A DNA stretch of 64,000 nt from Microvirga terricola (GTDB taxonomy: Bacteria; Pseudomonadota; Alphaproteobacteria; Rhizobiales; Beijerinckiaceae), in assembly GCF_011777495.1 (NCBI RefSeq), contig NZ_JAATJS010000001.1:1-64000 (forward strand), given 5' to 3'. This document shows positions 1 through 64,000 of the stretch, piece by piece. Numbering within the stretch: position 1 is the stretch's first letter; each line of letters starts with the position of its first letter. The notes under the pieces were generated by a model that was not told the origin of the DNA, made no database searches, and was given only the letters and a program-made list of their open reading frames with translations. A program made the position numbers and the translations under genes.

Positions 1-232
1 CATCGTCCGCGCGAACCTGCTGAAGGAGCTCGTAGCCAGTCATGGGTTCCATGTTCCAGTCGGAGATCACCAGCCCGTAACGCTTCTCGCGAAGCTTCGC
101 CAAGGCCGCAGTCCCGTCCGAGGCATCATCGACATCCACAAAGCCAATCTGCTTCAGGAGGTTGCGTAGAATCCGCACCATCGTCTGATAGTCATCGACA
201 ACAAGAACGGGCGTGGAAAGGTCAAGGCTCAC
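1..232 (-). CDS. cheY: CheY-like chemotaxis response regulator (3' part cut by window edge)
   Basis: Single-domain receiver that would carry phosphate from CheA to the flagellar motor. Reading from a GTG at 232, the N-terminus has the paired acidic residues ([10 protein letters not shown]) and the phospho-acceptor motif [13 protein letters not shown], both intact, unlike the receiver fused to CheA in the same cluster. About 77 codons are visible; the C-terminal third lies outside the window. It follows cheW on the same strand after about 40 bases, so it is probably the last gene of an mcp-cheA-cheW-cheY unit. The GTG start is chosen because no in-frame ATG lies nearby. Confidence 0.85.
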
Positions 233-272
233 GATGGTTAGTCCTGGTTAGTAAGATAAGGAGCGGATCCTA

Positions 273-761
273 TCAGGCGGCCTGCTTCTGTGTCTCAAAG
301 GCGAGCACGGCATCAACGTCCAGTATAATTAGCAATCTGTCCTGAAGCTGGTGCACTCCACGGGAAAGGCTCGCCCAGCCGGCGTTCAAATGCACCGGAT
401 TGGGCTGTAGATCAGCCGCGTGAAGTTTCAGAACCTCCCCCACACCGTCCACAAGCAGGCCGTATGACTCTCCGCGGTGCTCAAGGCCAATTGCCATGCG
501 CCTCCCCTCCTCCACGAGATCGGGAAGCCCAAGTCGCCGGCGCAATGACACAGCGGTAACAACTCGTCCCCGGAGATTGAGCAACCCGACGATCTCCGGG
601 GATGCCAATGGGACTGTCGTCATCTCGCTCACCACGAACACATCGTGTACTCGATCGATTGACAGCCCGAGCGTCTGGCCGTGCACATTGACGGTAACGT
701 ACTCGATCTGCTCATCGGCGACCTTCGGCGCCTGGGGACCGTTCATTTTCGCGTTCGCCAT
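273..761 (-). CDS. cheW: Chemotaxis coupling protein CheW
   Basis: Adaptor that links chemoreceptors to the CheA kinase in the cytoplasmic signalling array. The whole 162-residue protein is one CheW domain, with the typical segments VPLASPEIVGLLNLRGRVV and GLLVDGVGEVLKL. The reading frame can extend two codons further to a TTG, but the ATG at 761 is preferred because it has an AAGG about ten bases upstream. The gene start sits against the cheA stop codon (764-766), consistent with translational coupling. cheY follows it. Confidence 0.93.
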   Translation of the reverse strand: MANAKMNGPQAPKVADEQIEYVTVNVHGQTLGLSIDRVHDVFVVSEMTTVPLASPEIVGLLNLRGRVVTAVSLRRRLGLPDLVEEGRRMAIGLEHRGESYGLLVDGVGEVLKLHAADLQPNPVHLNAGWASLSRGVHQLQDRLLIILDVDAVLAFETQKQAA

Positions 762-763
762 GA

Positions 764-3412
764 TCAAGCAGCCTTCTCGAGAGATCCTTGAAGTTCTGAA
801 AGTGCGGATAGCAGTCCGTCGCGGTCGAACTTCGCGACAAGTTCTGTGACATTCAACCTGTGCGCCTGGGCAATTTGCTGCGCGTCATGCCGGACAGCGA
901 GAGCGATCACCGGCAAAGAGGCAAATCGTGTCGATCCGCGAAGTGCTTCCACGAGTTCAAATCCGGAGCGGTCAGCGAGGTCGATCGCCGTGATCAGAAC
1001 ATCCACATGTGCTCCTGATCCGAGAATCTGAATTGCCTCTTCAACACGAGCAGCTCCATGCACCTTGTACCCGGATGCCTTGAGTACAGGCGTCAGCATA
1101 TCGCGGAAGAATGCGGAGTCATCGACCAGAAGGACGGTCGCTGCTGCATCGGAGCGGCTTGCCGTCGAGCGCGCCCACGTTTCGTGAACCAGGGGGAGGT
1201 AGTGAGCGATATTCACGATTTCCGTAGCTCGACCGCGGACGACCGCCGACCCAATAAGGTCCGAACGCTCTGCAATAAGTTCGATATCGAGTTTGCCCTC
1301 TACAATGTCGACAATCTCCTCGACAGCGAGGCCCATCGAGGTATCGCCATCTGAGAACACGACGAGAGCTTGCTGCCCATCCCTCCTGATCTCCATTGTC
1401 TCATCCGATGCGACAAGAGGCATGAGGCGACCACGATATTGCACGAGCGGGCGCCCCCCCAACCATTCGATCGTGTCAGCATCGATTTCCTCAAGTCGCG
1501 TGACGAGTGAGAGCGGAACGGCTTTGAGGCTCTCCCCTCCCCCGCGGAAGACAAGAAGGGTTGTCGTTTCCTGGCTGCCGGCGCTTGCCTTCTCGAGGCC
1601 ATCATCATTCTGGAACCGACCGTCTTCGGACCCCGACCCGACCATGCGAGCAAGTCCGTTTGGATCGATAATGAGAACAACTGCGCCGTCGCCAAGGATC
1701 GTGTTACCTGAAAACAACTGAATATGCCGCAGCTTGGACGACATCGGCTTGACGACAATTTCCTCAGTATGGAAGACGCCATCAACCAAGATGCCGAACC
1801 GTTGACGCCCGACCTGCGTCACCACAACGAACCCCTCATCTAAGATTTCAGTGTTCTCCAGACCGAGAACCTTCGACAAAGGAATGATCGGCAGAAGACG
1901 CTCTCGGAGCCGCAGGACGGGCGTCCCGTTGATGCGCTCAATGACGTGCTCAGACCCCGGCGTTACCCGAACAAGTTCCATGACTGCAACTTGTGGAATT
2001 GCAAACCGCTGATCCTTGGATGAAACAATGAGGGCAGCAACGATCGCCAATGTCAGCGGGATCTTGATCGTGAAAGTCGTTCCGCGCCCTTGCTCAGAGC
2101 GAATATCAACCGTTCCGCCAATCAGTTCAATGTTAGTCTTTACAACATCCATCCCGACGCCACGGCCGGAAACCGAGGTAACTTCCTTGGCAGTCGAGAA
2201 CCCGGGGTGGAAAATGAACTTGGCGACTTGTGCCTCGCTCATACGCTCGACTTCCATCTCGCTGGCGATGCCACGTTCAACAGCCTTTCGGCGGATGGCT
2301 GCGAAATTCAGTCCTCGACCATCATCCGCGATCTCGATCGTGATCGTTCCGCCCTCGTGATACGCGTTAAGGCGGATCGTGCCGCGCTCGGACTTTCCGA
2401 CCGCCTGCCGCTCCAGAGGCGTTTCAATTCCGTGGTCGGCGGAGTTCCGAACCATGTGAGTTAGCGGATCCTTGATGACCTCCAGAACCTGACGATCGAG
2501 CTCCGTGTCCGCACCATGCATAACGAGCTCGATCTTTTTCGACAGTTCCGCCGAGAGATCGCGCACCACACGTGGCAGCTTCTGCCACGCATTGCCTATA
2601 GGCTGCATGCGTGTTCTCATCACTCCTTCCTGCAGCTCAGCCGTGACGTGAGAAAGGCGCTGCAGGGGAACCTTATAGCCTGCATCATCGTGGCGACGAG
2701 AAATCTCAAGCAGCTGATTTCGCGTCAGAACAAGTTCCGACACCATCGTCATCAGGTGCTCGAGCGTATCAACATTCACGCGAATGGTTTGTATCTTGCT
2801 CGCGGATGCATCGCTCGCATCCACCGTCTCGACTGACCCAGCCGGCTTTCTCGGAGCGTCGTTTATGGTTTCTACGTGCTGCTTCGGAGTTTGCGTATCG
2901 GGTCCGGGCGCTTCGCGAAATGCCCGCTCAAGTTCATCAAGCGAAACCTCGCCCGGCAGCAGATCACGCTCAAGCACCTGGTAGGCCAAAGTCCCGATCG
3001 TCTCTACTTTCTGATCTGACGCCAGATCGATCGTCGCATTTTGAGCAGCCATCCTCTCAAGATCGTTGATCAGATCGCCATCGACGCCCTCGGGCTCGAC
3101 GCCATTTCGTTCAAGTTCCGCAAGGATCTCTTTGATCCTGTCGAGAGTAGAAAGGATCAATGAGACCGCTTCGGTCGTAACCGGCATTCCATCGCGGAAC
3201 TTGCCCATGAGCGTTTCCGCCGCGTGAGCAAGCGCTTCGAGGCGTGGCAGGCCGAGGAAGCCGCATGTCCCTTTGATCGTGTGCACTAGCCGGAAAATAT
3301 TGCGGAGGATCGTCTCGTTATTCGGATCCTGCTCGAACCGGACAAGTTCGACGTCGACGATGTCAAGGTGCTCGTTTGTCTCTGTGAGAAACTCGCGGAG
3401 AAGGTCGTCCAT
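764..3412 (-). CDS. cheA: CheA histidine kinase with two CheW-like modules and a C-terminal receiver
   Basis: Chemotaxis kinase of 882 residues, longer than E. coli CheA. Order of domains: Hpt (phospho-His about residue 44 in RLVHTIKGTCG); dimerisation region; HATPase with N box MVRNSADHGIE, G1 ADDGRGLN and G2 GRGVGMDVVK; CheW-like regulatory domain; a second CheW-like segment (from about TTTLLVFRGGGESLK to VNIAHYLPLV); and a receiver beginning TVLLVDDSAFFRDM. In the receiver the expected phospho-acceptor Asp is Ala (LITAIDLADRSG, codon 986-988), while the acidic pair and the conserved Lys (VAKFDRD) remain. ATG 3412 is chosen over an upstream TTG at 3475 because it opens directly into the Hpt helix. 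Confidence 0.95.
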   Translation of the reverse strand: MDDLLREFLTETNEHLDIVDVELVRFEQDPNNETILRNIFRLVHTIKGTCGFLGLPRLEALAHAAETLMGKFRDGMPVTTEAVSLILSTLDRIKEILAELERNGVEPEGVDGDLINDLERMAAQNATIDLASDQKVETIGTLAYQVLERDLLPGEVSLDELERAFREAPGPDTQTPKQHVETINDAPRKPAGSVETVDASDASASKIQTIRVNVDTLEHLMTMVSELVLTRNQLLEISRRHDDAGYKVPLQRLSHVTAELQEGVMRTRMQPIGNAWQKLPRVVRDLSAELSKKIELVMHGADTELDRQVLEVIKDPLTHMVRNSADHGIETPLERQAVGKSERGTIRLNAYHEGGTITIEIADDGRGLNFAAIRRKAVERGIASEMEVERMSEAQVAKFIFHPGFSTAKEVTSVSGRGVGMDVVKTNIELIGGTVDIRSEQGRGTTFTIKIPLTLAIVAALIVSSKDQRFAIPQVAVMELVRVTPGSEHVIERINGTPVLRLRERLLPIIPLSKVLGLENTEILDEGFVVVTQVGRQRFGILVDGVFHTEEIVVKPMSSKLRHIQLFSGNTILGDGAVVLIIDPNGLARMVGSGSEDGRFQNDDGLEKASAGSQETTTLLVFRGGGESLKAVPLSLVTRLEEIDADTIEWLGGRPLVQYRGRLMPLVASDETMEIRRDGQQALVVFSDGDTSMGLAVEEIVDIVEGKLDIELIAERSDLIGSAVVRGRATEIVNIAHYLPLVHETWARSTASRSDAAATVLLVDDSAFFRDMLTPVLKASGYKVHGAARVEEAIQILGSGAHVDVLITAIDLADRSGFELVEALRGSTRFASLPVIALAVRHDAQQIAQAHRLNVTELVAKFDRDGLLSALSELQGSLEKAA

Positions 3413-3495
3413 GTGCGCTACTCTTATCTTGATCAAGGTGATCGAAAACGCCTTGCTGTTTCCGAATGATCCCAAAGGCTGTTCAGTCGCGTTTT

Positions 3496-5190
3496 CTATG
3501 CGGCTTTCATTTCGGCAAGGAATGCGTCGACTTCCCGCTCGAGACTTGCGGAGTGTTGAGCGAGATCCTGTGCGGCGCTCAAGACCTGTGACGCCGCAAC
3601 ACCGGTTTCATCGGCGCCCTGTCGAACATCTCCGATGTTTCCGGTGACTTGGTCGGTTCCACGAGCGGCCTCTTGGACGTTGCGCGCAATCTCCGCAGTT
3701 GCTGCGCCTTGCTCTTCCATCGCCGCGGCGATTGAGGTTGATATCTGGGACATCTCCGTAATCGTTTGTGCAATGACTTGGATTGCGCGGACCGCCTCCT
3801 CTGTTGCGTGTTGCACCGAGCCGATTTGCTGCGAGATTTCATCGGTCGCCTTGGACGTCTGGCTAGCCAACTCTTTGACCTCGGACGCCACGACGGCGAA
3901 ACCCTTTCCAGCTTCGCCTGCGCGGGCAGCTTCGATCGTCGCATTCAACGCAAGCAAGTTCGTTTGCCCCGCGATGTTGTTGATCAATGCGATGACGTTT
4001 CCGATCTTGTCAGCGGATGCGGCCAGTGTTTGCACGGTTGCGTTTGTACGGTTCGCGTCCGACACGGCCCGCTCCGCGATCTGGGATGATTGTGTAACCT
4101 GGCTCGAAATCTCGCGAATTGAGATGGACAGTTCTTCTGTCGCCGCGGCTACCGTTTGCACATTCGCCGAGGTCTGAGCCGCGGCGGAGGCTGCATTGAC
4201 CGTCTGGTGATTGGTCTGCTCGGTAACGTCCGTCATCGCCCTCGCTGTCGCCTCCATTTGACCGGCCGAGGCAGTAAGCGACTGGGTTAGGATCGAAACT
4301 TTCGCTTCAAACTCCTTTGTCAGCCGATCGAGAAGTTGGGCGCGATAGACTTTCGCTTCACTTTCAGCATTCTGATCCGCAGCGAGTCGGCGGGCCTCGA
4401 CGCCGCTGTCTCGAAAGACCTCAAGCGCCCGTGCAATTCGACCAACCTCGTCTTTTCGATCTGCTCCGGCCCCAGACACCGCGAGATCGCCGGCAGCCAA
4501 ACGCGCCATGACATTTGTTATTCTTGATAGCGGCCGCGTAATTCCGAGGACCGCGATTGCTGCGATCAATGCAACGGCTGCGGCAAGGCCGCCGCTCGCG
4601 GCCACAATCAAGATGAGGGATGTTCGCTTCGCGAGATCATCGGCCTCTTCTCTAGCCTGCTGCAAACCCAGCAAATCGGCATCCGCCTGCCGATTGAGAA
4701 GGTCGCGGATCCGAATCCGAGCTTGGCGCGCGTCGCCGTTTGTTACCACCTTGGCGGCCTCGTCCATATAACCTTTGATACCAAGGGCGACGCTTTTGTC
4801 TGTGGCAACAAAGTAATCGAGAAGATAGACCTTAATCCCTTCATAAGCGGCCTTTTGGTCTTCCGATTTCGTTCGAGAAATCAAGCTGTCCGTCTCTCTG
4901 ACAGCAAGATTTTTGTATTCTTCATATCGCTGGGCCGCGCCTGTTCTTGAATCCTGATCCAATGCGAGAATGATGTTTTTCTCTTGGATCGTCGCCTCAT
5001 TCATAGCTGCACTGATCGACCTGATCGCCGTGACGCGAGCGGAATCGACCTCTACAAGTTTCTCAGTATTTTGCGTCAGCGTATTCAGGCCACTCCGGGC
5101 GAGCACGATAATGCTGATTGTGATCGCAACGAAGATAACCACCGGAATGGCCAGCTTGGTTACCAGCGACAGATTGTTAAGAAAGCGCAT
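3496..5190 (-). CDS. Methyl-accepting chemotaxis protein (transmembrane)
   Basis: Chemoreceptor of 564 residues that presumably signals to the adjacent CheA/CheW. A short cytoplasmic tail is followed by a first membrane helix (about 14-32), a helical periplasmic sensor of about 155 residues of four-helix-bundle type, a second membrane helix (about 192-217), a HAMP domain ([17 protein letters not shown]) and a signalling domain with the hairpin tip [20 protein letters not shown]. No C-terminal CheR-tethering pentapeptide is seen; it ends [10 protein letters not shown]. The ATG at 5190 follows GGGGATG; the frame could open one codon earlier at GTG. It heads the chemotaxis unit. Ligand unknown. 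Confidence 0.92.
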
Positions 5191-5750
5191 CACGCATCCC
5201 CAAACGGAAAGTGGCTTTTTCGTGGCAGAGACTACGTGTTACGATGTCTATAAAGAGTTAAGCACCAAAGCATAAAACAAATATCGCCCAATAGAAATAT
5301 GGTTACACAACCGACAACTGCGTCCTTAAATCTAAATCCGCCTAATTAAATCTATTGTGCTTAAGGCTTATTATATAAATTCACTACAACCTAGAATTGA
5401 CGATATAATTTGCATGCAATGCGCACAGCAAGAAATATACATCGCCGCCTGAGGCCTCTCTTTTTAATTTCTAGACTTATTTTCTTACTATATCGCCCTG
5501 CATATGGGTCACACAGTTAGGGAATGTGTGAGCTTTGTCGGGGGGGAGATCTATTTGCCGTTGACGGCGAATCGCCCGAACGGCATTTTCGAACTGCCTA
5601 CTGATTCGGGGAGGGCGACCGAAGATCCAAGCACACGCGATCTTAAAGCAAAGTAAAAAACAAGTCGGCCGCGCGCCATGACGGCGACACGGCGGCATTC
5701 TCTCAGTGCTTGCGTTCAGACAACCGTTTTTGGGCCGGGGGGCTTGATAC
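5191..5750. other. AT-rich divergent intergenic region (mcp / ftcR)
   Basis: About 560 bases between two divergently read genes. The stretch from about 5270 to 5480 is visibly richer in A and T than anything else in the window, with many TTAA and AATT words. It must hold the promoters of the chemoreceptor/cheA unit and of ftcR. I found no confident -35/-10 pair, sigma-54 site or CtrA site. The only open frame running into it is the antisense shadow of ftcR, which I do not regard as a gene. Confidence 0.55.
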
Positions 5751-6419
5751 ATGTACATCGTCGTCGATGAGCGACAGATGGTGACGGCGGGATACGTCGC
5801 CAGTTTCGACCGGGAGGGCGTTTCCTCCCTCGGGCTGTTCTCGGGTGAGTTCAAGGACTGGCTTGGAGCCGCCTCCAGTTCCGATCTTGAAGCCGTACAG
5901 GGCTTCCTCCTCGGCGATTTCCAAGACCGCATGACCTGCGCCGACGTCATCCGGCGCCATTCCCGCGCTCCGATCATCGCCTTGAGCGAAGTTCGGTCCC
6001 TCGAACAGACCCTCGAGCTGCTGGCCGCCAACATCGACGATGTGGTCCGCAAGCCCGTCCATGTGCGCGAGATCCTCGCCCGCTCCGAAGCCATCTGGCG
6101 GCGCATGAGCGGCGCCCCGACATCCGAGCGGCCTGAGCGCCTCAAGGTCTATTTCGATGGCCGCGATCCCGAGATCGATGGCGAGAGCCTGGTTCTGCCG
6201 CGGCGCGAGCGCCACATCCTCGAATATCTCGTCCGCAACCGCGGCCGCCGTCTGACCAAGACGCAGATCTTCAACGCCATCTACGGCATCTACAGCAACG
6301 ATGTCGAGGAGAGCGTCATCGAGGGCCATGTCAGCAAGCTGCGCAAGAAGCTCAGACAGCGTCTCGGCTACGATCCCATCGAAGCCAAAAGATACATCGG
6401 GTACACCTTCGTCGGATAA
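5751..6419 (+). CDS. ftcR: Flagellar transcriptional regulator FtcR (orphan OmpR-type)
   Basis: Probable master activator of the flagellar genes, as for FtcR/Rem of rhizobia and Brucella (family knowledge). It has 222 residues: an N-terminal receiver-like domain beginning MYIVVDERQMV without the usual acidic phosphorylation pocket, and a C-terminal winged helix (about 128-222: RRERHILEYLVRNRGRRLTK ... VEGHVSKLRKKL-type region ending in RYIGYTFVG). No partner kinase lies nearby. ATG 5751 has a G-rich stretch (GGGGGG) eight bases upstream. It is divergent from the chemoreceptor and lies inside the flagellar cluster, which supports the assignment. Confidence 0.88.
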   Translation: MYIVVDERQMVTAGYVASFDREGVSSLGLFSGEFKDWLGAASSSDLEAVQGFLLGDFQDRMTCADVIRRHSRAPIIALSEVRSLEQTLELLAANIDDVVRKPVHVREILARSEAIWRRMSGAPTSERPERLKVYFDGRDPEIDGESLVLPRRERHILEYLVRNRGRRLTKTQIFNAIYGIYSNDVEESVIEGHVSKLRKKLRQRLGYDPIEAKRYIGYTFVG

Positions 6420-7121
6420 GTGCTTATGTCGCCGTGCGGAACGGCTTTGAAAATGCTTTTAAGCTATCGAAATATACGCACTGGTCTGCGGCTCTCAGCG
6501 TTCCTCGGCCTCGGTGGCCTTACCGCCTGCAACGGAGTCGAGGACTTGTACCGTTCCGGCCCGTGGGGGCCTCGCGGCGGGGCTGTGGCTTTGTCGAGCC
6601 CGACCGCCTCTCCCGACGCCTGGACTGATCCCAGAGCATATCCAAGAACTCAGAAACCTGCCCCGCCTGACCTTCGGCCAAAAATAACAGTGGAACCGTT
6701 GGAACCTATTGGGCGATGGGCGGCAAAAGATAGGGATTCGGCTGGCATCCCGAGCTCGAATAGCAATGCGTCGCTTACGAGTAATAAAAAGCCCGAGGAG
6801 CTTTCTTCTGACTTTGCGGCGAGCCCAACTCCCAAGGTTACGAAGAGCATCTCATCGCTAGCTGGGAACTGGACCCTGCGGGTTGCCTCCGGCAGTTCCT
6901 GTCGAGTCCAACTATCGAACGCTCCCTCTCTGGACCTCTACAAGGCGTCGACAGTGCGCTGCAAAGACCGAAATCTCCAGGACATCAATTCCTGGACAGT
7001 CCGTGACGGCGCAATCATTTTGTACTCACGCGGCGCTATCATCTCACATCTCGCTGAGAATGGATCGGTATTTGAGGGCAAGGTAAATGGGATCGAGATG
7101 CCCATCACACTTGCTCGCTAG
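6420..7121 (+). CDS. Omp19-like lipoprotein with AprI/Inh protease-inhibitor-type domain
   Basis: Probable outer-membrane lipoprotein. A lipobox (LTAC at about 33-36) follows a hydrophobic stretch; a low-complexity Pro/Ser linker (about 45-140) leads to a C-terminal beta-rich domain starting SLAGNWTLRVASGSSCRVQL and ending EMPITLAR. This arrangement resembles the AprI/Inh inhibitor fold found in Brucella Omp19. The frame opens with GTG at 6420 directly after the ftcR stop; in-frame ATGs at 6426 and 6453 are alternatives, and the last (MLLSYRNIRTG) gives the most compact signal peptide. It may be cotranscribed with ftcR. Confidence 0.68.
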   Translation: MLMSPCGTALKMLLSYRNIRTGLRLSAFLGLGGLTACNGVEDLYRSGPWGPRGGAVALSSPTASPDAWTDPRAYPRTQKPAPPDLRPKITVEPLEPIGRWAAKDRDSAGIPSSNSNASLTSNKKPEELSSDFAASPTPKVTKSISSLAGNWTLRVASGSSCRVQLSNAPSLDLYKASTVRCKDRNLQDINSWTVRDGAIILYSRGAIISHLAENGSVFEGKVNGIEMPITLAR

Positions 7122-7157
7122 ACACTCAAGCTTTCAGACACGCAGCCGACGCAGACT

Positions 7158-7718
7158 CTATTGACAGAAGCTCCGAGCACGCGGCGTCCACTCACCGAAC
7201 CCGCTCGCAACCATGTTGGAGATCACGCGACAAACGTAAGTCTTTTGGGCCGGGTCATTGTTTGGCCCGGCATGATATCGCGCAACAGCCATCGTCCAAC
7301 TTCCCTCCCGCGCTTTAAGTTCTTTCAGAAACTGAGCGGCGTACTCAACGTTCTCGCGGGGGCTGAGCATGCTGGCAACCGATCCGAAGCGATCACCGTG
7401 GTAGTAGTGATTGATCTGCATGCAGCCAAGGTCAATCAGCTTTACGCCAGCCCGGCGAGCTTCTTGAAATCGTTGAATCGCATCATTCACGCTTGTCGCG
7501 AAATATGCACGCCCCTCGATATTCATCGCATAAGGCTGCAGCGATCCTCTCCTCCCGGTTTCGGCTAGGCCAACGGCGTAGAGCATGCCGAGCGGAATGC
7601 CATGCTTCGAAGCTGCTCGAACCATCTCCCGCTCGCAGCTATCGGCATTTGTCGCGGCCGCCGCATTCGAACTACAAATAGAGACCACCGATGTTACGGC
7701 GAGGATGAAGGCTTTCAT
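7158..7718 (-). CDS. Lytic transglycosylase (SLT domain), probably flagellum-associated
   Basis: Predicted periplasmic peptidoglycan-cleaving enzyme of 186 residues. A signal peptide (MKAFILAVTSVVSICSSNAAA) precedes an SLT domain with the catalytic Glu in AVGLAETG, and with IDLGCMQIN and MAVARYHAGPNN typical of the fold. It overlaps the end of the fliK-type gene and closes the fliF-to-fliK series, so I infer a role in opening the cell wall for the flagellar rod, as for SltF of Rhodobacter sphaeroides; the FlgG-cluster here has no FlgJ muramidase. ATG 7718 is preferred to the TTG one codon earlier. Confidence 0.82.
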   Translation of the reverse strand: MKAFILAVTSVVSICSSNAAAATNADSCEREMVRAASKHGIPLGMLYAVGLAETGRRGSLQPYAMNIEGRAYFATSVNDAIQRFQEARRAGVKLIDLGCMQINHYYHGDRFGSVASMLSPRENVEYAAQFLKELKAREGSWTMAVARYHAGPNNDPAQKTYVCRVISNMVASGFGEWTPRARSFCQ

Positions 7719-9000
7719 CAAGTTCGTCTTTCGAAGCTTTCAGGCCTGGAGATTGGGGGCCTTGCTGTCGCCCCTGTTGACGTTCATCAGATCCGGAGGC
7801 TCCCTGTTGGGAGCTTCCCGCCGACGACTGGTCGGCGGATGGCTGACGTTGCCCGAAGGCACTGCCCTGTTGAGAGCTGTCGGTGCTGGTGGTGTGTATC
7901 GTCAAGGCATCCGGCCGATAGCCGGACATCCGCAACAAGCTCGATAGCTTTTCAGAGTCTCGTTTAAGAACATCAGCTGCCTCATTGCTGCTGGCATGGA
8001 GTTCCATCTCAAGCCTGTCGCCGGAAAGCTTCATCTTGACCGTCACCGTCCCAAGCTCAACAGGATGAAGCTGAATGTCGAGCATGCGAACCACGCCCTC
8101 GGACGGGCGGTTTGTCCCGACTACGGAGAAGGCCTCGGATTGCCGAACCTGAAGATCCTGTCGGTCCGCTGTCGATTTCGCGTCCTCAATGATAACGCTC
8201 GCCACGCGGTGCGCGGCAGGGTGCATTGAAGGGGATTCGGCGGCATCAGGGTCGGCTACCCTAGCCGGTGCGGACGCATCCACCCGACCTCTTTCGGCAT
8301 TCTTCACCGCCACACCGGACTCTATCTCTGTGGCCTCCCACGAGCCTCGCGAAGCCGCCTCATCTTGCGTACCTGTTCTGGGGGGCGCACTCTGATCCGA
8401 GGTACTCCGCCGAACCACGGGCTCGGCAGACGATACAGGCAACACGGGCTTGAAATGCGCCTCCTGGTGCAGGACCGACGCTCTTTGTTTCGGCACGTTC
8501 GAAAGATTGATGACCTCTTCAGCCTCGCCCTTTGCCTCAGACTGCGATCCGAGGAGGTTCAGCAGAGAGGTCGTTCCATCCGATACCGAACTTGGGGACC
8601 CCGGTGACGTCCGCGGCGTCGCGCTTCCATCCTGTCGCGCCGCGGCTTGTTGAGCGGCAATACGCGGTTGTTCGATCAGCAGTGCGAGATCTGTCCAGCC
8701 CGGAATGGCCTGAGTAACGACGCTGGAGTCGGATTCGGCGGATGCATCGACTGCCTCGTCTGATTTTTCTCGGGATGCGAGCCTTGCAGCAGCGAGCAAG
8801 CGTGCGCTGCTCGCGTCAGGAGGAATGCCCTCCCCCATCGCTGTGCTGTCGGATAGATCCTGAATCAATGTCGCGAAGACGAGGCCGCTGTCTGCACCCG
8901 AATTGCTATCCCCGGCATCATTAGGCGACGGAGCCGACTTCGTAGGAAAGCCGTCGGTTCGCCTTGACACATTCTGTGGGAGGATATCGAGTGTATTCAT
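7672..9000 (-). CDS. fliK: Flagellar hook-length control protein FliK (MotD type)
   Basis: Secreted ruler protein controlling hook length and the switch of export substrate. It has 442 residues: a long Ser/Asp/Ala-rich, poorly conserved N-terminal two thirds and a C-terminal hook-length domain (MLDIQLHPVELGTVTVKMKL ... LHASSNEAADVLKRDSEKL). In rhizobia the gene at this place was formerly called motD and is now regarded as fliK. The start codon overlaps the motC stop (ATGA at 8997-9000), and the 3' end overlaps the transglycosylase gene, so it is translated within a tight operon. Confidence 0.85.
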   Translation of the reverse strand: MNTLDILPQNVSRRTDGFPTKSAPSPNDAGDSNSGADSGLVFATLIQDLSDSTAMGEGIPPDASSARLLAAARLASREKSDEAVDASAESDSSVVTQAIPGWTDLALLIEQPRIAAQQAAARQDGSATPRTSPGSPSSVSDGTTSLLNLLGSQSEAKGEAEEVINLSNVPKQRASVLHQEAHFKPVLPVSSAEPVVRRSTSDQSAPPRTGTQDEAASRGSWEATEIESGVAVKNAERGRVDASAPARVADPDAAESPSMHPAAHRVASVIIEDAKSTADRQDLQVRQSEAFSVVGTNRPSEGVVRMLDIQLHPVELGTVTVKMKLSGDRLEMELHASSNEAADVLKRDSEKLSSLLRMSGYRPDALTIHTTSTDSSQQGSAFGQRQPSADQSSAGSSQQGASGSDERQQGRQQGPQSPGLKASKDELDESLHPRRNIGGLYL

Positions 9001-10190
9001 CGCATTTCCCTCCGAAACAATTGATCCACCCTCCCGAGAGCATCCTGTGCCCGCGATATGGCGGGGGATTGGGCAGCAACGTTTGTTTGATCAGAAGTCG
9101 CCTTTCCAACCGGAGGGCTCTCCGGTGAATTGCGGATATAGTTGGCCATGGAAAGCGCCGAGTCGAGCAGAGTGAGATCATTCACGGACAAAGCGGCCCT
9201 GTCTATCTTTCGCAGTTCGTCGACGCCGGGATCAAACCCCTTTGCCGTCACGATAGTCGCCGCGGCCCTGTAGAGCCGGGCCCTTGAGGCGCTCACCTTA
9301 TCGGAATCGGACAATACAAGCGCCTTATCTGAGGCGAGAATCGCAGCACTTGTCCGACCCTGGTCAATCGCCGAGCGTGCGACCAACAGATAGAGTTCTC
9401 TTCGACTGTCGGGCTCCATTTCATTGAGTATGACGACAAGTCTCCCGAACTGATTGGGATCCCGGGTGAATTCAAGCTGGGTTAAGGCCATCGCGAATCG
9501 TTGGCGGAAATTCCCGGAATAAATGGAGTGTCTGAAGCGGCGGATGTATTGCCTCGCCAGGAATTCGAACTTGTTGATGTCTCCCGTTTGGCTCGCGACG
9601 AAGATTGCGCGCCGAAGCGCTGACTCTTCGACAAGCGTTCCTGGCAATTGCAGCCTCACATAGTCGAGAAGTTGCATAGATCCGGCGGGATCGTCGCGAA
9701 CGGTCAGCGCCGATTTGACCAATGCCATTTGCCCCGCGAGGCTCGGCGGCAAAGTCACAACGTCGATATCATTGAAATAGCGCTTGGCGTCGGCTTCCCG
9801 TCCTTCGACGTAGGCGAGGGCGCCCTGCACGATACGTTCGTCCTGTCCCGAAAGAACGCCCAGAGACAGGAGCTTCCGAAGGATGACCGGCTTCCCGCCG
9901 CTGAGGACGAACGTCACCGCCGCACGCACGTTCTTCTTATCCTGCCAGGCCTGTGGATCAAGCGGAAACAACGTTTCGTCTATACGTGTCAGAAGCACCC
10001 GCTGTGCGGCGTGAGCCATCGTTGACCCGACGGCGATCTGGTCCTGCAACGCCTGGAGAGACCTGACCATCTCCACTGGATTCGTGTCGGCATTCTCGCC
10101 CTTGACCGCGACCGCCTCAGGCTCAGCTTTGATCGGAGAGGACGCCAGAAAGCCGAGAACCAGCAGGATGAGTGGTGGCGGACGGCGCAT
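8997..10190 (-). CDS. motC: Flagellar motor-associated periplasmic protein MotC
   Basis: MotC is a rhizobial periplasmic protein thought to support MotB in the flagellar motor. About 397 residues; a signal peptide (MRRPPPLILLVLGFLASSPIKA) is followed by a mainly helical region (PVEMVRSLQALQDQIAVG, then TPR-like segments). It lacks membrane anchors after the leader. ATG 10190 is used; a GTG one codon upstream overlaps the motB stop. Position between motB and fliK matches rhizobial gene order. Confidence 0.85.
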   Translation of the reverse strand: MRRPPPLILLVLGFLASSPIKAEPEAVAVKGENADTNPVEMVRSLQALQDQIAVGSTMAHAAQRVLLTRIDETLFPLDPQAWQDKKNVRAAVTFVLSGGKPVILRKLLSLGVLSGQDERIVQGALAYVEGREADAKRYFNDIDVVTLPPSLAGQMALVKSALTVRDDPAGSMQLLDYVRLQLPGTLVEESALRRAIFVASQTGDINKFEFLARQYIRRFRHSIYSGNFRQRFAMALTQLEFTRDPNQFGRLVVILNEMEPDSRRELYLLVARSAIDQGRTSAAILASDKALVLSDSDKVSASRARLYRAAATIVTAKGFDPGVDELRKIDRAALSVNDLTLLDSALSMANYIRNSPESPPVGKATSDQTNVAAQSPAISRAQDALGRVDQLFRREMR

Positions 10191-10192
10191 CA

Positions 10193-11383
10193 CTACGAAG
10201 GCTCTCGCAAAAGAATCTCAATTCGGCGATTGACCGCATCTTTCGGGTCCGATGCATTCTTCAAGCTGCGATCCGCGTGGCCCTCAACCCGCTCAATGCG
10301 GGCCTCGCTAACGCCGCCGCGGACGAGCATGTACGACGCCATGTGAGCACGCGCGGTCGACAAACGCCAGTTGTCATAGGTATCAGACTTGAACGGACGA
10401 CCGTCGGTATGACCTCGAATGACGATTTTCCCGGGACGAGAGCTGATGATCTTTGCAATGCGCTCCATGGCCTGAACGACCTTCGGTTGCGGCTCGGCCG
10501 AACCTATCGCAAACATGCTGAAGTCAATCTCATCCGTAACGCTGATGAGTATCCCCTCACCAGTGCGACTGACCTCGATATGCGGCCCGGCCTTTCCAGA
10601 TGACTGAGTAACTTTTGCGATCTCCGCCTGGATTTGACTCTCCTGCGAGTTCACGGCCTGCTTTTCGGCTCTTGTCTCCTTCTCAGCAGGCTGCGCGGCC
10701 GTCACCCCGGCATTTCCGCTATCCTTCACCCGAGTTTCCGCAGTGGCTTGCTGGGGAGACGCTAGCACATCGAGCTTGCGCTCTTTGGGGACCGGAGACA
10801 CCGTTTGCGGATCGCCTGGTGCATTGCTTTTTGGCTTCGGCATTGACGCCATCTGCCAGTAGAGCGGGTCGAACGGATCTCGATAAACCTCGCCTCCGTT
10901 CATGCCCGGCTCGCCGGCAGTCCCTGGCGTCAACTCAACCCCCTCGGCCTCAGGCTGATGCTCCTGCTCAGCCTCCGCCGCGAGTTTGGCGAGAATCGCG
11001 TAGGGATCCTGAAAGAGGGCTCCCTCCTTGAATCGTGGCCTTTGGACACGAGGTGACGGGCCGCCCGGCGCTTCGTCAATCACCTTGGTAGAGAGCGGCT
11101 TCTTCTCGGTTTCCGGCTCACTTTGGGAGGGAGTATTGTTTGACTCCTTCAACCCTTTGCGGTCGGGGGTGCTTTCCGCGAGATGGATAGGATTGAAGTA
11201 GTTCGCGACGCTCGCTTTCGTCTCTTTCCCCATCGCGCTAATCAGCCACATGACGAGAAAGAACGCCATCATCGCGGTCATGAAGTCGGCGTGAGCGATC
11301 TTCCAGACTCCGCCCTTGTGCTGTTCTTCTTCAGCCTCGTATCGACGGACGATGATGATCTCTTGCTTGGTTGGATCGGCCAT
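10193..11383 (-). CDS. motB: Flagellar motor stator protein MotB
   Basis: Peptidoglycan-anchored stator subunit that works with MotA. One N-terminal membrane helix carries the conserved proton-path Asp (AHADFMTAMMAFFLVMWLIS). A long Pro/Glu-rich linker of more than 150 residues, unusual for enteric MotB but usual in rhizobia, precedes the C-terminal OmpA-like domain (KIVIRGHTDGRPF ... RVEGHADRSL). ATG 11383 is chosen over an upstream in-frame start because AGGA stands seven bases before it and the following residues MADPTKQEIIIVRR are typical. motA is not in this window. Confidence 0.93.
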   Translation of the reverse strand: MADPTKQEIIIVRRYEAEEEQHKGGVWKIAHADFMTAMMAFFLVMWLISAMGKETKASVANYFNPIHLAESTPDRKGLKESNNTPSQSEPETEKKPLSTKVIDEAPGGPSPRVQRPRFKEGALFQDPYAILAKLAAEAEQEHQPEAEGVELTPGTAGEPGMNGGEVYRDPFDPLYWQMASMPKPKSNAPGDPQTVSPVPKERKLDVLASPQQATAETRVKDSGNAGVTAAQPAEKETRAEKQAVNSQESQIQAEIAKVTQSSGKAGPHIEVSRTGEGILISVTDEIDFSMFAIGSAEPQPKVVQAMERIAKIISSRPGKIVIRGHTDGRPFKSDTYDNWRLSTARAHMASYMLVRGGVSEARIERVEGHADRSLKNASDPKDAVNRRIEILLREPS

Positions 11384-11385
11384 GG

Positions 11386-12000
11386 TCAATCCTGTCGCAC
11401 CGCGTCCGCGAGGCGCTGTGTCCAAGTTGCGAACTGGGTCTCAATGACGGCGTCGCCCATGGCAACGCGGATCTCAGAAGTCCCGTCGGGAACGAACTCC
11501 GCGGCCGGGAGGCAGTTTCCCAATTTTTCCTTCAGCGCTGAAAGCAGGTCTTCCGAGCCTCGAATTGTCATCGAGACGCCCCCGCCGTCCGCCAATCCCA
11601 TCAGTGTCGCGCGCAGATCATCGAGAACTCGGGCGCACATCCTTTCCGTTAGGAAGGGGGCCAAAAGTCGTGCGATCCGGGAGATAAGGCTGCCCTCTAT
11701 TGCACGAAGTGACCCGGATAACTCGATGGCCAGCTTCTCACTTTCGTCTCGAATCCATTCTTCCCGAGAAGCCGCGAGGATTTGATCGGCGCGTGCTCTC
11801 TCAACCGCAATCGCCTCATCGAACTTTGCTTGAGAATTCGCGCGCTCTTCCTTTCTCACTCGCTCCTCTGCCTCGCGGACGAGTGAAGCCGTATCTTCGA
11901 TCGGTTCTGAGGAATCCCGCTCGCGCTCCTGGTGAACCAGATTGTCGAAAGCTCCATCGACCTGAAAATCGATAAGATATCGCGAAATCGCGCTTACCAT
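11386..12000 (-). CDS. fliH: FliH-like flagellar export/assembly protein
   Basis: Predicted 204-residue cytoplasmic protein with a central charged coiled coil (about 40-95) and a C-terminal region ending in FATWTQRLADAVRQD. FliH regulates the export ATPase FliI; the assignment rests on position between fliF and motB and on the general helical pattern, as FliH sequences are weakly conserved. The ATG overlaps the fliF stop as TGATG (11998-12002), implying coupled translation. fliI is absent from the window. Confidence 0.65.
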   Translation of the reverse strand: MVSAISRYLIDFQVDGAFDNLVHQERERDSSEPIEDTASLVREAEERVRKEERANSQAKFDEAIAVERARADQILAASREEWIRDESEKLAIELSGSLRAIEGSLISRIARLLAPFLTERMCARVLDDLRATLMGLADGGGVSMTIRGSEDLLSALKEKLGNCLPAAEFVPDGTSEIRVAMGDAVIETQFATWTQRLADAVRQD

Positions 12001-13640
12001 CAGGCTGCCTCCGCCTGGAGCAGCCACTGTTTCAGGATCGCTGCGGCTTGGTCTTCATCGAACTCAACCATCTGTTCGAGCTTTTTCTGCGGAGAGCGAT
12101 TCAGTTTTCCGGTCAGATCCTCAATGAGGTTCGGAACTGTCGCTGCCTCGATTTGCGCGGTGCCCGCAGCAGTCTCGACGCCGGCATCGTCCCCAATTAG
12201 TGCAGGTGCGGATGCGCCATATGCCTGCTCGGCTTCCGGCCGGGCTAGGATCGCGGTCACGGCGGGCCGCAGGCCGAACCAAATCAAGAGGGTTGCGACA
12301 ATCAGAATTGTCGCCGCATTAATGATGTTCCCGAATTGGCGCATCAGCACTTCGACAAGGCTCAGAGGCGGCGTCGGTTCCATCATCCGGCCGTCATCAA
12401 CAAAGCTGACGGCCGCAACCTTTATCTGGTCCCCCCGTGCCTGATTAAATCCGGCAGCGGACGACACCAACTGCTCGATTTCCGCGATGCGGGCATCGAT
12501 ATCGGCGCGCGTTTGATCGCCACCGCTCGGCGTGGCCAAGCGGCTGCGATTCACGAGAACTGCGACGGATAGATTCTTGATCGCGTAGCCGTCACTAACC
12601 GTTTGAACCGTCTTTGAGGAAATTTCATAGTTCGTCAGCTCCTCGCGGCGCTGATTATCCTCGCTCGAATTCTCACCACCATCGGCTCGGACCTGTTGGT
12701 TCGGGATATTTTGCTGAACCGTCGTCGGCTTCTGGCTGCTTCGGTTCTGCGAAACCTCTGTCTCCTTGACTGTACGAACCGAGCGCTCAACCTTCGATTC
12801 CGGATTGTAAATCGTCTCACTGGTGTTGGTCTTGTCCGTGTTGAGGCGGGCTGCAACGCTGACCTCGAAATTTCCAAGACCTAGATAGGGCGCAAGGGTC
12901 TTGCGAATGTTATCTTGGATTTCCCGACCGACCACGCGCTCGAGGCTTGCCATCTTGCCCGTAGCAACATTCGCGCCATCGTCACCGGACATAAGCAACG
13001 TGCCATCCGTGTTCAGCACGGTCACTCGGTCGACCTTCATGCCAGGAATCGCCGCGGCAACAAGGTGGCGGATCGCCTGAGCGGAGGCCATGTCATCTGC
13101 CTGCTCTGTGCGAACGACGACGGAGGCCGATGCCGGCTGCTGCTCACGACGAAATGAGCCGCGATCCGGCATGACGATATGAACGCGCGCTGCTTTCACA
13201 CCTTTCATTGTTTGAATGGTTCGCGCGATTTCGCCCTCAAGCGCTCGGACCCGGGTGACTTCCTGCATAAATGAAGTCAGGCCAAGCGACCCAAGATCAT
13301 TGAAAAGCTCATATCCTGACTTGGTGCTCTGCGGCAGCCCCTTCTCGGCAAGGATCATTCGCGCCTGCGCTGTCTTTCCATAGCTCACGAGAACTGCCGT
13401 CCCATCAGCGCTCACATCGAAGGGAATGGCGGCGTCCTTCAGCGCGGCACCGATTCGGCTTACGTCTTCGCGCTCAAGCCCGGTATATAGAACTTCTTGC
13501 GCCGGACGGCTCAGATAGTATGCCCCCAAACCCACCGCCAGGAATACAGCCAGCCCGATGATGCCTAATGCGGCAAGGCGGCGCGCTCCGAGTTCAAGGA
13601 GATTACTCCAGAGTTTCTCGGCGTGTTGGCGACCAGTCAT
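12000..13640 (-). CDS. fliF: Flagellar MS-ring protein FliF
   Basis: Builds the membrane ring at the base of the flagellum. 546 residues: a first membrane helix (about 23-43, LAALGIIGLAVFLAVGLGAY), two ring-building modules (RPAQEVLYTGLEREDVSRI; TMKGVKAARVHIVMPDR), a flexible region rich in Ser/Gln/Asn, a second membrane helix (about 435-460) and a cytoplasmic tail (KLNRSPQKKLEQMVEFDEDQ) that would contact FliG. It is first in the fliF-fliH-motB-motC-fliK-slt series. Confidence 0.94.
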   Translation of the reverse strand: MTGRQHAEKLWSNLLELGARRLAALGIIGLAVFLAVGLGAYYLSRPAQEVLYTGLEREDVSRIGAALKDAAIPFDVSADGTAVLVSYGKTAQARMILAEKGLPQSTKSGYELFNDLGSLGLTSFMQEVTRVRALEGEIARTIQTMKGVKAARVHIVMPDRGSFRREQQPASASVVVRTEQADDMASAQAIRHLVAAAIPGMKVDRVTVLNTDGTLLMSGDDGANVATGKMASLERVVGREIQDNIRKTLAPYLGLGNFEVSVAARLNTDKTNTSETIYNPESKVERSVRTVKETEVSQNRSSQKPTTVQQNIPNQQVRADGGENSSEDNQRREELTNYEISSKTVQTVSDGYAIKNLSVAVLVNRSRLATPSGGDQTRADIDARIAEIEQLVSSAAGFNQARGDQIKVAAVSFVDDGRMMEPTPPLSLVEVLMRQFGNIINAATILIVATLLIWFGLRPAVTAILARPEAEQAYGASAPALIGDDAGVETAAGTAQIEAATVPNLIEDLTGKLNRSPQKKLEQMVEFDEDQAAAILKQWLLQAEAA

Positions 13641-13714
13641 GCACAGACCCGACTTCTAACGATATCGTCTCAGCGGCAATGTCTCTTTCTAATCTTGCGC
13701 GGAGATTGCGTAGC

Positions 13715-13744
13715 AAAAAGGCCACGCCCTTTTGGGGCGTGGCC
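13715..13744 (-). terminator. Rho-independent terminator of first flagellin gene
   Basis: A ten-base perfect stem (GGCCACGCCC, 13720-13729, with 13735-13744) and a five-base loop, followed on the minus strand by a run of T (complement of aaaaa). It lies about 30 bases after the flagellin stop and would isolate the flagellin transcript from fliF. Confidence 0.9.
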
Positions 13745-13775
13745 TGTCGACGCTATCCTCGGATGAGGGATGCGA

Positions 13776-14945
13776 TTAGCGGAAGAGCGAGAGGATGCTC
13801 TGCGTGTTGCCGTTCGCAATGCTGAGTGCCTGAACGCCGAGCTGCTGCTGAACCTGCAGCGCCTTGAGGCGGGTGGATTCTTCTTCCATGTCCGCATCGA
13901 CGAGGGTACCGATGGAGCGCTCGTTCGCTTTGATCAGCGATTCGACGAAGGTCGTCTGCGAGGTGATTTGCGTCTTGTTCGCGCCGAGCGTGGTGGCCGC
14001 TTCGGTCATGGCGTTGAGCGCCTTGTCGACAACCGCGATGTAGGCGCGAAGCTTCGACAGGTCCTGGTTCTGGATCGCCGAGATGTCGAGCTTATCCACA
14101 GACAGAGCGTAGTGCTTGTACGCGCCGTCCTCGTCCTTGCCGAAGACGCCCCATTCCTTGTTGAGGATGCCGCCCGCACCGTCCGCGTCCTTGACGGCAG
14201 CCGCGTTGGCCGTGTCGATGGCCGTGGCGTAGGTCGCCTTCGCAGTGTCGAAGGTGGTCTTGGCCGTGTCGTAAGCCGTCTTCGCCGCCGCGTCCTTGAT
14301 GCTCGCCTCCCAGGTCGCCTGGTCGGTATCCCACTGGGTCTCCGCCGCCTGGAACGCCGCCTTGCCGGCCGCGATGTTCGCATCCACACCGCCGCCAGCC
14401 GAAGCCGTCGTGGTCTTGTCGTAGAGCTTCGTTTCGTCAACCGAAACGTTCACGGTATCGACAGTGATGGCGCCGTCGACGCGGGTGAATGAAGCAACGA
14501 TCTTGCGGTCGGATATGTAGTTGCCTGCGCCCGAATCCGTGGACAGCCAGTTCTCGCCGGACACCACCGAGGAGTCTGCAGTCGACTTGATCTTGTTCAG
14601 GATGGCGCTGATTTCGGTCTGGATCTTACCGCGATCGACGTTCGGCGACATCGCTGCGGTGAGCTTCGCCTGGATCGACTTCATGTCTTCAATGGCGCTG
14701 TTCATGCCGTTGAAGGCGGTATCGACCGAGTTCGCGCCGAGGCCGAGAGCGTCCTTCACCGCGCCGAGCGAGCCATTGTCGGCACGGATCGTCGTGGCAA
14801 TCGACCAGTAGGCCGCGTTGTCGGCAGCGTTCGAGACCTTCAAGCCCGTCGAGATGCGGCTGCTGGTCTTGTCGAGTTCTCCGGCGATGCTCTTCAGCGT
14901 CGTCAGAGCAGTCATGGCGGAATTATTGGTGAGAAGGCTAGACAT
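13776..14945 (-). CDS. Flagellin (copy 1)
   Basis: Filament subunit of 389 residues. N-terminal D0/D1 helices (MSSLLTNNSAMTALTTLKSI, ISTGLKVSNAADNAAYWSIA) and C-terminal helices (RLKALQVQQQLGVQALSIAN, ending SILSLFR) are typical. The middle holds an Ala/Thr/Asp-rich insert (about 185-265) with a seven-residue periodicity (YDTAKTT, FDTAKAT, YATAIDT) that suggests a helical coiled-coil outer domain. Exactly the same length as the neighbouring copy and almost identical in this insert. ATG 14945 with AAAGGGA upstream is preferred to an in-frame start 12 codons earlier. It has its own terminator and leader hairpin. Confidence 0.94.
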   Translation of the reverse strand: MSSLLTNNSAMTALTTLKSIAGELDKTSSRISTGLKVSNAADNAAYWSIATTIRADNGSLGAVKDALGLGANSVDTAFNGMNSAIEDMKSIQAKLTAAMSPNVDRGKIQTEISAILNKIKSTADSSVVSGENWLSTDSGAGNYISDRKIVASFTRVDGAITVDTVNVSVDETKLYDKTTTASAGGGVDANIAAGKAAFQAAETQWDTDQATWEASIKDAAAKTAYDTAKTTFDTAKATYATAIDTANAAAVKDADGAGGILNKEWGVFGKDEDGAYKHYALSVDKLDISAIQNQDLSKLRAYIAVVDKALNAMTEAATTLGANKTQITSQTTFVESLIKANERSIGTLVDADMEEESTRLKALQVQQQLGVQALSIANGNTQSILSLFR

Positions 14946-14978
14946 GCGGCGTCCCTTTGGTGAGCGAAATGGTCGGGA

Positions 14979-15001
14979 CATACCGGGCTTTCACCGGTAT
15001 G
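14979..15001 (-). promoter_or_regulatory. Conserved leader hairpin of flagellin copy 1
   Basis: An eight-base perfect stem (CATACCGG at 14979-14986, CCGGTATG at 14994-15001) with a seven-base loop, 34 bases before the flagellin ATG. The same stem occurs at the same place before the second flagellin, with a changed loop, and the flanking words (GGCAG, TCATGCCTTCG) are also shared. It could be a target for post-transcriptional control such as by FlbT, which acts on flagellin leaders in alphaproteobacteria (inference). Confidence 0.6.
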
Positions 15002-15111
15002 GCAGGGCGGCGTCATGCCTTCGAGCGGGCTTATAGCGTAATGCTCAATCTGCCATATCGGCTTTTTTAACTGACGAACCTTGCGTGGAGCTGTGCTCCA
15101 GGACGCAAAAT

Positions 15112-15142
15112 AAAAAAGCCACGCCCTGGGGGGAGCGTGGCT
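15112..15142 (-). terminator. Rho-independent terminator of second flagellin gene
   Basis: Stem AGCCACGC (15117-15124) with GCGTGGCT (15135-15142), extended loosely by C/G pairs, and followed on the minus strand by TTTTTT. It lies 40 bases after the stop of flagellin copy 2 and separates the two flagellin units. Confidence 0.88.
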
Positions 15143-15182
15143 CTTGCGTCACTCCCCGACGGATCGGGGAATGAGCTTAGTC

Positions 15183-16352
15183 TTAGCGGAAGAGCGAGAG
15201 AATGCTCTGGGTGTTCGAGTTCGCGATGGAGAGCGACTGAACGCCGAGCTGCTGCTGAACCTGCAGCGCCTTGAGACGGGTGGACTCTTCTTCCATGTCG
15301 GCATCAACGAGGGTACCGATGGAGCGCTCGTTCGACTTGATGAGCGATTCGACGAAGGTCGTCTGCGATGTGATCTGCGTCTTGTTCGCGCCGAGCGTGG
15401 TGGCCGCTTCGGTCATGGCGTTGAGCGCCTTGTCGACAACCGCGATGTAGGCGCGAAGCTTCGACAGGTCCTGGTTCTGGATCGCCGAGATGTCGAGCTT
15501 GTCCACAGACAGAGCGTAGTGCTTGTACGCGCCGTCCTCGTCCTTGCCGAAGACGCCCCATTCCTTGTTGAGGATGCCGCCCGCACCGTCCGCGTCCTTG
15601 ACGGCAGCCGCGTTGGCCGTGTCGATGGCCGTGGCATAGGTCGCCTTCGCAGTGTCGAAGGTGGTCTTGGCCGTGTCGTAAGCCGTCTTCGCCGCCGCGT
15701 CCTTTGTGCTCGCCTCCCAGGTCGCCTGGTCAGTGTCCCACTGGGTCTCCGCCGCCTGGAACGCCGCCTTGCCGGCCGCGATGTTCGCATCCACACCGCC
15801 GCCAGCCGAAGCCGTCGTGGTCTTGTCGTAGAGCTTCGTGTCGTCCACCGACACGTTCACGGTGTCGACCGAAATGGCTCCGTCGACGCGGGTGAACGAG
15901 GCGACGATCTTACGATCGGAAGTGTAGTTACCTGCGCCCGAATCCGTCGACAGCCAGTTCTCACCGGACACCACCGACGAGTCGGCAGTCGACTTCATCT
16001 TGTTGAGGATCGAGTTGATTTCGGTCTGGATCTTACCGCGATCGACGTTCGGCGACATCGCCGCCGTCAGCTTGGCCTGGATCGACTTCATGTCTTCAAT
16101 GGCGCTGTTCATGCCGTTGAAGGCGGTATCGACCGAGTTCGCGCCGAGGCCGAGAGCGTCCTTCACCGCGCCGAGCGAGCCATTGTCGGCACGGATCGTC
16201 GTGGCAATCGACCAGTAGGCCGCGTTGTCGGCAGCGTTCGAGACCTTCATACCGGTGGAGATACGGCTGCTGGTCTGGTCGAGCTGCCCTGAGATGCTCT
16301 TCAGCGTCGTCAGAGCGGTCATCGCGGAGGTATTCGTGAGAAGGCTAGACAT
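15183..16352 (-). CDS. Flagellin (copy 2)
   Basis: Filament subunit of 389 residues, the same length as copy 1. Differences from copy 1 are confined to scattered substitutions (for example TNTSAM for TNNSAM, SGQLDQ for AGELDK, SIANSNTQ for SIANGNTQ), while the central Ala/Thr/Asp insert differs by only one residue (EASTKD for EASIKD). ATG 16352 is preceded by TAAAGGGAC. Its own leader hairpin and terminator indicate a monocistronic unit. The two genes are tandem and in the same direction. Confidence 0.94.
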   Translation of the reverse strand: MSSLLTNTSAMTALTTLKSISGQLDQTSSRISTGMKVSNAADNAAYWSIATTIRADNGSLGAVKDALGLGANSVDTAFNGMNSAIEDMKSIQAKLTAAMSPNVDRGKIQTEINSILNKMKSTADSSVVSGENWLSTDSGAGNYTSDRKIVASFTRVDGAISVDTVNVSVDDTKLYDKTTTASAGGGVDANIAAGKAAFQAAETQWDTDQATWEASTKDAAAKTAYDTAKTTFDTAKATYATAIDTANAAAVKDADGAGGILNKEWGVFGKDEDGAYKHYALSVDKLDISAIQNQDLSKLRAYIAVVDKALNAMTEAATTLGANKTQITSQTTFVESLIKSNERSIGTLVDADMEEESTRLKALQVQQQLGVQSLSIANSNTQSILSLFR

Positions 16353-16391
16353 GTTTGCTGTCCCTTTAAAATGAAATGGAAATTTCGGGGA

Positions 16392-16414
16392 CATACCGGA
16401 CTTCCACCGGTATG
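16392..16414 (-). promoter_or_regulatory. Conserved leader hairpin of flagellin copy 2
   Basis: Stem CATACCGG (16392-16399) and CCGGTATG (16407-16414) with a seven-base loop, 40 bases before the ATG at 16352. The stem bases are identical to those before copy 1 while the loop differs, which favours a selected RNA structure. Confidence 0.6.
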
Positions 16415-16595
16415 GCAGCTCGGCTTCATGCCTTCGGACCGAACCTCATACGTTTCGATCCAATCTGCCATGATTGTCATGGTGACAACTGAAGCCTGTA
16501 CCAAGCTGCGGTCATCGTCAAGCCTTAGTAGCCCGATGGTCTGATCTAAGTCGCTATGATCTTAAAATTTGCTTAACGGAACGCGGATCGTCTCC

Positions 16596-17351
16596 TTAGA
16601 AGTAAGATCGCACCAGCCCGCTGATAAGCATGTTCCACCCGTCGATGAGGACGAAGAATAATATCTTGAACGGGAGGGAAATGACCGTCGGCGGCATCAT
16701 CATCATACCCATCGACATCACCAATGTCGCGACAATCATGTCAATGACGAGAAACGGCAGGGCGATCAGGAACCCGATCTCGAACCCTCTCCGCAGCTCC
16801 GAAATCATGAAGGCAGGAATAAGAATGCGCAGATCGATCTTCTGGTCGTCCTGTGACTTTTGAAAGCTGCTCGCCGCGAGATCGCTAAAAGTTTGAAGAT
16901 CCTTTGGACGCACGTGAGTGAGCATGAATTCGCGGAACGGGTCCGCGACCTTTTTGAAGGCCTCGGCCTCCGAAATTCTGTTCTCAGTCAAAGGGCGAAT
17001 GCCGTCCTGCCAGGCGCGATCGAACGTCGGCGCCATGACATAGAAGGTCATAAAGAGCGACAGGCTTATCAGGAACAAATTTGCCGGGGTGCTCTGGAGC
17101 CCGAGCCCGGACCTTAAGAACGACAGAGCAACAACGAACCGCGTGAAACTTGTCACCATAATCAGAAGACCAGGCGCAACGGAGAGTACCGTTAGAAGTG
17201 CAATGAGCTGAATAATGCGGCCGCTAACGGCACCGTCTCCGGCGGGGATCAGCGACTCAAGACCCGGAACCTGAGCACTTGCGCTTGTCGCAAATGTGGA
17301 GAATAGCAATATTGAAAAGAACCTGACAATCATAGCGATAATGAGCCCCAT
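16596..17351 (-). CDS. fliP: Flagellar export gate protein FliP
   Basis: Inner-membrane component of the flagellar type III export gate. 251 residues with a cleavable leader (ending ASA), then four membrane segments and the family signatures SFTRFVVALSFLRSGLGLQ, PANLFLISLSLFMTFYVMAP and SMGMMMMPPTVISLPFKILF. Last gene of the series starting at flgB; a gap of about 80 bases separates it from fliL. The start may be the ATG at 17351 or the ATG six codons later (MIVRFFSILL); no clear ribosome site decides it. Confidence 0.94.
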   Translation of the reverse strand: MGLIIAMIVRFFSILLFSTFATSASAQVPGLESLIPAGDGAVSGRIIQLIALLTVLSVAPGLLIMVTSFTRFVVALSFLRSGLGLQSTPANLFLISLSLFMTFYVMAPTFDRAWQDGIRPLTENRISEAEAFKKVADPFREFMLTHVRPKDLQTFSDLAASSFQKSQDDQKIDLRILIPAFMISELRRGFEIGFLIALPFLVIDMIVATLVMSMGMMMMPPTVISLPFKILFFVLIDGWNMLISGLVRSYF

Positions 17352-17434
17352 GCGTAGCGCGAATCGTGCCCCACGAGTTGCGCTAGTGCGTACTTCAAGC
17401 CTGCGTGTAATTCTCTAGTTACGTCGTCGATCGC

Positions 17435-17935
17435 TTATTGAACAACAAGAGTTTCGACAATCAGTTCGCGCACCAAGCCTTTCGATCGCATCTGCGCGCG
17501 CTCATTCAAATCTTCTCTCAGGTGATGCAGCCCGCTCGCCCCCTCGATCTGCGGGAGCGTGAGAGTCCTCAGATAAGCCAGGACATCTTGGCGGATCTCG
17601 GCTGCCATCACATCCGGGTTCTGCATGGACCCGTTGGTAAATACGATAGACGATTCAAGCCTAATCCACGTTTCAGCCGAACCCGAGAGATTTGTGACAA
17701 CCGGCGCGAGACCCTTTATGGCCATGTCGCCGGAGTACTTTAAGACCTGGGAGGTCTTATCCTGCTCCCCCTTTTTCTTCTCATCCACGGCCCGCTCGAC
17801 CGTTGCGACCATGTAAAAGCCGAAGCCGCCGCCCGTTATAGCCGCAAGAACCGTCAAGACGAGCAAGATCATAAGCCAGCTTCCGCTGCCCTTCGCCGAT
17901 GAGGCTGACTTCGAAGAGGCCCGCTTTTTTGCCAT
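17435..17935 (-). CDS. fliL: Flagellar basal-body-associated protein FliL
   Basis: Single-pass inner-membrane protein that supports the stator. 166 residues: a Lys/Ser-rich cytoplasmic tail, a membrane helix (about 20-42, WLMILLVLTVLAAITGGGFGFY) and a periplasmic domain ending REDLNERAQMRSKGLVRELIVETLVVQ, typical of the family. Located between flgH and fliP as in other rhizobia. Confidence 0.9.
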   Translation of the reverse strand: MAKKRASSKSASSAKGSGSWLMILLVLTVLAAITGGGFGFYMVATVERAVDEKKKGEQDKTSQVLKYSGDMAIKGLAPVVTNLSGSAETWIRLESSIVFTNGSMQNPDVMAAEIRQDVLAYLRTLTLPQIEGASGLHHLREDLNERAQMRSKGLVRELIVETLVVQ

Positions 17936-17958
17936 TCAAATCGCTTTCCTCATGACTG

Positions 17959-18657
17959 CTAGAATGGCGCAATTGCGTCATAGATCTGCTGCCCGAGTGC
18001 CGGCTGTTGCACCTCTGTCAACCGCCCTCGCCCACCATAGGAGACGCGAGCTTCCGCGATCTTGTCATAGCCGATAGTGTTCTTTCGGGAGATATCGCCC
18101 GGACGCACGATGCCGGCAATATTGAGGACGCGAACTTCGAAGTTGACTCGGATCTCCTGGGACCCGCTTATGACCACGTTGCCATTGGGCAGGACCTCGG
18201 TCACCACCGCCGCGACAGACAACCGAAGTTTTTCAGATCGATCGATCGAGCCCTGACCCTCGCTTGATGAGGCAGAACGGATATCCCCGTCGGCCTTATA
18301 GTCGGCTGAGCGCCCATTGAAGTTGAAGCCGACGTCGAACCCAAGGTTCGCTTTCGACTTGCGCGATCGATCAGTCGTATTGTCGAATTGAGCCTTGTCA
18401 TCGATCAGAATATTGACTGTTACGACGTCGCCGATTTTCTTTGCACGTGGATCCTGAAAGAGATCAGCGCTGCTTTGTGACCAGAGTGAATTATAGGATG
18501 CCCTCGCCGGAGAGGCGAAAACCGTTGGGACGGGCTCGCGCGCGACCGTCAAGCCGTACCCGACTGGCGTCATGCTTGGCTCACGCCCTATATCGTTCGG
18601 ATTGATCGCGCAGGCTCCCAGAGCCAGCACCGCGACAGATACGAGAATATGTCTCAT
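17959..18657 (-). CDS. flgH: Flagellar L-ring lipoprotein FlgH
   Basis: Forms the outer-membrane ring of the basal body. A lipoprotein leader with lipobox LGAC (about 13-16) is followed by the family motifs SLWSQSSADLFQDPRAKKIGD, ILIDDKAQFDNTTDRSRK-type region and VISGSQEIRVNFEVRVLNIAG, ending GQQIYDAIAPF. 232 residues, normal length. The ATG overlaps the preceding motE stop as ATGA (18654-18657). Confidence 0.94.
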   Translation of the reverse strand: MRHILVSVAVLALGACAINPNDIGREPSMTPVGYGLTVAREPVPTVFASPARASYNSLWSQSSADLFQDPRAKKIGDVVTVNILIDDKAQFDNTTDRSRKSKANLGFDVGFNFNGRSADYKADGDIRSASSSEGQGSIDRSEKLRLSVAAVVTEVLPNGNVVISGSQEIRVNFEVRVLNIAGIVRPGDISRKNTIGYDKIAEARVSYGGRGRLTEVQQPALGQQIYDAIAPF

Positions 18658-19256
18658 CCCGATTTCTCACTTTCGGCGTTCCGCTTCGACGTGTCCGTCA
18701 TGACACCGGTCAGTTGTGCTGCGCGCGCTGGCTCCATCTCGTTGAGAACAGCGCTGGCGCTTCTCGGGTTGAGCTTGGCAAGGATTGCGGCAGCAGTATC
18801 GTCCTGCATGTTTGCAAGCTGTAGTGCCGCTGCATCCGGACGCATGCGGGAATATATGGCGACGACAGCCTCGTCTGCCTTCGCCAGAAACTCGTTGCGG
18901 CGCTTCAGCCAGGCTTCGTATTCAGCGCGCTTTTCCTCGAGGGCTTTGATGCGCCCCTCAATTTCCCTTTCGAGGGATGCCAGCGTCTCTTTTTGCCAAG
19001 CAAATCTTGCATCGGCGGCGGCATCGGCGATATTTGCGCAATAGGGGTTGGCTTTAGCGTCCTTCAGCGCCTCGGCGGCTCTTGCCGCCGTCCCCCGAGT
19101 ATCCGCCGCTTTCTCCTGCGCGGAGGCCGGGCCCGAGATGGCGAGCGCCATCAGCGCAACTGCGCTTGCCACCGCGCCCCCCCTTCCTCCCCGATTGCTG
19201 CACGAGCGCATCCTCAGGAAGCCTGTACGATCATGAAGCGGCTGATCTTCTCGCAT
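18654..19256 (-). CDS. motE: MotE family protein
   Basis: MotE is described in rhizobia as a periplasmic chaperone for MotC. A signal peptide (hydrophobic run AVASAVALMALAI, cleavage after ASA) precedes a charged coiled coil (about 85-140, LEREIEGRIKALEEKRAEYEAW) and a C-terminal MgtE-N-like helical segment (SRMRPDAAALQLANMQDDTAAAILAKL). Start uncertain: ATG 19256 has AGAAGG nine bases upstream; ATG 19211 would give a shorter leader but has its GAGG directly against the start; an earlier start at 19283 is less likely. Confidence 0.82.
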   Translation of the reverse strand: MREDQPLHDRTGFLRMRSCSNRGGRGGAVASAVALMALAISGPASAQEKAADTRGTAARAAEALKDAKANPYCANIADAAADARFAWQKETLASLEREIEGRIKALEEKRAEYEAWLKRRNEFLAKADEAVVAIYSRMRPDAAALQLANMQDDTAAAILAKLNPRSASAVLNEMEPARAAQLTGVMTDTSKRNAESEKSG

Positions 19257-19279
19257 GAATGCTAGCCTTCTCGAAAGCC

Positions 19280-20380
19280 TCATTGGACAACCAGATCCGC
19301 CTGAAGCGCACCGGCTGTTTTAACCGCCTGGAGAATTGCAATGATGTCTGTTGGCTTGAGCCCGATCTGGTTAAGCCCCTTGACCAAGGTCTGAAGATCG
19401 GAGCCACCGATAACCGCGAGATGGGCGTCCTGTTCGTTTGCCGTAATCTGCGTACGTGGCACCACGGTCGTCCGCCCGCCCGAGAATGGTTCTGGTTGTG
19501 AAACGAGAGGGGTTTCCGTAACCCGAACCGTCAGATTTCCGTGCGTCATCGCGACCGTCGAGATCTGGACGTTTTTACCGATCACGACTGTCCCGGTTCT
19601 CTGATCGACGACAACCCTTGCCGGAGTGTCCGGCTGAACGAGGAGATCGCCGAGCTCGGCGAGAAAGCGCGTCGCTCCAACGTCGCGGGGCTTTTGCAGC
19701 ACAACAGTCCGGAAATCGCGAGGGGTCGCGACGCGCTTCCCATACCGTCTCTCGGCATAGTCATTAATTGCATCGGTAATCAGGGTTGCGGTCTTGTAGT
19801 CTGGATTCTTGAGCTCAAGAACGAGCGAGGGCATTTCACGGAATTGGCCCGGCACTTCCCTCTCGATTAGCGCTCCATTTGGGATACGGCCCGCGGTCGC
19901 GACCCCTTGCGTCAGGGTCTCAGCCTGGCCGGTCGCGTTGAAGCCTGAGACGGCCACCGGCCCCTGTGCGACAGCATAGACCTGACCATCGCCCCCCATG
20001 AGCGCTGTGAGCATCAGCGTCCCGCCCTTGAGCGAGGTCGCATCGCCAAGTGATGTGACCGTGACGTCAATGCGCGATCCGGTACCGATGTAGGCCGGAA
20101 GATCGGCCGTTACGGTCACGGCAGCGACATTCCGCGTTCGCAACGGGATGTCGCGAACATTGACACCCATGCGATCGAGCATGGATTGTAGGGACTGTTC
20201 AGTGAATTGCGAGTTGCGAAGCGTATCGCCTGTCCCTTGCAACCCCATCACAAGCCCATAGCCCACGAGCTGATTATCGCGGACGCCCTGCACCGACGCG
20301 ATATCCTTGATCCGGGTCGAGGCCTCGGCGGGGTGGAGAAGAAGCGTAATAAACAAAAGGAATGCAAGACGGAACATCAT
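19280..20380 (-). CDS. flgI: Flagellar P-ring protein FlgI
   Basis: Periplasmic ring around the flagellar rod. 366 residues with a signal peptide (ending AEA) and strongly conserved segments RIKDIASVQGVRDNQLVGYG, VNVRDIPLRTRNVAAVTVTA and GALIEREVPGQF. Its ATG overlaps the flgA stop as TAATG. Placement between flgA and motE matches the rhizobial operon. Confidence 0.96.
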   Translation of the reverse strand: MMFRLAFLLFITLLLHPAEASTRIKDIASVQGVRDNQLVGYGLVMGLQGTGDTLRNSQFTEQSLQSMLDRMGVNVRDIPLRTRNVAAVTVTADLPAYIGTGSRIDVTVTSLGDATSLKGGTLMLTALMGGDGQVYAVAQGPVAVSGFNATGQAETLTQGVATAGRIPNGALIEREVPGQFREMPSLVLELKNPDYKTATLITDAINDYAERRYGKRVATPRDFRTVVLQKPRDVGATRFLAELGDLLVQPDTPARVVVDQRTGTVVIGKNVQISTVAMTHGNLTVRVTETPLVSQPEPFSGGRTTVVPRTQITANEQDAHLAVIGGSDLQTLVKGLNQIGLKPTDIIAILQAVKTAGALQADLVVQ

Positions 20381-20841
20381 TAGCCACCGATGCGGATTCG
20401 GCCATCCGCCTGAACCGTGCCGAGAACAATGCGGCCAGTATCCATATTGCGGACGCGTATTTGCTCGCCAAGGCTTCCAGATTGAAGCGGCGCCCCCATC
20501 GCGGTAATCGTGAGTCCGCCCTCATGAAAAACAAGCTGTGTCGCCACGCCGCGCGTGACCAAGCGTGGATCATCCACCGCATTGAACGGGATCGGTTCTC
20601 CAGGCAGGAGCGTCCGCCGGGCCATCTTGCCAACCAGGGCTACAGAAGAGTCGATGACAGCCGATCGGGCGCGATAATTCGGAGGAAAACCGCGCTCTTT
20701 CAGCATCGACTGTCTAATCGTATCACCTGGATAGATGGTCACAGTCGGAACTGGCAACATCTGCTCTTGCGCATGCGCACCGCCTGTTGCGCCCAGCAAC
20801 ATCGTGAGGGCGAGTGCAATGTTCCGAAGCGATCGCATCAT
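20380..20841 (-). CDS. flgA: Flagellar P-ring assembly chaperone FlgA
   Basis: Periplasmic chaperone needed for P-ring formation. 153 residues: signal peptide ending AHA, then a SAF-like domain with LVGKMARRTLLPGEPI and the C-terminal GEQIRVRNMDTGRIVLGTVQ typical of FlgA. ATG 20841 has AGGGGAA just upstream. It is translationally coupled to flgI. Confidence 0.92.
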   Translation of the reverse strand: MMRSLRNIALALTMLLGATGGAHAQEQMLPVPTVTIYPGDTIRQSMLKERGFPPNYRARSAVIDSSVALVGKMARRTLLPGEPIPFNAVDDPRLVTRGVATQLVFHEGGLTITAMGAPLQSGSLGEQIRVRNMDTGRIVLGTVQADGRIRIGG

Positions 20842-20868
20842 TTCCCCTGGATCAGCCGTATGACGGGT

Positions 20869-21657
20869 TTAGCGGATGCCCTTTGAGACAGTTCCGGCCA
20901 TGTCGTCGGCGGCCTGAATGACCTTTGAATTCATCTCGAAGGCGCGCTGCGCGGAAATCAGATTGGTGATTTCCTTGACGGGATCGACGTTCGACCCTTC
21001 CAAGTAGCCTTGATGAATTTTTCCAAAGCCGGGATCGCCCGCAACGCCAACGACCGGAGCTCCTGAAGCGGGCGTTTCCCGATAGTAGTTGTTGCCGAGC
21101 GGCTCGAGCCCTGAGTCGTTCGCGAAATTCGCGATTGTGAGCTGCCCGATGTTCTGCGGGACCGGCTGTCCGTCGACTTTGACGAAAACCTGTCCAGATT
21201 CGTTGATCACGACGTCGACCGCATTTTGCGGGATATTGATCGCTGGATCGACCGCGTATCCATCGATGGTGACGAGCTGACCAGTTCCGTTCTTATTGAA
21301 CGAGCCCGCACGCGTATAAATCGTTTCGCCGTTCGGGCTCGTAATCTGAAACCAGCCACGTCCATTCAGGGCAAGATCGAACTGGTTCGTCGTATTGGTC
21401 AGCGGCCCCTGCCGATGAAGGTTGCGGATAGCGGCGGTCCTCACGCCGAGTCCGAGCATTGCGCCTTCCGGAATCGGGGCCTCACCAGCTTGGTTGGGGA
21501 CGCCCTGAAGACGCTCTGCCTGATAGAGAAGATCCGTGAACTCTGCCCGCGCGCCCTTGAACGCCGTGCTGTTGACGTTCGAAATATTGTTCGCGATGAC
21601 TTCGACATTCAGCTGCTGAGCATTCATGCCCGTGGCTGCGATAGCGAGAGCTCTCAT
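20869..21657 (-). CDS. flgG: Flagellar distal rod protein FlgG
   Basis: Distal rod subunit of 262 residues. N-terminal motif [20 protein letters not shown] and [19 protein letters not shown], and C-terminal [20 protein letters not shown] are diagnostic. ATG 21657 has AAGGGGAA nine bases upstream and is preferred over an in-frame start 17 codons earlier, which would overlap fliE. Confidence 0.96.
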
Positions 21658-21667
21658 GACATTCCCC

Positions 21668-21997
21668 TTAAATCGCCATCCGCGAGATTTCTTGATACGC
21701 TGCGACAACCTTGTCTCTGATCGAGATGGCCGTCTGCAGCGCCTGTTCCGCCGACATGACGGCCTCGACGACCTGCTGAACGGATGCTCGGCCCTGTATT
21801 CCGGAAATCGCCGCAGCTTCGCCAGCCTTCAGTGTCTCGGTCGCTCTGGAGGCGACCTGCAGCATGACATCGCCGAAGTCGATAGCCTGCCGCAGAGAGG
21901 CAACGGGCGCTACCTTCTGCATTCCGGCGGCTTGGACCCCGGAGATCGATCCAGAGCGATCTATAACGGAAGAAAGCGCAGAAACACTCTCGATCAT
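21668..21997 (-). CDS. fliE: Flagellar MS-ring/rod adaptor FliE
   Basis: Small adaptor (109 residues) joining the MS ring to the rod. The C-terminal half carries the typical [21 protein letters not shown]-like helix ending [13 protein letters not shown] 21997 overlaps the flgC stop as TGATG; the frame could open one codon earlier at a GTG. Confidence 0.92.
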
Positions 21998-22416
21998 CAC
22001 GCACCTCTCATCATATCGATCATGCTCGCGATCATGGACCGCGCCTGCTTCATCATTTGCAGGTTCGCTTCGTAGCTACGGTTGGCCTCGCGCATGTCGG
22101 CCATCTCTATCAGCATGTTGACATTAGGCATTTTCACAAAGCCCTTCGCGTCCGCCGCAGGATTTCCGGGATCATACTCAAGCTGGAACGGCGCCTGATC
22201 GACGCCGATATCCTTGACGTGAACGGTGGCTGCGCCGAGCGTCCTATCGAGTTCGCTGCGAAACGTGATCGTCTTGCGCGCATAAGGATCAGAGCCTTCG
22301 GTTTGTCCTGTGGACTGCGCGTTCGCGATATTCTCGGAAACGATGCGAAGTCGCATCGACTGCGCCTCGAGGCCGGCACCAGCCAGTTTAGACGATGCTT
22401 GCAGTGGATCGATCAT
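21997..22416 (-). CDS. flgC: Flagellar proximal rod protein FlgC
   Basis: Proximal rod subunit of 139 residues, with N-terminal [15 protein letters not shown] and C-terminal [20 protein letters not shown], both diagnostic. Overlaps flgB at its start (ATGA) and fliE at its end. Confidence 0.95.
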
Positions 22417-22799
22417 TGTCCGCTCTTAACGCTCGACAGGATCATGCGATGAAAGGACTTGACGATGCTTGTGTTGAGCGAGTGCTCACGATTCACATCT
22501 CCCGCCTTGGCCATCTCCTGCTCGAGACTGACAGAATTTCCGGAATGCATGATGTCCCAGCTGTCGGTTTTTCTGACTTTTAGCGCACGAACTGGAGAGC
22601 CATTTATGCCCAGATGTCCGCTATCCGTTGCGGCCATCGCGAGTTGTGTCTTGTCGAGGACCTTTGCGAAGGGCTCAACGTCGGAGGCTTTGTAGCCGGG
22701 CGTGTTCGCGTTTGCGATGTTCCCGGAGATGGTCGCTTGGCGAGCAGCAAGCCATTGCGCCTGTCGTGAAGCCACGTCAAAAAGGTAGACCGATCCCAC
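22413..22799 (-). CDS. flgB: Flagellar proximal rod protein FlgB
   Basis: Proximal rod subunit with the family segment [20 protein letters not shown] and C-terminal [20 protein letters not shown]. The open frame reaches a GTG at 22826, but the GTG at 22799 is preferred because GGAGG stands five bases before it and the protein then begins MGSVYLFDV, close to rhizobial FlgB. It is the first gene of the operon ending in fliP. In other rhizobia flgF, fliI and motor-switch genes precede it; here a divergent GGDEF-EAL gene does. Confidence 0.9.
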
Positions 22800-23078
22800 G
22801 GGGACCTCCAACTCGAGTATCTTCACATGAGATCTACGTCGACAATCTTGCCCGAGGCTGACACGGTACGTTCATCACGCAGGACGATGAGACAATATTG
22901 CAAACACTTGGGTCGGCCGAAGTGCCAGCGGATGTTTAAAAGAAATTAATCCGTCGCCCCTACGCTTGATCGAACGCAGGGAACTCGCCCTTCTGCAAAG
23001 CGAAATAATGTATCGCTGACCAGGGGTATGAATGGCGAATTCAACCTTTAGCGCTAAGAAGGCTGTTGAGTGACTTTT

Positions 23079-24686
23079 ATGCTGCTTTCGCGGGACGACA
23101 TTCTTGCCGCGTATGCCTCCCCAGGGCGGGAGGCACTGCAGCTTTTCGCCAATCACAGCGGCTTCGCGATAAGCAGCTCGACGGACAGGGTCGACCTTTC
23201 TCACCTAGAAGGCGCGCAGCACGAGCGCGGGGATTCGGCGGAGCTCTTTGAAGCTATCCAAGATATCATGGCCCGCCGCGGCAAGGCGGGACCAATCTGG
23301 GAGGCGACCCACGATCCTCTCACAGGTCTCCCCAATCGAAGCCACTTTCACGGGCTTCTTGAGAATTCGCTCGTCGAAGCCCGCCAGAAAGCCCGGAAGG
23401 TCGCTTTCATTCTGATGGATCTCGATCATTTCAGGGACCTGAACAACACACTCGGACACCAGGTTGGCGATGCTATCCTTGTCGAGATAGGCCGCAGGAT
23501 ACAGTCGCTGGCATCGAAGATTGGCGAGGTGAGCCGCGTCGGTGGTGACGAGTTTGCGCTTATATTGAAGAACATCTCTTCGAACGAAGACTTCAAGCCG
23601 ATGATCGGCAAGCTTCTGGAGGCCATCACTTCCTTGGTCGCGGAGGGGGCCCCTAATATCAGATTAAGCGCCAGCCTTGGCGTTGCGCTGTTTCCTGATC
23701 ACGGCTCCGACTTCAGTGAGCTGTTGCAAAATGCCGATATTGCGCTCTACCGCGCGAAGATTGAAGGTCGAGGCCAGGCTCAAGTCTTCGCCCCTCAGAT
23801 GCGAGCCGCAATGACCGAACGACTTCAAGAGATGTCGACAGTTCGATCATTGTTGGAGACAGGCAATGTCAGACCGTACTACCAGCCGCAGATTCAGCTG
23901 ACTGACCGTCGGTGCCATGGTTTTGAAGCGCTCGCGCGGTGGATCATGCCGGACGGCGAGCTCCGCTCCCCGGCTCATTTTCCCGCTGCTCTCAGTGATC
24001 CCGAAACGGCGGTGCTGCTTGGCGAGCACATGCTGCTCAATATCAGCGATGATCTTCGCCAATGGCAGAGCGCCAACATGCCCCCCTTTAAGGTGTCCAT
24101 AAACGTCACGGCGCCGGAGCTGAAACGCGGGGATTATCCCAAGAGAGTGGCTGATCTTTTTGCCTCGAAAGGAATCCCGCTTTCTCGGCTGACTGTTGAA
24201 GTGACGGAATCGGTCTTGCTCGACGACAAGGCGAGCCAGATCGCGCAGGCCTTATCAGACCTTCGCAGCCGCGGCGTGTCCATCTCACTGGACGATTTCG
24301 GCACCGGGTTCGCCTCGCTGACTCATCTCAAAAGCTATGCCATCGACGAGATCAAGATCGATCGCTCCTTCATCGCGGGCCTGAACTCAAACTCGGACGA
24401 TCAGGCAATCGTACGGGCCACTCTCGTCTTGGCGAGAAGTTTAAAAATCAAGACAGTAGCCGAGGGGCTCGAAAGCGAAGCGCAACTTCGCTTCTTGCGA
24501 ACTTTGGGCTGCGACTATGGGCAGGGATTTTTCTTCAGCCCCGCTGTGCCGGCCAGCCAAGTAGAACGATATTTCTGGGCAACCCCGGAAAGAGGAAGGC
24601 GCTACAGAATTTACCAGCCCATCAGCATCGATGACCTCATTCGAAGAGGCGCGCGAGCCTTCGCCATGGTTGGAGTTGCGAGGTAG
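23079..24686 (+). CDS. GGDEF-EAL protein (cyclic-di-GMP synthesis/breakdown)
   Basis: 535 residues, no membrane segment. A short N-terminal region of unknown fold (about 1-75) precedes a diguanylate cyclase domain with intact active site (RVGGDEFALIL) and a phosphodiesterase domain with intact EAL (GFEALARW), Asn (SINVTAPEL), Glu (EVTES), Asp pair (LDDFGTGFASL) and Lys (EIKIDRSF). No RxxD inhibitory site precedes GGDEF. Both activities look possible; the net direction cannot be read from sequence. Divergent from flgB across about 280 bases, so it may set the switch between swimming and attachment. ATG 23079 is taken; a GTG lies three codons upstream. Confidence 0.9.
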   Translation: MLLSRDDILAAYASPGREALQLFANHSGFAISSSTDRVDLSHLEGAQHERGDSAELFEAIQDIMARRGKAGPIWEATHDPLTGLPNRSHFHGLLENSLVEARQKARKVAFILMDLDHFRDLNNTLGHQVGDAILVEIGRRIQSLASKIGEVSRVGGDEFALILKNISSNEDFKPMIGKLLEAITSLVAEGAPNIRLSASLGVALFPDHGSDFSELLQNADIALYRAKIEGRGQAQVFAPQMRAAMTERLQEMSTVRSLLETGNVRPYYQPQIQLTDRRCHGFEALARWIMPDGELRSPAHFPAALSDPETAVLLGEHMLLNISDDLRQWQSANMPPFKVSINVTAPELKRGDYPKRVADLFASKGIPLSRLTVEVTESVLLDDKASQIAQALSDLRSRGVSISLDDFGTGFASLTHLKSYAIDEIKIDRSFIAGLNSNSDDQAIVRATLVLARSLKIKTVAEGLESEAQLRFLRTLGCDYGQGFFFSPAVPASQVERYFWATPERGRRYRIYQPISIDDLIRRGARAFAMVGVAR

Positions 24687-24803
24687 ATTTCGGCTCCTCT
24701 TTTAGGGTGCGGCAACACCCGCTCCCGATCTCAGCCGCGCAAGCCTGAGCCAACCTTGGCGCTCTAAACCCCATGCCCAACTTTCAGCGCCTAGGGCAGA
24801 ACC

Positions 24804-26135
24804 ATGCAAGACAACTCGCTCGCCGACCGGCTCAACTTCCTGAGCATCGACCAGGGTGTCTGTCGAGAGCTTGGCGCCGTGTGGCAAGCCGTTTCCGGGT
24901 CCTTGCCTACCGTCCTGCGGAATTTTTACGAACATGTGCACCGGGTTCCGGCGCTGTCCGAGATGATCGGGGCGCAGCAAGACCGGTTGATTTCGGCCCA
25001 GGAGAAGCACTGGGAGCGGCTCTTCAGCGGCCGGTTCGATCTGGACTACGTTGAGAGCATCCGCCGAATTGGCATGATTCATAGCAAAATTGGGCTGGAG
25101 CCACGGTGGTACATCGGCGGCTACGCTTTCGTGATGAATGAATTGGTGCATGTCCTTTCGACAAAGCATCGGTTCAGCGGTGCCTCGCTCGCCCGCAAAA
25201 TCGCGGCGATGAACAAGGCGATCATGCTCGACATGGACTTTGCGATCTCTGTCTATCAGGAGGCGCTGATCGAGGAGCGCGAGCGGCGGGGCCAAGCACT
25301 GTCGAGCGCCATCGCCTCATTTTCTGAGGCGGTGGTTACGAGCCTCAGGATCTCCGGGGAAGCGAGCGGAGCTCTGTCAGAAAGTGCCATCCAACTTGAT
25401 ACCGCAACCGGATCGGCCAGCTCACTCGCAAGCAAGGTCGCAGGTGCTGCCGAGCAGACAGCGACTAACATGCAATCTGGCGCAGCCGCTACCGAGCAAC
25501 TGGCTGCTTCCGTTCGTGAAATCGGCGAGCAAGCAGGCCGCTCCGCCAATGTCGCGCGACAGGCATTTGACAGCGCGCAGCGTACAAAGGGGTCAGTCGC
25601 CGGATTGGCCGAGCAAGCTCAACAGATTGGCAACGTGGTGGATCTAATCGACCAGATCGCCTCTCAGACCAATCTCCTGGCTTTAAATGCGACTATTGAG
25701 GCCGCCCATGCCGGCGAGGCAGGCAAAGGCTTTGCGGTCGTCGCGCAAGAGGTCAAAGCCCTCGCAACCCAAACCGCCAGGGCAACGACCGAAATCGGCT
25801 CTCGAATCACCGCGATCCAAACGGCGACGCAGAAGAGTGCCGTAGAAATCGAGGAGATTGCCCGTGTGATCGAGGAAGTTAGCACAATCGCGACTGCCAT
25901 CGCCGCGGCTGTCGAGGAGCAGGCAGCGGTTACCTCTGAGATCGCCAGGAGCGTCCAGCAAACGACAAGCCATACTCAGGTCGTCGTGCAGGATATCGAG
26001 ACACTCAACGACTCGACGGCATCAGCCGCGACAGCAGCCGAGGCTGTCGCGCAAGCAAAACTCACTCTCGACAGCCAACTCAATCGCCTACAACACGATA
26101 TCGACGCGTTTCTTGAAGCGGCCCGTGTAGTGTGA
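24804..26135 (+). CDS. Globin-coupled chemotaxis transducer (HemAT-like)
   Basis: Soluble oxygen/gas receptor for chemotaxis, 443 residues, no membrane helix. The N-terminal half (about 1-160) is a sensor globin with a probable proximal heme His at 93 ([20 protein letters not shown]). A coiled linker ([13 protein letters not shown]) leads to an MCP signalling domain with the tip [20 protein letters not shown]. Alternatives such as a globin-coupled kinase or cyclase are excluded by the MCP domain. Together with the low-oxygen regulon further on it points to oxygen sensing as a theme of the region. Confidence 0.92.
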
Positions 26136-26149
26136 GCCTTCGCGATCAC

Positions 26150-26893
26150 CTAGCGTCGCTGCGGACGCAGCGACCGGGCCAACTCGCGGATGACATTGTC
26201 CTCGATGTTGAGATTCAATCCACCGTCATCTTCGGCAGAAATAGTTCCCGCCGCAGAGATTTCCGCTTTCTGGGGCGCGGACGCCGGCTTTCGGGCGGTC
26301 TTCTCGTTCGTAGTCGAGCTCCGCTGTGGCTCACTCGACGACTGCCGGGCGGTGTAGGGCCGCGACGCGCCAGGCCTGTTCTCCAATGCGTCAAGCAAGC
26401 TGTTGAGTGCAGCATTCGAGATCGGAACGTCCGGTGCACCTGGTATGCCCTCAAGGGCAATCGCGCGGGTCTGGTATGACGTTTCCGCCGTTACATCTGG
26501 GCCAAACCAGGATAGGGGACGAAAGTCTCTCGCCTCTTCTTCTGTATCAAACTCAACTGAGATGAGATCGAGCGGCCCGGGCGTGACAAAGCGATTGATA
26601 TGAATGTCACGTGTCCCGACAGTGAGATGAGACCTGACATAATCGACCTTTCCAGGTGTGACATCAAGGAGCGCCTCGGCGTGGGCGCGTGGCACTTCCG
26701 TCCGCTCTTCGAGAGGAGCTCCCGAACCAGCGGTGATTAATACCAGATTGCCCTTGTCGCCCTCGATGATGACATAGGAACTCCGGTCAGCCTGATTGGC
26801 AAAATGCCCCTCCGTTACCCGATTCCCCCCACGTTCCCTGCGAATGAGGCGGGCAAGAGATGAAGCAATAAGGTAGCGCCGGGAAGTACTCAT
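26150..26893 (-). CDS. CYTH-fold-like protein of unknown function
   Basis: 247 residues. The N-terminal half resembles the CYTH (adenylate cyclase/triphosphatase) tunnel fold: RRYLI at the start, an EERTEVPRAHAEALLDV segment, KVDYVRSHL, LDLISVEFDTEEEARDF and SWFGPDVTAETSYQTRAIAL, in the usual order. The N-terminal ExExK metal motif is replaced by STSRRYL, so catalysis is doubtful. The C-terminal third is Ser/Ala-rich and probably disordered, ending in a short conserved-looking helix. Convergent with the globin-coupled receptor. ATG 26893 is taken; a GTG nine codons upstream is possible. Fold assignment is by pattern and is moderate. Confidence 0.6.
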   Translation of the reverse strand: MSTSRRYLIASSLARLIRRERGGNRVTEGHFANQADRSSYVIIEGDKGNLVLITAGSGAPLEERTEVPRAHAEALLDVTPGKVDYVRSHLTVGTRDIHINRFVTPGPLDLISVEFDTEEEARDFRPLSWFGPDVTAETSYQTRAIALEGIPGAPDVPISNAALNSLLDALENRPGASRPYTARQSSSEPQRSSTTNEKTARKPASAPQKAEISAAGTISAEDDGGLNLNIEDNVIRELARSLRPQRR

Positions 26894-27213
26894 GTCGGAC
26901 TCTTGATCTGGCGGACTCACTCCGCTCGGCCTTAACTAGAACCCCACACGACGTTCATCAAACCCAACACTATTTCAAAAACGCGAGCGGCTAAGCGCGC
27001 CCGCGCTGCAATCAAATAACTATCTAAGCGGCCAGCGCATGCCAGAGCCGAACGAAACCAATCTCCTATTCTTGTGAGGCGCGCCCTCGGACCGGCTGCG
27101 TTACAAGTTTTGCGGCGAAATGTTTCCTGTTGAGAAGACGACGCGGTCGGCGTTTTTTAAGAAATGGAATGGAGCCGCTGCGCCGGCTCACACACGGTGA
27201 ACTGAGCCTCGCT

Positions 27214-28143
27214 ATGAAACTCGCCAATCTCGAAACGTTTGTTCATCTGGCACGGCTGCGTCATTTTGGGCGCACGGCCAAACATCTCAACACGACGCAG
27301 CCGGCGATCTCATCACGTCTCGCGGCACTCGAGCGAGAGCTTGGTGTACAACTCATCGCCCGCGAGGGCCGTGAGTTTCACCTGACGCCAGCCGGCCATG
27401 AGGCGCTGAGGGTTATTGAGAAGATGCTCGGCGACTTCGATGGCCTCAAGCTCGGGTTCACAGATCCGGAGAACGTCGCGATCACCCTTCGCATCGGAGC
27501 CATCGACGCCATCGTCCAAACGTGGTTGCCGCGCCTCTATGATCGACTGCGCCAGACCTACCCCGGCGTCCAAATCGAGATCGTCACCGATTCCACCGTC
27601 AATCTTCTGCATCACATGAAGAACGGCGAGCTCGACATCACATTCTGCCTCGATCCAATTCTCGAGGAGGGGTATCGCAGCTTTGTCGTGTGCTCCTACG
27701 CGATGTCCTGGGTCGGCAGTCCCAAGTTGGTTGACGAGGATCGTATCTACACCGTGGCAGAACTGGGAACGATGCCGCTCATCACGTTTCAGAGGGGCTC
27801 GCCGCCCTACCGGATGATCGCGCCCTACTTTCAGGATGAAAGTGTGCTGGCATCTCAGCTTTCCAACTCCAACTCCCTTCCTACCATGATCCGCCTTGCC
27901 ATGGACGGTTTCGGCATTGCCGCCGTGCCAACGATCGTGGTGGAGAAGGAACTCGACTCGGGCGATCTGGCTTCTGTCCAGGTCAACAAGCCCTTCCCGC
28001 CCCTGACCTTCATCGCGAGCTACCACCCGGTCCCCGGTTCCCTCCTCACGGAACGGGTCGCGGAGCTTGCAAAGCGGACCGCCGCAGAGTTTTGCAGCGA
28101 GACGGTCCCAGGCCTGGCCTGGGTAGATTATAACCTTCGATAA
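27214..28143 (+). CDS. LysR-family transcriptional regulator
   Basis: 309 residues: N-terminal winged helix (NLETFVHLARLRHFGRTAKH, TTQPAISSRLAALERELGVQ) and a periplasmic-binding-protein-like effector domain (about 90-300). It lies directly upstream and on the same strand as the DUF3830/ABC/amidase/dehydrogenase operon it probably controls. The frame opens upstream at 27130, but the HTH begins straight after the ATG at 27214, so that start is used. An inverted repeat with LysR-box geometry follows the stop. Confidence 0.88.
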   Translation: MKLANLETFVHLARLRHFGRTAKHLNTTQPAISSRLAALERELGVQLIAREGREFHLTPAGHEALRVIEKMLGDFDGLKLGFTDPENVAITLRIGAIDAIVQTWLPRLYDRLRQTYPGVQIEIVTDSTVNLLHHMKNGELDITFCLDPILEEGYRSFVVCSYAMSWVGSPKLVDEDRIYTVAELGTMPLITFQRGSPPYRMIAPYFQDESVLASQLSNSNSLPTMIRLAMDGFGIAAVPTIVVEKELDSGDLASVQVNKPFPPLTFIASYHPVPGSLLTERVAELAKRTAAEFCSETVPGLAWVDYNLR

Positions 28144-28151
28144 AAAATTTC

Positions 28152-28174
28152 TATCGTTCTAATAGAGAACGATA
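28152..28174. promoter_or_regulatory. Inverted repeat, candidate LysR operator
   Basis: TATCGTTCT (28152-28160) and AGAACGATA (28166-28174) form a perfect nine-base inverted repeat with a five-base spacer and contain a centred T-N11-A (T28157, A28169), the usual LysR-type box. It lies nine bases after the lysR-type gene and about 87 bases before the DUF3830 start. A terminator is less likely, because no T run follows on the plus strand and no minus-strand gene ends here. Confidence 0.6.
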
Positions 28175-28260
28175 ATTGGACAAATAAACTTTTGACTGCG
28201 ACGCTGGCCCCGCAAATACTCGCCTGGGCGGGAAACGCCCGGCCCTTGGGGAAATTATCC

Positions 28261-28737
28261 ATGACGAAACGTCGCCTTTACCTGAAATTTGTCGAAAAGA
28301 ATGTGCAGGGCACCATCGAGCTCTATTGGGAGAACGCTCCCGTGACCTGCGAGAAGATCTGGAATGCCCTTGCCAAGCCGATCCAGGTTCCGGCCACCCA
28401 CGCCATGTTCGCCGGTCCGGAAATCATGACCGGCCTCCCCCTGGAGGCTCAAACGTTCGATCCCCTGTCCATTCCGGCCGAGAACCAGACTTGCTTCCCC
28501 ATCGCCGGCGAGCTTCTGTGGTTCTATCAGGCCAAAAACCTGATGAAGGGCATGACCGATGAATTCTGGGAGATCGGCATGTTCTACGACAACGGCGGGC
28601 GTATCTTCGGCCCCATCGGCTGGACGCCCTGCAACATCTTCGGCCGCATGACCGAGGGCCTTGAGGCGATCGCCGCGGCATGCCGCAGCATCCGTATCGA
28701 GGGCATGCAGACGGTTGAGATCGGCCGTCTCGGCTAA
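28261..28737 (+). CDS. DUF3830 family protein (cyclophilin-like)
   Basis: 158 residues, single domain of the DUF3830 type, which has a cyclophilin-like barrel. Recognisable segments are TIELYWENAPVTCEKIWNAL, ENQTCFPIAGELLWFY and FGPIGWTPCNIFGRMTEGLE. Function of the family is not established; its genes often lie beside ABC transporters and amidohydrolases. Here it is the first gene after the LysR regulator and precedes a polyamine-type transporter. ATG 28261 with GGGGAAA upstream is preferred to the longer frame opening at 28192. Confidence 0.82.
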   Translation: MTKRRLYLKFVEKNVQGTIELYWENAPVTCEKIWNALAKPIQVPATHAMFAGPEIMTGLPLEAQTFDPLSIPAENQTCFPIAGELLWFYQAKNLMKGMTDEFWEIGMFYDNGGRIFGPIGWTPCNIFGRMTEGLEAIAAACRSIRIEGMQTVEIGRLG

Positions 28738-28788
28738 TCCCCGCTTTTGATCCTGAGCAACGAACCAACGAACCAGAGGGTGAAGACA

Positions 28789-29823
28789 ATGTTTGCCAGA
28801 GTATCGCAGATCGCCGGAGTGCTCGCCGTCGCGGGCGCTCTCGCAAGTCCCGCAGCTGCCAAAGATAAGCTCGTTATCAATTCTTATGGCGGCGCTTATG
28901 AGCAGATCCACCGCAAGCTCGTGATCGAGCCGTTCATGAAAAAGTACGACGCGGATGTGCAGGTCATCACCGCCTATTCGGCGGATGCCCTGGCACAGCT
29001 ACGCGCGCAGAAGGCAGCGCCTCAGTTTGACGTGATCCATTTCTCAGGCGGTCAGGAAGTCGTGGCGGCACGCGAGGGGTTGATCAGCCCGATCAAGATC
29101 GAGGAATTGTCGAACGGCAAGGACCTTTACCCCTTCGCGACCGAGGGCCTTTCCCGCGGTGAAGGCCCGGTCCATGCGGTTGCAGCGATCGGCCTTCTCT
29201 ACAACAAGGACAAGGCCCCGAAGAAGCCCGCCAAATGGGCGGATCTGTGGGACCCGGCATACAAAGATCACGTCGTCCTGACTGATCTCTCCAATAGTTA
29301 TGGTCTGCTGGGCTTCCTGATGATGAACAAGATCAAGGGCGGCAGCATTCAAAATCCGGATCCAGGATTCGAAGCCGTGAAGGGCCTTCTCGGCAGCGCC
29401 GTTGTCGTGTCGACCTCGCCGGAGATGCAGCAGAACTTTGCGCAAAACGATGCATGGATTGCGCCCTACGCGCAGGACTATGCCTACACCCTGCGCAAGG
29501 CCGGCCTGCCGATTGAGTTCGTGCAGGGCGCGGAAGGAACGCCCGCCGTTTACCTGACCGCTAACCTCGTCGCCAATCGACCGAGCCAGGAGCTCGCAAA
29601 GAAGTTCATCGACTTCTCGCTTTCCTCCGAGGTTCAGGCCGGCTGGGCCAATGAGCTGCGGTACTCACCGACCAACAAGGCGACCAAGCTCGATGACACG
29701 GTCGCCAAGGAGGTGGTCTACGGCGAACAGGCGGTCTCCGGTCTGATGCGGTTTGATCCTGTCGCCGTCGATGCAGCTCGCGCCTCGCTCGTCGAGCGTT
29801 GGAAGAAGTTGATCGCTCGTTAA
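28789..29823 (+). CDS. ABC transporter periplasmic binding protein (spermidine/putrescine type)
   Basis: 344-residue PotD/PotF-like binding protein. A signal peptide ends in SPAAA; the mature start KDKLVINSYGGAYEQIHRKL and the AQKAAPQFDVIHFSGGQEV region are typical of the COG0687 group. GAGGGTGAAG precedes ATG 28789. Ligand could be a polyamine or a gamma-amino acid derivative, judged from the amidase and aldehyde dehydrogenase downstream. Confidence 0.88.
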   Translation: MFARVSQIAGVLAVAGALASPAAAKDKLVINSYGGAYEQIHRKLVIEPFMKKYDADVQVITAYSADALAQLRAQKAAPQFDVIHFSGGQEVVAAREGLISPIKIEELSNGKDLYPFATEGLSRGEGPVHAVAAIGLLYNKDKAPKKPAKWADLWDPAYKDHVVLTDLSNSYGLLGFLMMNKIKGGSIQNPDPGFEAVKGLLGSAVVVSTSPEMQQNFAQNDAWIAPYAQDYAYTLRKAGLPIEFVQGAEGTPAVYLTANLVANRPSQELAKKFIDFSLSSEVQAGWANELRYSPTNKATKLDDTVAKEVVYGEQAVSGLMRFDPVAVDAARASLVERWKKLIAR

Positions 29824-29843
29824 TCTGAAGGCCGGGGCTCACT

Positions 29844-30668
29844 ATGCGTGATCGCGTTGAAGATCTTGCTCTTGCGGGCCCCGGCATCCTCCTGCTCGCG
29901 CTCGCTTTCGTCCTCCCGATCGCCGAGATGCTTGGCCTGAGCATTCTCGGCACCCACCGGGAGCTGACGCTTGAACACTTTATCCGGTTTCTTTCAGATC
30001 CGTACTATCTCGGTATCGTCTGGCGGACGATCTATCTCTCATTGCTGATCACCGCGATCTGCGCCGCAATCGGCTTTCCTCTCGCCTATGTCATGGCCCG
30101 CATTCGCCCCGCGCTGCGGCTTTGGCTCATCGTCCTCATCATCCTGCCACTCATGACGAGTGTCGTCGTGCGCACGTTCGGCTGGATGGTCCTTCTGGGG
30201 CGGGGCGGCCTGATCCCGTTCACACTGTGGAAGCTCGGCTTCGTGGGGCGGAATTTCACTCTCATGCACACGGAAGCCGCGATCGTCATCGGCATGGTAC
30301 AGGTCCTCCTTCCTTTCACGACCCTTTCCATTCTCGGCGTCGTCATGAAGATCGATCGACGCTTGGAAGAGGCTTCTCGCACAATGGGCGCCGGCTTTTT
30401 CGCGACATTGCGGATTGTTATTTTGCCCCTGGCGATGCCTGGCATTCTTGCCGGCTCGCTCCTCGCGTTCACCTTGTCGGTCAGCTCGTTCGTGACTCCA
30501 TCACTTCTCGGTGGCGTACGGCTTCCGGTCGTTGCAGCCTCCATCTATGACGCGGCCACCAAAACCCTGGAATGGAATTTTGCTGCCGCCCAATCCGTCA
30601 TTCTCCTCGTCGGCGTCCTTTTGGCACTGACCCCTTACATCAAGTTGTCGGGGCGGCGTCATGGTTAA
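29844..30668 (+). CDS. ABC transporter permease (PotB-like)
   Basis: 274 residues, six predicted membrane helices and the inner-membrane coupling motif EEASRTMGAGFFATLRIVIL. First of two permeases of the polyamine-type importer. Follows the binding protein by 20 bases and overlaps the next permease by eight bases. Confidence 0.9.
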   Translation: MRDRVEDLALAGPGILLLALAFVLPIAEMLGLSILGTHRELTLEHFIRFLSDPYYLGIVWRTIYLSLLITAICAAIGFPLAYVMARIRPALRLWLIVLIILPLMTSVVVRTFGWMVLLGRGGLIPFTLWKLGFVGRNFTLMHTEAAIVIGMVQVLLPFTTLSILGVVMKIDRRLEEASRTMGAGFFATLRIVILPLAMPGILAGSLLAFTLSVSSFVTPSLLGGVRLPVVAASIYDAATKTLEWNFAAAQSVILLVGVLLALTPYIKLSGRRHG

Positions 30669-31464
30669 GGCTGTCCCCAACACGTTGCGAGTTTTCGCCT
30701 CGCTCTTCGTGGCTCTGACGCTCGTCTTCATCCTCGCGCCGCTGGTCGTGGTCGCAGGTGTGTCCGTATCGGAGAGTCAGTTCATTGCCTTTCCGCCAAG
30801 TGGATTTAGCTTGCGTTGGTTCGCGGCGATTTTCGACTCCAACGCCTACGTTCAGGCCCTGATAACGAGCCTAAAGCTCGCGACCCTGGTGACTGTAACC
30901 GCGACGATCGTTGGGGCCGGTGCGGCTATCGCTCTGCATCGTCGGCGCTTGCCTGGCACCAGCCTTCTCGCCGGCTTGTTCCTGTCTCCGCTCATTCTGC
31001 CATCAATCATCTTCGCCATCGGCCTCTTGATGCTGTGGAGTGCCACAATCGGCCCGGTCTCGTTCTGGGCGCTTTGGATCGGCCACATGGTAATTGCCCT
31101 TCCTTACGTGATCCGCACAACGCTCGCGGTGCTGGCCGATTCCGACCCCTTCTTGGAAGAAGCTGCGCGCACCATGGGCGCCAGCCGCTGGCAGCGCATT
31201 CTCTATGTGGTCCTGCCGCAATGTGTGCCGGGTCTCGCGGCGGGCGCTTTCTTCGCGTTCAACATTTCCTTCGACGAAGCGGTGGTCGCGTTGTTTCTGC
31301 GCACACCCGATCTCGTGACCCTGCCAATCCAGATCTACAATCAACTGGAATTCAGCCCCGATCCCACCGTGGCGGCCGTGTCGACATTGATGATGGGTTT
31401 GACCGTTTTCCTGATTGCGACCCTCGACCGCTTCCTCGGCATTCAACGCTTCGTCGGCACCTGA
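30661..31464 (+). CDS. ABC transporter permease (PotC-like)
   Basis: 267 residues, six membrane helices, coupling motif EEAARTMGASRWQRILYVVL. Second permease of the importer. Overlaps the first permease at its start and is one base from the ATPase gene at its end. Confidence 0.9.
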   Translation: MVKAVPNTLRVFASLFVALTLVFILAPLVVVAGVSVSESQFIAFPPSGFSLRWFAAIFDSNAYVQALITSLKLATLVTVTATIVGAGAAIALHRRRLPGTSLLAGLFLSPLILPSIIFAIGLLMLWSATIGPVSFWALWIGHMVIALPYVIRTTLAVLADSDPFLEEAARTMGASRWQRILYVVLPQCVPGLAAGAFFAFNISFDEAVVALFLRTPDLVTLPIQIYNQLEFSPDPTVAAVSTLMMGLTVFLIATLDRFLGIQRFVGT

Positions 31465-31465
31465 C

Positions 31466-32521
31466 ATGGCAACCCTTGAACTCAACCAAATCGTGAAGTC
31501 TTTCGGCTCGGTCGATGTGCTGCACGGAATTTCCCTGTCAATCGAGAGCGGCCAGTTCGTCAGTCTTCTGGGTCCGAGCGGCTGCGGCAAGACCACTCTT
31601 CTTCGCATCATCGCGGGGCTTGAGGCCGTGACCCGCGGCACCTTGCGAATTGCAGGGCGAGATGTGACGGATGTCGCGCCCGAGAACCGGGACATCGCGA
31701 TGATGTTTCAGTCCTATGCGCTTCTCCCGCATATGAGTGTCCGTGAGAATGTGCGTTTCCCGCTGCGGATGCGCAATCGGGGGACAAGGAAGGAGCAGGA
31801 CGAGCGCGTCCAGGCGACCCTCGAAACAGTTCAGCTCGGCCACCTGGCGGATCGCATGCCTCGCCAACTTTCTGGGGGACAGCAGCAGCGGGTGGCCTTG
31901 GCGAGAGCGATTGTTTCGGATCCCAAGATCCTGCTTCTCGACGAACCTTTGTCCAACCTCGACGCACGCCTGCGTGAAGACATGCAGGTGGAGTTGATTG
32001 AGCTGCATCGCAGGCTCGGCCTGACGACGGTCTTTGTCACGCACGACCAGGAAGAGGCTCTCAGCCTCTCGGACACTGTCGTTCTAATGAACGCTGGACG
32101 CATTGAGCAAGTCGGCGGCCCGCAAGAAATCTACGCATCCCCGCGGACCGGCTTTACCTCGGAATTCATCGGCTCCGCCAATCTGATCCCAGTGCGGGTC
32201 GAAGAGACAGCCGCGGGACCACGCGCCACCTTGCCTTGGGGAGAGGTCATTGCCGTCGCCCCGGGGTCCAAGCCATCTCACAAAGCGAGCTTGGTCCTCC
32301 GGCAAGAAGACATGAAGTTGTTGCCGTCGCAGACCATCATCCCGAACGGGTTCCGCGCCACCGTGGAGACCCGGGTCTTCCTCGGCGCGCGGATTCGATA
32401 CGTTCTGCGCCTGGGCGATATGCGTATCAAGTGCCTAGCCCCCGGGACGGATATCTTCGGCCCCGGGGATGCGGTTGTCGTCAGCGTTCCTGACAGCCGT
32501 GCGCAAATCATCGAAGCGTGA
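31466..32521 (+). CDS. ABC transporter ATP-binding protein (PotA-like)
   Basis: 351 residues: ATPase domain with Walker A GPSGCGKTT, Q-loop MMFQSYALLPHMS, signature LSGGQQQR, Walker B ILLLDEPLSNLD and switch His (VFVTHDQEEA), followed by a C-terminal TOBE regulatory domain. The longer open frame from 31415 overlaps the permease; ATG 31466, one base after the permease stop, is the natural start. Confidence 0.93.
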   Translation: MATLELNQIVKSFGSVDVLHGISLSIESGQFVSLLGPSGCGKTTLLRIIAGLEAVTRGTLRIAGRDVTDVAPENRDIAMMFQSYALLPHMSVRENVRFPLRMRNRGTRKEQDERVQATLETVQLGHLADRMPRQLSGGQQQRVALARAIVSDPKILLLDEPLSNLDARLREDMQVELIELHRRLGLTTVFVTHDQEEALSLSDTVVLMNAGRIEQVGGPQEIYASPRTGFTSEFIGSANLIPVRVEETAAGPRATLPWGEVIAVAPGSKPSHKASLVLRQEDMKLLPSQTIIPNGFRATVETRVFLGARIRYVLRLGDMRIKCLAPGTDIFGPGDAVVVSVPDSRAQIIEA

Positions 32522-32533
32522 CGGGGCGTCATC

Positions 32534-33334
32534 ATGGTGTCGTCATCCAGCCAGCGCGATGAGCGCGAGCACCCCGCCGAGAAAAGGCCGCTTCTCGGCG
32601 TGATTGCCTGCAATCGCACCGTGGGCGAGGAGATCGCAGCGAGCGTCATGCGGCGCTATCTCCAGGCTGCAGCTAGGCACATGGAGGCGTCCCTCGTCAT
32701 TGTCCCTAGCCTGCCCGACTATATCGACGCTCCCCGTCTAGCGAGCACCATTGACGGCATTTTGCTGACCGGCAGCCCATCGAATATTGCGGCTCGGCAC
32801 TACGAGGGCGAGTGCGCCGACGCGGAGGGGCCATTCGACGAGGACCGCGACGAAGTTGTCAAACGCCTTCTTGAAGAGGTCATCAAAGCAGGAAAGCCCG
32901 CTCTAGGGATTTGCCGCGGCCTGCAAGAAATCAATGTCGCTCTCGGCGGAACCCTGCGACGCGATCTTGCTACCAATGACACCTTCATTCCCCATCATGC
33001 GCCGCCCGAGGCGAACCTGGACGCGATGTTCTCGTGCAAGCACGACGTGCGGCTGAAAGGTGGCGGTGTTCTCGCGCAGATGTACGATGCACCGAGCATT
33101 ATCGTGAACTCCGTTCACTATCAGGGCATCAATCGCCTCGCGCCAGACCTGCATGTAGAGGCAACGGCCCCAGATGGCTTGATTGAGGCGGTGTCAGCTC
33201 GCATCGGCTCGTCCTCCATCCTCGCCGTGCAGTGGCATCCGGAATGGCAGGCGGACCGCAACACGCATTCCCAGGCTCTCCTCCGTCATTTCGGCACTCT
33301 GCTGCGCGGCGAGAGCCTGCCTACCGATCTTTGA
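32534..33334 (+). CDS. Gamma-glutamyl-GABA hydrolase-like class I amidotransferase (peptidase C26, PuuD-like)
   Basis: 266 residues. Catalytic triad visible: Cys in [18 protein letters not shown], His and Glu in VQWHPEW. PuuD hydrolyses gamma-glutamyl-GABA in the glutamylated putrescine pathway; here the enzyme follows a polyamine-type importer and precedes an aminobutyraldehyde-type dehydrogenase, supporting a polyamine/GABA role. The glutamylation enzyme PuuA and oxidase PuuB are not in the window. Exact substrate is inference. Confidence 0.82.
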
Positions 33335-33362
33335 ACAAGCACTCTTTCCCAGGAAACTGACG

Positions 33363-34796
33363 ATGTTCGACAATGCGCAGGTCTTCGTGAACGCTCGCTT
33401 TGAAGCCGGCGAGGGCACACCGGAGCAAGTGTTCAACCCCGCGACCGGCGAGTTGCTCGCCTCTTTCCCCAGCGCGAGTGAGGCGCAAGTCGACCGTGCC
33501 GTCGCAGCGGCAGAGGCGGCATTTCCTTCTTGGGCTGCCCTTACTCCTCGCGAGCGCTCCTCGGCACTGCTGCGCATAGCCGATCGGATCGAAGCCGACG
33601 CCGCGACATTTGCCACGCTCGAAGCGATGAACTGCGGCAAACCGCATCGCTATGTACTTGGCGGCGAAGTTCCCAACGTCGTCGATGTGTTCCGCTTCTT
33701 CGCCGGCGCGGCGCGTACCATGCCGGGCGTGCCTGCAGGGGAGTATCGCAATGGCCGCCACACCAGTATGCTGCGTCGCGATCCCGTCGGAGTCGTCGCG
33801 TCGATCGCGCCGTGGAACTACCCTCTGCTCATGGCCAGTTGGAAGATCGCTCCGGCGATTGCGGCAGGCAACACCGTCGTCATTAAGCCTTCTGAACACA
33901 CGCCTCTCACGCTATTGAAGCTTGCCGAGATTTTCGCAGAGGTTCTGCCGCCAGGTGTTGTCAACGTCGTGACAGGCAACGGTGCAGTCGTTGGCCAACG
34001 GCTCGTCTCTCATCCTGCCGTGCGAATGATTTCATTGACGGGCGATGTAGGCACCGGACGGAAGATTCTTGCTGCCGCTGCGGAGACGATGAAGCGTACT
34101 CATCTCGAACTCGGCGGCAAAGCGCCGGTCATGGTCTTCGATGATGCTGATCTTGATGGTCTAATTGAGACCCTCAAGGAAGCGAGTTTCTACAATGCCG
34201 GACAAGACTGTACGGCGGCGTGCCATATCTATGCGGCAGCATCGATCTACGACAAGTTGGTGAGCGATCTCGGGCAAGCCATTGCCGCCCTCCCCTATGG
34301 CGAGCCGGATGATGCCAAGGCGGAATTCGGACCGCTGATCACCGCGCGGCAACGCGACCGTGTCGCGGGCTTCGTCGACCGCGCCCGCGAGAGCGGGGCA
34401 GCAGTCATCACCGGCGGATACGCACCGGATCGTCGCGGCTTCTTCTATGAGCCGACGCTCATCGCCGCTCCGCAAAACGCGGAGATCGTGCAGCGAGAAG
34501 TCTTTGGCCCCGTGGTATCCATCACGCCGTTCAAGGATGAAGGGCAGGTGATTGGTTGGGCCAATGCCTCAAGCTACGGCCTCGCATCATCGATCTGGAC
34601 GCGAAACCAGGGCCGTGCAGCGCAGCTCGCTGCCGCTTTGCGCTACGGGGTCACCTGGGTCAACACGCATGGTGTGTTTGCTACCGAGATGCCTCATGGC
34701 GGCATGCGCAATTCCGGCTATGGCAGCGATCTCTCGATGACCGGTCTCACGGAATACACGCAGGTTCGCCATGTCATGTTCGCGCATCACCGCTAG
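33363..34796 (+). CDS. Aldehyde dehydrogenase, gamma-aminobutyraldehyde dehydrogenase-like
   Basis: 477 residues, NAD(P)-dependent. Catalytic Cys in [14 protein letters not shown], Glu in [12 protein letters not shown], Asn in APWNYPLLM. The segments around the Cys and [11 protein letters not shown] resemble PatD (YdcW) more than PuuC. It would oxidise 4-aminobutanal to GABA. ATG 33363 with AGGAAACTG upstream is used; the longer frame from 33183 overlaps the amidase gene in another frame and is not credible. Last gene of the operon, convergent with the PfkB gene. Confidence 0.85.
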
Positions 34797-34822
34797 GCGA
34801 GGCGCGATGAACTAACTAGGTA

Positions 34823-35728
34823 TCATTCGGCGGCGATCTTTCTCAACACCGTAGCGCCGCCGGCTGCCTGGACAGACAGGCTACCGGCCTCAATGGCCGC
34901 CGCAAGGCTGGCGGAGAAGCCTTTCCCTGCCAGCCAACCATGAATGAAGCCGGCATTGAAGGCATCTCCCGCGCCGGTCGTATCGACAACGGGCACGTGA
35001 GGAGCGGAGCGAGACAATCGTTCACCTTCTCCCGTCGCCAACGTTGCGCCTTCCGAACCCTTTTTCAGCACGACAATCGGAAAATGACGGATGAGCAGAT
35101 CAAGAATTTGCTCATGGTTGGTCGCGCGGGCGATCACTGACGCTTCTTCGGTGTTGGGGAGAAACAGATCGACGCCGCGACAATTCTCGAGGAAGCCCGG
35201 GTCATGGATCAAGGCGTCGTCCCAGCTTGGATCGAGGGAGACTGTCAAGCCTTTCGCCTTCGCACTAGCGACGATGCCTGGGATCTCTATCAGAGTGGCA
35301 TACTCGGCGATATGCAGATGACGTACCCCTGGGGATGAAAGCGCAGCCTCCACCGTCGCCGGGTGGCCATGCCCGGCACGTCGCGACAAGAACGCGCGAT
35401 CCTGTGGCTGCACAATCGCGACGGTCAATTGCGGCCCGGCATCTGCTGCGCGCTCGACGAAGGTGAGATCCACTCCGCTCTCAGCAAGCGCCCCTTCGAG
35501 CCCCGCCGACAACGGATCGGTGCCGAGGCGTGTCACAAGGCTGGTATCGCGCCCCAATCCAATCAGATGAGCGGCGGTGATAAAGGCCCCACCACCCGGC
35601 ACAACCGCAACGTCCTTGGCGAAAAGCTCGCGTCCGAGAACCGGTAAACCCGCTAGCCCAGTGAAAACCAGATCGCAATAAGTCCGTCCGAGACACAGCA
35701 CACTGTGCAGCGTCCCGCTTGAGTGCAT
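34823..35728 (-). CDS. PfkB-family carbohydrate/nucleoside kinase
   Basis: About 301 residues, ribokinase fold. PfkB signature with catalytic Asp DTTGAGDAFNAGF, and an N-terminal glycine-rich stretch VVPGGGAFITAAHLIGLG. Last gene of the sugar-type operon, overlapping the ATPase gene: ATG 35728 forms TAATG with that stop; an in-frame ATG at 35740 is the alternative. It would phosphorylate the imported sugar or a product of it; substrate unknown. Confidence 0.87.
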   Translation of the reverse strand: MHSSGTLHSVLCLGRTYCDLVFTGLAGLPVLGRELFAKDVAVVPGGGAFITAAHLIGLGRDTSLVTRLGTDPLSAGLEGALAESGVDLTFVERAADAGPQLTVAIVQPQDRAFLSRRAGHGHPATVEAALSSPGVRHLHIAEYATLIEIPGIVASAKAKGLTVSLDPSWDDALIHDPGFLENCRGVDLFLPNTEEASVIARATNHEQILDLLIRHFPIVVLKKGSEGATLATGEGERLSRSAPHVPVVDTTGAGDAFNAGFIHGWLAGKGFSASLAAAIEAGSLSVQAAGGATVLRKIAAE

Positions 35729-36828
35729 TACATCCGGCATAGGGCGCGTTCAGACTTGCTATCGAACAGATAGAGGCTGCCCGCAGAAGCGTTCACCGCC
35801 ACGCGCTCACCAGCCTTCGGAATGACCTTGCCCGGCGCGCTAGCGATGACAGAAGCGCCTCCGACGTCGAGGTGCACCAACGTCTCCGATCCCAGCGGCT
35901 CGACAACAGAAACGGTTCCCGACAGACTCAGACCCTGAATACCATTCCCTTGGGAGCTAACAACAAGATCGTGGGGGCGCACGCCGAGCAGCACCTCGGC
36001 ACCCTGCGCACCGGAAATGCCGCCCGCTGACACCGCAACCGAGGCGCCAAGGCCATTGAGCTCGGCCGCATGGTGTCCCGCCTTGTCAACAAGCCGCGCC
36101 GGCAGGAGATTCATGGTGGGGCTTCCGATAAACCGCGCAGTAAAGATATCCGCCGGGTTATCATAGAGCTCCATGGGCGTGCCAACTTGGAGAATGCGTC
36201 CGTCCCGCATCACGACAATGCGATCCGCCATCGTCATCGCCTCCACCTGATCGTGCGTGACGAAGACGATGGTCGTTCCCAGGCGCTGATGCAGCCTCTT
36301 GATTTCAAGCCGCATCTGGGTGCGCAGCTGCGCATCGAGATTGGAAAGCGGCTCGTCGAACAAAAATGCGGCGGGGTTGCGCACCATGGCGCGGCCGATC
36401 GCAACGCGCTGGCGCTGACCACCGGAGAGCTGCGAAGGCCGTCGGCCGAGAAGGCTTTCCAGACCGAGGATTTTCGCGGTCTCTTCGATGCGCTTCTTCT
36501 TCTCGGATTCCGGCAGCTTCGAGGTATAGAGGCCGAAGCCAATATTCTGAGCCACCGTCATATGCGGATAAATTGCATAATTTTGGAACACCATGGCGAT
36601 GTTCCGATCCTTCGGCTCGGCTTCGTTGACGACACGGCCATCGATGGAGATGGTGCCGCCCGAAATATCCTCGAGCCCCGCGATCATGCGCAAAGTCGTC
36701 GACTTTCCGCAGCCGGAAGGACCGACAAGCACGACGAACTCACCGTCCTTGACCTGGAGGTCGATTCCGTGAACAGCCGTCGTATTGCCGTACTTCTTCA
36801 CGAGGCTGTTGAGAACGATATTGGCCAT
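35728..36828 (-). CDS. Sugar ABC transporter ATP-binding protein (UgpC/MalK-like)
   Basis: 366 residues: Walker A GPSGCGKSTT, signature LSGGQRQR, Walker B FLFDEPLSNLDA, switch His VFVTHDQVEA, then the C-terminal TOBE/OB region of CUT1 sugar importers. The ATG overlaps the stop of the lyase gene as TGATG. Works with the two permeases and binding protein upstream. Confidence 0.94.
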   Translation of the reverse strand: MANIVLNSLVKKYGNTTAVHGIDLQVKDGEFVVLVGPSGCGKSTTLRMIAGLEDISGGTISIDGRVVNEAEPKDRNIAMVFQNYAIYPHMTVAQNIGFGLYTSKLPESEKKKRIEETAKILGLESLLGRRPSQLSGGQRQRVAIGRAMVRNPAAFLFDEPLSNLDAQLRTQMRLEIKRLHQRLGTTIVFVTHDQVEAMTMADRIVVMRDGRILQVGTPMELYDNPADIFTARFIGSPTMNLLPARLVDKAGHHAAELNGLGASVAVSAGGISGAQGAEVLLGVRPHDLVVSSQGNGIQGLSLSGTVSVVEPLGSETLVHLDVGGASVIASAPGKVIPKAGERVAVNASAGSLYLFDSKSERALCRM

Positions 36829-38345
36829 CAGGCTTCTCCCAGAAGCGCTTGAAATTTGTCTTTAAGTTCGGAGGTCGCAGCCGCCTCGCGGGCTGCAATA
36901 TCCTTCCCCTGCGACGTCAGGGCATCGAGTTGCGTGCGGTACTGCATCAACGCAGCCTGCAGGGCTTTCGGCGCTGGTCCGCCAAACCGATCACGAACCG
37001 CAACGAAATGTTCCGGCGAGACCATTTCCGCGAATGTTGCAGTGTCGATCGAGGTCTCACGCTTCGTGGCCTCTGCGAATGCTTTCAGGAAAGCCGCATA
37101 ACCGTCATTTGCAAGATCGCCCTGGACCGCCACGACTGCCTTCGCAACCGCGGCTGCGATCTCGTGTGCCTCGCGGAAAGACAAACCTTCACGCCGCACA
37201 AGGCTGTCGGCGAGTTCAGTCACCGTAATGCAGCTGCGACGAATGTTGTCCTGAACCCGTGCACCGTCGATGCGGATATCCGCCACCAGAGCGGCCAAAA
37301 GATCGAGCACACGAGCGGCCGAGGCAAAAGCCTGGTAGCCCATGGCTTGCGTTTCGCCCTCGCTGTCGTTCATGTCCGTAAACGGCGTGTTGTGCATCAC
37401 GTCGAGCATGGCCCGCGCCCGGCCGAACGTCTGCGACGACAAATGGCGCAGATGCTCAATCGGAACTGGGTTGCGCTTCTGCGGCATGATCGAGGAGATC
37501 TGCACGAACGCGTTTGGCACATAAACCTGACCGACTTCAAAACTCGTCCAGAACTGCAGGTCCTGGATCGGGCGGCCGAGATGAAGGAACATCAGCTCGA
37601 TGGCGCTGTAGGTCGCTGTCACATAATCGACAGCGGCGATGCAGCTATAGGAATTTTGCAGCGGCTGCGAGAAGCCGAGGAGCGTCGCCATTCGCGAACG
37701 ATCAACCGGGAATCCAGAGGTCGTGATTGCAGCCGCACCCATTGGCGAGCGGTCAACAATCGCGCGAGCCTCGACGAGCCGCTCGATGTCCCGCAGAAGG
37801 ACCTCAATCACAGCTCCCAGGTAATGGCCGAACGTCGTCGGTTGCGCGGGTTGCCCGTGCGTATAGGCAACGATAAGAGTTTCCTGCTCGCGCGTCGCAA
37901 CATTGATCAACACGCCCGCGAGATTCCGCGCCTTCGCGAGGAGGACGTCGATCCGCTCCTTCAACCCCAGCTTGAAGAGGGTGTGGTCGATGTCGTTACG
38001 CGATCTCGCGGTGTGGAGCCGGCCGGCGAGATCAGGTCCGAGCCGACGCTTCAATTCTTTCTCGATGAGAAAAAAGAAGTCCTCAACCTCACCCGTATAG
38101 GTCAGTGCAGGCACATCGACTTCGGCATCGATAGCCTCAAGCGCGCGAGCGATGGCGCTCGCCTGCTTGCGATCGAGAATGCCTGTTTCGGTGAGCATCA
38201 CCAGATGTGCCCGGTCAATGCGACGGAAACCGTCCACATGATGAGCCTTGGCTCCGTCGAACAGCGGACGCAGGACCGTCTCTTTATAGATGGGGTTAGG
38301 GAAGACGCTTTTGTCGTCTCGGCGGGGATCGTGATTGGTCGACAT
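36828..38345 (-). CDS. Argininosuccinate-lyase-like enzyme of the fumarase/aspartase superfamily
   Basis: 505 residues. Superfamily motifs are intact: HTARSRND, TSGFPVDR and the signature SSIMPQKRNP with its catalytic Ser. The middle motif YTHGQPAQPTTFGHYL is closer to adenylosuccinate-lyase-type THGQPA than to the THLQRAQP of biosynthetic argininosuccinate lyase, and the protein is longer than the usual 460 or so residues. It sits inside a sugar ABC operon without other arginine genes, so a catabolic beta-elimination releasing fumarate or a similar acid is more likely than arginine synthesis (inference). ATG 38345 is used; the frame further upstream lies over the permease gene. Confidence 0.8.
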   Translation of the reverse strand: MSTNHDPRRDDKSVFPNPIYKETVLRPLFDGAKAHHVDGFRRIDRAHLVMLTETGILDRKQASAIARALEAIDAEVDVPALTYTGEVEDFFFLIEKELKRRLGPDLAGRLHTARSRNDIDHTLFKLGLKERIDVLLAKARNLAGVLINVATREQETLIVAYTHGQPAQPTTFGHYLGAVIEVLLRDIERLVEARAIVDRSPMGAAAITTSGFPVDRSRMATLLGFSQPLQNSYSCIAAVDYVTATYSAIELMFLHLGRPIQDLQFWTSFEVGQVYVPNAFVQISSIMPQKRNPVPIEHLRHLSSQTFGRARAMLDVMHNTPFTDMNDSEGETQAMGYQAFASAARVLDLLAALVADIRIDGARVQDNIRRSCITVTELADSLVRREGLSFREAHEIAAAVAKAVVAVQGDLANDGYAAFLKAFAEATKRETSIDTATFAEMVSPEHFVAVRDRFGGPAPKALQAALMQYRTQLDALTSQGKDIAAREAAATSELKDKFQALLGEA

Positions 38346-38347
38346 GA

Positions 38348-39205
38348 TCACCCTTTCAGACCCGCGAGCATCACGCCGCGAACGATGTAGCGCTGGAGGA
38401 GAAGAAAGACGATCAGGGTCGGAATCGTCGCAATGCTCGCTCCGGTCATGATCATTTCCCATTGAATAGCCTGCTCGACAGCAAAGCTCGAAAGGCCGAC
38501 AGGCAGGGTATAGAGATCGCGACTGTTCGTGACGATGAGTGGCCAGAAGAATGCCGTCCAATTGCCCAGGAAAGTGAAGATCGCGAGTGCCGAGATTGCT
38601 GGCGTGACGAGCGGCATCGCGACGCGCCACCAGATCGTGAATTCATTCAACCCATCGACGCGGCCGGCTTCGAGGAACTCATCCGGTACCGTCTCGAAGA
38701 ACTGTTTCATAAGGAATGTGCCGAAGGCCGTCATCATACCGGGGAACATGATGCCCCAATAGGTATCGACCCATCCGAAGTTGCTCGCCATCAAGTACCA
38801 GGGAATGACCAGCATTTCCGTCGGGATCATCAGGGTCGAGAGAATGGCGATGAAGACGATGTAACGCCCTCTGAAATTAAACTTCGCGAGCGTATAGCCG
38901 ACGAGCGAGTCAAAAAAGACGTTTGAGACGGTAACGCAAACAGCAACGAACAGCGAGTTCAGGAACCAGCGCAAGAAGCGTCCATCGGACAGCACGGCTA
39001 CATAGTTGTCCAGGGAGGGTGCTTCCGGGATCAGGCGCAGGTCATAGACCTGAGACGCATCCTTTAGCGAGGTTGAAAGCATGAAGAGGATGGGCGTCAT
39101 CATCACGACGCCACCCAGGAAGAGCAACGTCCAGATAATGATGCGCCCGGGGCGGATCGACCGGCGCGCGACTGGGTTTTCTAAAGCGGCGACATTCATA
39201 GTCAT
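38348..39205 (-). CDS. Carbohydrate ABC transporter permease (UgpE-like)
   Basis: 285 residues, six membrane helices, coupling motif EAGRVDGLNEFTIWWRVAMP typical of CUT1 transporters. ATG 39205 lies two bases after the stop of the partner permease and has AAGGATC upstream; the longer open frame to 39727 overlaps that permease and is rejected. Confidence 0.92.
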   Translation of the reverse strand: MTMNVAALENPVARRSIRPGRIIIWTLLFLGGVVMMTPILFMLSTSLKDASQVYDLRLIPEAPSLDNYVAVLSDGRFLRWFLNSLFVAVCVTVSNVFFDSLVGYTLAKFNFRGRYIVFIAILSTLMIPTEMLVIPWYLMASNFGWVDTYWGIMFPGMMTAFGTFLMKQFFETVPDEFLEAGRVDGLNEFTIWWRVAMPLVTPAISALAIFTFLGNWTAFFWPLIVTNSRDLYTLPVGLSSFAVEQAIQWEMIMTGASIATIPTLIVFLLLQRYIVRGVMLAGLKG

Positions 39206-39207
39206 CG

Positions 39208-40131
39208 TCAGCGATCCTTCAGGATGCGGAGCTGAATGAGCGAGACGGCGAGTAGGATGAGGAACAGAACAACCGTTTGAGCCGCCGCATATCCCATATC
39301 CAGCGACTTGAACGCCGTCTGGTAGATCATCAGCACGAGCGGCTTTGTCGTGTTGAGCGGCCCGCCCGGATCGTTGAAGTTCATGTTGTAGACCTGGTCG
39401 AAAATACGCAGAAAGCCGATGGAGGAGAATACGACCAGAAACACGATGGTGGGCTTCAGCAGCGGCAGTGTAATGCGCCGAAGAATGGTGAACTCCGACA
39501 CCCCATCGATCCGCGCGGCCTCGTAGTACGAGGTCGGGATGGCTCTCAACCCTGCGATGAAGATGATAACCTGGAAGCCGAGACCGGCCCACACTGCCGG
39601 AGCCAGGATTGCAGGCAGAGCTTGCGTGGTCGAGCGAAGGAACGGCTGCTGCGGAATGCCGAACCACGTGAGAATAGCGTTGAAAATGCCAATCGGAACC
39701 GGCTGATAGAACCAGCGCCACACCCAAGCCATCGCCACAGCCGTCGTGAGAAACGGGATGAAGTAAAGAGCTCGGATGAACCCGTGCATGAAGCGCACGC
39801 GATCAAGATAGTAGGCGACGGTGAAGGAAATGACGAGGCTGACCGGTGTGCCTATAATCAGATAGAGGAAGGTGTTGCCGAACACCTGCCAGAACAGCGG
39901 GTCGGCCAAAAGCCGCTTGTAGTTCTCGAGGCCGACGAAAGCCGCCGGCCTCAAGAGATTCCAGTTGGTGAAGGACAGCGCGAATGCTTCAAGTGTCGGC
40001 CAGAAGCGGATCGCGCTGTAGAACAGGATCGGCACTGCCAGGAAGGACCAGGCCCATAACACGCGCTTCTGGCGCAGGCTGAGCCTGTCCCAGGCGCGGG
40101 CGGATTTCGCAGGCAATGCCGTCGCTGTCAT
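39208..40131 (-). CDS. Carbohydrate ABC transporter permease (UgpA-like)
   Basis: 307 residues, six membrane helices; motif EAARIDGVSEFTILRRITLP identifies a CUT1 sugar permease. Starts four bases after the binding-protein stop. Confidence 0.92.
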   Translation of the reverse strand: MTATALPAKSARAWDRLSLRQKRVLWAWSFLAVPILFYSAIRFWPTLEAFALSFTNWNLLRPAAFVGLENYKRLLADPLFWQVFGNTFLYLIIGTPVSLVISFTVAYYLDRVRFMHGFIRALYFIPFLTTAVAMAWVWRWFYQPVPIGIFNAILTWFGIPQQPFLRSTTQALPAILAPAVWAGLGFQVIIFIAGLRAIPTSYYEAARIDGVSEFTILRRITLPLLKPTIVFLVVFSSIGFLRIFDQVYNMNFNDPGGPLNTTKPLVLMIYQTAFKSLDMGYAAAQTVVLFLILLAVSLIQLRILKDR

Positions 40132-40135
40132 GGTC

Positions 40136-41389
40136 TTACTTCGCCGCGCGGTCGATGATGGCCTGCTCGGCCTTCGCTGCCTCAGCGAGCGAGGCTTTCG
40201 GATCCTGCTTCTGGATCAGAACGCGATTGACCATGTCGATCGCGACCTGACGCTGAGCCGCCTCATCCACGAACATCGTAGTACGGGCGTATTCGAGGCC
40301 CTTCAGGAACGGACCGTAAATCGGGTTCGCCAGGTTCTCCGACGTCAACGCCGCAGAGCGGCGGGCCGGCAACTCGCCGACGGCCTTGAGCCAAATATCC
40401 ATCGCTTCGGGCGACGTGATGTAAGCGAGGAATTTCTTCGACGCCTCGAGCTTCTCGCCCTGCACCTTGCCGGTGATGGCGTTCGCGAAGTAGCTCGCAT
40501 AGTTGCTGCGCATGCCCTTCGAGTCCGCCGGCAGTTCGGTGACGCCCCATTCGAACGACTTGATGGAATTGAATGCTCCGAGGCGGAAGGTGCCATCGAT
40601 CGTCATCGCGGCAAGGCCCGCCTTGAACGCCGCCTGGCCCTCATCCATGAAGCCGGCGAGGCCAACCTTATACTTGGTCTGCAGGTCGGTGTAGAATTGC
40701 AGCGCCTTTAGGCCCGCTTCGCTATCATAGGCGACCTTGCGATCATTGTCGGTGTACGGCACGCCGCCATTCTGGCGGATCAGAACTTCACGCCACCACT
40801 GGTGATCCTGCCCGGCCATGTCGAGCGTGACGCCGGCCGAAACGATATTGCCCGCGCCATCGCGCTTGACGGCCTTCTCAGCCGCGGCGAGGAATTCTTC
40901 AAGGTTCTGCGGCGGCTTGTTCGGGTCGAGGCCCGCGGCCTGGAAGGCCTTCTTGTTGTAGAAAAGCGCCAGCGAGCGAACCGCCGTCGGCAGGCCATAA
41001 TATTCGCCGTTGCGCTTCATCGCGGTGACAATCGGGAAGAACTCCGATTCGATCTTGTCGTGCGGGAAAGCGTCCTTCGGCAAAGGCTGAATCAATTTGC
41101 CCGCGAGGAAGCCGTCAACCCAACCGTAGAAGAGCTGAACCACGTCCGGTCCCTGTCCGGCCGTCACGGCGGCTGCGACTTTCGTCTGATATTCAGCGTA
41201 CGGGAAGGTCGTGTGCTTCACCGTGATCCCAGGGTTGGCCGCCTGGAATTTCTGGATCAACTGATCCATCGCCTTCACGCGGCTGTCGAAGACATATTGC
41301 CAATACTCGATCTCAACTGCGCTCGCGGCATTGGCAGCGAGGACGCTGACGCCGAACGCGAGACCGGCGACCATCTTTTTAAAACGCAT
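40136..41389 (-). CDS. Carbohydrate ABC transporter binding protein (UgpB-like)
   Basis: 417 residues, family 1 solute-binding protein. Signal peptide ends NAASA; the mature part begins VEIEYWQYVFDSRVKAMDQL and contains GQGPDVVQLFYGWVDGF. ATG 41389 with GAGGG upstream. First gene of the minus-strand operon binding protein-permease-permease-lyase-ATPase-kinase, divergent from the ROK regulator. The ligand is unknown. Confidence 0.92.
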   Translation of the reverse strand: MRFKKMVAGLAFGVSVLAANAASAVEIEYWQYVFDSRVKAMDQLIQKFQAANPGITVKHTTFPYAEYQTKVAAAVTAGQGPDVVQLFYGWVDGFLAGKLIQPLPKDAFPHDKIESEFFPIVTAMKRNGEYYGLPTAVRSLALFYNKKAFQAAGLDPNKPPQNLEEFLAAAEKAVKRDGAGNIVSAGVTLDMAGQDHQWWREVLIRQNGGVPYTDNDRKVAYDSEAGLKALQFYTDLQTKYKVGLAGFMDEGQAAFKAGLAAMTIDGTFRLGAFNSIKSFEWGVTELPADSKGMRSNYASYFANAITGKVQGEKLEASKKFLAYITSPEAMDIWLKAVGELPARRSAALTSENLANPIYGPFLKGLEYARTTMFVDEAAQRQVAIDMVNRVLIQKQDPKASLAEAAKAEQAIIDRAAK

Positions 41390-41511
41390 GCGAGACCCTC
41401 CACATGATCCACCCGAGCTTCGCATCGGCGTGGCGTTTGTTCCCTAGGCAGAGCGCGATCCCTCCCGCCCATTCTGATAGGCTCGCTTGCTCGACCACCT
41501 GCTGTCAATAA

Positions 41512-41531
41512 AATAATTCACTTGAGTTATT
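41512..41531. promoter_or_regulatory. Palindrome, candidate ROK-repressor operator
   Basis: AATAATTCA, two bases, then TGAGTTATT form a 20-base palindrome with a single mismatched pair. It lies midway in the divergent region: about 50 bases before the ROK gene and 120 before the binding-protein gene. Its AT-rich arms recall NagC/Mlc-type sites bound by ROK repressors. Recognition by this regulator is inference. Confidence 0.55.
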
Positions 41532-41571
41532 CGCTGAGTGCGGCCATCGTCCTGGTGGATACGAGTTCGCG

Positions 41572-42795
41572 ATGCCCCGTCAAAAGCCCTCGCCGCCAGC
41601 AAAAGTTGCAATCGGCAACAATCCGGAACGCAACCGCTCGCATAATCGGCGCGTCGTACTGGACGCGGTGCGATTGCACGGTCCGCTCGGACGCACTGCG
41701 ATTGCGAGACTCGCTCATCTCAGTTCGCAGGCGGTCTCCAACATCGTCGGCGAACTTTTGGAGGAAGGGCTTCTGCTCGAATGTGGGCGTTTGCGCTCCG
41801 GCCGTGGCCTTCCGCCCGTCCAGGTCATGGTCAATCCCGATGGCGGGATGACAATCGGCATCGAGATCGCGCCCGATCACATGGCGACTGTGCTCGTCGA
41901 CCTCACCGGCCGCATCCGAAACCATCGTTCAACGCCGATTGGCGATACTGCCCCTCACCGCATCACACCGCTTCTGAAGACCGAGATCGAGGCTGCCTGC
42001 GCCACAATCCCTGGATCGTCTGAGAGACTTCTTGGAATCGGCGTTGTGATGCCCGGTCCCTTCGAGATCGAAGGCATGAGTTCCGTTGGCCCGACAACGC
42101 TTCCCGGTTGGGCGGGTCATGATCCGGCTTTGTTTTTGAGTGCCGCAACTGGCAGGGTCACATTGGTCGAGAACGATGCGACCGCCGCCGCCGTCGGCGA
42201 GCGTTTGCACGGCACTGCCAGATCGCTCAAGAATTTCTGTCTCCTCTATTTCGGCACGGGCCTCGGCCTCGGTATTGTTGCCGATGGGCGTCCCATGCGG
42301 GGCGCATTCGGCAATGCAGGCGAGATCGGCCATGTCATCGTCACGCCCGGCGGAAAGCCGTGTGCCTGTGGCAACCGAGGCTGTCTGGAAGGTTATGCAT
42401 CGCTGCATGCTCTCAAAGAGCGTTTGCGCGTGAACGGTATTGCCTGCGACGATCCCAGTGCTCTCGAAAAGCTCCACGCCGAAGAAAATCCCGTTCTGCG
42501 GGAATGGCTCGCAGAGGCGGCAACGTATCTCTCTCCGGTCGTCGGCATGCTGGAAAATCTGTTCGACCCTGAAAGCATCATCTTTGGCGGCGCGCTGCCC
42601 GATGCGCTTCTCGATGATCTCATCACGGCGCTTGATCCGCTCCCGCTCTCCGTCGCGAGCCGACGCCAACGCGCCGTTCCGCGCGTGATCCGCGGCGCGA
42701 CCGGGGGCCTGACAGCGGCGCTGGGAGCGGCGGCATTGCCTCTTCTGGAAACGATGACGCCTCGACTCGACACGGCCATCCAAACCACTCCTTGA
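41572..42795 (+). CDS. ROK-family transcriptional repressor
   Basis: 407 residues: N-terminal winged helix (LGRTAIARLAHLSSQAVSNI) and a sugar-kinase-like ROK domain with the zinc-binding signature CACGNRGCLEGYAS and the ENDATAAAVGE motif. Probably a local repressor released by a sugar or sugar phosphate, controlling both the divergent ABC operon and the deacetylase gene downstream on its own strand. Confidence 0.9.
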   Translation: MPRQKPSPPAKVAIGNNPERNRSHNRRVVLDAVRLHGPLGRTAIARLAHLSSQAVSNIVGELLEEGLLLECGRLRSGRGLPPVQVMVNPDGGMTIGIEIAPDHMATVLVDLTGRIRNHRSTPIGDTAPHRITPLLKTEIEAACATIPGSSERLLGIGVVMPGPFEIEGMSSVGPTTLPGWAGHDPALFLSAATGRVTLVENDATAAAVGERLHGTARSLKNFCLLYFGTGLGLGIVADGRPMRGAFGNAGEIGHVIVTPGGKPCACGNRGCLEGYASLHALKERLRVNGIACDDPSALEKLHAEENPVLREWLAEAATYLSPVVGMLENLFDPESIIFGGALPDALLDDLITALDPLPLSVASRRQRAVPRVIRGATGGLTAALGAAALPLLETMTPRLDTAIQTTP

Positions 42796-42820
42796 AATTC
42801 CATCGACGAAGGACATGACG

Positions 42821-45208
42821 ATGTTGCGGGATCACGAACGGATCGCGAGAGAAATGGCGGATCCCGCTCTAGTGCGCCTGCATCGCAAGCTTGAGCGGCT
42901 GACCTCTGTTCTGACCGTCATGAACACAGGCGCGCATCCCGACGACGAGCACAACGGAATGCTCGCCGCTTTCCGTTTCGGATTCGGAATGCGCGTGACC
43001 ATTCTGTGCTCAACGCGAGGAGAAGGAGGGCAAAATGCCATCGGCCCGGAGCGCGGAGCGGCCCTGGGAATCGTCAGAACGCGCGAACTGGAGGCCGCTG
43101 CGCAGGTTCTGGATGCCGATGTGATCTGGGTCGGCCATGGCCCTGACGATCCGATCCATGACTTCGGTTTCTCCAAGAACGGCGACGATACGCTCCGACG
43201 CTGGGGCGAAGACTTTCTCATCGAGCGCCTCGTCCGCGCATTTCGGGAGGAGCGGCCCGACATCGTCATTCCGACCTTCCTCGACGTGCCGGGGCAGCAC
43301 GGCCATCACCGCGCCATGACGAGGTCCGCGAAGATCGCCGTTGAACGCGCCTCGGATCCGAGCGCATATCCGGACCACTTCACGGAAGGCTTAAAGCCTT
43401 GGCGCGTAGCCAAGTTTTATCTGCCCGCATGGTCCGGCGGCGGTATCACCTACGACGATGAGGTCCCCCCTCCCGAGACGACGGTCGTGGTTCGCACTCC
43501 AGGCTCTGATGCAGCAACAGGAGCGCCCTTCGCGCGGATCGGAGAATGGTCGCGAGCCAAGCATCTGACGCAAGGCATGGGTGTGTGGCGAGAGAACCCG
43601 CTCCAATCCTGGCCGCTCCACCTCGGCCAGAATCAAAATAGCGAGAGCGATATCCGAGACGGTCTGCCCTCAACCGTCGGCGCGGTGGCGTCCTATCCCG
43701 ACGTTCCGCGGGAGGTCGCTTCTCATCTCCTCGCGGCTCAGCAGGCTATCGATGAGGCCACCGCGGCTTTCCCACACAGAGAGCGTATCGTCAAAGCAGC
43801 CCTTGCCTCTGCGCGCTCAATCGAGAGCGCTCTCGCCGCTTCTTCTCACCCGGTTCTCGATTCCCACGGCCATCGCCTCACGCGTAAGCTGCGAGAACTT
43901 GATGCTGTTATTTTGGAAGCGAGCGGCGTGCATGCTCGGGCATGGGTAGAACCGGCCGTCGTGCCGCCGGGCGGCAGAACCGCATTGCATATCGCGCTGG
44001 ACGGTAGCGGCGAAAGTGTGTCCGTCTCCCCCCTCTCGCGGTCGAATGTCTCAGTCGCCTCACGCACGCGCCAACAAACGCATTGGTTCGATCTCGATAT
44101 CGCGACAGACACAGCATTGACCAACCTGTTTCCGCCGCACTACCGCGCAGCCGGTGGAAACGGCGATCTTGCTGTTGTGCTCGAAGCAGAGATTGGTGGC
44201 CGAAAGGTGCAATCAACCGTCGACCTGGAAGAACCCCTGCGCATCGCGCCCGACCATTCCGTCGCGCTCGATCCAGAGACCATTCTCGTCAATCTCCAGA
44301 CTGCGCCACAACCATTCACCGTAAAAGCCACTCTTCGCGCTAGCGAGGGCAATGTTGCGCTTAAGGCGCCGGAAGGCTGGCAGGTGGCTAGCAATGATAA
44401 AGGCCTGCTTGTGACGCCGCCGGCGAGCCTTACACCTGGTCTCCATCGGGTCGAGGCCTGGGCCGATGGGGCACCCGCCTATCGCTCGACCGAGATTGCC
44501 TACCCTCACATCGGCCGCACGGCGCATCTCACCCGCGAGGTCCTAAATGTCCTCGCCCTCGATGTCGCGCGCCACCCCGATACCCGCATCGGCTACGTAG
44601 GCGGCGGCAATGACAAGGTCGGTCTCTGGTTGAGCCGACTCGGATTCGATGTGACGGATCTGGACGGCGATGCCCTACAAAACGACCTGTCGCGCTTCAC
44701 AACAATCGTCGTCGGCATCTTCGCGTTCGGTACGCGCCCGGATCTGGCGGCAGCTACACACAACCTGCACCGCTTCGTTGAAACGGGAGGGCACCTTGTC
44801 ACGCTCTACCATCGCCCCACCGACGGCTGGGATCCGGCCAGAACTCCCCCGCGTCCTATTCGTATCGGCTCGCCATCGCTTCGCTGGCGTGTAACCGATC
44901 CTCACGCTCCCGTGCGGGTCCTGGCACCAACGCACCCGCTCCTCCTCGGCCCCAATCGCATCGGCGATGAGGATTGGGCGGACTGGGACAAGGAGCGGGG
45001 CCTGTATTTCGCCTCCGCTTGGGATGACAGCTATACGCCCCTGCTCGCAATGAACGACGCTGGAGAAAAGCCGCTCGAGGGAGCACTGATCTCGGGCGCA
45101 ATCGATCGTGGCCGTCACACCCACGTCAGCCTTGTCTTGCATCATCAGCTCGACAAGCTCGTTCCCGGAGCATTCCGCTTGCTCACGAATCTCGTCCAGC
45201 CAACCTAG
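42821..45208 (+). CDS. Large PIG-L family deacetylase with C-terminal amidotransferase-like domain
   Basis: About 795 residues. The N-terminal 250 are a PIG-L (LmbE-like) zinc deacetylase with the metal motif AHPDDE (about 40) and a second His site in PGQHGHHRAMTR. A middle part looks like beta-sandwich domains, and the last 200 residues (IGYVGGGNDKVGLWLSRLGF ... ETGGHLVTLYHRPTDGW) resemble a ThuA/class-I-amidotransferase-like fold. PIG-L enzymes remove acetyl groups from GlcNAc-containing conjugates. Downstream of the ROK gene and so probably part of the sugar module. ATG 42821 is spaced eight bases from AAGGAC; ATG 42815 is possible. Confidence 0.85.
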   Translation: MLRDHERIAREMADPALVRLHRKLERLTSVLTVMNTGAHPDDEHNGMLAAFRFGFGMRVTILCSTRGEGGQNAIGPERGAALGIVRTRELEAAAQVLDADVIWVGHGPDDPIHDFGFSKNGDDTLRRWGEDFLIERLVRAFREERPDIVIPTFLDVPGQHGHHRAMTRSAKIAVERASDPSAYPDHFTEGLKPWRVAKFYLPAWSGGGITYDDEVPPPETTVVVRTPGSDAATGAPFARIGEWSRAKHLTQGMGVWRENPLQSWPLHLGQNQNSESDIRDGLPSTVGAVASYPDVPREVASHLLAAQQAIDEATAAFPHRERIVKAALASARSIESALAASSHPVLDSHGHRLTRKLRELDAVILEASGVHARAWVEPAVVPPGGRTALHIALDGSGESVSVSPLSRSNVSVASRTRQQTHWFDLDIATDTALTNLFPPHYRAAGGNGDLAVVLEAEIGGRKVQSTVDLEEPLRIAPDHSVALDPETILVNLQTAPQPFTVKATLRASEGNVALKAPEGWQVASNDKGLLVTPPASLTPGLHRVEAWADGAPAYRSTEIAYPHIGRTAHLTREVLNVLALDVARHPDTRIGYVGGGNDKVGLWLSRLGFDVTDLDGDALQNDLSRFTTIVVGIFAFGTRPDLAAATHNLHRFVETGGHLVTLYHRPTDGWDPARTPPRPIRIGSPSLRWRVTDPHAPVRVLAPTHPLLLGPNRIGDEDWADWDKERGLYFASAWDDSYTPLLAMNDAGEKPLEGALISGAIDRGRHTHVSLVLHHQLDKLVPGAFRLLTNLVQPT

Positions 45209-45216
45209 CTTCTTTC

Positions 45217-45420
45217 TTATGACACTTCCGGTGGAGGCGTTGGATGGATCGCCGGTCGTTCGAGATCGGGCGTCTCCGGTAACGGAGAGGGCACTGCCGG
45301 CGGCTCACTCAGCGGCGCGTCCGGCGGCACCAGACGATCCGACCGCGGCTCCGTCGGCGGCGGCGTCGGATAATACTCGTCGGGCGGCTCTCTTCCGCCG
45401 GCTGTCTGGCTCTGCGCCAT
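45217..45420 (-). CDS. Small proline-rich protein
   Basis: 67 residues, about a third Pro, with Asp/Glu and no hydrophobic segment (YYPTPPPTEPRSD, PAVPSPLPETPDLER). The ATG at 45420 has AAGGTGA six bases before it, which supports real translation. It resembles in composition and length another small gene 800 bases away. Probably disordered; function unknown. Convergent with the deacetylase gene. Confidence 0.5.
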   Translation of the reverse strand: MAQSQTAGGREPPDEYYPTPPPTEPRSDRLVPPDAPLSEPPAVPSPLPETPDLERPAIHPTPPPEVS

Positions 45421-45618
45421 CGTTGTCACCTTAACAGATCGGCGCTGAGCATCGCCGTAAACATCTCGCTCCCAGCCGAGCCGCGGTATCCCTATCGCCT
45501 TGCGTGCTCAAGGGGTCGTTGACATTTCGCAAGGCAAACAACCCATCCCGATGATGCCGTCTCTTACTGCCACCAAAATCCATCGCTGACCTGGGCTCCC
45601 CTTGAGCGGAGGTGACTG

Positions 45619-46083
45619 ATGAGTGCGACAGGCCTCGAAGTCTTCGACAAGACGCTCCAAACCAGCAACACCTGGCTCGGTGAGACCATGGATGAAATCG
45701 GCCCCGACAGGGAACTCGCGTGGCACGCTTTGGGAGCGGTGCTGCACGGCGTTCGGGATTGGATTCCGGCGGAACTAGCGGTCCATCTCGGCGCCCAGCT
45801 GCCGCTTCTTGTGCGTGGGCTTTATTATGATCGCTGGCGTTTGGTTCAGAAGCCCGAACGTGGCCGTTCACAGCATGAATTTATCGAGCATGTGAGTGGA
45901 GAGCTGACCAACCAGCGCTCCGTCAATCGGGTCAAAGCTATTCAGGCCGTCTTTAATGTCCTGTCGCGACACGTCAGCGCGGGCCAACTCGACAAAGTTC
46001 GCCAAGCCCTACCTGAAGATGTTCGTGCCCTGTGGCCTATCACAGAACATGACCGATCGAGCAGCCAGCCCGTTATGGAATAA
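45619..46083 (+). CDS. DUF2267 domain protein
   Basis: 154 residues; the segments AWHALGAVLHGVRDWIPAEL, LGAQLPLLVRGLYYDRW and VFNVLSRHVSAGQLDKVRQA are diagnostic of DUF2267, an all-helical family often found in stress or low-oxygen gene clusters. Biochemical role is not known. ATG 45619 with GGAGGTGA upstream. A weak FNR-like box (TTGACATTTCGCAA, 45519-45532) lies about 93 bases before it. Confidence 0.88.
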   Translation: MSATGLEVFDKTLQTSNTWLGETMDEIGPDRELAWHALGAVLHGVRDWIPAELAVHLGAQLPLLVRGLYYDRWRLVQKPERGRSQHEFIEHVSGELTNQRSVNRVKAIQAVFNVLSRHVSAGQLDKVRQALPEDVRALWPITEHDRSSSQPVME

Positions 46084-46185
46084 TGATGGCCTTGATGGCG
46101 GAGCGTGCACAATCGGGGCCGGGTCAATCGACAGCCCCGCGTTCGGAGCGTTCTTCAGTTAAGCGGAGCAACGGAAAGCAAGTTC

Positions 46186-46395
46186 ATGCCTGACACCCCT
46201 TCTCCATCGCCTCCTCCCCAACCTCAGCCCGATGTCCCAAGCCCGATGCCTGAGCCTGTGCATCCGGCCGCGCCGGAGCCCCCGGGCGTACCAGGAACTG
46301 GAGAGCCTTTGGGTATCCCACCTGGGCCGCCCGACGAAGGCCCTGGCCCCGGTGAGCCCCTTGGGATCCCGCCTTCAGTACCTCCTGAGGTGTAG
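46186..46395 (+). CDS. Small proline/glycine-rich protein
   Basis: 69 residues, Pro-rich throughout, with the block GEPLGIPP occurring twice. No signal peptide or membrane segment. It resembles the other small Pro-rich gene at about 45.3 kb in size and composition, though on the opposite strand. The start is weakly supported (AACGGAAAGCAAG upstream). It sits between DUF2267 and the nicotinate phosphoribosyltransferase gene. Confidence 0.45.
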   Translation: MPDTPSPSPPPQPQPDVPSPMPEPVHPAAPEPPGVPGTGEPLGIPPGPPDEGPGPGEPLGIPPSVPPEV

Positions 46396-46427
46396 AAGGG
46401 AGCGGCCCGTCTGGACGGAGCGGAGAG

Positions 46428-47792
46428 ATGCAGACGTCGCATCAGGACGTCCGAGGCGGCTCAAGCGCTTCACTCTTTGTCGATCTCTATGAGATGACCA
46501 TGCTCCATGCCTATCGTGAGTGTGGCATGAACGGCGTGGCCGCGTTCGACTTGTTCGTTCGCACCCTTCCGCCTGAGCGAAACTTCCTGATCGCCTGCGG
46601 CGTGAATTGTCTTCTGGACCAGCTAGAAAATCTCGCCTTTAGCGATCGTGACATTGGCTATCTGTCGACGCTCGGTCTGTTCCCGCAAGAATTCCTCGAA
46701 AACCTAAGATCGTTCCGTTTCACTGGAGACATTTTCGCGCTTGAGGAGGGAACGCCCTTTTTCGCGAATGAACCCATCCTTGAGGTCATCGCACCAATCG
46801 GCGAGGCTCAGATCATCGAAACGCTCGTCCTCAATCAAGTTGGACTGCAAACTCTCCTTGCCTCGAAAGCCGCCCGCGTCGTCGAAGCGGCGAAAGGGCG
46901 CCCGGTCGTCGACTTTGGCGGCCGACGCGCTCAGGGATTGGATGCCGCGATCAAAGGCGCGCGGGCGTTCTTCATCGCCGGAATATCTGCAACGTCGAAT
47001 CTGGAAGCCGGAAGACAGTATGGCATCCCCGTGGTTGGAACGATGGCCCATAGCTTCATCGAGGCGTGCGCCACGGAAATCGAGGCGTTCAGCAGTTTCG
47101 CGACGGTATTTCCAACAACAACCCTCCTGGTCGATACCTACGACACGCTCGAGGGCGTCAGCCGTGTCGTAGACCTCGCGCGAGAACTGGGACCGGACTG
47201 CAAGATCCATGGAATCAGGCTCGATTCCGGAGATCTCGTGTCGTTGTCGCAACAAGCAAGATCCATTCTGGATGGAGCAGGACTGCACCATCTCCAGATC
47301 TTCGTTAGCGGCGGCCTGAACGAGAGTGAAATCTCAAGACTCCTCGCGGCGGACGTGCCAATCGATGCGTTTGGTGTCGGAACCGACATGAGTGTCTCGA
47401 TGGATCTGCCCGCATTCGACATCGCCTATAAGATCGTCGAATACGAGGGAGTCGGACGAATGAAGTTCTCGCCTCGGAAGCGCACGCTCCCCGGGCGCAA
47501 GCAGGTCTTCCGCCACTATGCCGGCGGGATGGCCGAAAGCGACGTCATCGCCCGACTGGATTCAAGACAATCTGAAGGGACAGCACTCCTGAAGCCTGTG
47601 ATGCTCGGAGGCCACCGGCTTGGGCCAAGTCCGCCGATCTCCGATATAAAGAATCGAACAAGTCGAATGCTGTCGGAGCTTCCGCGGGCACTGCGAACAG
47701 TCGCCCCGGCCATGACGCCCTATCCGGTCATCATAGACGAAGAGCTTCAGGACTATGAAAGAGAAATCGCGGCACGAGTGGCGACACTTTGA
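46428..47792 (+). CDS. pncB: Nicotinate phosphoribosyltransferase
   Basis: 454 residues. Joins nicotinate to PRPP to make nicotinate mononucleotide in NAD salvage. Conserved features: SLFVDLYEMTMLHAY at the N-terminus, VVDFGGRRAQG, ATSNLEAGRQYGIPVVGTMAH and the phosphate-binding IRLDSGDLVSLSQQAR and FVSGGLNESEI. Belongs to the longer bacterial NAPRTase group. ATG 46428 has GGAGCGGAGAG before it. It lies in a cluster with a PRPP synthetase fusion, suggesting a NAD-salvage function in the stress island. Confidence 0.92.
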   Translation: MQTSHQDVRGGSSASLFVDLYEMTMLHAYRECGMNGVAAFDLFVRTLPPERNFLIACGVNCLLDQLENLAFSDRDIGYLSTLGLFPQEFLENLRSFRFTGDIFALEEGTPFFANEPILEVIAPIGEAQIIETLVLNQVGLQTLLASKAARVVEAAKGRPVVDFGGRRAQGLDAAIKGARAFFIAGISATSNLEAGRQYGIPVVGTMAHSFIEACATEIEAFSSFATVFPTTTLLVDTYDTLEGVSRVVDLARELGPDCKIHGIRLDSGDLVSLSQQARSILDGAGLHHLQIFVSGGLNESEISRLLAADVPIDAFGVGTDMSVSMDLPAFDIAYKIVEYEGVGRMKFSPRKRTLPGRKQVFRHYAGGMAESDVIARLDSRQSEGTALLKPVMLGGHRLGPSPPISDIKNRTSRMLSELPRALRTVAPAMTPYPVIIDEELQDYEREIAARVATL

Positions 47793-47804
47793 CGGAACCT
47801 TTCT

Positions 47805-48254
47805 CTACGTCGCGATCAGATGTTGCTCGATTTCATAGACCGGGTGCTTCGTGAGGTCTTTGTTGACTTCCGCGAGGATGATTTTTCTCATCTGCTCAGA
47901 AAAGCGGCTGCGCAGTTCCGCCAGCGTACGCGGCGGGGCGGCAATGATTGCGGCCTTGACGCCACTCTCGAAACATATCGCCTCAAAGGCCTCTGCCACT
48001 TCATCCGCAAAGCGCTGCTCTGCGAGAGCGTGCCAGTCCGTCTGCTCAACCGCGCCTCGCTGGTCGAGCATGAATGCGCGCCCCGGCTTGTCCGTGCCCT
48101 GCTGAGCGGCTGGAGGATTTTCGGGCGCCTCAAGAACCTTGTCGACTTTCAAGTTAGGATAAAGCTCATCCCCCTCATTTCGGAGGACAAGTGCCTTTCG
48201 GCCATCGCTGACGAGAGCCAGGCCATTATGGGGAAGTCGAATTTTCGAGCTCAT
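47805..48254 (-). CDS. Host-attachment-protein-like (AtsE/PF10116-type)
   Basis: 149 residues. N-terminus NGLALVSDGRKALVLRNEGD, middle DWHALAEQRFADEVAEAFEA and AAIIAAPPRTLAELRSRFSE, and the C-terminal EVNKDLTKHPVYEIEQHL are typical of the 'host attachment' family, which has an eRF1-like fold. The name comes from Agrobacterium; the actual role is unclear and the family is common in stress clusters. Follows the COG2187 gene at a distance of about 50 bases. Confidence 0.85.
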   Translation of the reverse strand: MSSKIRLPHNGLALVSDGRKALVLRNEGDELYPNLKVDKVLEAPENPPAAQQGTDKPGRAFMLDQRGAVEQTDWHALAEQRFADEVAEAFEAICFESGVKAAIIAAPPRTLAELRSRFSEQMRKIILAEVNKDLTKHPVYEIEQHLIAT

Positions 48255-48302
48255 TCGCTATTCTCCGCGCATCCAGTAAGCCGGTAAATCGCTTGCACGA
48301 CG

Positions 48303-49391
48303 TCATATCCGACAAAGCGCCGCTTCTGCGATCTTGAGATATCCCTTGGCCAATGGAAGCCACTTCCCTCGCTCCCGAGGAGCCGGATCCAGCAAGTGCG
48401 CCAGGGACAATCTGGCGCGCAGCGTCGCGAGCAGGACCCGATAGAGTGAGACCAGATCGCGAGGAATGTCCGCGCCAAGCAACCGAGCCACGTGATCCAT
48501 CAGGAGTGGCCCGAAAAGGGGGGCGCCGAGGCGCGTGCACTCGATGTCGAGGAGGGCCAGTTCCTCGAAGGGGTCCACCAGCCGGAAATCTCTGTTGAAC
48601 TCCAGACAGTCGAAGATAACGATCGGATCGTTGAGACAAATGTGCTCCGGCCGTAAATCACCATGACCGTCAACGACGTGTCCTGCTCTAACGCGTTCCT
48701 CGAGTTTGGGGCGGAAAAGATACAAGACTGCGTCGACGCGGGTGAGAAGTGCGTCGACGCGCGCTTGATCGAAGTCGAGCGGCGGATATGTCAGGACGTT
48801 CCGGTTGTCGACCATCTCGTCGGAAAACCGTCGGAAAGTTGCGTCACATGAGAGAATCGGACGTTCTGCCTTCTTGTAAAAATCAGCAAGCAATTGAGCC
48901 AGACGCGAAATGGCCTCATCATCCAAGCCTCCGCCCCGCAACAAGGCGTCAAGCATGCGTTCGGATGGTAGGCGGCGCATCACGACAAGCCATTCCACAA
49001 TTTCCCCCTCCCCTCCCAAGGCAAGGAGATCGTCATCCGACCGGGTCAGCGACACAACGCCCAGATACACTCCCTTGGCAAGGCGACCATTGAGCCTGAT
49101 CTCCTCGCGACAGTAGAGCTCCCGCGCCGCAAGCGTCGAGAAGTCGAGATAAGGGTAATGCACCGCCTTCTTCAGCTTGAAGACCCGATCCCCGGCTAAG
49201 AAGATCCAGGACATATGGGTCTCTTTCCACGTCACGTCCCGAGGCGCGTGAGGATAGGAGGAGGACTCGCTGAGAAAGCGCACCTTCGCGTCAAGCGTAA
49301 CGGCGCGCTTGTCGCCTTCTCCTGACGAGGGCGTCATCTCTCCGACGGGCCGCGAGACCATTTCATCAAGAGAGACAATCTCAGCCGACAT
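48303..49391 (-). CDS. COG2187-type aminoglycoside-phosphotransferase-like protein
   Basis: About 362 residues with a protein-kinase-like (APH) fold: KETHMSWIFLAGDRVFKLKK near the start, catalytic loop HVVDGHGDLRPEHICL and metal motif VIFDCLEFNRDFR. Members often carry an extra C-terminal P-loop kinase domain, absent here. Substrate unknown. Start uncertain: ATG 49391 is used, 49436 would cover a perfect FNR box, and ATG 49361 or 49337 would fit a transcript starting from that box. Confidence 0.75.
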   Translation of the reverse strand: MSAEIVSLDEMVSRPVGEMTPSSGEGDKRAVTLDAKVRFLSESSSYPHAPRDVTWKETHMSWIFLAGDRVFKLKKAVHYPYLDFSTLAARELYCREEIRLNGRLAKGVYLGVVSLTRSDDDLLALGGEGEIVEWLVVMRRLPSERMLDALLRGGGLDDEAISRLAQLLADFYKKAERPILSCDATFRRFSDEMVDNRNVLTYPPLDFDQARVDALLTRVDAVLYLFRPKLEERVRAGHVVDGHGDLRPEHICLNDPIVIFDCLEFNRDFRLVDPFEELALLDIECTRLGAPLFGPLLMDHVARLLGADIPRDLVSLYRVLLATLRARLSLAHLLDPAPRERGKWLPLAKGYLKIAEAALCRI

Positions 49392-49394
49392 ACC

Positions 49395-49408
49395 TTGATT
49401 ATCATCAA
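49395..49408. promoter_or_regulatory. Perfect FNR/FixK box between divergent genes
   Basis: TTGATTATCATCAA matches all ten defined bases of TTGAT-N4-ATCAA. Its centre is 79 bases before the phosphoribosyltransferase start, fitting activation at -41.5 with a leader of about 38 bases. It may also serve the divergent COG2187 gene. Confidence 0.85.
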
Positions 49409-49480
49409 TATCCCTGTGCTTGCGCCGGATATTCATACCCAGCAGGCGCGTGAGCGGGAGGAGAGGATAATTATATTCGC

Positions 49481-50170
49481 ATGAACGAGTTTCATGATCG
49501 AACGAGCGCCGGACGCCTTCTGGCGGTAGAGCTTGCTCGAATGGAGTTGGACAAGCCAGTTGTTCTCGCGCTTCCTCGGGGCGGGGTTCCTGTCGCGTTC
49601 GAAATTGCGAAGGTGCTGAAGGCGCCCCTTGACCTTCTCCTCGTCCGCAAAATCGGCCTTCCTGCCCAGCCCGAACTGGCTGCAGCCGCCGTCGTGGATG
49701 GAGAGCGCGTTGATATTGTTCTCAATGACGAGGTTGTTGCCTGGGCGGGGCTCGACAAAGAAACCATCGGGGCCCTCGCTCAGCGGGAGCTGAAAGAGAT
49801 CGAACGCCGCCGCAGAATTTATCTCTCTAACCGACAGCCTACCTCCGTGACCGGCCACACTGTCATTCTTGTCGATGACGGAATCGCGACTGGAACGACC
49901 GTCAGAGCCGCACTGAAAGCCCTCGCCCGGCGCGGCGCAGCGCATCTTGTTCTCGCTGTCCCGGTTGCTCCGGCGGACACCGCCTTGTCCCTGCGGGGGG
50001 ATGTGGACGATGTGGTGAGTCTCCTCACACCCCAATCGTTCTTCGGCATAGGCGAATTCTATCGCGACTTTCACCAGCTGTCAGATGATGAGGTTCTCGC
50101 CTACCTGCGCGAAGCCTCACATTTTGCAAGTTCGAGCGAGGAGGGAGAAGTCGACCATTCGACGTCTTAG
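49481..50170 (+). CDS. Phosphoribosyltransferase-family protein
   Basis: 229 residues, type I PRTase fold. PRPP loop VILVDDGIATGTT and the N-terminal RTSAGRLLAVELARMEL and VVLALPRGGVPVAFEIAKVL identify the COG1926-like group found in stress clusters. The natural acceptor is unknown. Preceded by GGGAGGAGAGGAT and by a perfect FNR box. Followed by the PRPP synthetase fusion. Confidence 0.86.
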   Translation: MNEFHDRTSAGRLLAVELARMELDKPVVLALPRGGVPVAFEIAKVLKAPLDLLLVRKIGLPAQPELAAAAVVDGERVDIVLNDEVVAWAGLDKETIGALAQRELKEIERRRRIYLSNRQPTSVTGHTVILVDDGIATGTTVRAALKALARRGAAHLVLAVPVAPADTALSLRGDVDDVVSLLTPQSFFGIGEFYRDFHQLSDDEVLAYLREASHFASSSEEGEVDHSTS

Positions 50171-50196
50171 GAAGGGCGAGAAGCCACCTCGCGAGA

Positions 50197-50210
50197 TTGA
50201 GAAAAGTCAG
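50197..50210 (+). promoter_or_regulatory. Weak FNR/FixK-like box
   Basis: TTGAGAAAAGTCAG matches 7 of 10 defined bases. Its centre lies 67 bases before the PAS-PRPP synthetase start, the same spacing as the stronger boxes in the island, which is the main reason to list it. Confidence 0.35.
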
Positions 50211-50270
50211 CTTCTCGCTACGCGATAATCCATACGCTTACACCCCATATTTAATCGGCGCGGCGCAGCG

Positions 50271-51755
50271 GTGACCACTTTCGCGGCAACTGATCCAAAG
50301 CTTCGGAGACTTTTTGAACGGCTGGATTTCGCACCCCAGCCCCGGGACTCATCGCTCTCGCGGCTCCTGACGTACTGGATAGAACGACGCAAGAACGTCA
50401 TCGCACCTAAACCCGCCGAGATCGCGGTATCCGATCTGGGCGACGACGGGGCAAATGCCTTCATTTTCCGCTTTGCTCCCCATGGAGATGATCTATCGCT
50501 GATTTTCGGAGGGGCGACCCTGGAATCGCTCGTTGGACCGTGCGATCCAGGCGCGATCATCCTGACCGATGCCTCGGAACGGCGCGAAGCCGTGCGCTTG
50601 CGGCGGCTGGCCAATCTCGTCAGGGAGCGCGCTGAGCCGGTCCTCGCAGAATTCGTCATCAGCCGACGAGACGGCACGAGGGCAAGTGTTGAGATCGTGG
50701 TCGCTCCGCTCGCGAGCGACGGCCGCACTGTCGATGGTCTTTTTGGCGGTGTGGCTCTGCACCATATCGAGGCGCCACTCCACGCGCCGCATGAATTTCG
50801 TCTGGCCCCGCCCAGACATGGACAACTTCTCTTCGCGCTCTCCTCGGCTACCGCCATGGGTGAGCATATCGCGCGTCACCTCGGCGCCCCTCTTCAGAGG
50901 CATGAGGAGCGAGAGTTCGAGGACGGCGAACATAAAGCGCGCCCTCTCGTCGATGTTCGTGGCAGCGAGGCCTTCGTAACGGCCGGCCTTCATGGCGGAG
51001 ATGGGCAGAGCGTTAACGATCGGCTATGCCGGCTGCTGTTCTTTATCGGTGCGCTTAAGGAGTCTGGCGCGAGCCGCGTGACGGTATTGGCGCCTTATCT
51101 GTGCTACGCTCGAAAAGACCGCCAAACGAAGCCTTTTGACCCCGTGACCACTCGGTATGTCGCCCAGCTGTTCGAGGCAGTTGGAACGGATCGGCTGATT
51201 ACGATGGAGGTACATAATCTTGCAGCATTTCAGAATGCCTTTAGATGCGACACCGAGCATCTAGTGGCCAATGAAGTCCTGGCTGCGCACATTGTCCAAA
51301 CGACCCGTGGCGCCCCGATGGCCGTCGTATCGCCGGACATCGGGGGAGCGAAGCGAGCAGAAACCTTTCGTCAAGACCTGGAAAAACTCTCGGGACACTC
51401 TGTCTCGAAGGCCCTTTCCGACAAGCAGCGGAGCATGGGGCAGTTGTCAGGAGATCTTTTCGTCGGCAACGTCGCCGACCGGGTCGCAATCATCCTCGAC
51501 GACCTTATCAGCACGGGCGCTACGATGGCGAGAGTGGCCGCCCAATGCCGTAATCACGGGGCGAGAAAGGTCATCGTCGCCGCAACGCACGGCGTAGGCG
51601 GCATGTCGCTGATCGATAACCTGACGCAGCCGACGATCGATCACGTCGTCCTGACAAACACCATCCCGCAGCCTTCCGTACTAGTCTCAACCCTCGCGGA
51701 TCGCCTGACCGTTCTCGACGTATCAGCGATCTTCGCACAATCGATCAGACGATAA
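50271..51755 (+). CDS. PAS-domain / ribose-phosphate pyrophosphokinase fusion
   Basis: 494 residues. Residues about 185-494 form a complete PRPP synthetase: FEDGEHKARP, APYLCYARKDRQTKPFDPVT, VVSPDIGGAKRAE and PRPP loop ILDDLISTGAT. The first 165 residues look like the alphaproteobacterial PAS_5 type (SRLLTYWIERR, AFIFRFAPHGDDLSLIFGGA, EFVISRRDGTRASVEIVVAP). Ordinary PRPP synthetases have about 310 residues and no sensor domain, so this may be a signal-controlled paralog. GTG 50271 is used; the ribosome site is weak. Followed by a convergent SPW gene. Confidence 0.8.
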   Translation: MTTFAATDPKLRRLFERLDFAPQPRDSSLSRLLTYWIERRKNVIAPKPAEIAVSDLGDDGANAFIFRFAPHGDDLSLIFGGATLESLVGPCDPGAIILTDASERREAVRLRRLANLVRERAEPVLAEFVISRRDGTRASVEIVVAPLASDGRTVDGLFGGVALHHIEAPLHAPHEFRLAPPRHGQLLFALSSATAMGEHIARHLGAPLQRHEEREFEDGEHKARPLVDVRGSEAFVTAGLHGGDGQSVNDRLCRLLFFIGALKESGASRVTVLAPYLCYARKDRQTKPFDPVTTRYVAQLFEAVGTDRLITMEVHNLAAFQNAFRCDTEHLVANEVLAAHIVQTTRGAPMAVVSPDIGGAKRAETFRQDLEKLSGHSVSKALSDKQRSMGQLSGDLFVGNVADRVAIILDDLISTGATMARVAAQCRNHGARKVIVAATHGVGGMSLIDNLTQPTIDHVVLTNTIPQPSVLVSTLADRLTVLDVSAIFAQSIRR

Positions 51756-51770
51756 TTGAATGGGCCGCGC

Positions 51771-52121
51771 CTACGACGCGGCGTAAATCCTTTGCAGTTC
51801 GAGGGCGGACAGAACGACAATGCCAAGTCCCACAATCAGATGGACCCACATCGCCGAGATCGTGCCGAAGAACCCTAATAGCCACGGCGATGCGGCGGTC
51901 CAAAGCCCGACGATCAGATCTATCCATTCCTCCCAGTCATACGCTTGGGACAAGGACGAAAGAGAGATGAGTGCTATCAAGCCGCCGCAGAACCAGGCGT
52001 TCCAGGCCGCAATTGGTACGGAGTTAAACCCGAGGAACCAGGGGGAGAGAAACAGAATGCCGCCGAGGATCGCACCGGCTATGCCAAATGCAATATCGAT
52101 GCTCCGTGCGCTGATTTGCAT
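51771..52121 (-). CDS. SPW-repeat integral membrane protein
   Basis: 116 residues with four hydrophobic helices arranged as two repeats, each with the SPW signature (LSPWFLGF and ASPWLLGF). Function unknown; common in stress clusters. ATG 52121 has GGTGGGGTG upstream; a GTG at 52133 is possible. An FNR-like box lies 65 bases upstream. Confidence 0.85.
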   Translation of the reverse strand: MQISARSIDIAFGIAGAILGGILFLSPWFLGFNSVPIAAWNAWFCGGLIALISLSSLSQAYDWEEWIDLIVGLWTAASPWLLGFFGTISAMWVHLIVGLGIVVLSALELQRIYAAS

Positions 52122-52179
52122 AGGACACCCCACCTAAACACCGAGATGGGTGATCCTAACACCGGGACAGCGAGCCGCG

Positions 52180-52193
52180 CTGATCAATGTCAA
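52180..52193 (-). promoter_or_regulatory. FNR/FixK-like box before SPW gene
   Basis: CTGATCAATGTCAA (minus strand TTGACATTGATCAG), 8 of 10 defined bases. Centre 65 bases before the SPW start. Confidence 0.55.
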
Positions 52194-52195
52194 GG

Positions 52196-52855
52196 TCACG
52201 CCACGATGAGCCTGTCCTCAACCGCCTTGACGCCCGGTGCGGACCAGGCGGCCCGCTCAATCACAACACGCTCGTACCAATCGTGGACCTTCCCATCCAA
52301 GATGACCCTGTCATCTTTCACGGTGACCTGAACTGCATCCGCCTCGATCTCGGCGCTGCGTTTGAGCGCATCCATGATTTTCTGCTTCACGTCAGGGGCC
52401 TGGAGGTGAGGCTTGATTTCGATCATATTCGCGACGCCCACTACCCCTGACAGCTTGCGAACCGCGGATTCGGCCGCAAGTCTCTGGTATTGCCATTCCA
52501 CCTGCCCGGTCAGCGTCACCCAGCCCTTCTGCACCTTCAGATGAATCTTTCCTTCAGGGACACGGGCATCCCACGCGATGATATTGAGCGCTCGCATCGC
52601 AATCTCATCGTCAGAGGTCTTCCTGTCGGCCGGGTATCGAACCTCGATTTCTTCGGCAACCGCGCGAACCCCCTTCACTCTCTGGACGGTTCGCTCTACC
52701 GAGACCTTCTCAGCATAACTTCCGACATGCCCACTCAAGGTGACAACGCCATCTTCGACGGCAACGCCGATATGGGCAGCGTTAATGCTCGGCTCAAAAT
52801 CGAGCTCATCCAGAACGAGTTGACGCAAACTCCTGTCGTCCATCACCCTCTCCAT
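52196..52855 (-). CDS. Triple BON-domain protein
   Basis: 219 residues with three successive BON domains (about 5-70, 78-145, 150-219), each ending in a V.V.D.I-type strand such as GVVGVANMIEIKP. No signal peptide, so cytoplasmic, unlike OsmY. BON domains bind phospholipid or glycine-rich surfaces and occur in osmotic/stress proteins. ATG 52855, or ATG 52843 with GAGAGGG closely upstream. Confidence 0.88.
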   Translation of the reverse strand: MERVMDDRSLRQLVLDELDFEPSINAAHIGVAVEDGVVTLSGHVGSYAEKVSVERTVQRVKGVRAVAEEIEVRYPADRKTSDDEIAMRALNIIAWDARVPEGKIHLKVQKGWVTLTGQVEWQYQRLAAESAVRKLSGVVGVANMIEIKPHLQAPDVKQKIMDALKRSAEIEADAVQVTVKDDRVILDGKVHDWYERVVIERAAWSAPGVKAVEDRLIVA

Positions 52856-53084
52856 GCAGTCTTCACTCAGGATATCGACGCGAAGGACTTTGGCGTCGTT
52901 TGTGTTTAGTCAAACTGATCTTCCTCAATCATTAAAAAATTTCGCAATCCCAACAATCACTTCGCACCGTTTTGCATGCGGCGTTTCGCGCTTACAGCTC
53001 CTTTAGAGAAGCTTGGCCGCTATCTCTGATATGCCCTGAATCCGAAATACCTTCCCGCTCTGCGCGAGCCGCGAAAGAACACCT

Positions 53085-53098
53085 CTGATTTGCGTCAA
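53085..53098 (+). promoter_or_regulatory. FNR/FixK-like box, distal to the FixK-like gene
   Basis: CTGATTTGCGTCAA, 8 of 10 defined bases. It is 220 bases before the regulator start and 230 before the BON gene, farther than the other boxes, so its target is unclear. Confidence 0.4.
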
Positions 53099-53213
53099 TT
53101 TTGCACTAACGGAATGAGTTTATATATTTGCATCGATAATGAAGGGACCGGATAACCATGTGTTCACGATAACCTTGCGCGGCGGTAACGCACCGTCGCG
53201 AGGCTAGGCTCGT

Positions 53214-53249
53214 GTTACAAAATGTTACAGATCGATCATCAGCCGTTAC
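53214..53249 (+). promoter_or_regulatory. GTTAC direct repeats upstream of FixK-like gene
   Basis: GTTAC at 53214-53218, 53224-53228 and 53245-53249, spaced by 10 and 21 bases, that is one and two helical turns. The first two make TGTTACAAAATGTTACA. The same GTTAC/10-base pattern precedes the OmpR-type regulator gene at 57.9 kb. This is the usual geometry for OmpR/PhoB-class proteins. Confidence 0.6.
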
Positions 53250-53313
53250 GCAATGACCATTAAGAAGCGCGCTTTTAGGCGCCGACTCGGAGAGATTCTC
53301 CGAGGGTAACGCG

Positions 53314-54102
53314 ATGGTGTATTCCGCGAGCGCGTCGGTCGACCATTTTCCTGGAGCTTCCCACCAGGCCAAGCTGACATTGGAGATAGTTTTCGGTTCC
53401 CGCGTCCTCGAGTTCTGTCATGCGGGGCACAGCGTTTTTTGGGAGGGCGATGTGGCTTCCGATGCGTTTATGATCGGCGAGGGATTGCTAAGGCTTTATA
53501 GAATTCTACCCGACGGCCGGCGGGCCATCACAGGCTTTGCCTTTCCCGGCGATGTTCTTGGTCTCGCTTTCCACGACCGCTATCTCTATACGGCTGAAGC
53601 CGTCACCGACGTGCGCCTGCGCCGCTTTCCACGTCGCCGGCTACACGCGCTCGCGACAGACTGCCCCTATCTCCATCATGATATTCTCCGCGTGATTGCA
53701 GGCGAACTCGAGGCCGCTCAAGAGCAGATGGTCTTGCTTGGCCAGAAGAGTGCGGAGGAGCGTGTCGCAAGCTTTCTTTTGATGAACGCCCGCCGCGTTG
53801 GAAAGGGGCAAGCGGTACCGATCTCCTTCGACCTCCCCATGACCCGCCTCGACATGGCAGATTACTTAGGCTTGACGATTGAAACTGTCTGCCGCGCCGT
53901 CACAAAACTCAAGCAGGCCGGCCTGGTCTCGATGGAAGGCCGACATAAAGTCTTCTTGCATAACCCGGCCGAACTCTCTCGCTTCGCTGGGCTCGACGAT
54001 TTCGAGCTGGCGCATCCTCCCTGGCCGAAGCCGGCCCTGCCTCCCGTTGAAACTGACCCAATCGAGACAGGGGAGCCGGGGAGGGGCGGTTTCCATCAGT
54101 AG
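53314..54102 (+). CDS. CRP/FNR-family transcriptional regulator, FixK-like
   Basis: 262 residues. Cyclic-nucleotide-binding-like barrel (about 25-110), dimer helix (HHDILRVIAGELEAAQEQM) and winged helix (MTRLDMADYLGLTIETVCRA). It lacks the N-terminal Cys cluster that holds the FNR iron-sulfur centre, so it is of FixK type. The recognition helix reads E190-T-V-C-R194, keeping the Glu and Arg that read TTGAT but with Cys where Ser is usual. A Pro-rich tail of about 35 residues follows. Probable activator of the surrounding genes; GAGGG precedes ATG 53314. Confidence 0.88.
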   Translation: MVYSASASVDHFPGASHQAKLTLEIVFGSRVLEFCHAGHSVFWEGDVASDAFMIGEGLLRLYRILPDGRRAITGFAFPGDVLGLAFHDRYLYTAEAVTDVRLRRFPRRRLHALATDCPYLHHDILRVIAGELEAAQEQMVLLGQKSAEERVASFLLMNARRVGKGQAVPISFDLPMTRLDMADYLGLTIETVCRAVTKLKQAGLVSMEGRHKVFLHNPAELSRFAGLDDFELAHPPWPKPALPPVETDPIETGEPGRGGFHQ

Positions 54103-54147
54103 GATTTCTCCGCGCGATCAGAAAATTCGAATTATCAGCTTGGCTGA

Positions 54148-54161
54148 TTGACCGCGATCAA
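54148..54161 (+). promoter_or_regulatory. FNR/FixK box before CBS-BON gene
   Basis: TTGACCGCGATCAA, 9 of 10 defined bases. Centre 64 bases before the CBS-BON start. Confidence 0.75.
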
Positions 54162-54218
54162 AGCGGTGCGGCCGACGTCGGCTACACTTCCTCCCGTCGA
54201 TAGAGACGGGAGACATCG

Positions 54219-54971
54219 ATGCACGCGGCCGACCTCATGACGCGCGAGATAGTCAGCGTTACGCCTGAGACATCGTTGGCGAGCGCAGCCGAGATCATGC
54301 TCGAGAAGCGGATCAGCGGGCTTCCCGTCATCACCATCAGCGGCGACCTAAGCGGCATTCTGACGGAAGGGGACCTTCTCCGACGCTCCGAGCTCGGAAC
54401 GGAGAGGAAAAGGCCACGCTGGCTGGAATTGGTCCTCAGCCCAGGGCGTCTGGCTCACGAATACGTTCAAGCCCATGGCCGTAAGGTTGCGGATGTCATG
54501 ACTCAGTCCGTAACGACCGTTGGCGAGAAGGCCCCCCTGGAGGAAATTGTTACGCTCATGAATGAGCGTAACATTAAACGCATCCCCGTCGTGCGAGACG
54601 GAACGGTCGTCGGGATCGTCAGTCGGGCTGATATCCTCCGTGCGCTCGCCGCGACCCTTCAGCAAAGCCCTCTCCCGATCGATGCGGTCGACAGCGAGAT
54701 CAGAGAAGCGATTCTTCGCGAACTCAAAACCCAATCCTGGGCGCCCATCGCCCTGCTCAACGTCTCCGTCTCCGGCGGCGTCGTGGACCTATGGGGGACA
54801 TTGCTTGATGAGCGGGAGCGGCCAGCGGTCCACGTTGCGGTCGAAAATATCCCCGGCGTGAAAGCGGTTCGGGACCATCTGGTTTTCGTTGAACCTTACA
54901 GTGGGTTCATCGCCTACCGGCCGGATCTCTCTTGTGAGGGTTCGGATTCCACCCCGGCCGGGCAATCTTAA
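54219..54971 (+). CDS. CBS-pair and BON domain protein
   Basis: 250 residues: two CBS motifs (about 1-60, DLMTREIVSVTPETSLASAA; 92-150, VADVMTQSVTTVGEKAPLEE) forming a Bateman module for adenine nucleotides, then a BON domain (about 158-225) ending VKAVRDHLVFVEP. Typical of stress clusters. GGGAGACATCG precedes the ATG. Followed by a universal stress protein gene 18 bases on, so likely one transcript. Confidence 0.9.
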   Translation: MHAADLMTREIVSVTPETSLASAAEIMLEKRISGLPVITISGDLSGILTEGDLLRRSELGTERKRPRWLELVLSPGRLAHEYVQAHGRKVADVMTQSVTTVGEKAPLEEIVTLMNERNIKRIPVVRDGTVVGIVSRADILRALAATLQQSPLPIDAVDSEIREAILRELKTQSWAPIALLNVSVSGGVVDLWGTLLDERERPAVHVAVENIPGVKAVRDHLVFVEPYSGFIAYRPDLSCEGSDSTPAGQS

Positions 54972-54989
54972 GAAGGCTGATGGAGCATC

Positions 54990-55841
54990 ATGATGATCAA
55001 GGACATTCTCGTGCATCTGGATGGAGGCCTCGGCGATGAAGGGCGCCTCGCATATGCGGAGATGATGGCCTCGCCCACCCAAGCCCATCTCGTCGGCCTC
55101 TTCACCAATCCTCTTCCTGACTATGCGAGTCTCGTCCCGATTGATGGAGGAGTTGCTGCCGCCGGGGTTCTGGGTGCTCTGGAGGACGAAGCCAGGCGGC
55201 AAGGAGACCTTATCATGCAACGGCTAGCGGAGCGTTTCTCACGTCTCGGCGTTCCGAATAAGATTCGCCGGGTGGATGACACTCGAGCAATGTTAGCTGA
55301 TTGCATAGCAAAAGAAGCTCGATGGGCTGATCTTTTCATCATGACTCGTCCTTATCGGGATGGCGGCAAGATGGAATGGGACGATTTGTTTGAAGCTGTT
55401 TTGTTCGATAGCGGGCGCGCGATCGTGTCGATCCCGCCGGGGTGGCGTCGCAACGAAGCAATTCGACGCATTCTTCTTTGCTGGCGCGACACGCGCGAGG
55501 CAAGCCGAGCCGTAGCGGAAGCGATCCCTCTTATCGAAGCCTCAACCCAAGTCATGATTCTCGCGATTGATCCTGAGCATGAGACCGATGATCGCTCGGA
55601 CGATCCCACCGCTGAGGTCGCAAGGCATTTGGCCCGTCATGGGGCTCGCATCGACGTCAAACTCCTCCAGAGCAATGGCGCTGGATTTAGCGACCTGGTG
55701 ATGGACCAAGCCCGCCGACTCTCGGCGGACCTGGTCGTCATGGGAGGCTATGGCCATTCCCGAGCTCGGGAGTGGATGCTGGGCGGTGCAACACGGGAGA
55801 TGCTCGAGGCATCCGAAGTGCCGGTGCTGATGGCCCATTAG
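54990..55841 (+). CDS. Tandem universal stress protein
   Basis: 283 residues with two UspA domains. The first (MIKDILVHLDGG...) lacks a clear nucleotide loop; the second carries LVVMGGYGHSRAREWMLGGAT and ends EVPVLMAH. Cytoplasmic. Likely cotranscribed with the CBS-BON gene behind a near-perfect FNR box. Its TAG stop is directly adjacent to the TAG of the convergent Usp gene. GGAG precedes the first of two ATGs (54990, 54993). Confidence 0.92.
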   Translation: MMIKDILVHLDGGLGDEGRLAYAEMMASPTQAHLVGLFTNPLPDYASLVPIDGGVAAAGVLGALEDEARRQGDLIMQRLAERFSRLGVPNKIRRVDDTRAMLADCIAKEARWADLFIMTRPYRDGGKMEWDDLFEAVLFDSGRAIVSIPPGWRRNEAIRRILLCWRDTREASRAVAEAIPLIEASTQVMILAIDPEHETDDRSDDPTAEVARHLARHGARIDVKLLQSNGAGFSDLVMDQARRLSADLVVMGGYGHSRAREWMLGGATREMLEASEVPVLMAH

Positions 55842-56690
55842 CTAATGCGCGAGAAGCAAGGGAACCGGGGAGAAGTGAAGCAAGTCGCGCGTCACACCTC
55901 CGAGAATCCACTCACGGAAGCGCGCATGACCATACCCACCCATCACCAACAGGTCCGCGTCTCTTTTTTCGGTTTCCTCTATCAGGAGGTCGGAAACCTT
56001 GTTCCCGTCGCTATGGGCATGCACAATGCGCGCATTGACGCCATGTCGTTCTAGGAACTGAACAAGGCGCGCGCTCGTCTGTTGCTTTGGCCCGTCATCA
56101 TCCGGATCGATGACAAGGATCGTGACATCGCGTGCCTGTCTCAAAACCGGCATTGCCTCGGCAAGCGCGCGCGCAGCCTCCCGACCGGCGTCCCAGGCAA
56201 TGAGGACATGCTCGATCGTGGAACGGGCGGGCTTCTTCTCCGGAGCAATGAGAAGGCCCCTTCCTGACCCGAAAAGAATCCCCTCGACGAGGCCGAGCCA
56301 TCGCTGTGCACCATCCTGAGTGTAGGGGCGCAGCACGACGCACAGATCGGAGACCCGCGCCTCCAACGCTCCGGCCTCCGGAATTTCATCGGAGAAAGCG
56401 TCTATTCGCCGGATTTCGCAAGGGAGATTGAGACGGGTCAGACGCTCGGCCAGATCCTTCTCGATCCGATCTCCCTCCTCGCGCGCCTGCTCAAGGATTT
56501 GCTCCAGAAACTGCGCGCCGACATAGCCGGCCTCGATCGGCATCGTCCCCGGCGCGAGACGATTAAGAAAGAGCCCCGTTACATGCGCCTCGCAAGCCTT
56601 GGCTATGGGCTCCATGTTGGCGATGCGCCAGTCGTCGCCCTCAGTTCCATCAAGATGGACGAGCACGTCCTTGATCACCACAGCCTCCAT
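55842..56690 (-). CDS. Tandem universal stress protein
   Basis: 282 residues, two UspA domains, similar to the convergent neighbour (VIKDVLVHLDGTEGDD; LLVMGGYGHARFREWILGGV; PVPLLLAH). ATG 56690 opens the frame, but a GTG at 56678 preceded by GGAGG would give a start (MIKDVLVHLDG) closer to that paralog. It lies 40 bases after the phasin-like gene and may be cotranscribed with it. Confidence 0.9.
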   Translation of the reverse strand: MEAVVIKDVLVHLDGTEGDDWRIANMEPIAKACEAHVTGLFLNRLAPGTMPIEAGYVGAQFLEQILEQAREEGDRIEKDLAERLTRLNLPCEIRRIDAFSDEIPEAGALEARVSDLCVVLRPYTQDGAQRWLGLVEGILFGSGRGLLIAPEKKPARSTIEHVLIAWDAGREAARALAEAMPVLRQARDVTILVIDPDDDGPKQQTSARLVQFLERHGVNARIVHAHSDGNKVSDLLIEETEKRDADLLVMGGYGHARFREWILGGVTRDLLHFSPVPLLLAH

Positions 56691-56729
56691 TGAGTGACTG
56701 CTGAGCGAGGTGGCGCTAGGTTGCCCCGA

Positions 56730-57047
56730 TCAGGCCGCCTTCTGCGGCGTCATCGCGGATCGAGCCTCCTGCATGATCGTGCTGGTCTCAGTCATGTAAT
56801 CGGACACCGTCGTCTGAGCGAAGGACGCCTGGGATTCGAAAGCTTCTGCCACGCTCTTGCACTGCGTGAGCGTGGCCAAATGATCGGCCTGAGCCTGGAG
56901 GCGGTGTCCCATGAACCGAAGCGACTCGCTCATCAACATCAAGGGCAGGTCGAGAGCCGAAGATCTCCAAAGCCCCGCGACAGAAGTCATCACATCCGGC
57001 GGCTCGCGCATTTTCCTATTCAAGTTCCCTGCCTTGAGTGCCACCAT
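56730..57047 (-). CDS. Phasin-like small protein
   Basis: 105 residues, amphipathic helices with no hydrophobic membrane segment (PLMLMSESLRFMGHRLQAQA, LATLTQCKSVAEAFESQASF), a pattern seen in phasins that coat PHA granules. ATG 57047 has a strong AGGAGAA site; the longer frame to 57125 lacks one. A PHA-synthase fragment lies 1 kb upstream, which fits. Identity as a phasin is by pattern only. Confidence 0.6.
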   Translation of the reverse strand: MVALKAGNLNRKMREPPDVMTSVAGLWRSSALDLPLMLMSESLRFMGHRLQAQADHLATLTQCKSVAEAFESQASFAQTTVSDYMTETSTIMQEARSAMTPQKAA

Positions 57048-57124
57048 GACGCGTTCTCCTTTGTCGAAGCGTTCCACCTTCTCAAATTTGTTCAGGGACC
57101 ATGACAACAGGTTTCCGGTGTGCA

Positions 57125-57138
57125 TTGACCAATGTCAG
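57125..57138 (-). promoter_or_regulatory. Weak FNR/FixK-like box before phasin-like gene
   Basis: TTGACCAATGTCAG, 7 of 10 defined bases, centre 84 bases before ATG 57047, overlapping the stop of the upstream regulator gene. Confidence 0.35.
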
Positions 57139-57878
57139 TCATGATACGAATTGCCGCCCGCTCGTACCGTAGCAGCGAAGACGTAGCCGACACTTCGCAC
57201 CGATTTGATCAGGGCCGGCTTTTTGGGGTCGGCCTCGACCTTCTTCCGCAGACGGACGATCTGCGCGTCGATTGATCGGCCAAGCGGATCCCATTCCCGC
57301 CCCTTTGTCATGTCCATCAACTGCTCACGCTTGAGCACTCGCTGTGGATGCTTGGCAAATGCGTGCAGCAGATCGAACTCCCCACTCGTCAGCGCGACTT
57401 CCCGGCCATCGGCGCCGGTGAGGCGCCTGCGCCCGGGATCAAGCGACCAACCCTCAAAGCTGAGAACCTGATTGCCCGCCTTTTCCCCTTTCGCCGAATG
57501 GACGCGACGTAGCAGGCTGCGAATGCGCGCCAGAACTTCACGTAAGTGAAAAGGTTTGGCGATGCAATCATCCGCGCCCACCTCCAGACCGACCACCAGG
57601 TCGACCGGATCGTTGCGGCCGGTCAGCATGATGATTCCGGCCTCAGGCAACCTTTGCCGAATCTCCTGGGCCAGCGCCAAGCCGTCATCCCCAGGAAGAA
57701 TGAGATCCAACAAGATGATATCCGGATTGTCCTTGTGAAGCGCGACGCGCATTGCTGCGCCACCATCGGCTGTGGTGACACGAAGCCCCTCATCTGAAAG
57801 GTAGTGTTCGAGCATCTGCCGAATGCGGGCATCATCGTCAACGACGAGAATGTGGGGGATTTCGCTCGCGACGGACAT
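57135..57878 (-). CDS. OmpR-type response regulator
   Basis: 247 residues: receiver with acidic cluster LVVDDDARIR, phospho-acceptor Asp58 in IILLDLILPGDDG, Thr in IIMLTGRND and Lys in CIAKPFHLRE; then a winged helix (EVALTSGEFDLLHAFAKHPQ ... VRLRKKVEADPKKPALIKSV, RSVGYVF). No sensor kinase gene is adjacent. ATG 57878 has GAGGACTT upstream. GTTAC repeats immediately upstream suggest it regulates itself, and the same repeats precede the FixK-like gene. Confidence 0.92.
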   Translation of the reverse strand: MSVASEIPHILVVDDDARIRQMLEHYLSDEGLRVTTADGGAAMRVALHKDNPDIILLDLILPGDDGLALAQEIRQRLPEAGIIMLTGRNDPVDLVVGLEVGADDCIAKPFHLREVLARIRSLLRRVHSAKGEKAGNQVLSFEGWSLDPGRRRLTGADGREVALTSGEFDLLHAFAKHPQRVLKREQLMDMTKGREWDPLGRSIDAQIVRLRKKVEADPKKPALIKSVRSVGYVFAATVRAGGNSYHD

Positions 57879-57906
57879 GCCAAGTCCTCGGAAAAGGTGC
57901 CCCGCC

Positions 57907-57943
57907 GTTACGGATTGTTACGTAAAATGTAACATAGAGTAAC
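57907..57943. promoter_or_regulatory. Paired GTTAC/GTAAC repeats before OmpR-type regulator gene
   Basis: GTTAC at 57907-57911 and 57917-57921, then the inverted form GTAAC at 57929-57933 and 57939-57943. Each pair has a 10-base period, and the two pairs face each other about a centre at 57925. This is a typical layout for two dimers of an OmpR-class protein, about 30 bases before the regulator's own start codon. Confidence 0.65.
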
Positions 57944-58003
57944 AGGTGAAATCATTCAAAATGTCGGGAAGGAAAGTATCGGCGGCCTCGCCGGCCCAGC
58001 CGA

Positions 58004-58141
58004 TCACTCAGCAGCAAGAAAAAGCAGCGTGCCGCCGAGGCAATATCCCGTTGCACGGATCTCTTGTCCCGGCACGATGGCCTGACTGGCTCTGATCGCG
58101 TCCATGAGCCCATCCGACCCGATGGCTCGATGCTGCGGCAT
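58004..58141 (-). pseudogene. Fragment of a polyhydroxyalkanoate synthase (PhaC-like)
   Basis: A 45-codon open frame whose C-terminal part reads EIRATGYCLGGTLLFLAAE, the lipase-box region (GYCLGGT, nucleophile Cys) of class I/II PHA synthases, preceded by a helix like the one expected there (GLMDAIRASQAIVPG). An intact enzyme has over 500 residues; a stop codon stands just upstream in frame and TGA follows. Not expected to be active; probably a remnant of a lost phaC-like gene beside the phasin-like gene. Confidence 0.6.
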
Positions 58142-58192
58142 TGGGAGACCTCATAGGCTTGAAGACACTAGACGCCGCCCCGCGGTGACAAA

Positions 58193-58206
58193 CTGATTGA
58201 GGTCAA
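58193..58206 (+). promoter_or_regulatory. FNR/FixK-like box before LOG-family gene
   Basis: CTGATTGAGGTCAA, 8 of 10 defined bases. Centre 55 bases before the ATG at 58255. Confidence 0.55.
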
Positions 58207-58254
58207 GGTGCTTACGGGGCGGGGATTTCCAAGCACAGCCGTTCGCTGATAGAG

Positions 58255-59067
58255 ATGGGAACGAACCAACAGCAGTCCGGCACGGCGACAGGAACTTTTA
58301 GAATGGACGACATCAAGAGTGCGAATGCGGCTCAACTCGCCTCTCCCTCCTATCGCCTTGCGGCCTTCGACCAGGACTTTCTGCTCGGAGACTCGATGCG
58401 GGGTGTCCGCTTTCTTCTCGAATATGCCAAGGCAGAAGAAAGCCTGCGGAATTGGGGCGTGCGCTCGACGATCGTTGTCTTTGGGAGCGCCCGCGTGCGG
58501 GAGAACGGCCCCGGCCGACAGGCGTTCTGGTATGAGCAGGCCCGGTTGTTTGGACGCATCGCCTCATCCCGCGGCGGCGCCCTGACGGACAATGGTGGAG
58601 TCCGCGACAACGTCATCGCGACAGGTGGCGGCCCCGGCCTGATGGAGGCGGCGAACAGGGGAGCGCACGATGTGGGGGCCCCCTCCATCGGCTTCAACAT
58701 CACTCTGCCGCATGAGCAGGAGCCGAACCCCTACTCGACGCCCGAGTTGACTTTCCGGTTCCATTACTTCGCGATGAGGAAGATGCACCTCGCGATGCGG
58801 GCGAACGCTCTTGTCGTGTTTCCAGGCGGGTTCGGCACTTTGGACGAACTCTTCGAACTCCTCACCCTCCGCCAGACGGGGAAGGCTCCACCGCTGCCAA
58901 TCATCCTCTTCGACGAGGAATATTGGAAAAGTATCATCAATTTCGATGCGTTGATTGAGAGTGGAATGGTTTCGCCGCGCGACTGTGATCTTCTCAAGTT
59001 TGCAAACAGCGCAGAAGACGCCTGGAGCGAACTCACGAGAGAGGGGCTTCTCGCCCATACCCCGTAG
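58255..59067 (+). CDS. LOG-family (TIGR00730-type) Rossmann-fold protein
   Basis: 270 residues with the lysine-decarboxylase-like/LOG motifs IVVFGSARV, ATGGGPGLMEAANRGA and the signature VVFPGGFGTLDELFE. Some relatives are cytokinin-activating phosphoribohydrolases or nucleotide 5'-monophosphate nucleosidases such as PpnN; the substrate here is unknown. ATG 58255 opens the frame; ATG 58303 (MDDIKSANA) has a better-spaced AGGAAC and may be the real start. Preceded by an FNR-like box. Confidence 0.88.
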   Translation: MGTNQQQSGTATGTFRMDDIKSANAAQLASPSYRLAAFDQDFLLGDSMRGVRFLLEYAKAEESLRNWGVRSTIVVFGSARVRENGPGRQAFWYEQARLFGRIASSRGGALTDNGGVRDNVIATGGGPGLMEAANRGAHDVGAPSIGFNITLPHEQEPNPYSTPELTFRFHYFAMRKMHLAMRANALVVFPGGFGTLDELFELLTLRQTGKAPPLPIILFDEEYWKSIINFDALIESGMVSPRDCDLLKFANSAEDAWSELTREGLLAHTP

Positions 59068-59087
59068 CGGGGATATCTTCAAAAGCT

Positions 59088-59101
59088 TTGAGTATAATCA
59101 A
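59088..59101 (+). promoter_or_regulatory. FNR/FixK box before universal stress gene
   Basis: TTGAGTATAATCAA, 9 of 10 defined bases. Centre 58 bases before the ATG at 59153. Confidence 0.75.
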
Positions 59102-59152
59102 AGTTAAGGTTGGTCTCTTGGGGCACTCTTTCACGGGCCACAGGAGATCGAG

Positions 59153-59992
59153 ATGACGCTTCAGAACCTCAAGAGCATTCTTGTCGGTTTCAACCCGGAA
59201 GATAAGGCACCGTCCTCCGCTCTTCGCTACGCGCTCTCACTCGCATCACAGGCCGGGGCTCATGTTTCGGTCTGTTCCCTCACGCCGGAAATGACGATTA
59301 CGCATGCCTTCGTCAGCGATGTGGCGGCAGGATTGGTGGCATCGGAAAACCGTCGCCTGCGCGAGGTGGCGGACGCGGCCACGGAACAGGCCCGGCAGGA
59401 CTGTATTACTGCCGGCATCCCATGCACGGCCGAGGTCGTCCAGGAGCATTACTCCGTTCTGGCTCCTCAGTTCGCGAAACGGGCACGCATTCATGACGCC
59501 ACAATCGTCGATGCGGAGCCTGACTCTTTGAGCCTTGGTCGCGGCCTGCTCGAGGAAACGCTTTTCGGCAGCGGAAGACCGCTGGTCGTCGTCCCCAAGG
59601 GTACCGACACATTTCACTGCCGCCGAATCGTGATCGCGTGGGACGGCAGCGCAAGAGCAACACGCGCCGTCAACGACGCGCTGCCGTTCCTGAGGGGAGC
59701 CGATCAGGTCGAGATCTTGAGCGTCTCGGGCGAAAAGGATCTTTCCCAATCGATCGCTGGAGCGGAACTGGCCCCACATTTGGTCCGCCACGGCGTCAAT
59801 TGCGCCGTCAAGGATCTAGCCTCGAAGGACGGCGATGTCGGCGAGACGATAAGAACCCAGGCCGGGCTTCTGAGAGCCGACCTGCTTGTCATGGGAGCCT
59901 TCGTTCACTCCCGTTTACGCCAACTGGTGCTCGGCGGCGTTACTCAGTCGATGCTGAAAAGCTGCCCTGTCCCTCTTCTTCTATCGTATTAA
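59153..59992 (+). CDS. Tandem universal stress protein
   Basis: 279 residues, two UspA domains. N-terminal NLKSILVGFNPEDKAPSSAL; C-terminal LLVMGAFVHSRLRQLVLGGV and SCPVPLLLSY. A good AGGAGATCG site precedes ATG 59153. Followed after 45 bases by a single-domain Usp gene, probably the same transcript. Confidence 0.92.
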   Translation: MTLQNLKSILVGFNPEDKAPSSALRYALSLASQAGAHVSVCSLTPEMTITHAFVSDVAAGLVASENRRLREVADAATEQARQDCITAGIPCTAEVVQEHYSVLAPQFAKRARIHDATIVDAEPDSLSLGRGLLEETLFGSGRPLVVVPKGTDTFHCRRIVIAWDGSARATRAVNDALPFLRGADQVEILSVSGEKDLSQSIAGAELAPHLVRHGVNCAVKDLASKDGDVGETIRTQAGLLRADLLVMGAFVHSRLRQLVLGGVTQSMLKSCPVPLLLSY

Positions 59993-60037
59993 ACGCAATC
60001 AGACGCTGCCAGGTTTGAAGAGCGAAGGAGACTTCAG

Positions 60038-60475
60038 ATGTACCGGAATATTCTGATCGCGACCGACGGCTCATCGCTCGCCGCTCGTGCGATTGACCAC
60101 GGCGTACAACTGGCAAAAGCGGTGAACGCAAAAGTCATTGTGCTCACCGTTACGGAACGCTTCCATGTCTTCACGATCGATGCCGAGCAACTGGAGGACA
60201 CTGCATCGACGTTCAGACACCACATGAAGGGACAGGCTACCAAGACGCTGTCAGAAGCCGCAAAATTGGCAGAGGATGCCGGTGTTGAGATCGAAAAGGT
60301 TCATCTTGAAGATGATGAGCCCTATCGGGCGATCATTCGAACGGCAGAGGCGCGCCGCTGCGATCTCATCGTCATGGCTTCCCACGGTCGCGGCGGCGTT
60401 TCCGCTCTCCTGCTTGGGAGTGAAACCATGAAGGTTCTCACCCACTCGAGGATTCCGGTTCTCGTCGTTCGATAA
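60038..60475 (+). CDS. Universal stress protein, single domain
   Basis: 145 residues, a canonical ATP-binding UspA: N-terminal MYRNILIATDGSSLAARAID and nucleotide loop MASHGRGGVSALLLGSET (G-x2-G-x9-G-S). AAGGAG precedes the ATG. Convergent with the dodecin gene, 13 bases away. Confidence 0.95.
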   Translation: MYRNILIATDGSSLAARAIDHGVQLAKAVNAKVIVLTVTERFHVFTIDAEQLEDTASTFRHHMKGQATKTLSEAAKLAEDAGVEIEKVHLEDDEPYRAIIRTAEARRCDLIVMASHGRGGVSALLLGSETMKVLTHSRIPVLVVR

Positions 60476-60488
60476 TACGGCGTCGGTC

Positions 60489-60701
60489 TTACTCGTCCGC
60501 AGGCTCAAGTGCGAAGGATATTTTCGCGTTGATGCGATAGACCCGAATTGAATCTTCGGAGACCGCAGCCTCGAAATTCTCGATGTAGATCGAGCGGATA
60601 TTGCGAACAGACTGCGACGCAATCTTGACGGCTCGACGGGCTGCTTCTTCCCAGCTCTGATCGGATTCGGCCAGCACCTCAATCACCTTGATCAGCGTCA
60701 T
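60489..60701 (-). CDS. Dodecin (flavin-storage protein)
   Basis: 70 residues; the whole protein matches dodecin (LIKVIEVLAESDQSWEEAAR, RNIRSIYIENFEAAV, YRINAKISFALE). Dodecins form hollow dodecamers that bind riboflavin-type ligands and protect against photochemical damage. ATG 60701 has AGGAGGGAAATC before it; the longer frame to 60737 is not needed. A perfect FNR box is 60 bases upstream, so synthesis in low oxygen is likely. Confidence 0.93.
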   Translation of the reverse strand: MTLIKVIEVLAESDQSWEEAARRAVKIASQSVRNIRSIYIENFEAAVSEDSIRVYRINAKISFALEPADE

Positions 60702-60754
60702 GATTTCCCTCCTGAGCTCGCAGCGGAAATCTAGCAAGCACGGGGAGTTGTCTC

Positions 60755-60768
60755 TTGATGATGATCAA
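60755..60768 (-). promoter_or_regulatory. Perfect FNR/FixK box before dodecin gene
   Basis: TTGATGATGATCAA matches all ten defined bases of TTGAT-N4-ATCAA. Centre 60 bases before the dodecin start. Confidence 0.85.
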
Positions 60769-60828
60769 TCGCGCAACGCCATGATCGTTGGAGGTAAGCC
60801 CCTCGCTCGTTTCCTTCCCGAAGGATGG

Positions 60829-61233
60829 TCAACGCCTCTCCGCAGATGCGGTGTACATGGCGGGTCGCACGGAAACGATCTGGAAAGTGTGAAGCTTCTC
60901 TTCATCATCCTGGATCGAGACGTACTCACCGGGCACAATATGATGCTGATTGAGACGCTAGCCCGCCTCATCGTCCGCTGTGCGATCAGGATCGTAGTCG
61001 ATCATCCAGGTCGCTCCGCCTGCGCCGCCAGGGCGGTGAACAAGCATTCCGAGCCGGTCCGTCTCGTCCGCCCAGAAGCGCCTGACCCAGCAGCGGGTTC
61101 GCGCAGCCTTCCATTCGCCCGGGTCGAGAAGGCCGGTACCGTCGAGAGGAGCGATCATCTCGTAGCCATGCTGGGCACTTCCCTCCGGATAATCCGCAGA
61201 GCGTGCGAGATGCAGGGTGATATGGTGCAGCAC
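60829..61233 (-). pseudogene. Conserved small protein gene interrupted by an in-frame amber codon
   Basis: From GTG 61233 (GGAGGAAAC just upstream) the frame codes 91 residues (MLHHITLHLARSADYPEGSA ... MIDYDPDRTADDEAG) and meets TAG at 60958-60960. The same frame then continues without further stops for 43 codons to TGA at 60829-60831, including PGEYVSIQDDEEKLHTFQIVSV, which fits the C-terminus I recall for related alphaproteobacterial hypotheticals (DDE..[FY]R ... PGEYVSI ... HTF.V.SV). A single base change of a Tyr codon would give this stop. Either a recent pseudogene, a read-through gene, or a sequencing error. An FNR box lies upstream. Function of the family unknown. Confidence 0.65.
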
Positions 61234-61299
61234 GTTTCCTCCAAAGCCAATCGGTTGAGCTTGACTTGATCAAGCTTAAGGACGTGCGGCCTAGCCGCC

Positions 61300-61313
61300 T
61301 TGATCTTGGTCAA
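61300..61313 (-). promoter_or_regulatory. FNR/FixK box before the amber-interrupted gene
   Basis: TTGATCTTGGTCAA, 9 of 10 defined bases. Centre 73 bases before GTG 61233. Confidence 0.75.
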
Positions 61314-61384
61314 AGCGGCCAACATTGAGCACAACCTCCGCCATCCGTCTGCCATCTCCATTAGCATAGCGATGCCGCCGGCTT

Positions 61385-61427
61385 GCGGCCGTGAGGGTGG
61401 GATATGGCCCCCCACCCTCACGGCCGC
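61385..61427 (-). terminator. Strong hairpin, probable transcription terminator after the SDR gene
   Basis: A perfect 17-base-pair stem (61385-61401 with 61411-61427) closing a nine-base loop, five bases after the SDR stop codon. There is no T run on either side, so it is either a terminator needing no U-tract or an mRNA 3'-end stabiliser. Confidence 0.6.
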
Positions 61428-61432
61428 TTCAA

Positions 61433-62209
61433 TCAGGTGCAGGAGATTTGGCCGCCATCGACGCGCAGAATCGAGCCGGTCACGAAGGAAGCCTTCTCGC
61501 TAGCGAGGAAAACGGCCGCCGCCCCGAATTCCTCAATCTCGCCATAACGGCCGGCGGGGATCCCCGCACGGGCGGCAGCGGCAACATCTTCGATGGAACG
61601 GCCTGTGCGCTCGGCATTGGCGGCATCGAGCTGCTTGAGCCGGTCGGTTGCGATCCGTCCTGGGGCAATGGCATTGACCGTTACACCCGACGAGGCAACC
61701 TCGCTCGCCAATGTCTTGCCCCACCCGACAAGCGCCGGGCGGATCGCGTTCGAGATGGCGAGGTTCGGGATGGGTTGGATGACGCCCGATGAAATCACTG
61801 AGATGATGCGGCCAAACTTGCGCTCGATCATGCCCGGCAGCAGGTGATCGGCCAGTCGCACGAGATTGACGAACATCGCGTCAAACGAGGTGCGCCATTG
61901 CTCGCTCGCAACGCCCTGTGCTTTGCCGGGCGGCGGGCCGCCGCTGTTGAGGACCAGGATATCGACACCGCCGAGCGCGCTCACCGCATCCTTGGCGAGA
62001 GCATCGATCTGCTCGCTTTTGCCGGTGTCGCAGATGAGGGGGATCGCGCCTCGGCCGATCTTGTCGGCTGCGGCCTTGGATCCCTCCATGGCGCGGCTGG
62101 CAATGGCGACGCGGGCTCCCTCCTCGACCAAGCCTTGCGCTATGCCGAAGCCAAGCCCCTTGCTCGCGCCGAGAACAAGCGCACGCTTTCCGTCCAAACC
62201 TGTCTTCAT
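61433..62209 (-). CDS. SDR-family oxidoreductase with non-classical catalytic site
   Basis: 258 residues, Rossmann fold with GASKGLGFGIA in place of the strict TGxxxGxG, NSGG and a Ser in ISVISSG. The usual YxxxK is replaced by S-NAI-R (NLAISNAIRPALVGWGKTLA), as in the 'BKR-like' SDR subgroup lacking a perfect tetrad. The C-terminus GSILRVDGGQISCT is normal. Probably NAD(P)-dependent, but activity and substrate are uncertain. Nine bases separate it from the DapA-type gene upstream on the same strand, so they form an operon. Confidence 0.85.
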   Translation of the reverse strand: MKTGLDGKRALVLGASKGLGFGIAQGLVEEGARVAIASRAMEGSKAAADKIGRGAIPLICDTGKSEQIDALAKDAVSALGGVDILVLNSGGPPPGKAQGVASEQWRTSFDAMFVNLVRLADHLLPGMIERKFGRIISVISSGVIQPIPNLAISNAIRPALVGWGKTLASEVASSGVTVNAIAPGRIATDRLKQLDAANAERTGRSIEDVAAAARAGIPAGRYGEIEEFGAAAVFLASEKASFVTGSILRVDGGQISCT

Positions 62210-62218
62210 GTCATCCCC

Positions 62219-63133
62219 TCACGAGCGCTCGATGCGCTCCATCATCCATTCGATATCTGCGATTGTTTCCGGGCTCAACTTCGGCCCTGGCTTGCGCAAT
62301 GTCTCGGAGACAATGATGCCGCGCCGCTTCAGGACATATTTGCGCACTGCAAGTCCGAGACTGGGCTGCGTCTCGTAGCGGACGAGCGGCAGATGGCGGT
62401 CGAAGAGATCATGCGCCTCCGTGCGCTTGCCCGCCTTGATCAGATTGACGACCCCAACAAGCATTTCCGGGTAAGCATACCCTGTCATCGCCCCGTCCGC
62501 GCCACGTTCCATCTCGAAAGGCAGGAAGAGACCGCCATTGCCGCAGAGGATCGAAACCCGGCGCACCTGCCCCTGATCGCTTGCGCGGCGCAGCGTCGTG
62601 ATCTTGTCGAGGCCCGGCCAATCCTCATGTTTCAGCATCACGCACGATGGATTCTCCTCGATGATCCGCATGATCACCTTCGGCGTCATGACCACATTGG
62701 TCACGAGCGGATAATCCTGGATCACGAATGGCACGTTCGGACCAATCGCCTCGACCGCATCGGCGAAATAGGACACGATCTGGTCGTCTGTCCGAAGCGT
62801 TGAAGGAGGCGCGATCATCACGCCCGCGGCTCCCGCATCCATCACCTTGCGGGACAAGGCCGACATGGCGGCAAAACCGGCGGCCGACACCCCTACGATG
62901 ACGGGAACTCGCCCCGATACCGCAGCAAGAACTTGCTTGGCGTAGGAAAACGACTCCTCGGCGGCGAGCTTCGGGGCTTCCCCCATGATCCCCAAGATCG
63001 TCAGACCCGTCGCCCCGGCGTTGAGGAACGCCTCGACCATCCGGTCGGTCGACGCGAGGTCCAGGCTTCCGTCGCTCCTGAAGGGGGTCGGGCAGATGAC
63101 ATAGACACCGGCAGCAGAAGTCGTGAGCACCAT
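62219..63133 (-). CDS. Dihydrodipicolinate-synthase-superfamily lyase/aldolase
   Basis: 304 residues, TIM barrel. N-terminal YVICPTPFRSDGSLDLAS, GIMGEAPKL, Tyr in VIQDYP and Schiff-base Lys in CVMLKHED are conserved. The GIMGEAPKL motif differs from the GTTGE of true DapA, so a keto-acid aldolase or dehydratase role in carbon catabolism is more likely than lysine synthesis (inference). Paired with the SDR gene and near a molybdenum hydroxylase gene. Confidence 0.87.
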   Translation of the reverse strand: MVLTTSAAGVYVICPTPFRSDGSLDLASTDRMVEAFLNAGATGLTILGIMGEAPKLAAEESFSYAKQVLAAVSGRVPVIVGVSAAGFAAMSALSRKVMDAGAAGVMIAPPSTLRTDDQIVSYFADAVEAIGPNVPFVIQDYPLVTNVVMTPKVIMRIIEENPSCVMLKHEDWPGLDKITTLRRASDQGQVRRVSILCGNGGLFLPFEMERGADGAMTGYAYPEMLVGVVNLIKAGKRTEAHDLFDRHLPLVRYETQPSLGLAVRKYVLKRRGIIVSETLRKPGPKLSPETIADIEWMMERIERS

Positions 63134-63237
63134 TTCCTCCGTGACGCACCAGAGAGACCTGGCCGGATGATGTCATACACCGCCTTTGCGCCGCGCGCAC
63201 CGGTCATCGAATTATCCGAAATGCGGGGTCTGGTTGC

Positions 63238-64000
63238 TCAGAGAAGGTCTTCCATACGGATGGGCAGGTTCCTGATCCGGCGCCCGGTCGCATGGTACAC
63301 GGCATTGGCGATGGCCGCGTTCGTGCCGACGTTCCCCAATTCGCCGACGCCCTTGATCCCGAGGGCATTCACCTTGTTGTCCTCTTCCGGCACCAAGATG
63401 ACCTCAACGTCGCGGATGTCGGCGCTGACCGGAATCATGTAGTCCGCGAGGTCCTTATTGACATACCGGGCGACGCGCTCATCGATCTCCGTTTCCTCAT
63501 GCAGCGCCGAGGCAACGCCCCAGATCAGAGCACCCAGCAGCTGACTGCGTGCAGTGATGGGGCTAACGATGCGGCCCGCGGCGAACGCGCCGACAAGGCG
63601 AGGAACGCGAATTTCACGGGTTCGCTTGTGGACGCGAACCTCCACGAACTCGGCGCCGAAAGCATATTGCACATGGTTTCCAGCCGATGTGCCGACTGTC
63701 AGGACGGGAATCCCCTTTGAGAGCAGGGTATGGCCGAGCAACTTGATCGGTACAGAAGCGACTTCCGGTGTGTACTTCGCATGGCCTTCGACGGGTCCGA
63801 ATCCGATGCGCAAAAGCGCGCTCTTCAACGGCTCGCTTTTGTCGGCGCCAACAAGCATACCCTCGCGCAAGCGGATAACGGCCGGATCCACACCCCGCAG
63901 GGCGCCCTCATGCGAGGCGGCTCTGGCCAACCGCTCGCGAATGTCCTCGCAGGCATGTGCAACGGCATTGCAGATACTGGCTGTTGCGTTCGACCCACCG
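63238..64000 (-). CDS. Xanthine-dehydrogenase-family molybdopterin-binding subunit (C-terminal part; 5' end outside window)
   Basis: The visible 253 residues are the C-terminus of a large molybdenum hydroxylase subunit: GGSNATASICNAVAHACEDI at the window edge, then FGAEFVEVRVHKRTREIRVP, and the active-site region LGIKGVGELGNVGTNAAIANAV with the conserved Glu. Such proteins oxidise purines, aldehydes or aromatic heterocycles with FeS and FAD partners. The frame runs on beyond base 64000; an internal ATG at 63930 is not the start. Confidence 0.9.
   Translation of the reverse strand, partial: GGSNATASICNAVAHACEDIRERLARAASHEGALRGVDPAVIRLREGMLVGADKSEPLKSALLRIGFGPVEGHAKYTPEVASVPIKLLGHTLLSKGIPVLTVGTSAGNHVQYAFGAEFVEVRVHKRTREIRVPRLVGAFAAGRIVSPITARSQLLGALIWGVASALHEETEIDERVARYVNKDLADYMIPVSADIRDVEVILVPEEDNKVNALGIKGVGELGNVGTNAAIANAVYHATGRRIRNLPIRMEDLL

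Follow-up and report, generated by a model that had tools for sequence, protein, structure and literature searches.

A small conserved gene on the minus strand of the window (the whole 64,000-nucleotide stretch of Microvirga terricola DNA analysed here) is interrupted by an in-frame TAG, and the simplest reading, which we hold with good confidence, is that of a nonsense pseudogene of recent origin, in a locus that is eroding and probably under low-oxygen control. A point change would have turned a conserved tyrosine codon into TAG, and the gene affected would encode an uncharacterised, mainly beta-stranded protein of roughly 134 residues, with an FNR-type box upstream. Translation would most likely end after 91 residues, and the 91-residue product, lacking the final strands that the structure model predicts, would probably be non-functional or degraded.

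The premature stop and the surrounding gene

In the minus-strand frame that begins at 61233, 91 codons (60961..61233, with a GTG start at 61233-61231) precede the TAG at 60958..60960. Past the TAG the frame stays open for 42 sense codons, or 43 counting the original TGA at 60829-60831, and this 3' tail occupies 60829..60957; the coordinates and the codon count given in the first-pass annotation were thus confirmed. Its statement that the control signals are still in place was also correct: on the same strand, a GGAGG ribosome-binding site lies at 61238..61242 and an FNR/FixK-type box, TTGACCAAGATCAA, at 61300..61313, 80 bases upstream of the start of the gene. The annotation had further called the gene otherwise intact, which holds for the gene and its control signals but not for the locus, from which the downstream cytochrome c gene has been deleted.

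The homologs of the small gene share its start position. In the closest relative, G012, identity was 74% over 134 residues and the homology was unbroken across the stop, and a profile of 19 intact homologs showed that the tail after the TAG is conserved within the protein family, in line with the earlier description of a conserved gene with a conserved C-terminal part. Because the match to intact proteins runs through the TAG without a break, a chance open frame was ruled out. In the genome itself the small gene gave a single match at E <= 0.001, and no second intact copy was found.

The residue at the stop site in relatives

We searched 61 genomes, including that of M. terricola, with the 91-residue part. 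It was matched in 43 of the 61 genomes and in 31 of the 36 that belong to the same genus; the five same-genus genomes in which no match was found were G002, G004, G005, G011 and G016. Relative loci were fetched for 29 of the matches (28 from the same genus and one from the same order; other match rows were left out), and all 29 read across the site with Tyr at the stop position, which is column 92 of the family. A single base separates TAG from the Tyr codons of these relatives, as had been proposed.

When the profile built from the 19 intact homologs was run against 297 genomes of the order, 135 gave a match. In the deduplicated wider set, besides the stop of M. terricola itself, column 92 held Tyr in 52 rows, Phe in six and His in two (n = 60), so that the aromatic residue expected there was present, as Tyr or Phe, in 58 of 60. 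Three deduplicated rows without column 92 were left out of the 60; they are broken copies, namely a second copy in G003 and the 5' halves of frameshift-split copies. One internal stop was reported for each of nine other profile-match rows; in eight it proved to be the natural C-terminal end, at model position 126, and in the remaining row (G113) the aligned positions contain no stop. None of the relatives checked has a stop at column 92, and the TAG is private to the M. terricola genome among these sequences. Homologs that naturally end at this column, which would have spoken against a broken gene, were not seen among the intact rows.

Family and predicted fold

Pfam and NCBIfam contained no family for the small protein, and two weak NCBIfam tail matches were far below the cut-offs. 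A sequence search of the PDB returned a single marginal match, to a glutathione transferase (E 0.0011); the other hits were mostly maltose-binding-protein constructs. The structure model of the intact homologs is mainly beta (pLDDT 83, pTM 0.78), and its predicted strands 104-108 and 114-124 fall after the stop. Foldseek found nothing at E <= 0.001 for this model. A second structure comparison yielded lipocalin-like and other barrels with Z of 5.9 or less, which may reflect only a common arrangement; these weak barrel-like matches cover model residues 1 to about 121.

Loss of the cytochrome c partner and other neighbours

The gene order is shared with G012 from the universal stress proteins through the dodecin gene (60489..60698, minus; Pfam PF07311) and the small gene, of which G012 carries a syntenic intact copy, to the upstream dehydrogenase gene (61433..62209, minus). 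The dodecin gene, downstream, and the dehydrogenase gene, which is 93% identical in G012 and presumably of the SDR type, are both intact neighbours. Just downstream of the SDR-type gene, at 61385-61427, there is a perfect 17-base inverted repeat that resembles a terminator.

Compared with G012, the window lacks the cytochrome c gene (Pfam PF00034) downstream of the small gene. Its site, which in the syntenic G012 holds a gene of 105 codons, is marked by a scar at 60769..60828 (minus), and the cytochrome c of G012 had no match anywhere in the M. terricola assembly. Also missing from the window are most of a gene that we take to be phaC, a presumed alcohol dehydrogenase and a presumably chromate-transporter-like gene. 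At 58010-58117 (minus), between a response regulator and a LOG-like gene, we noticed a 36-residue PHA synthase-like remnant with a GYCLGG motif, where G012 has a gene of 633 codons.

In 28 of the 29 relative loci the small gene is followed by a cytochrome c gene, most often only a few bases further downstream, and in locus L008 at a distance of about 167 bases. Locus L010, from genome G019, has an intact homolog of the small gene without a neighbouring cytochrome c, and in the order-level loci L037 and L038 no match to the cytochrome c was found, so that loss of the partner alone need not make the small gene useless. Genomes G004 and G005 keep the cytochrome c without the small gene, and G002 and G016 have neither. 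In the second copy of G003 a stop at column 80 is followed by apparently unrelated sequence, and in M. lupini Lut6 (G027) the small gene and the cytochrome c are both frameshifted (L039:6001-6709, on the same contig as L087). Because five of the 36 same-genus genomes lack the small gene and G003 and G027 hold broken copies, the pair is, as judged from these genomes, dispensable and often lost in the genus. The pair itself, with its FNR box, recurs in Microvirga (L085:7964-8705 and its relatives); one gene encodes the small protein, which is uncharacterised, and the other a small cytochrome c.

FNR-type boxes

The pattern TTGA-N6-TCAA is that of an FNR/FixK site. Of the 29 relative loci, 27 have such a box at a distance of 67-104 bases upstream from the start, and the relative loci contain 37 of these boxes over 94,220 bases in all. 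The FNR-type box of the small gene suggests that it is probably under low-oxygen control. The window has five of these boxes, at 49395, 54148, 59088, 60755 and 61300, and four of the five fall within 54-61.4 kb, near a universal stress protein gene, the dodecin gene and the small gene; judging by the motif, the boxes could possibly form an FNR/FixK-type regulon cluster. Several universal stress proteins of Bradyrhizobium diazoefficiens are reported among its low-oxygen-regulated genes (PMC6515984). By analogy these data would fit the neighbourhood, but they show nothing for the small gene itself.

Constraint on the tail and age of the stop

Selection was followed with a codon model of 18 sequences, in which 91 codons before the stop and 30 after it were scored. 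The background omega was about 0.08 both before and after the stop, and a tail that is neutral on the whole M. terricola branch cost about 13.5 log units relative to a model with no branch difference. A likelihood profile limited the neutral share of this branch to at most about 8% for the tail (30 codons scored) and to at most about 3% for the 91 codons before the stop; only the length of the M. terricola branch was refitted, and the limit was taken at 1.92 log units and read between grid points. The "free" codon model saturated this branch (length 12), and its likelihood-ratio tests were set aside in favour of the profile. One omega suits the tail and the remainder of the gene alike, and the intact sister branch gave a nearly identical tail limit. 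As far as its codons tell, nothing sets the tail apart from that of a functioning gene, and over 30 codons the trace of a young stop would look no different from no stop at all.

Since the tail is not measurably relaxed over these 30 codons, the stop is either young or read through, and from the constraint that remains we infer that it is young; the codon-model limit thus bears out the claim of a recent break. The tail holds six columns that are invariant in the 19 homologs, and at one of them the M. terricola gene departs (F99 to I); the 30 invariant columns that precede the stop are all unchanged. As two of 12 further intact loci also depart once each at these invariant columns, F99 to I is only a weak sign of decay.

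Other stops in the region and alternative explanations

To see whether other genes nearby are broken too, we aligned 77 ORFs from the syntenic 80 kb of G012 with 84 kb of the M. terricola contig. In-frame stops were scored in the longest ORFs, a procedure that leaves out a real gene when it lies opposite a chosen shadow frame. There was no match for 13 of the 77 ORFs, and a stop occurred in ten alignments: one is the antisense of the small gene, three carry the stop upstream of where the gene probably starts, in over-extended N-termini, and the remaining six are shadow frames that face open genes. At 38760 another in-frame TAG falls on a Tyr position; it was rejected because it lies in a shadow frame opposite an open gene that is presumably transporter-permease-like.

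The codons before and after the stop both resemble an intact gene, and only one base separates the TAG from the Tyr codons of the relatives, as could be the case with an assembly or sequencing error, or with a polymorphism confined to the sequenced strain, so that in the species the gene would be intact. The assembly looks good, however (16 contigs, 99.98% complete), base errors seem rare, given that the other nine stop-containing alignments include no genuine broken gene, and the deletion of the partner gene alongside is not a base-call error; we regard this explanation as unlikely. The strong constraint on the 91 codons along the M. terricola branch would also suit a truncated protein that functions alone, the stop being a tolerated C-terminal shortening, but a young stop accounts for this constraint equally well. 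The part that would be shed contains the six invariant columns and the two last predicted strands, the weak barrel-like matches extend well into it, and not one intact relative examined ends at the site, so that a functional short form appears very improbable.

The conserved frame and constraint of the tail would also be expected if a suppressor or near-cognate tRNA decoded the TAG and the full-length protein were made, as the first-pass annotation had suggested as one possibility; what we found about decoding speaks against it. No CUA anticodon occurs among the 43 tRNA genes found in the genome, although the set seems to be incomplete, perhaps because rRNA operons are unassembled: tRNA-Ile(GAT) and tRNA-Ala(TGC) are absent from the 43. 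RF1 is present (491 bits), and the only match to PylS reached 21.7 bits against a cut-off of 178.15, and on these grounds amber suppression by such a tRNA and a pyrrolysine system were rejected. Among the 46 ORFs of the 84 kb stretch that aligned to G012 with 60% identity or more and no internal stop, 12 end in TAG, and ten of these 12 have no further codon past the aligned end. TAG is therefore an ordinary stop in this genome, and its reassignment was dismissed, as TAG terminates neighbouring genes at homologous ends and RF1 is present. With no relative checked sharing the stop, we consider read-through highly unlikely, and the same slight chance is given to a version in which decoding of the amber codon is efficient enough to be useful, the strain makes both the 91- and the 134-residue form, and selection on the tail continues.

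We therefore favour a recent nonsense pseudogene. The locus has also lost the cytochrome c partner and other neighbours, and the stop thus fits ongoing gene loss. Against this reading, apart from the stop and F99 to I the sequence shows hardly any trace of lost function; both the loss of function of the small gene and the order of the stop relative to the deletion of the partner are points that we infer.

Comparison with known systems

The M. terricola copy has the same length, start, invariant columns, FNR-type box and position as the intact members of its family, and differs from them in the premature TAG and in the absence of the cytochrome c gene that is usual in Microvirga. With stop-codon read-through and amber recoding, a known class of systems, it has in common that conserved sequence continues in frame after an amber codon, but here the stop is unshared by the relatives checked, no suppressor tRNA was found and TAG is an ordinary terminator. 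Recent nonsense pseudogenes in bacteria, such as those measured in mealybug endosymbionts (PMC13345370), are alike in that a disrupted gene keeps its control signals; the small gene has a single in-frame stop and a recognisable tail and lies next to deletions. In contrast to the massively decayed genomes of those endosymbionts, only one gene of a Microvirga genome is concerned here. The portions of the literature consulted on Microvirga pseudogenes, pseudogene read-through and recent pseudogenes contained nothing on the small gene.

What looked like a possible recoding signal is thus most likely an ordinary case of recent gene loss. As a by-product, the analysis brought out a small, widespread and uncharacterised gene with an FNR-type box, which in Microvirga usually stands beside a small cytochrome c gene and has repeatedly been lost or broken within the genus.
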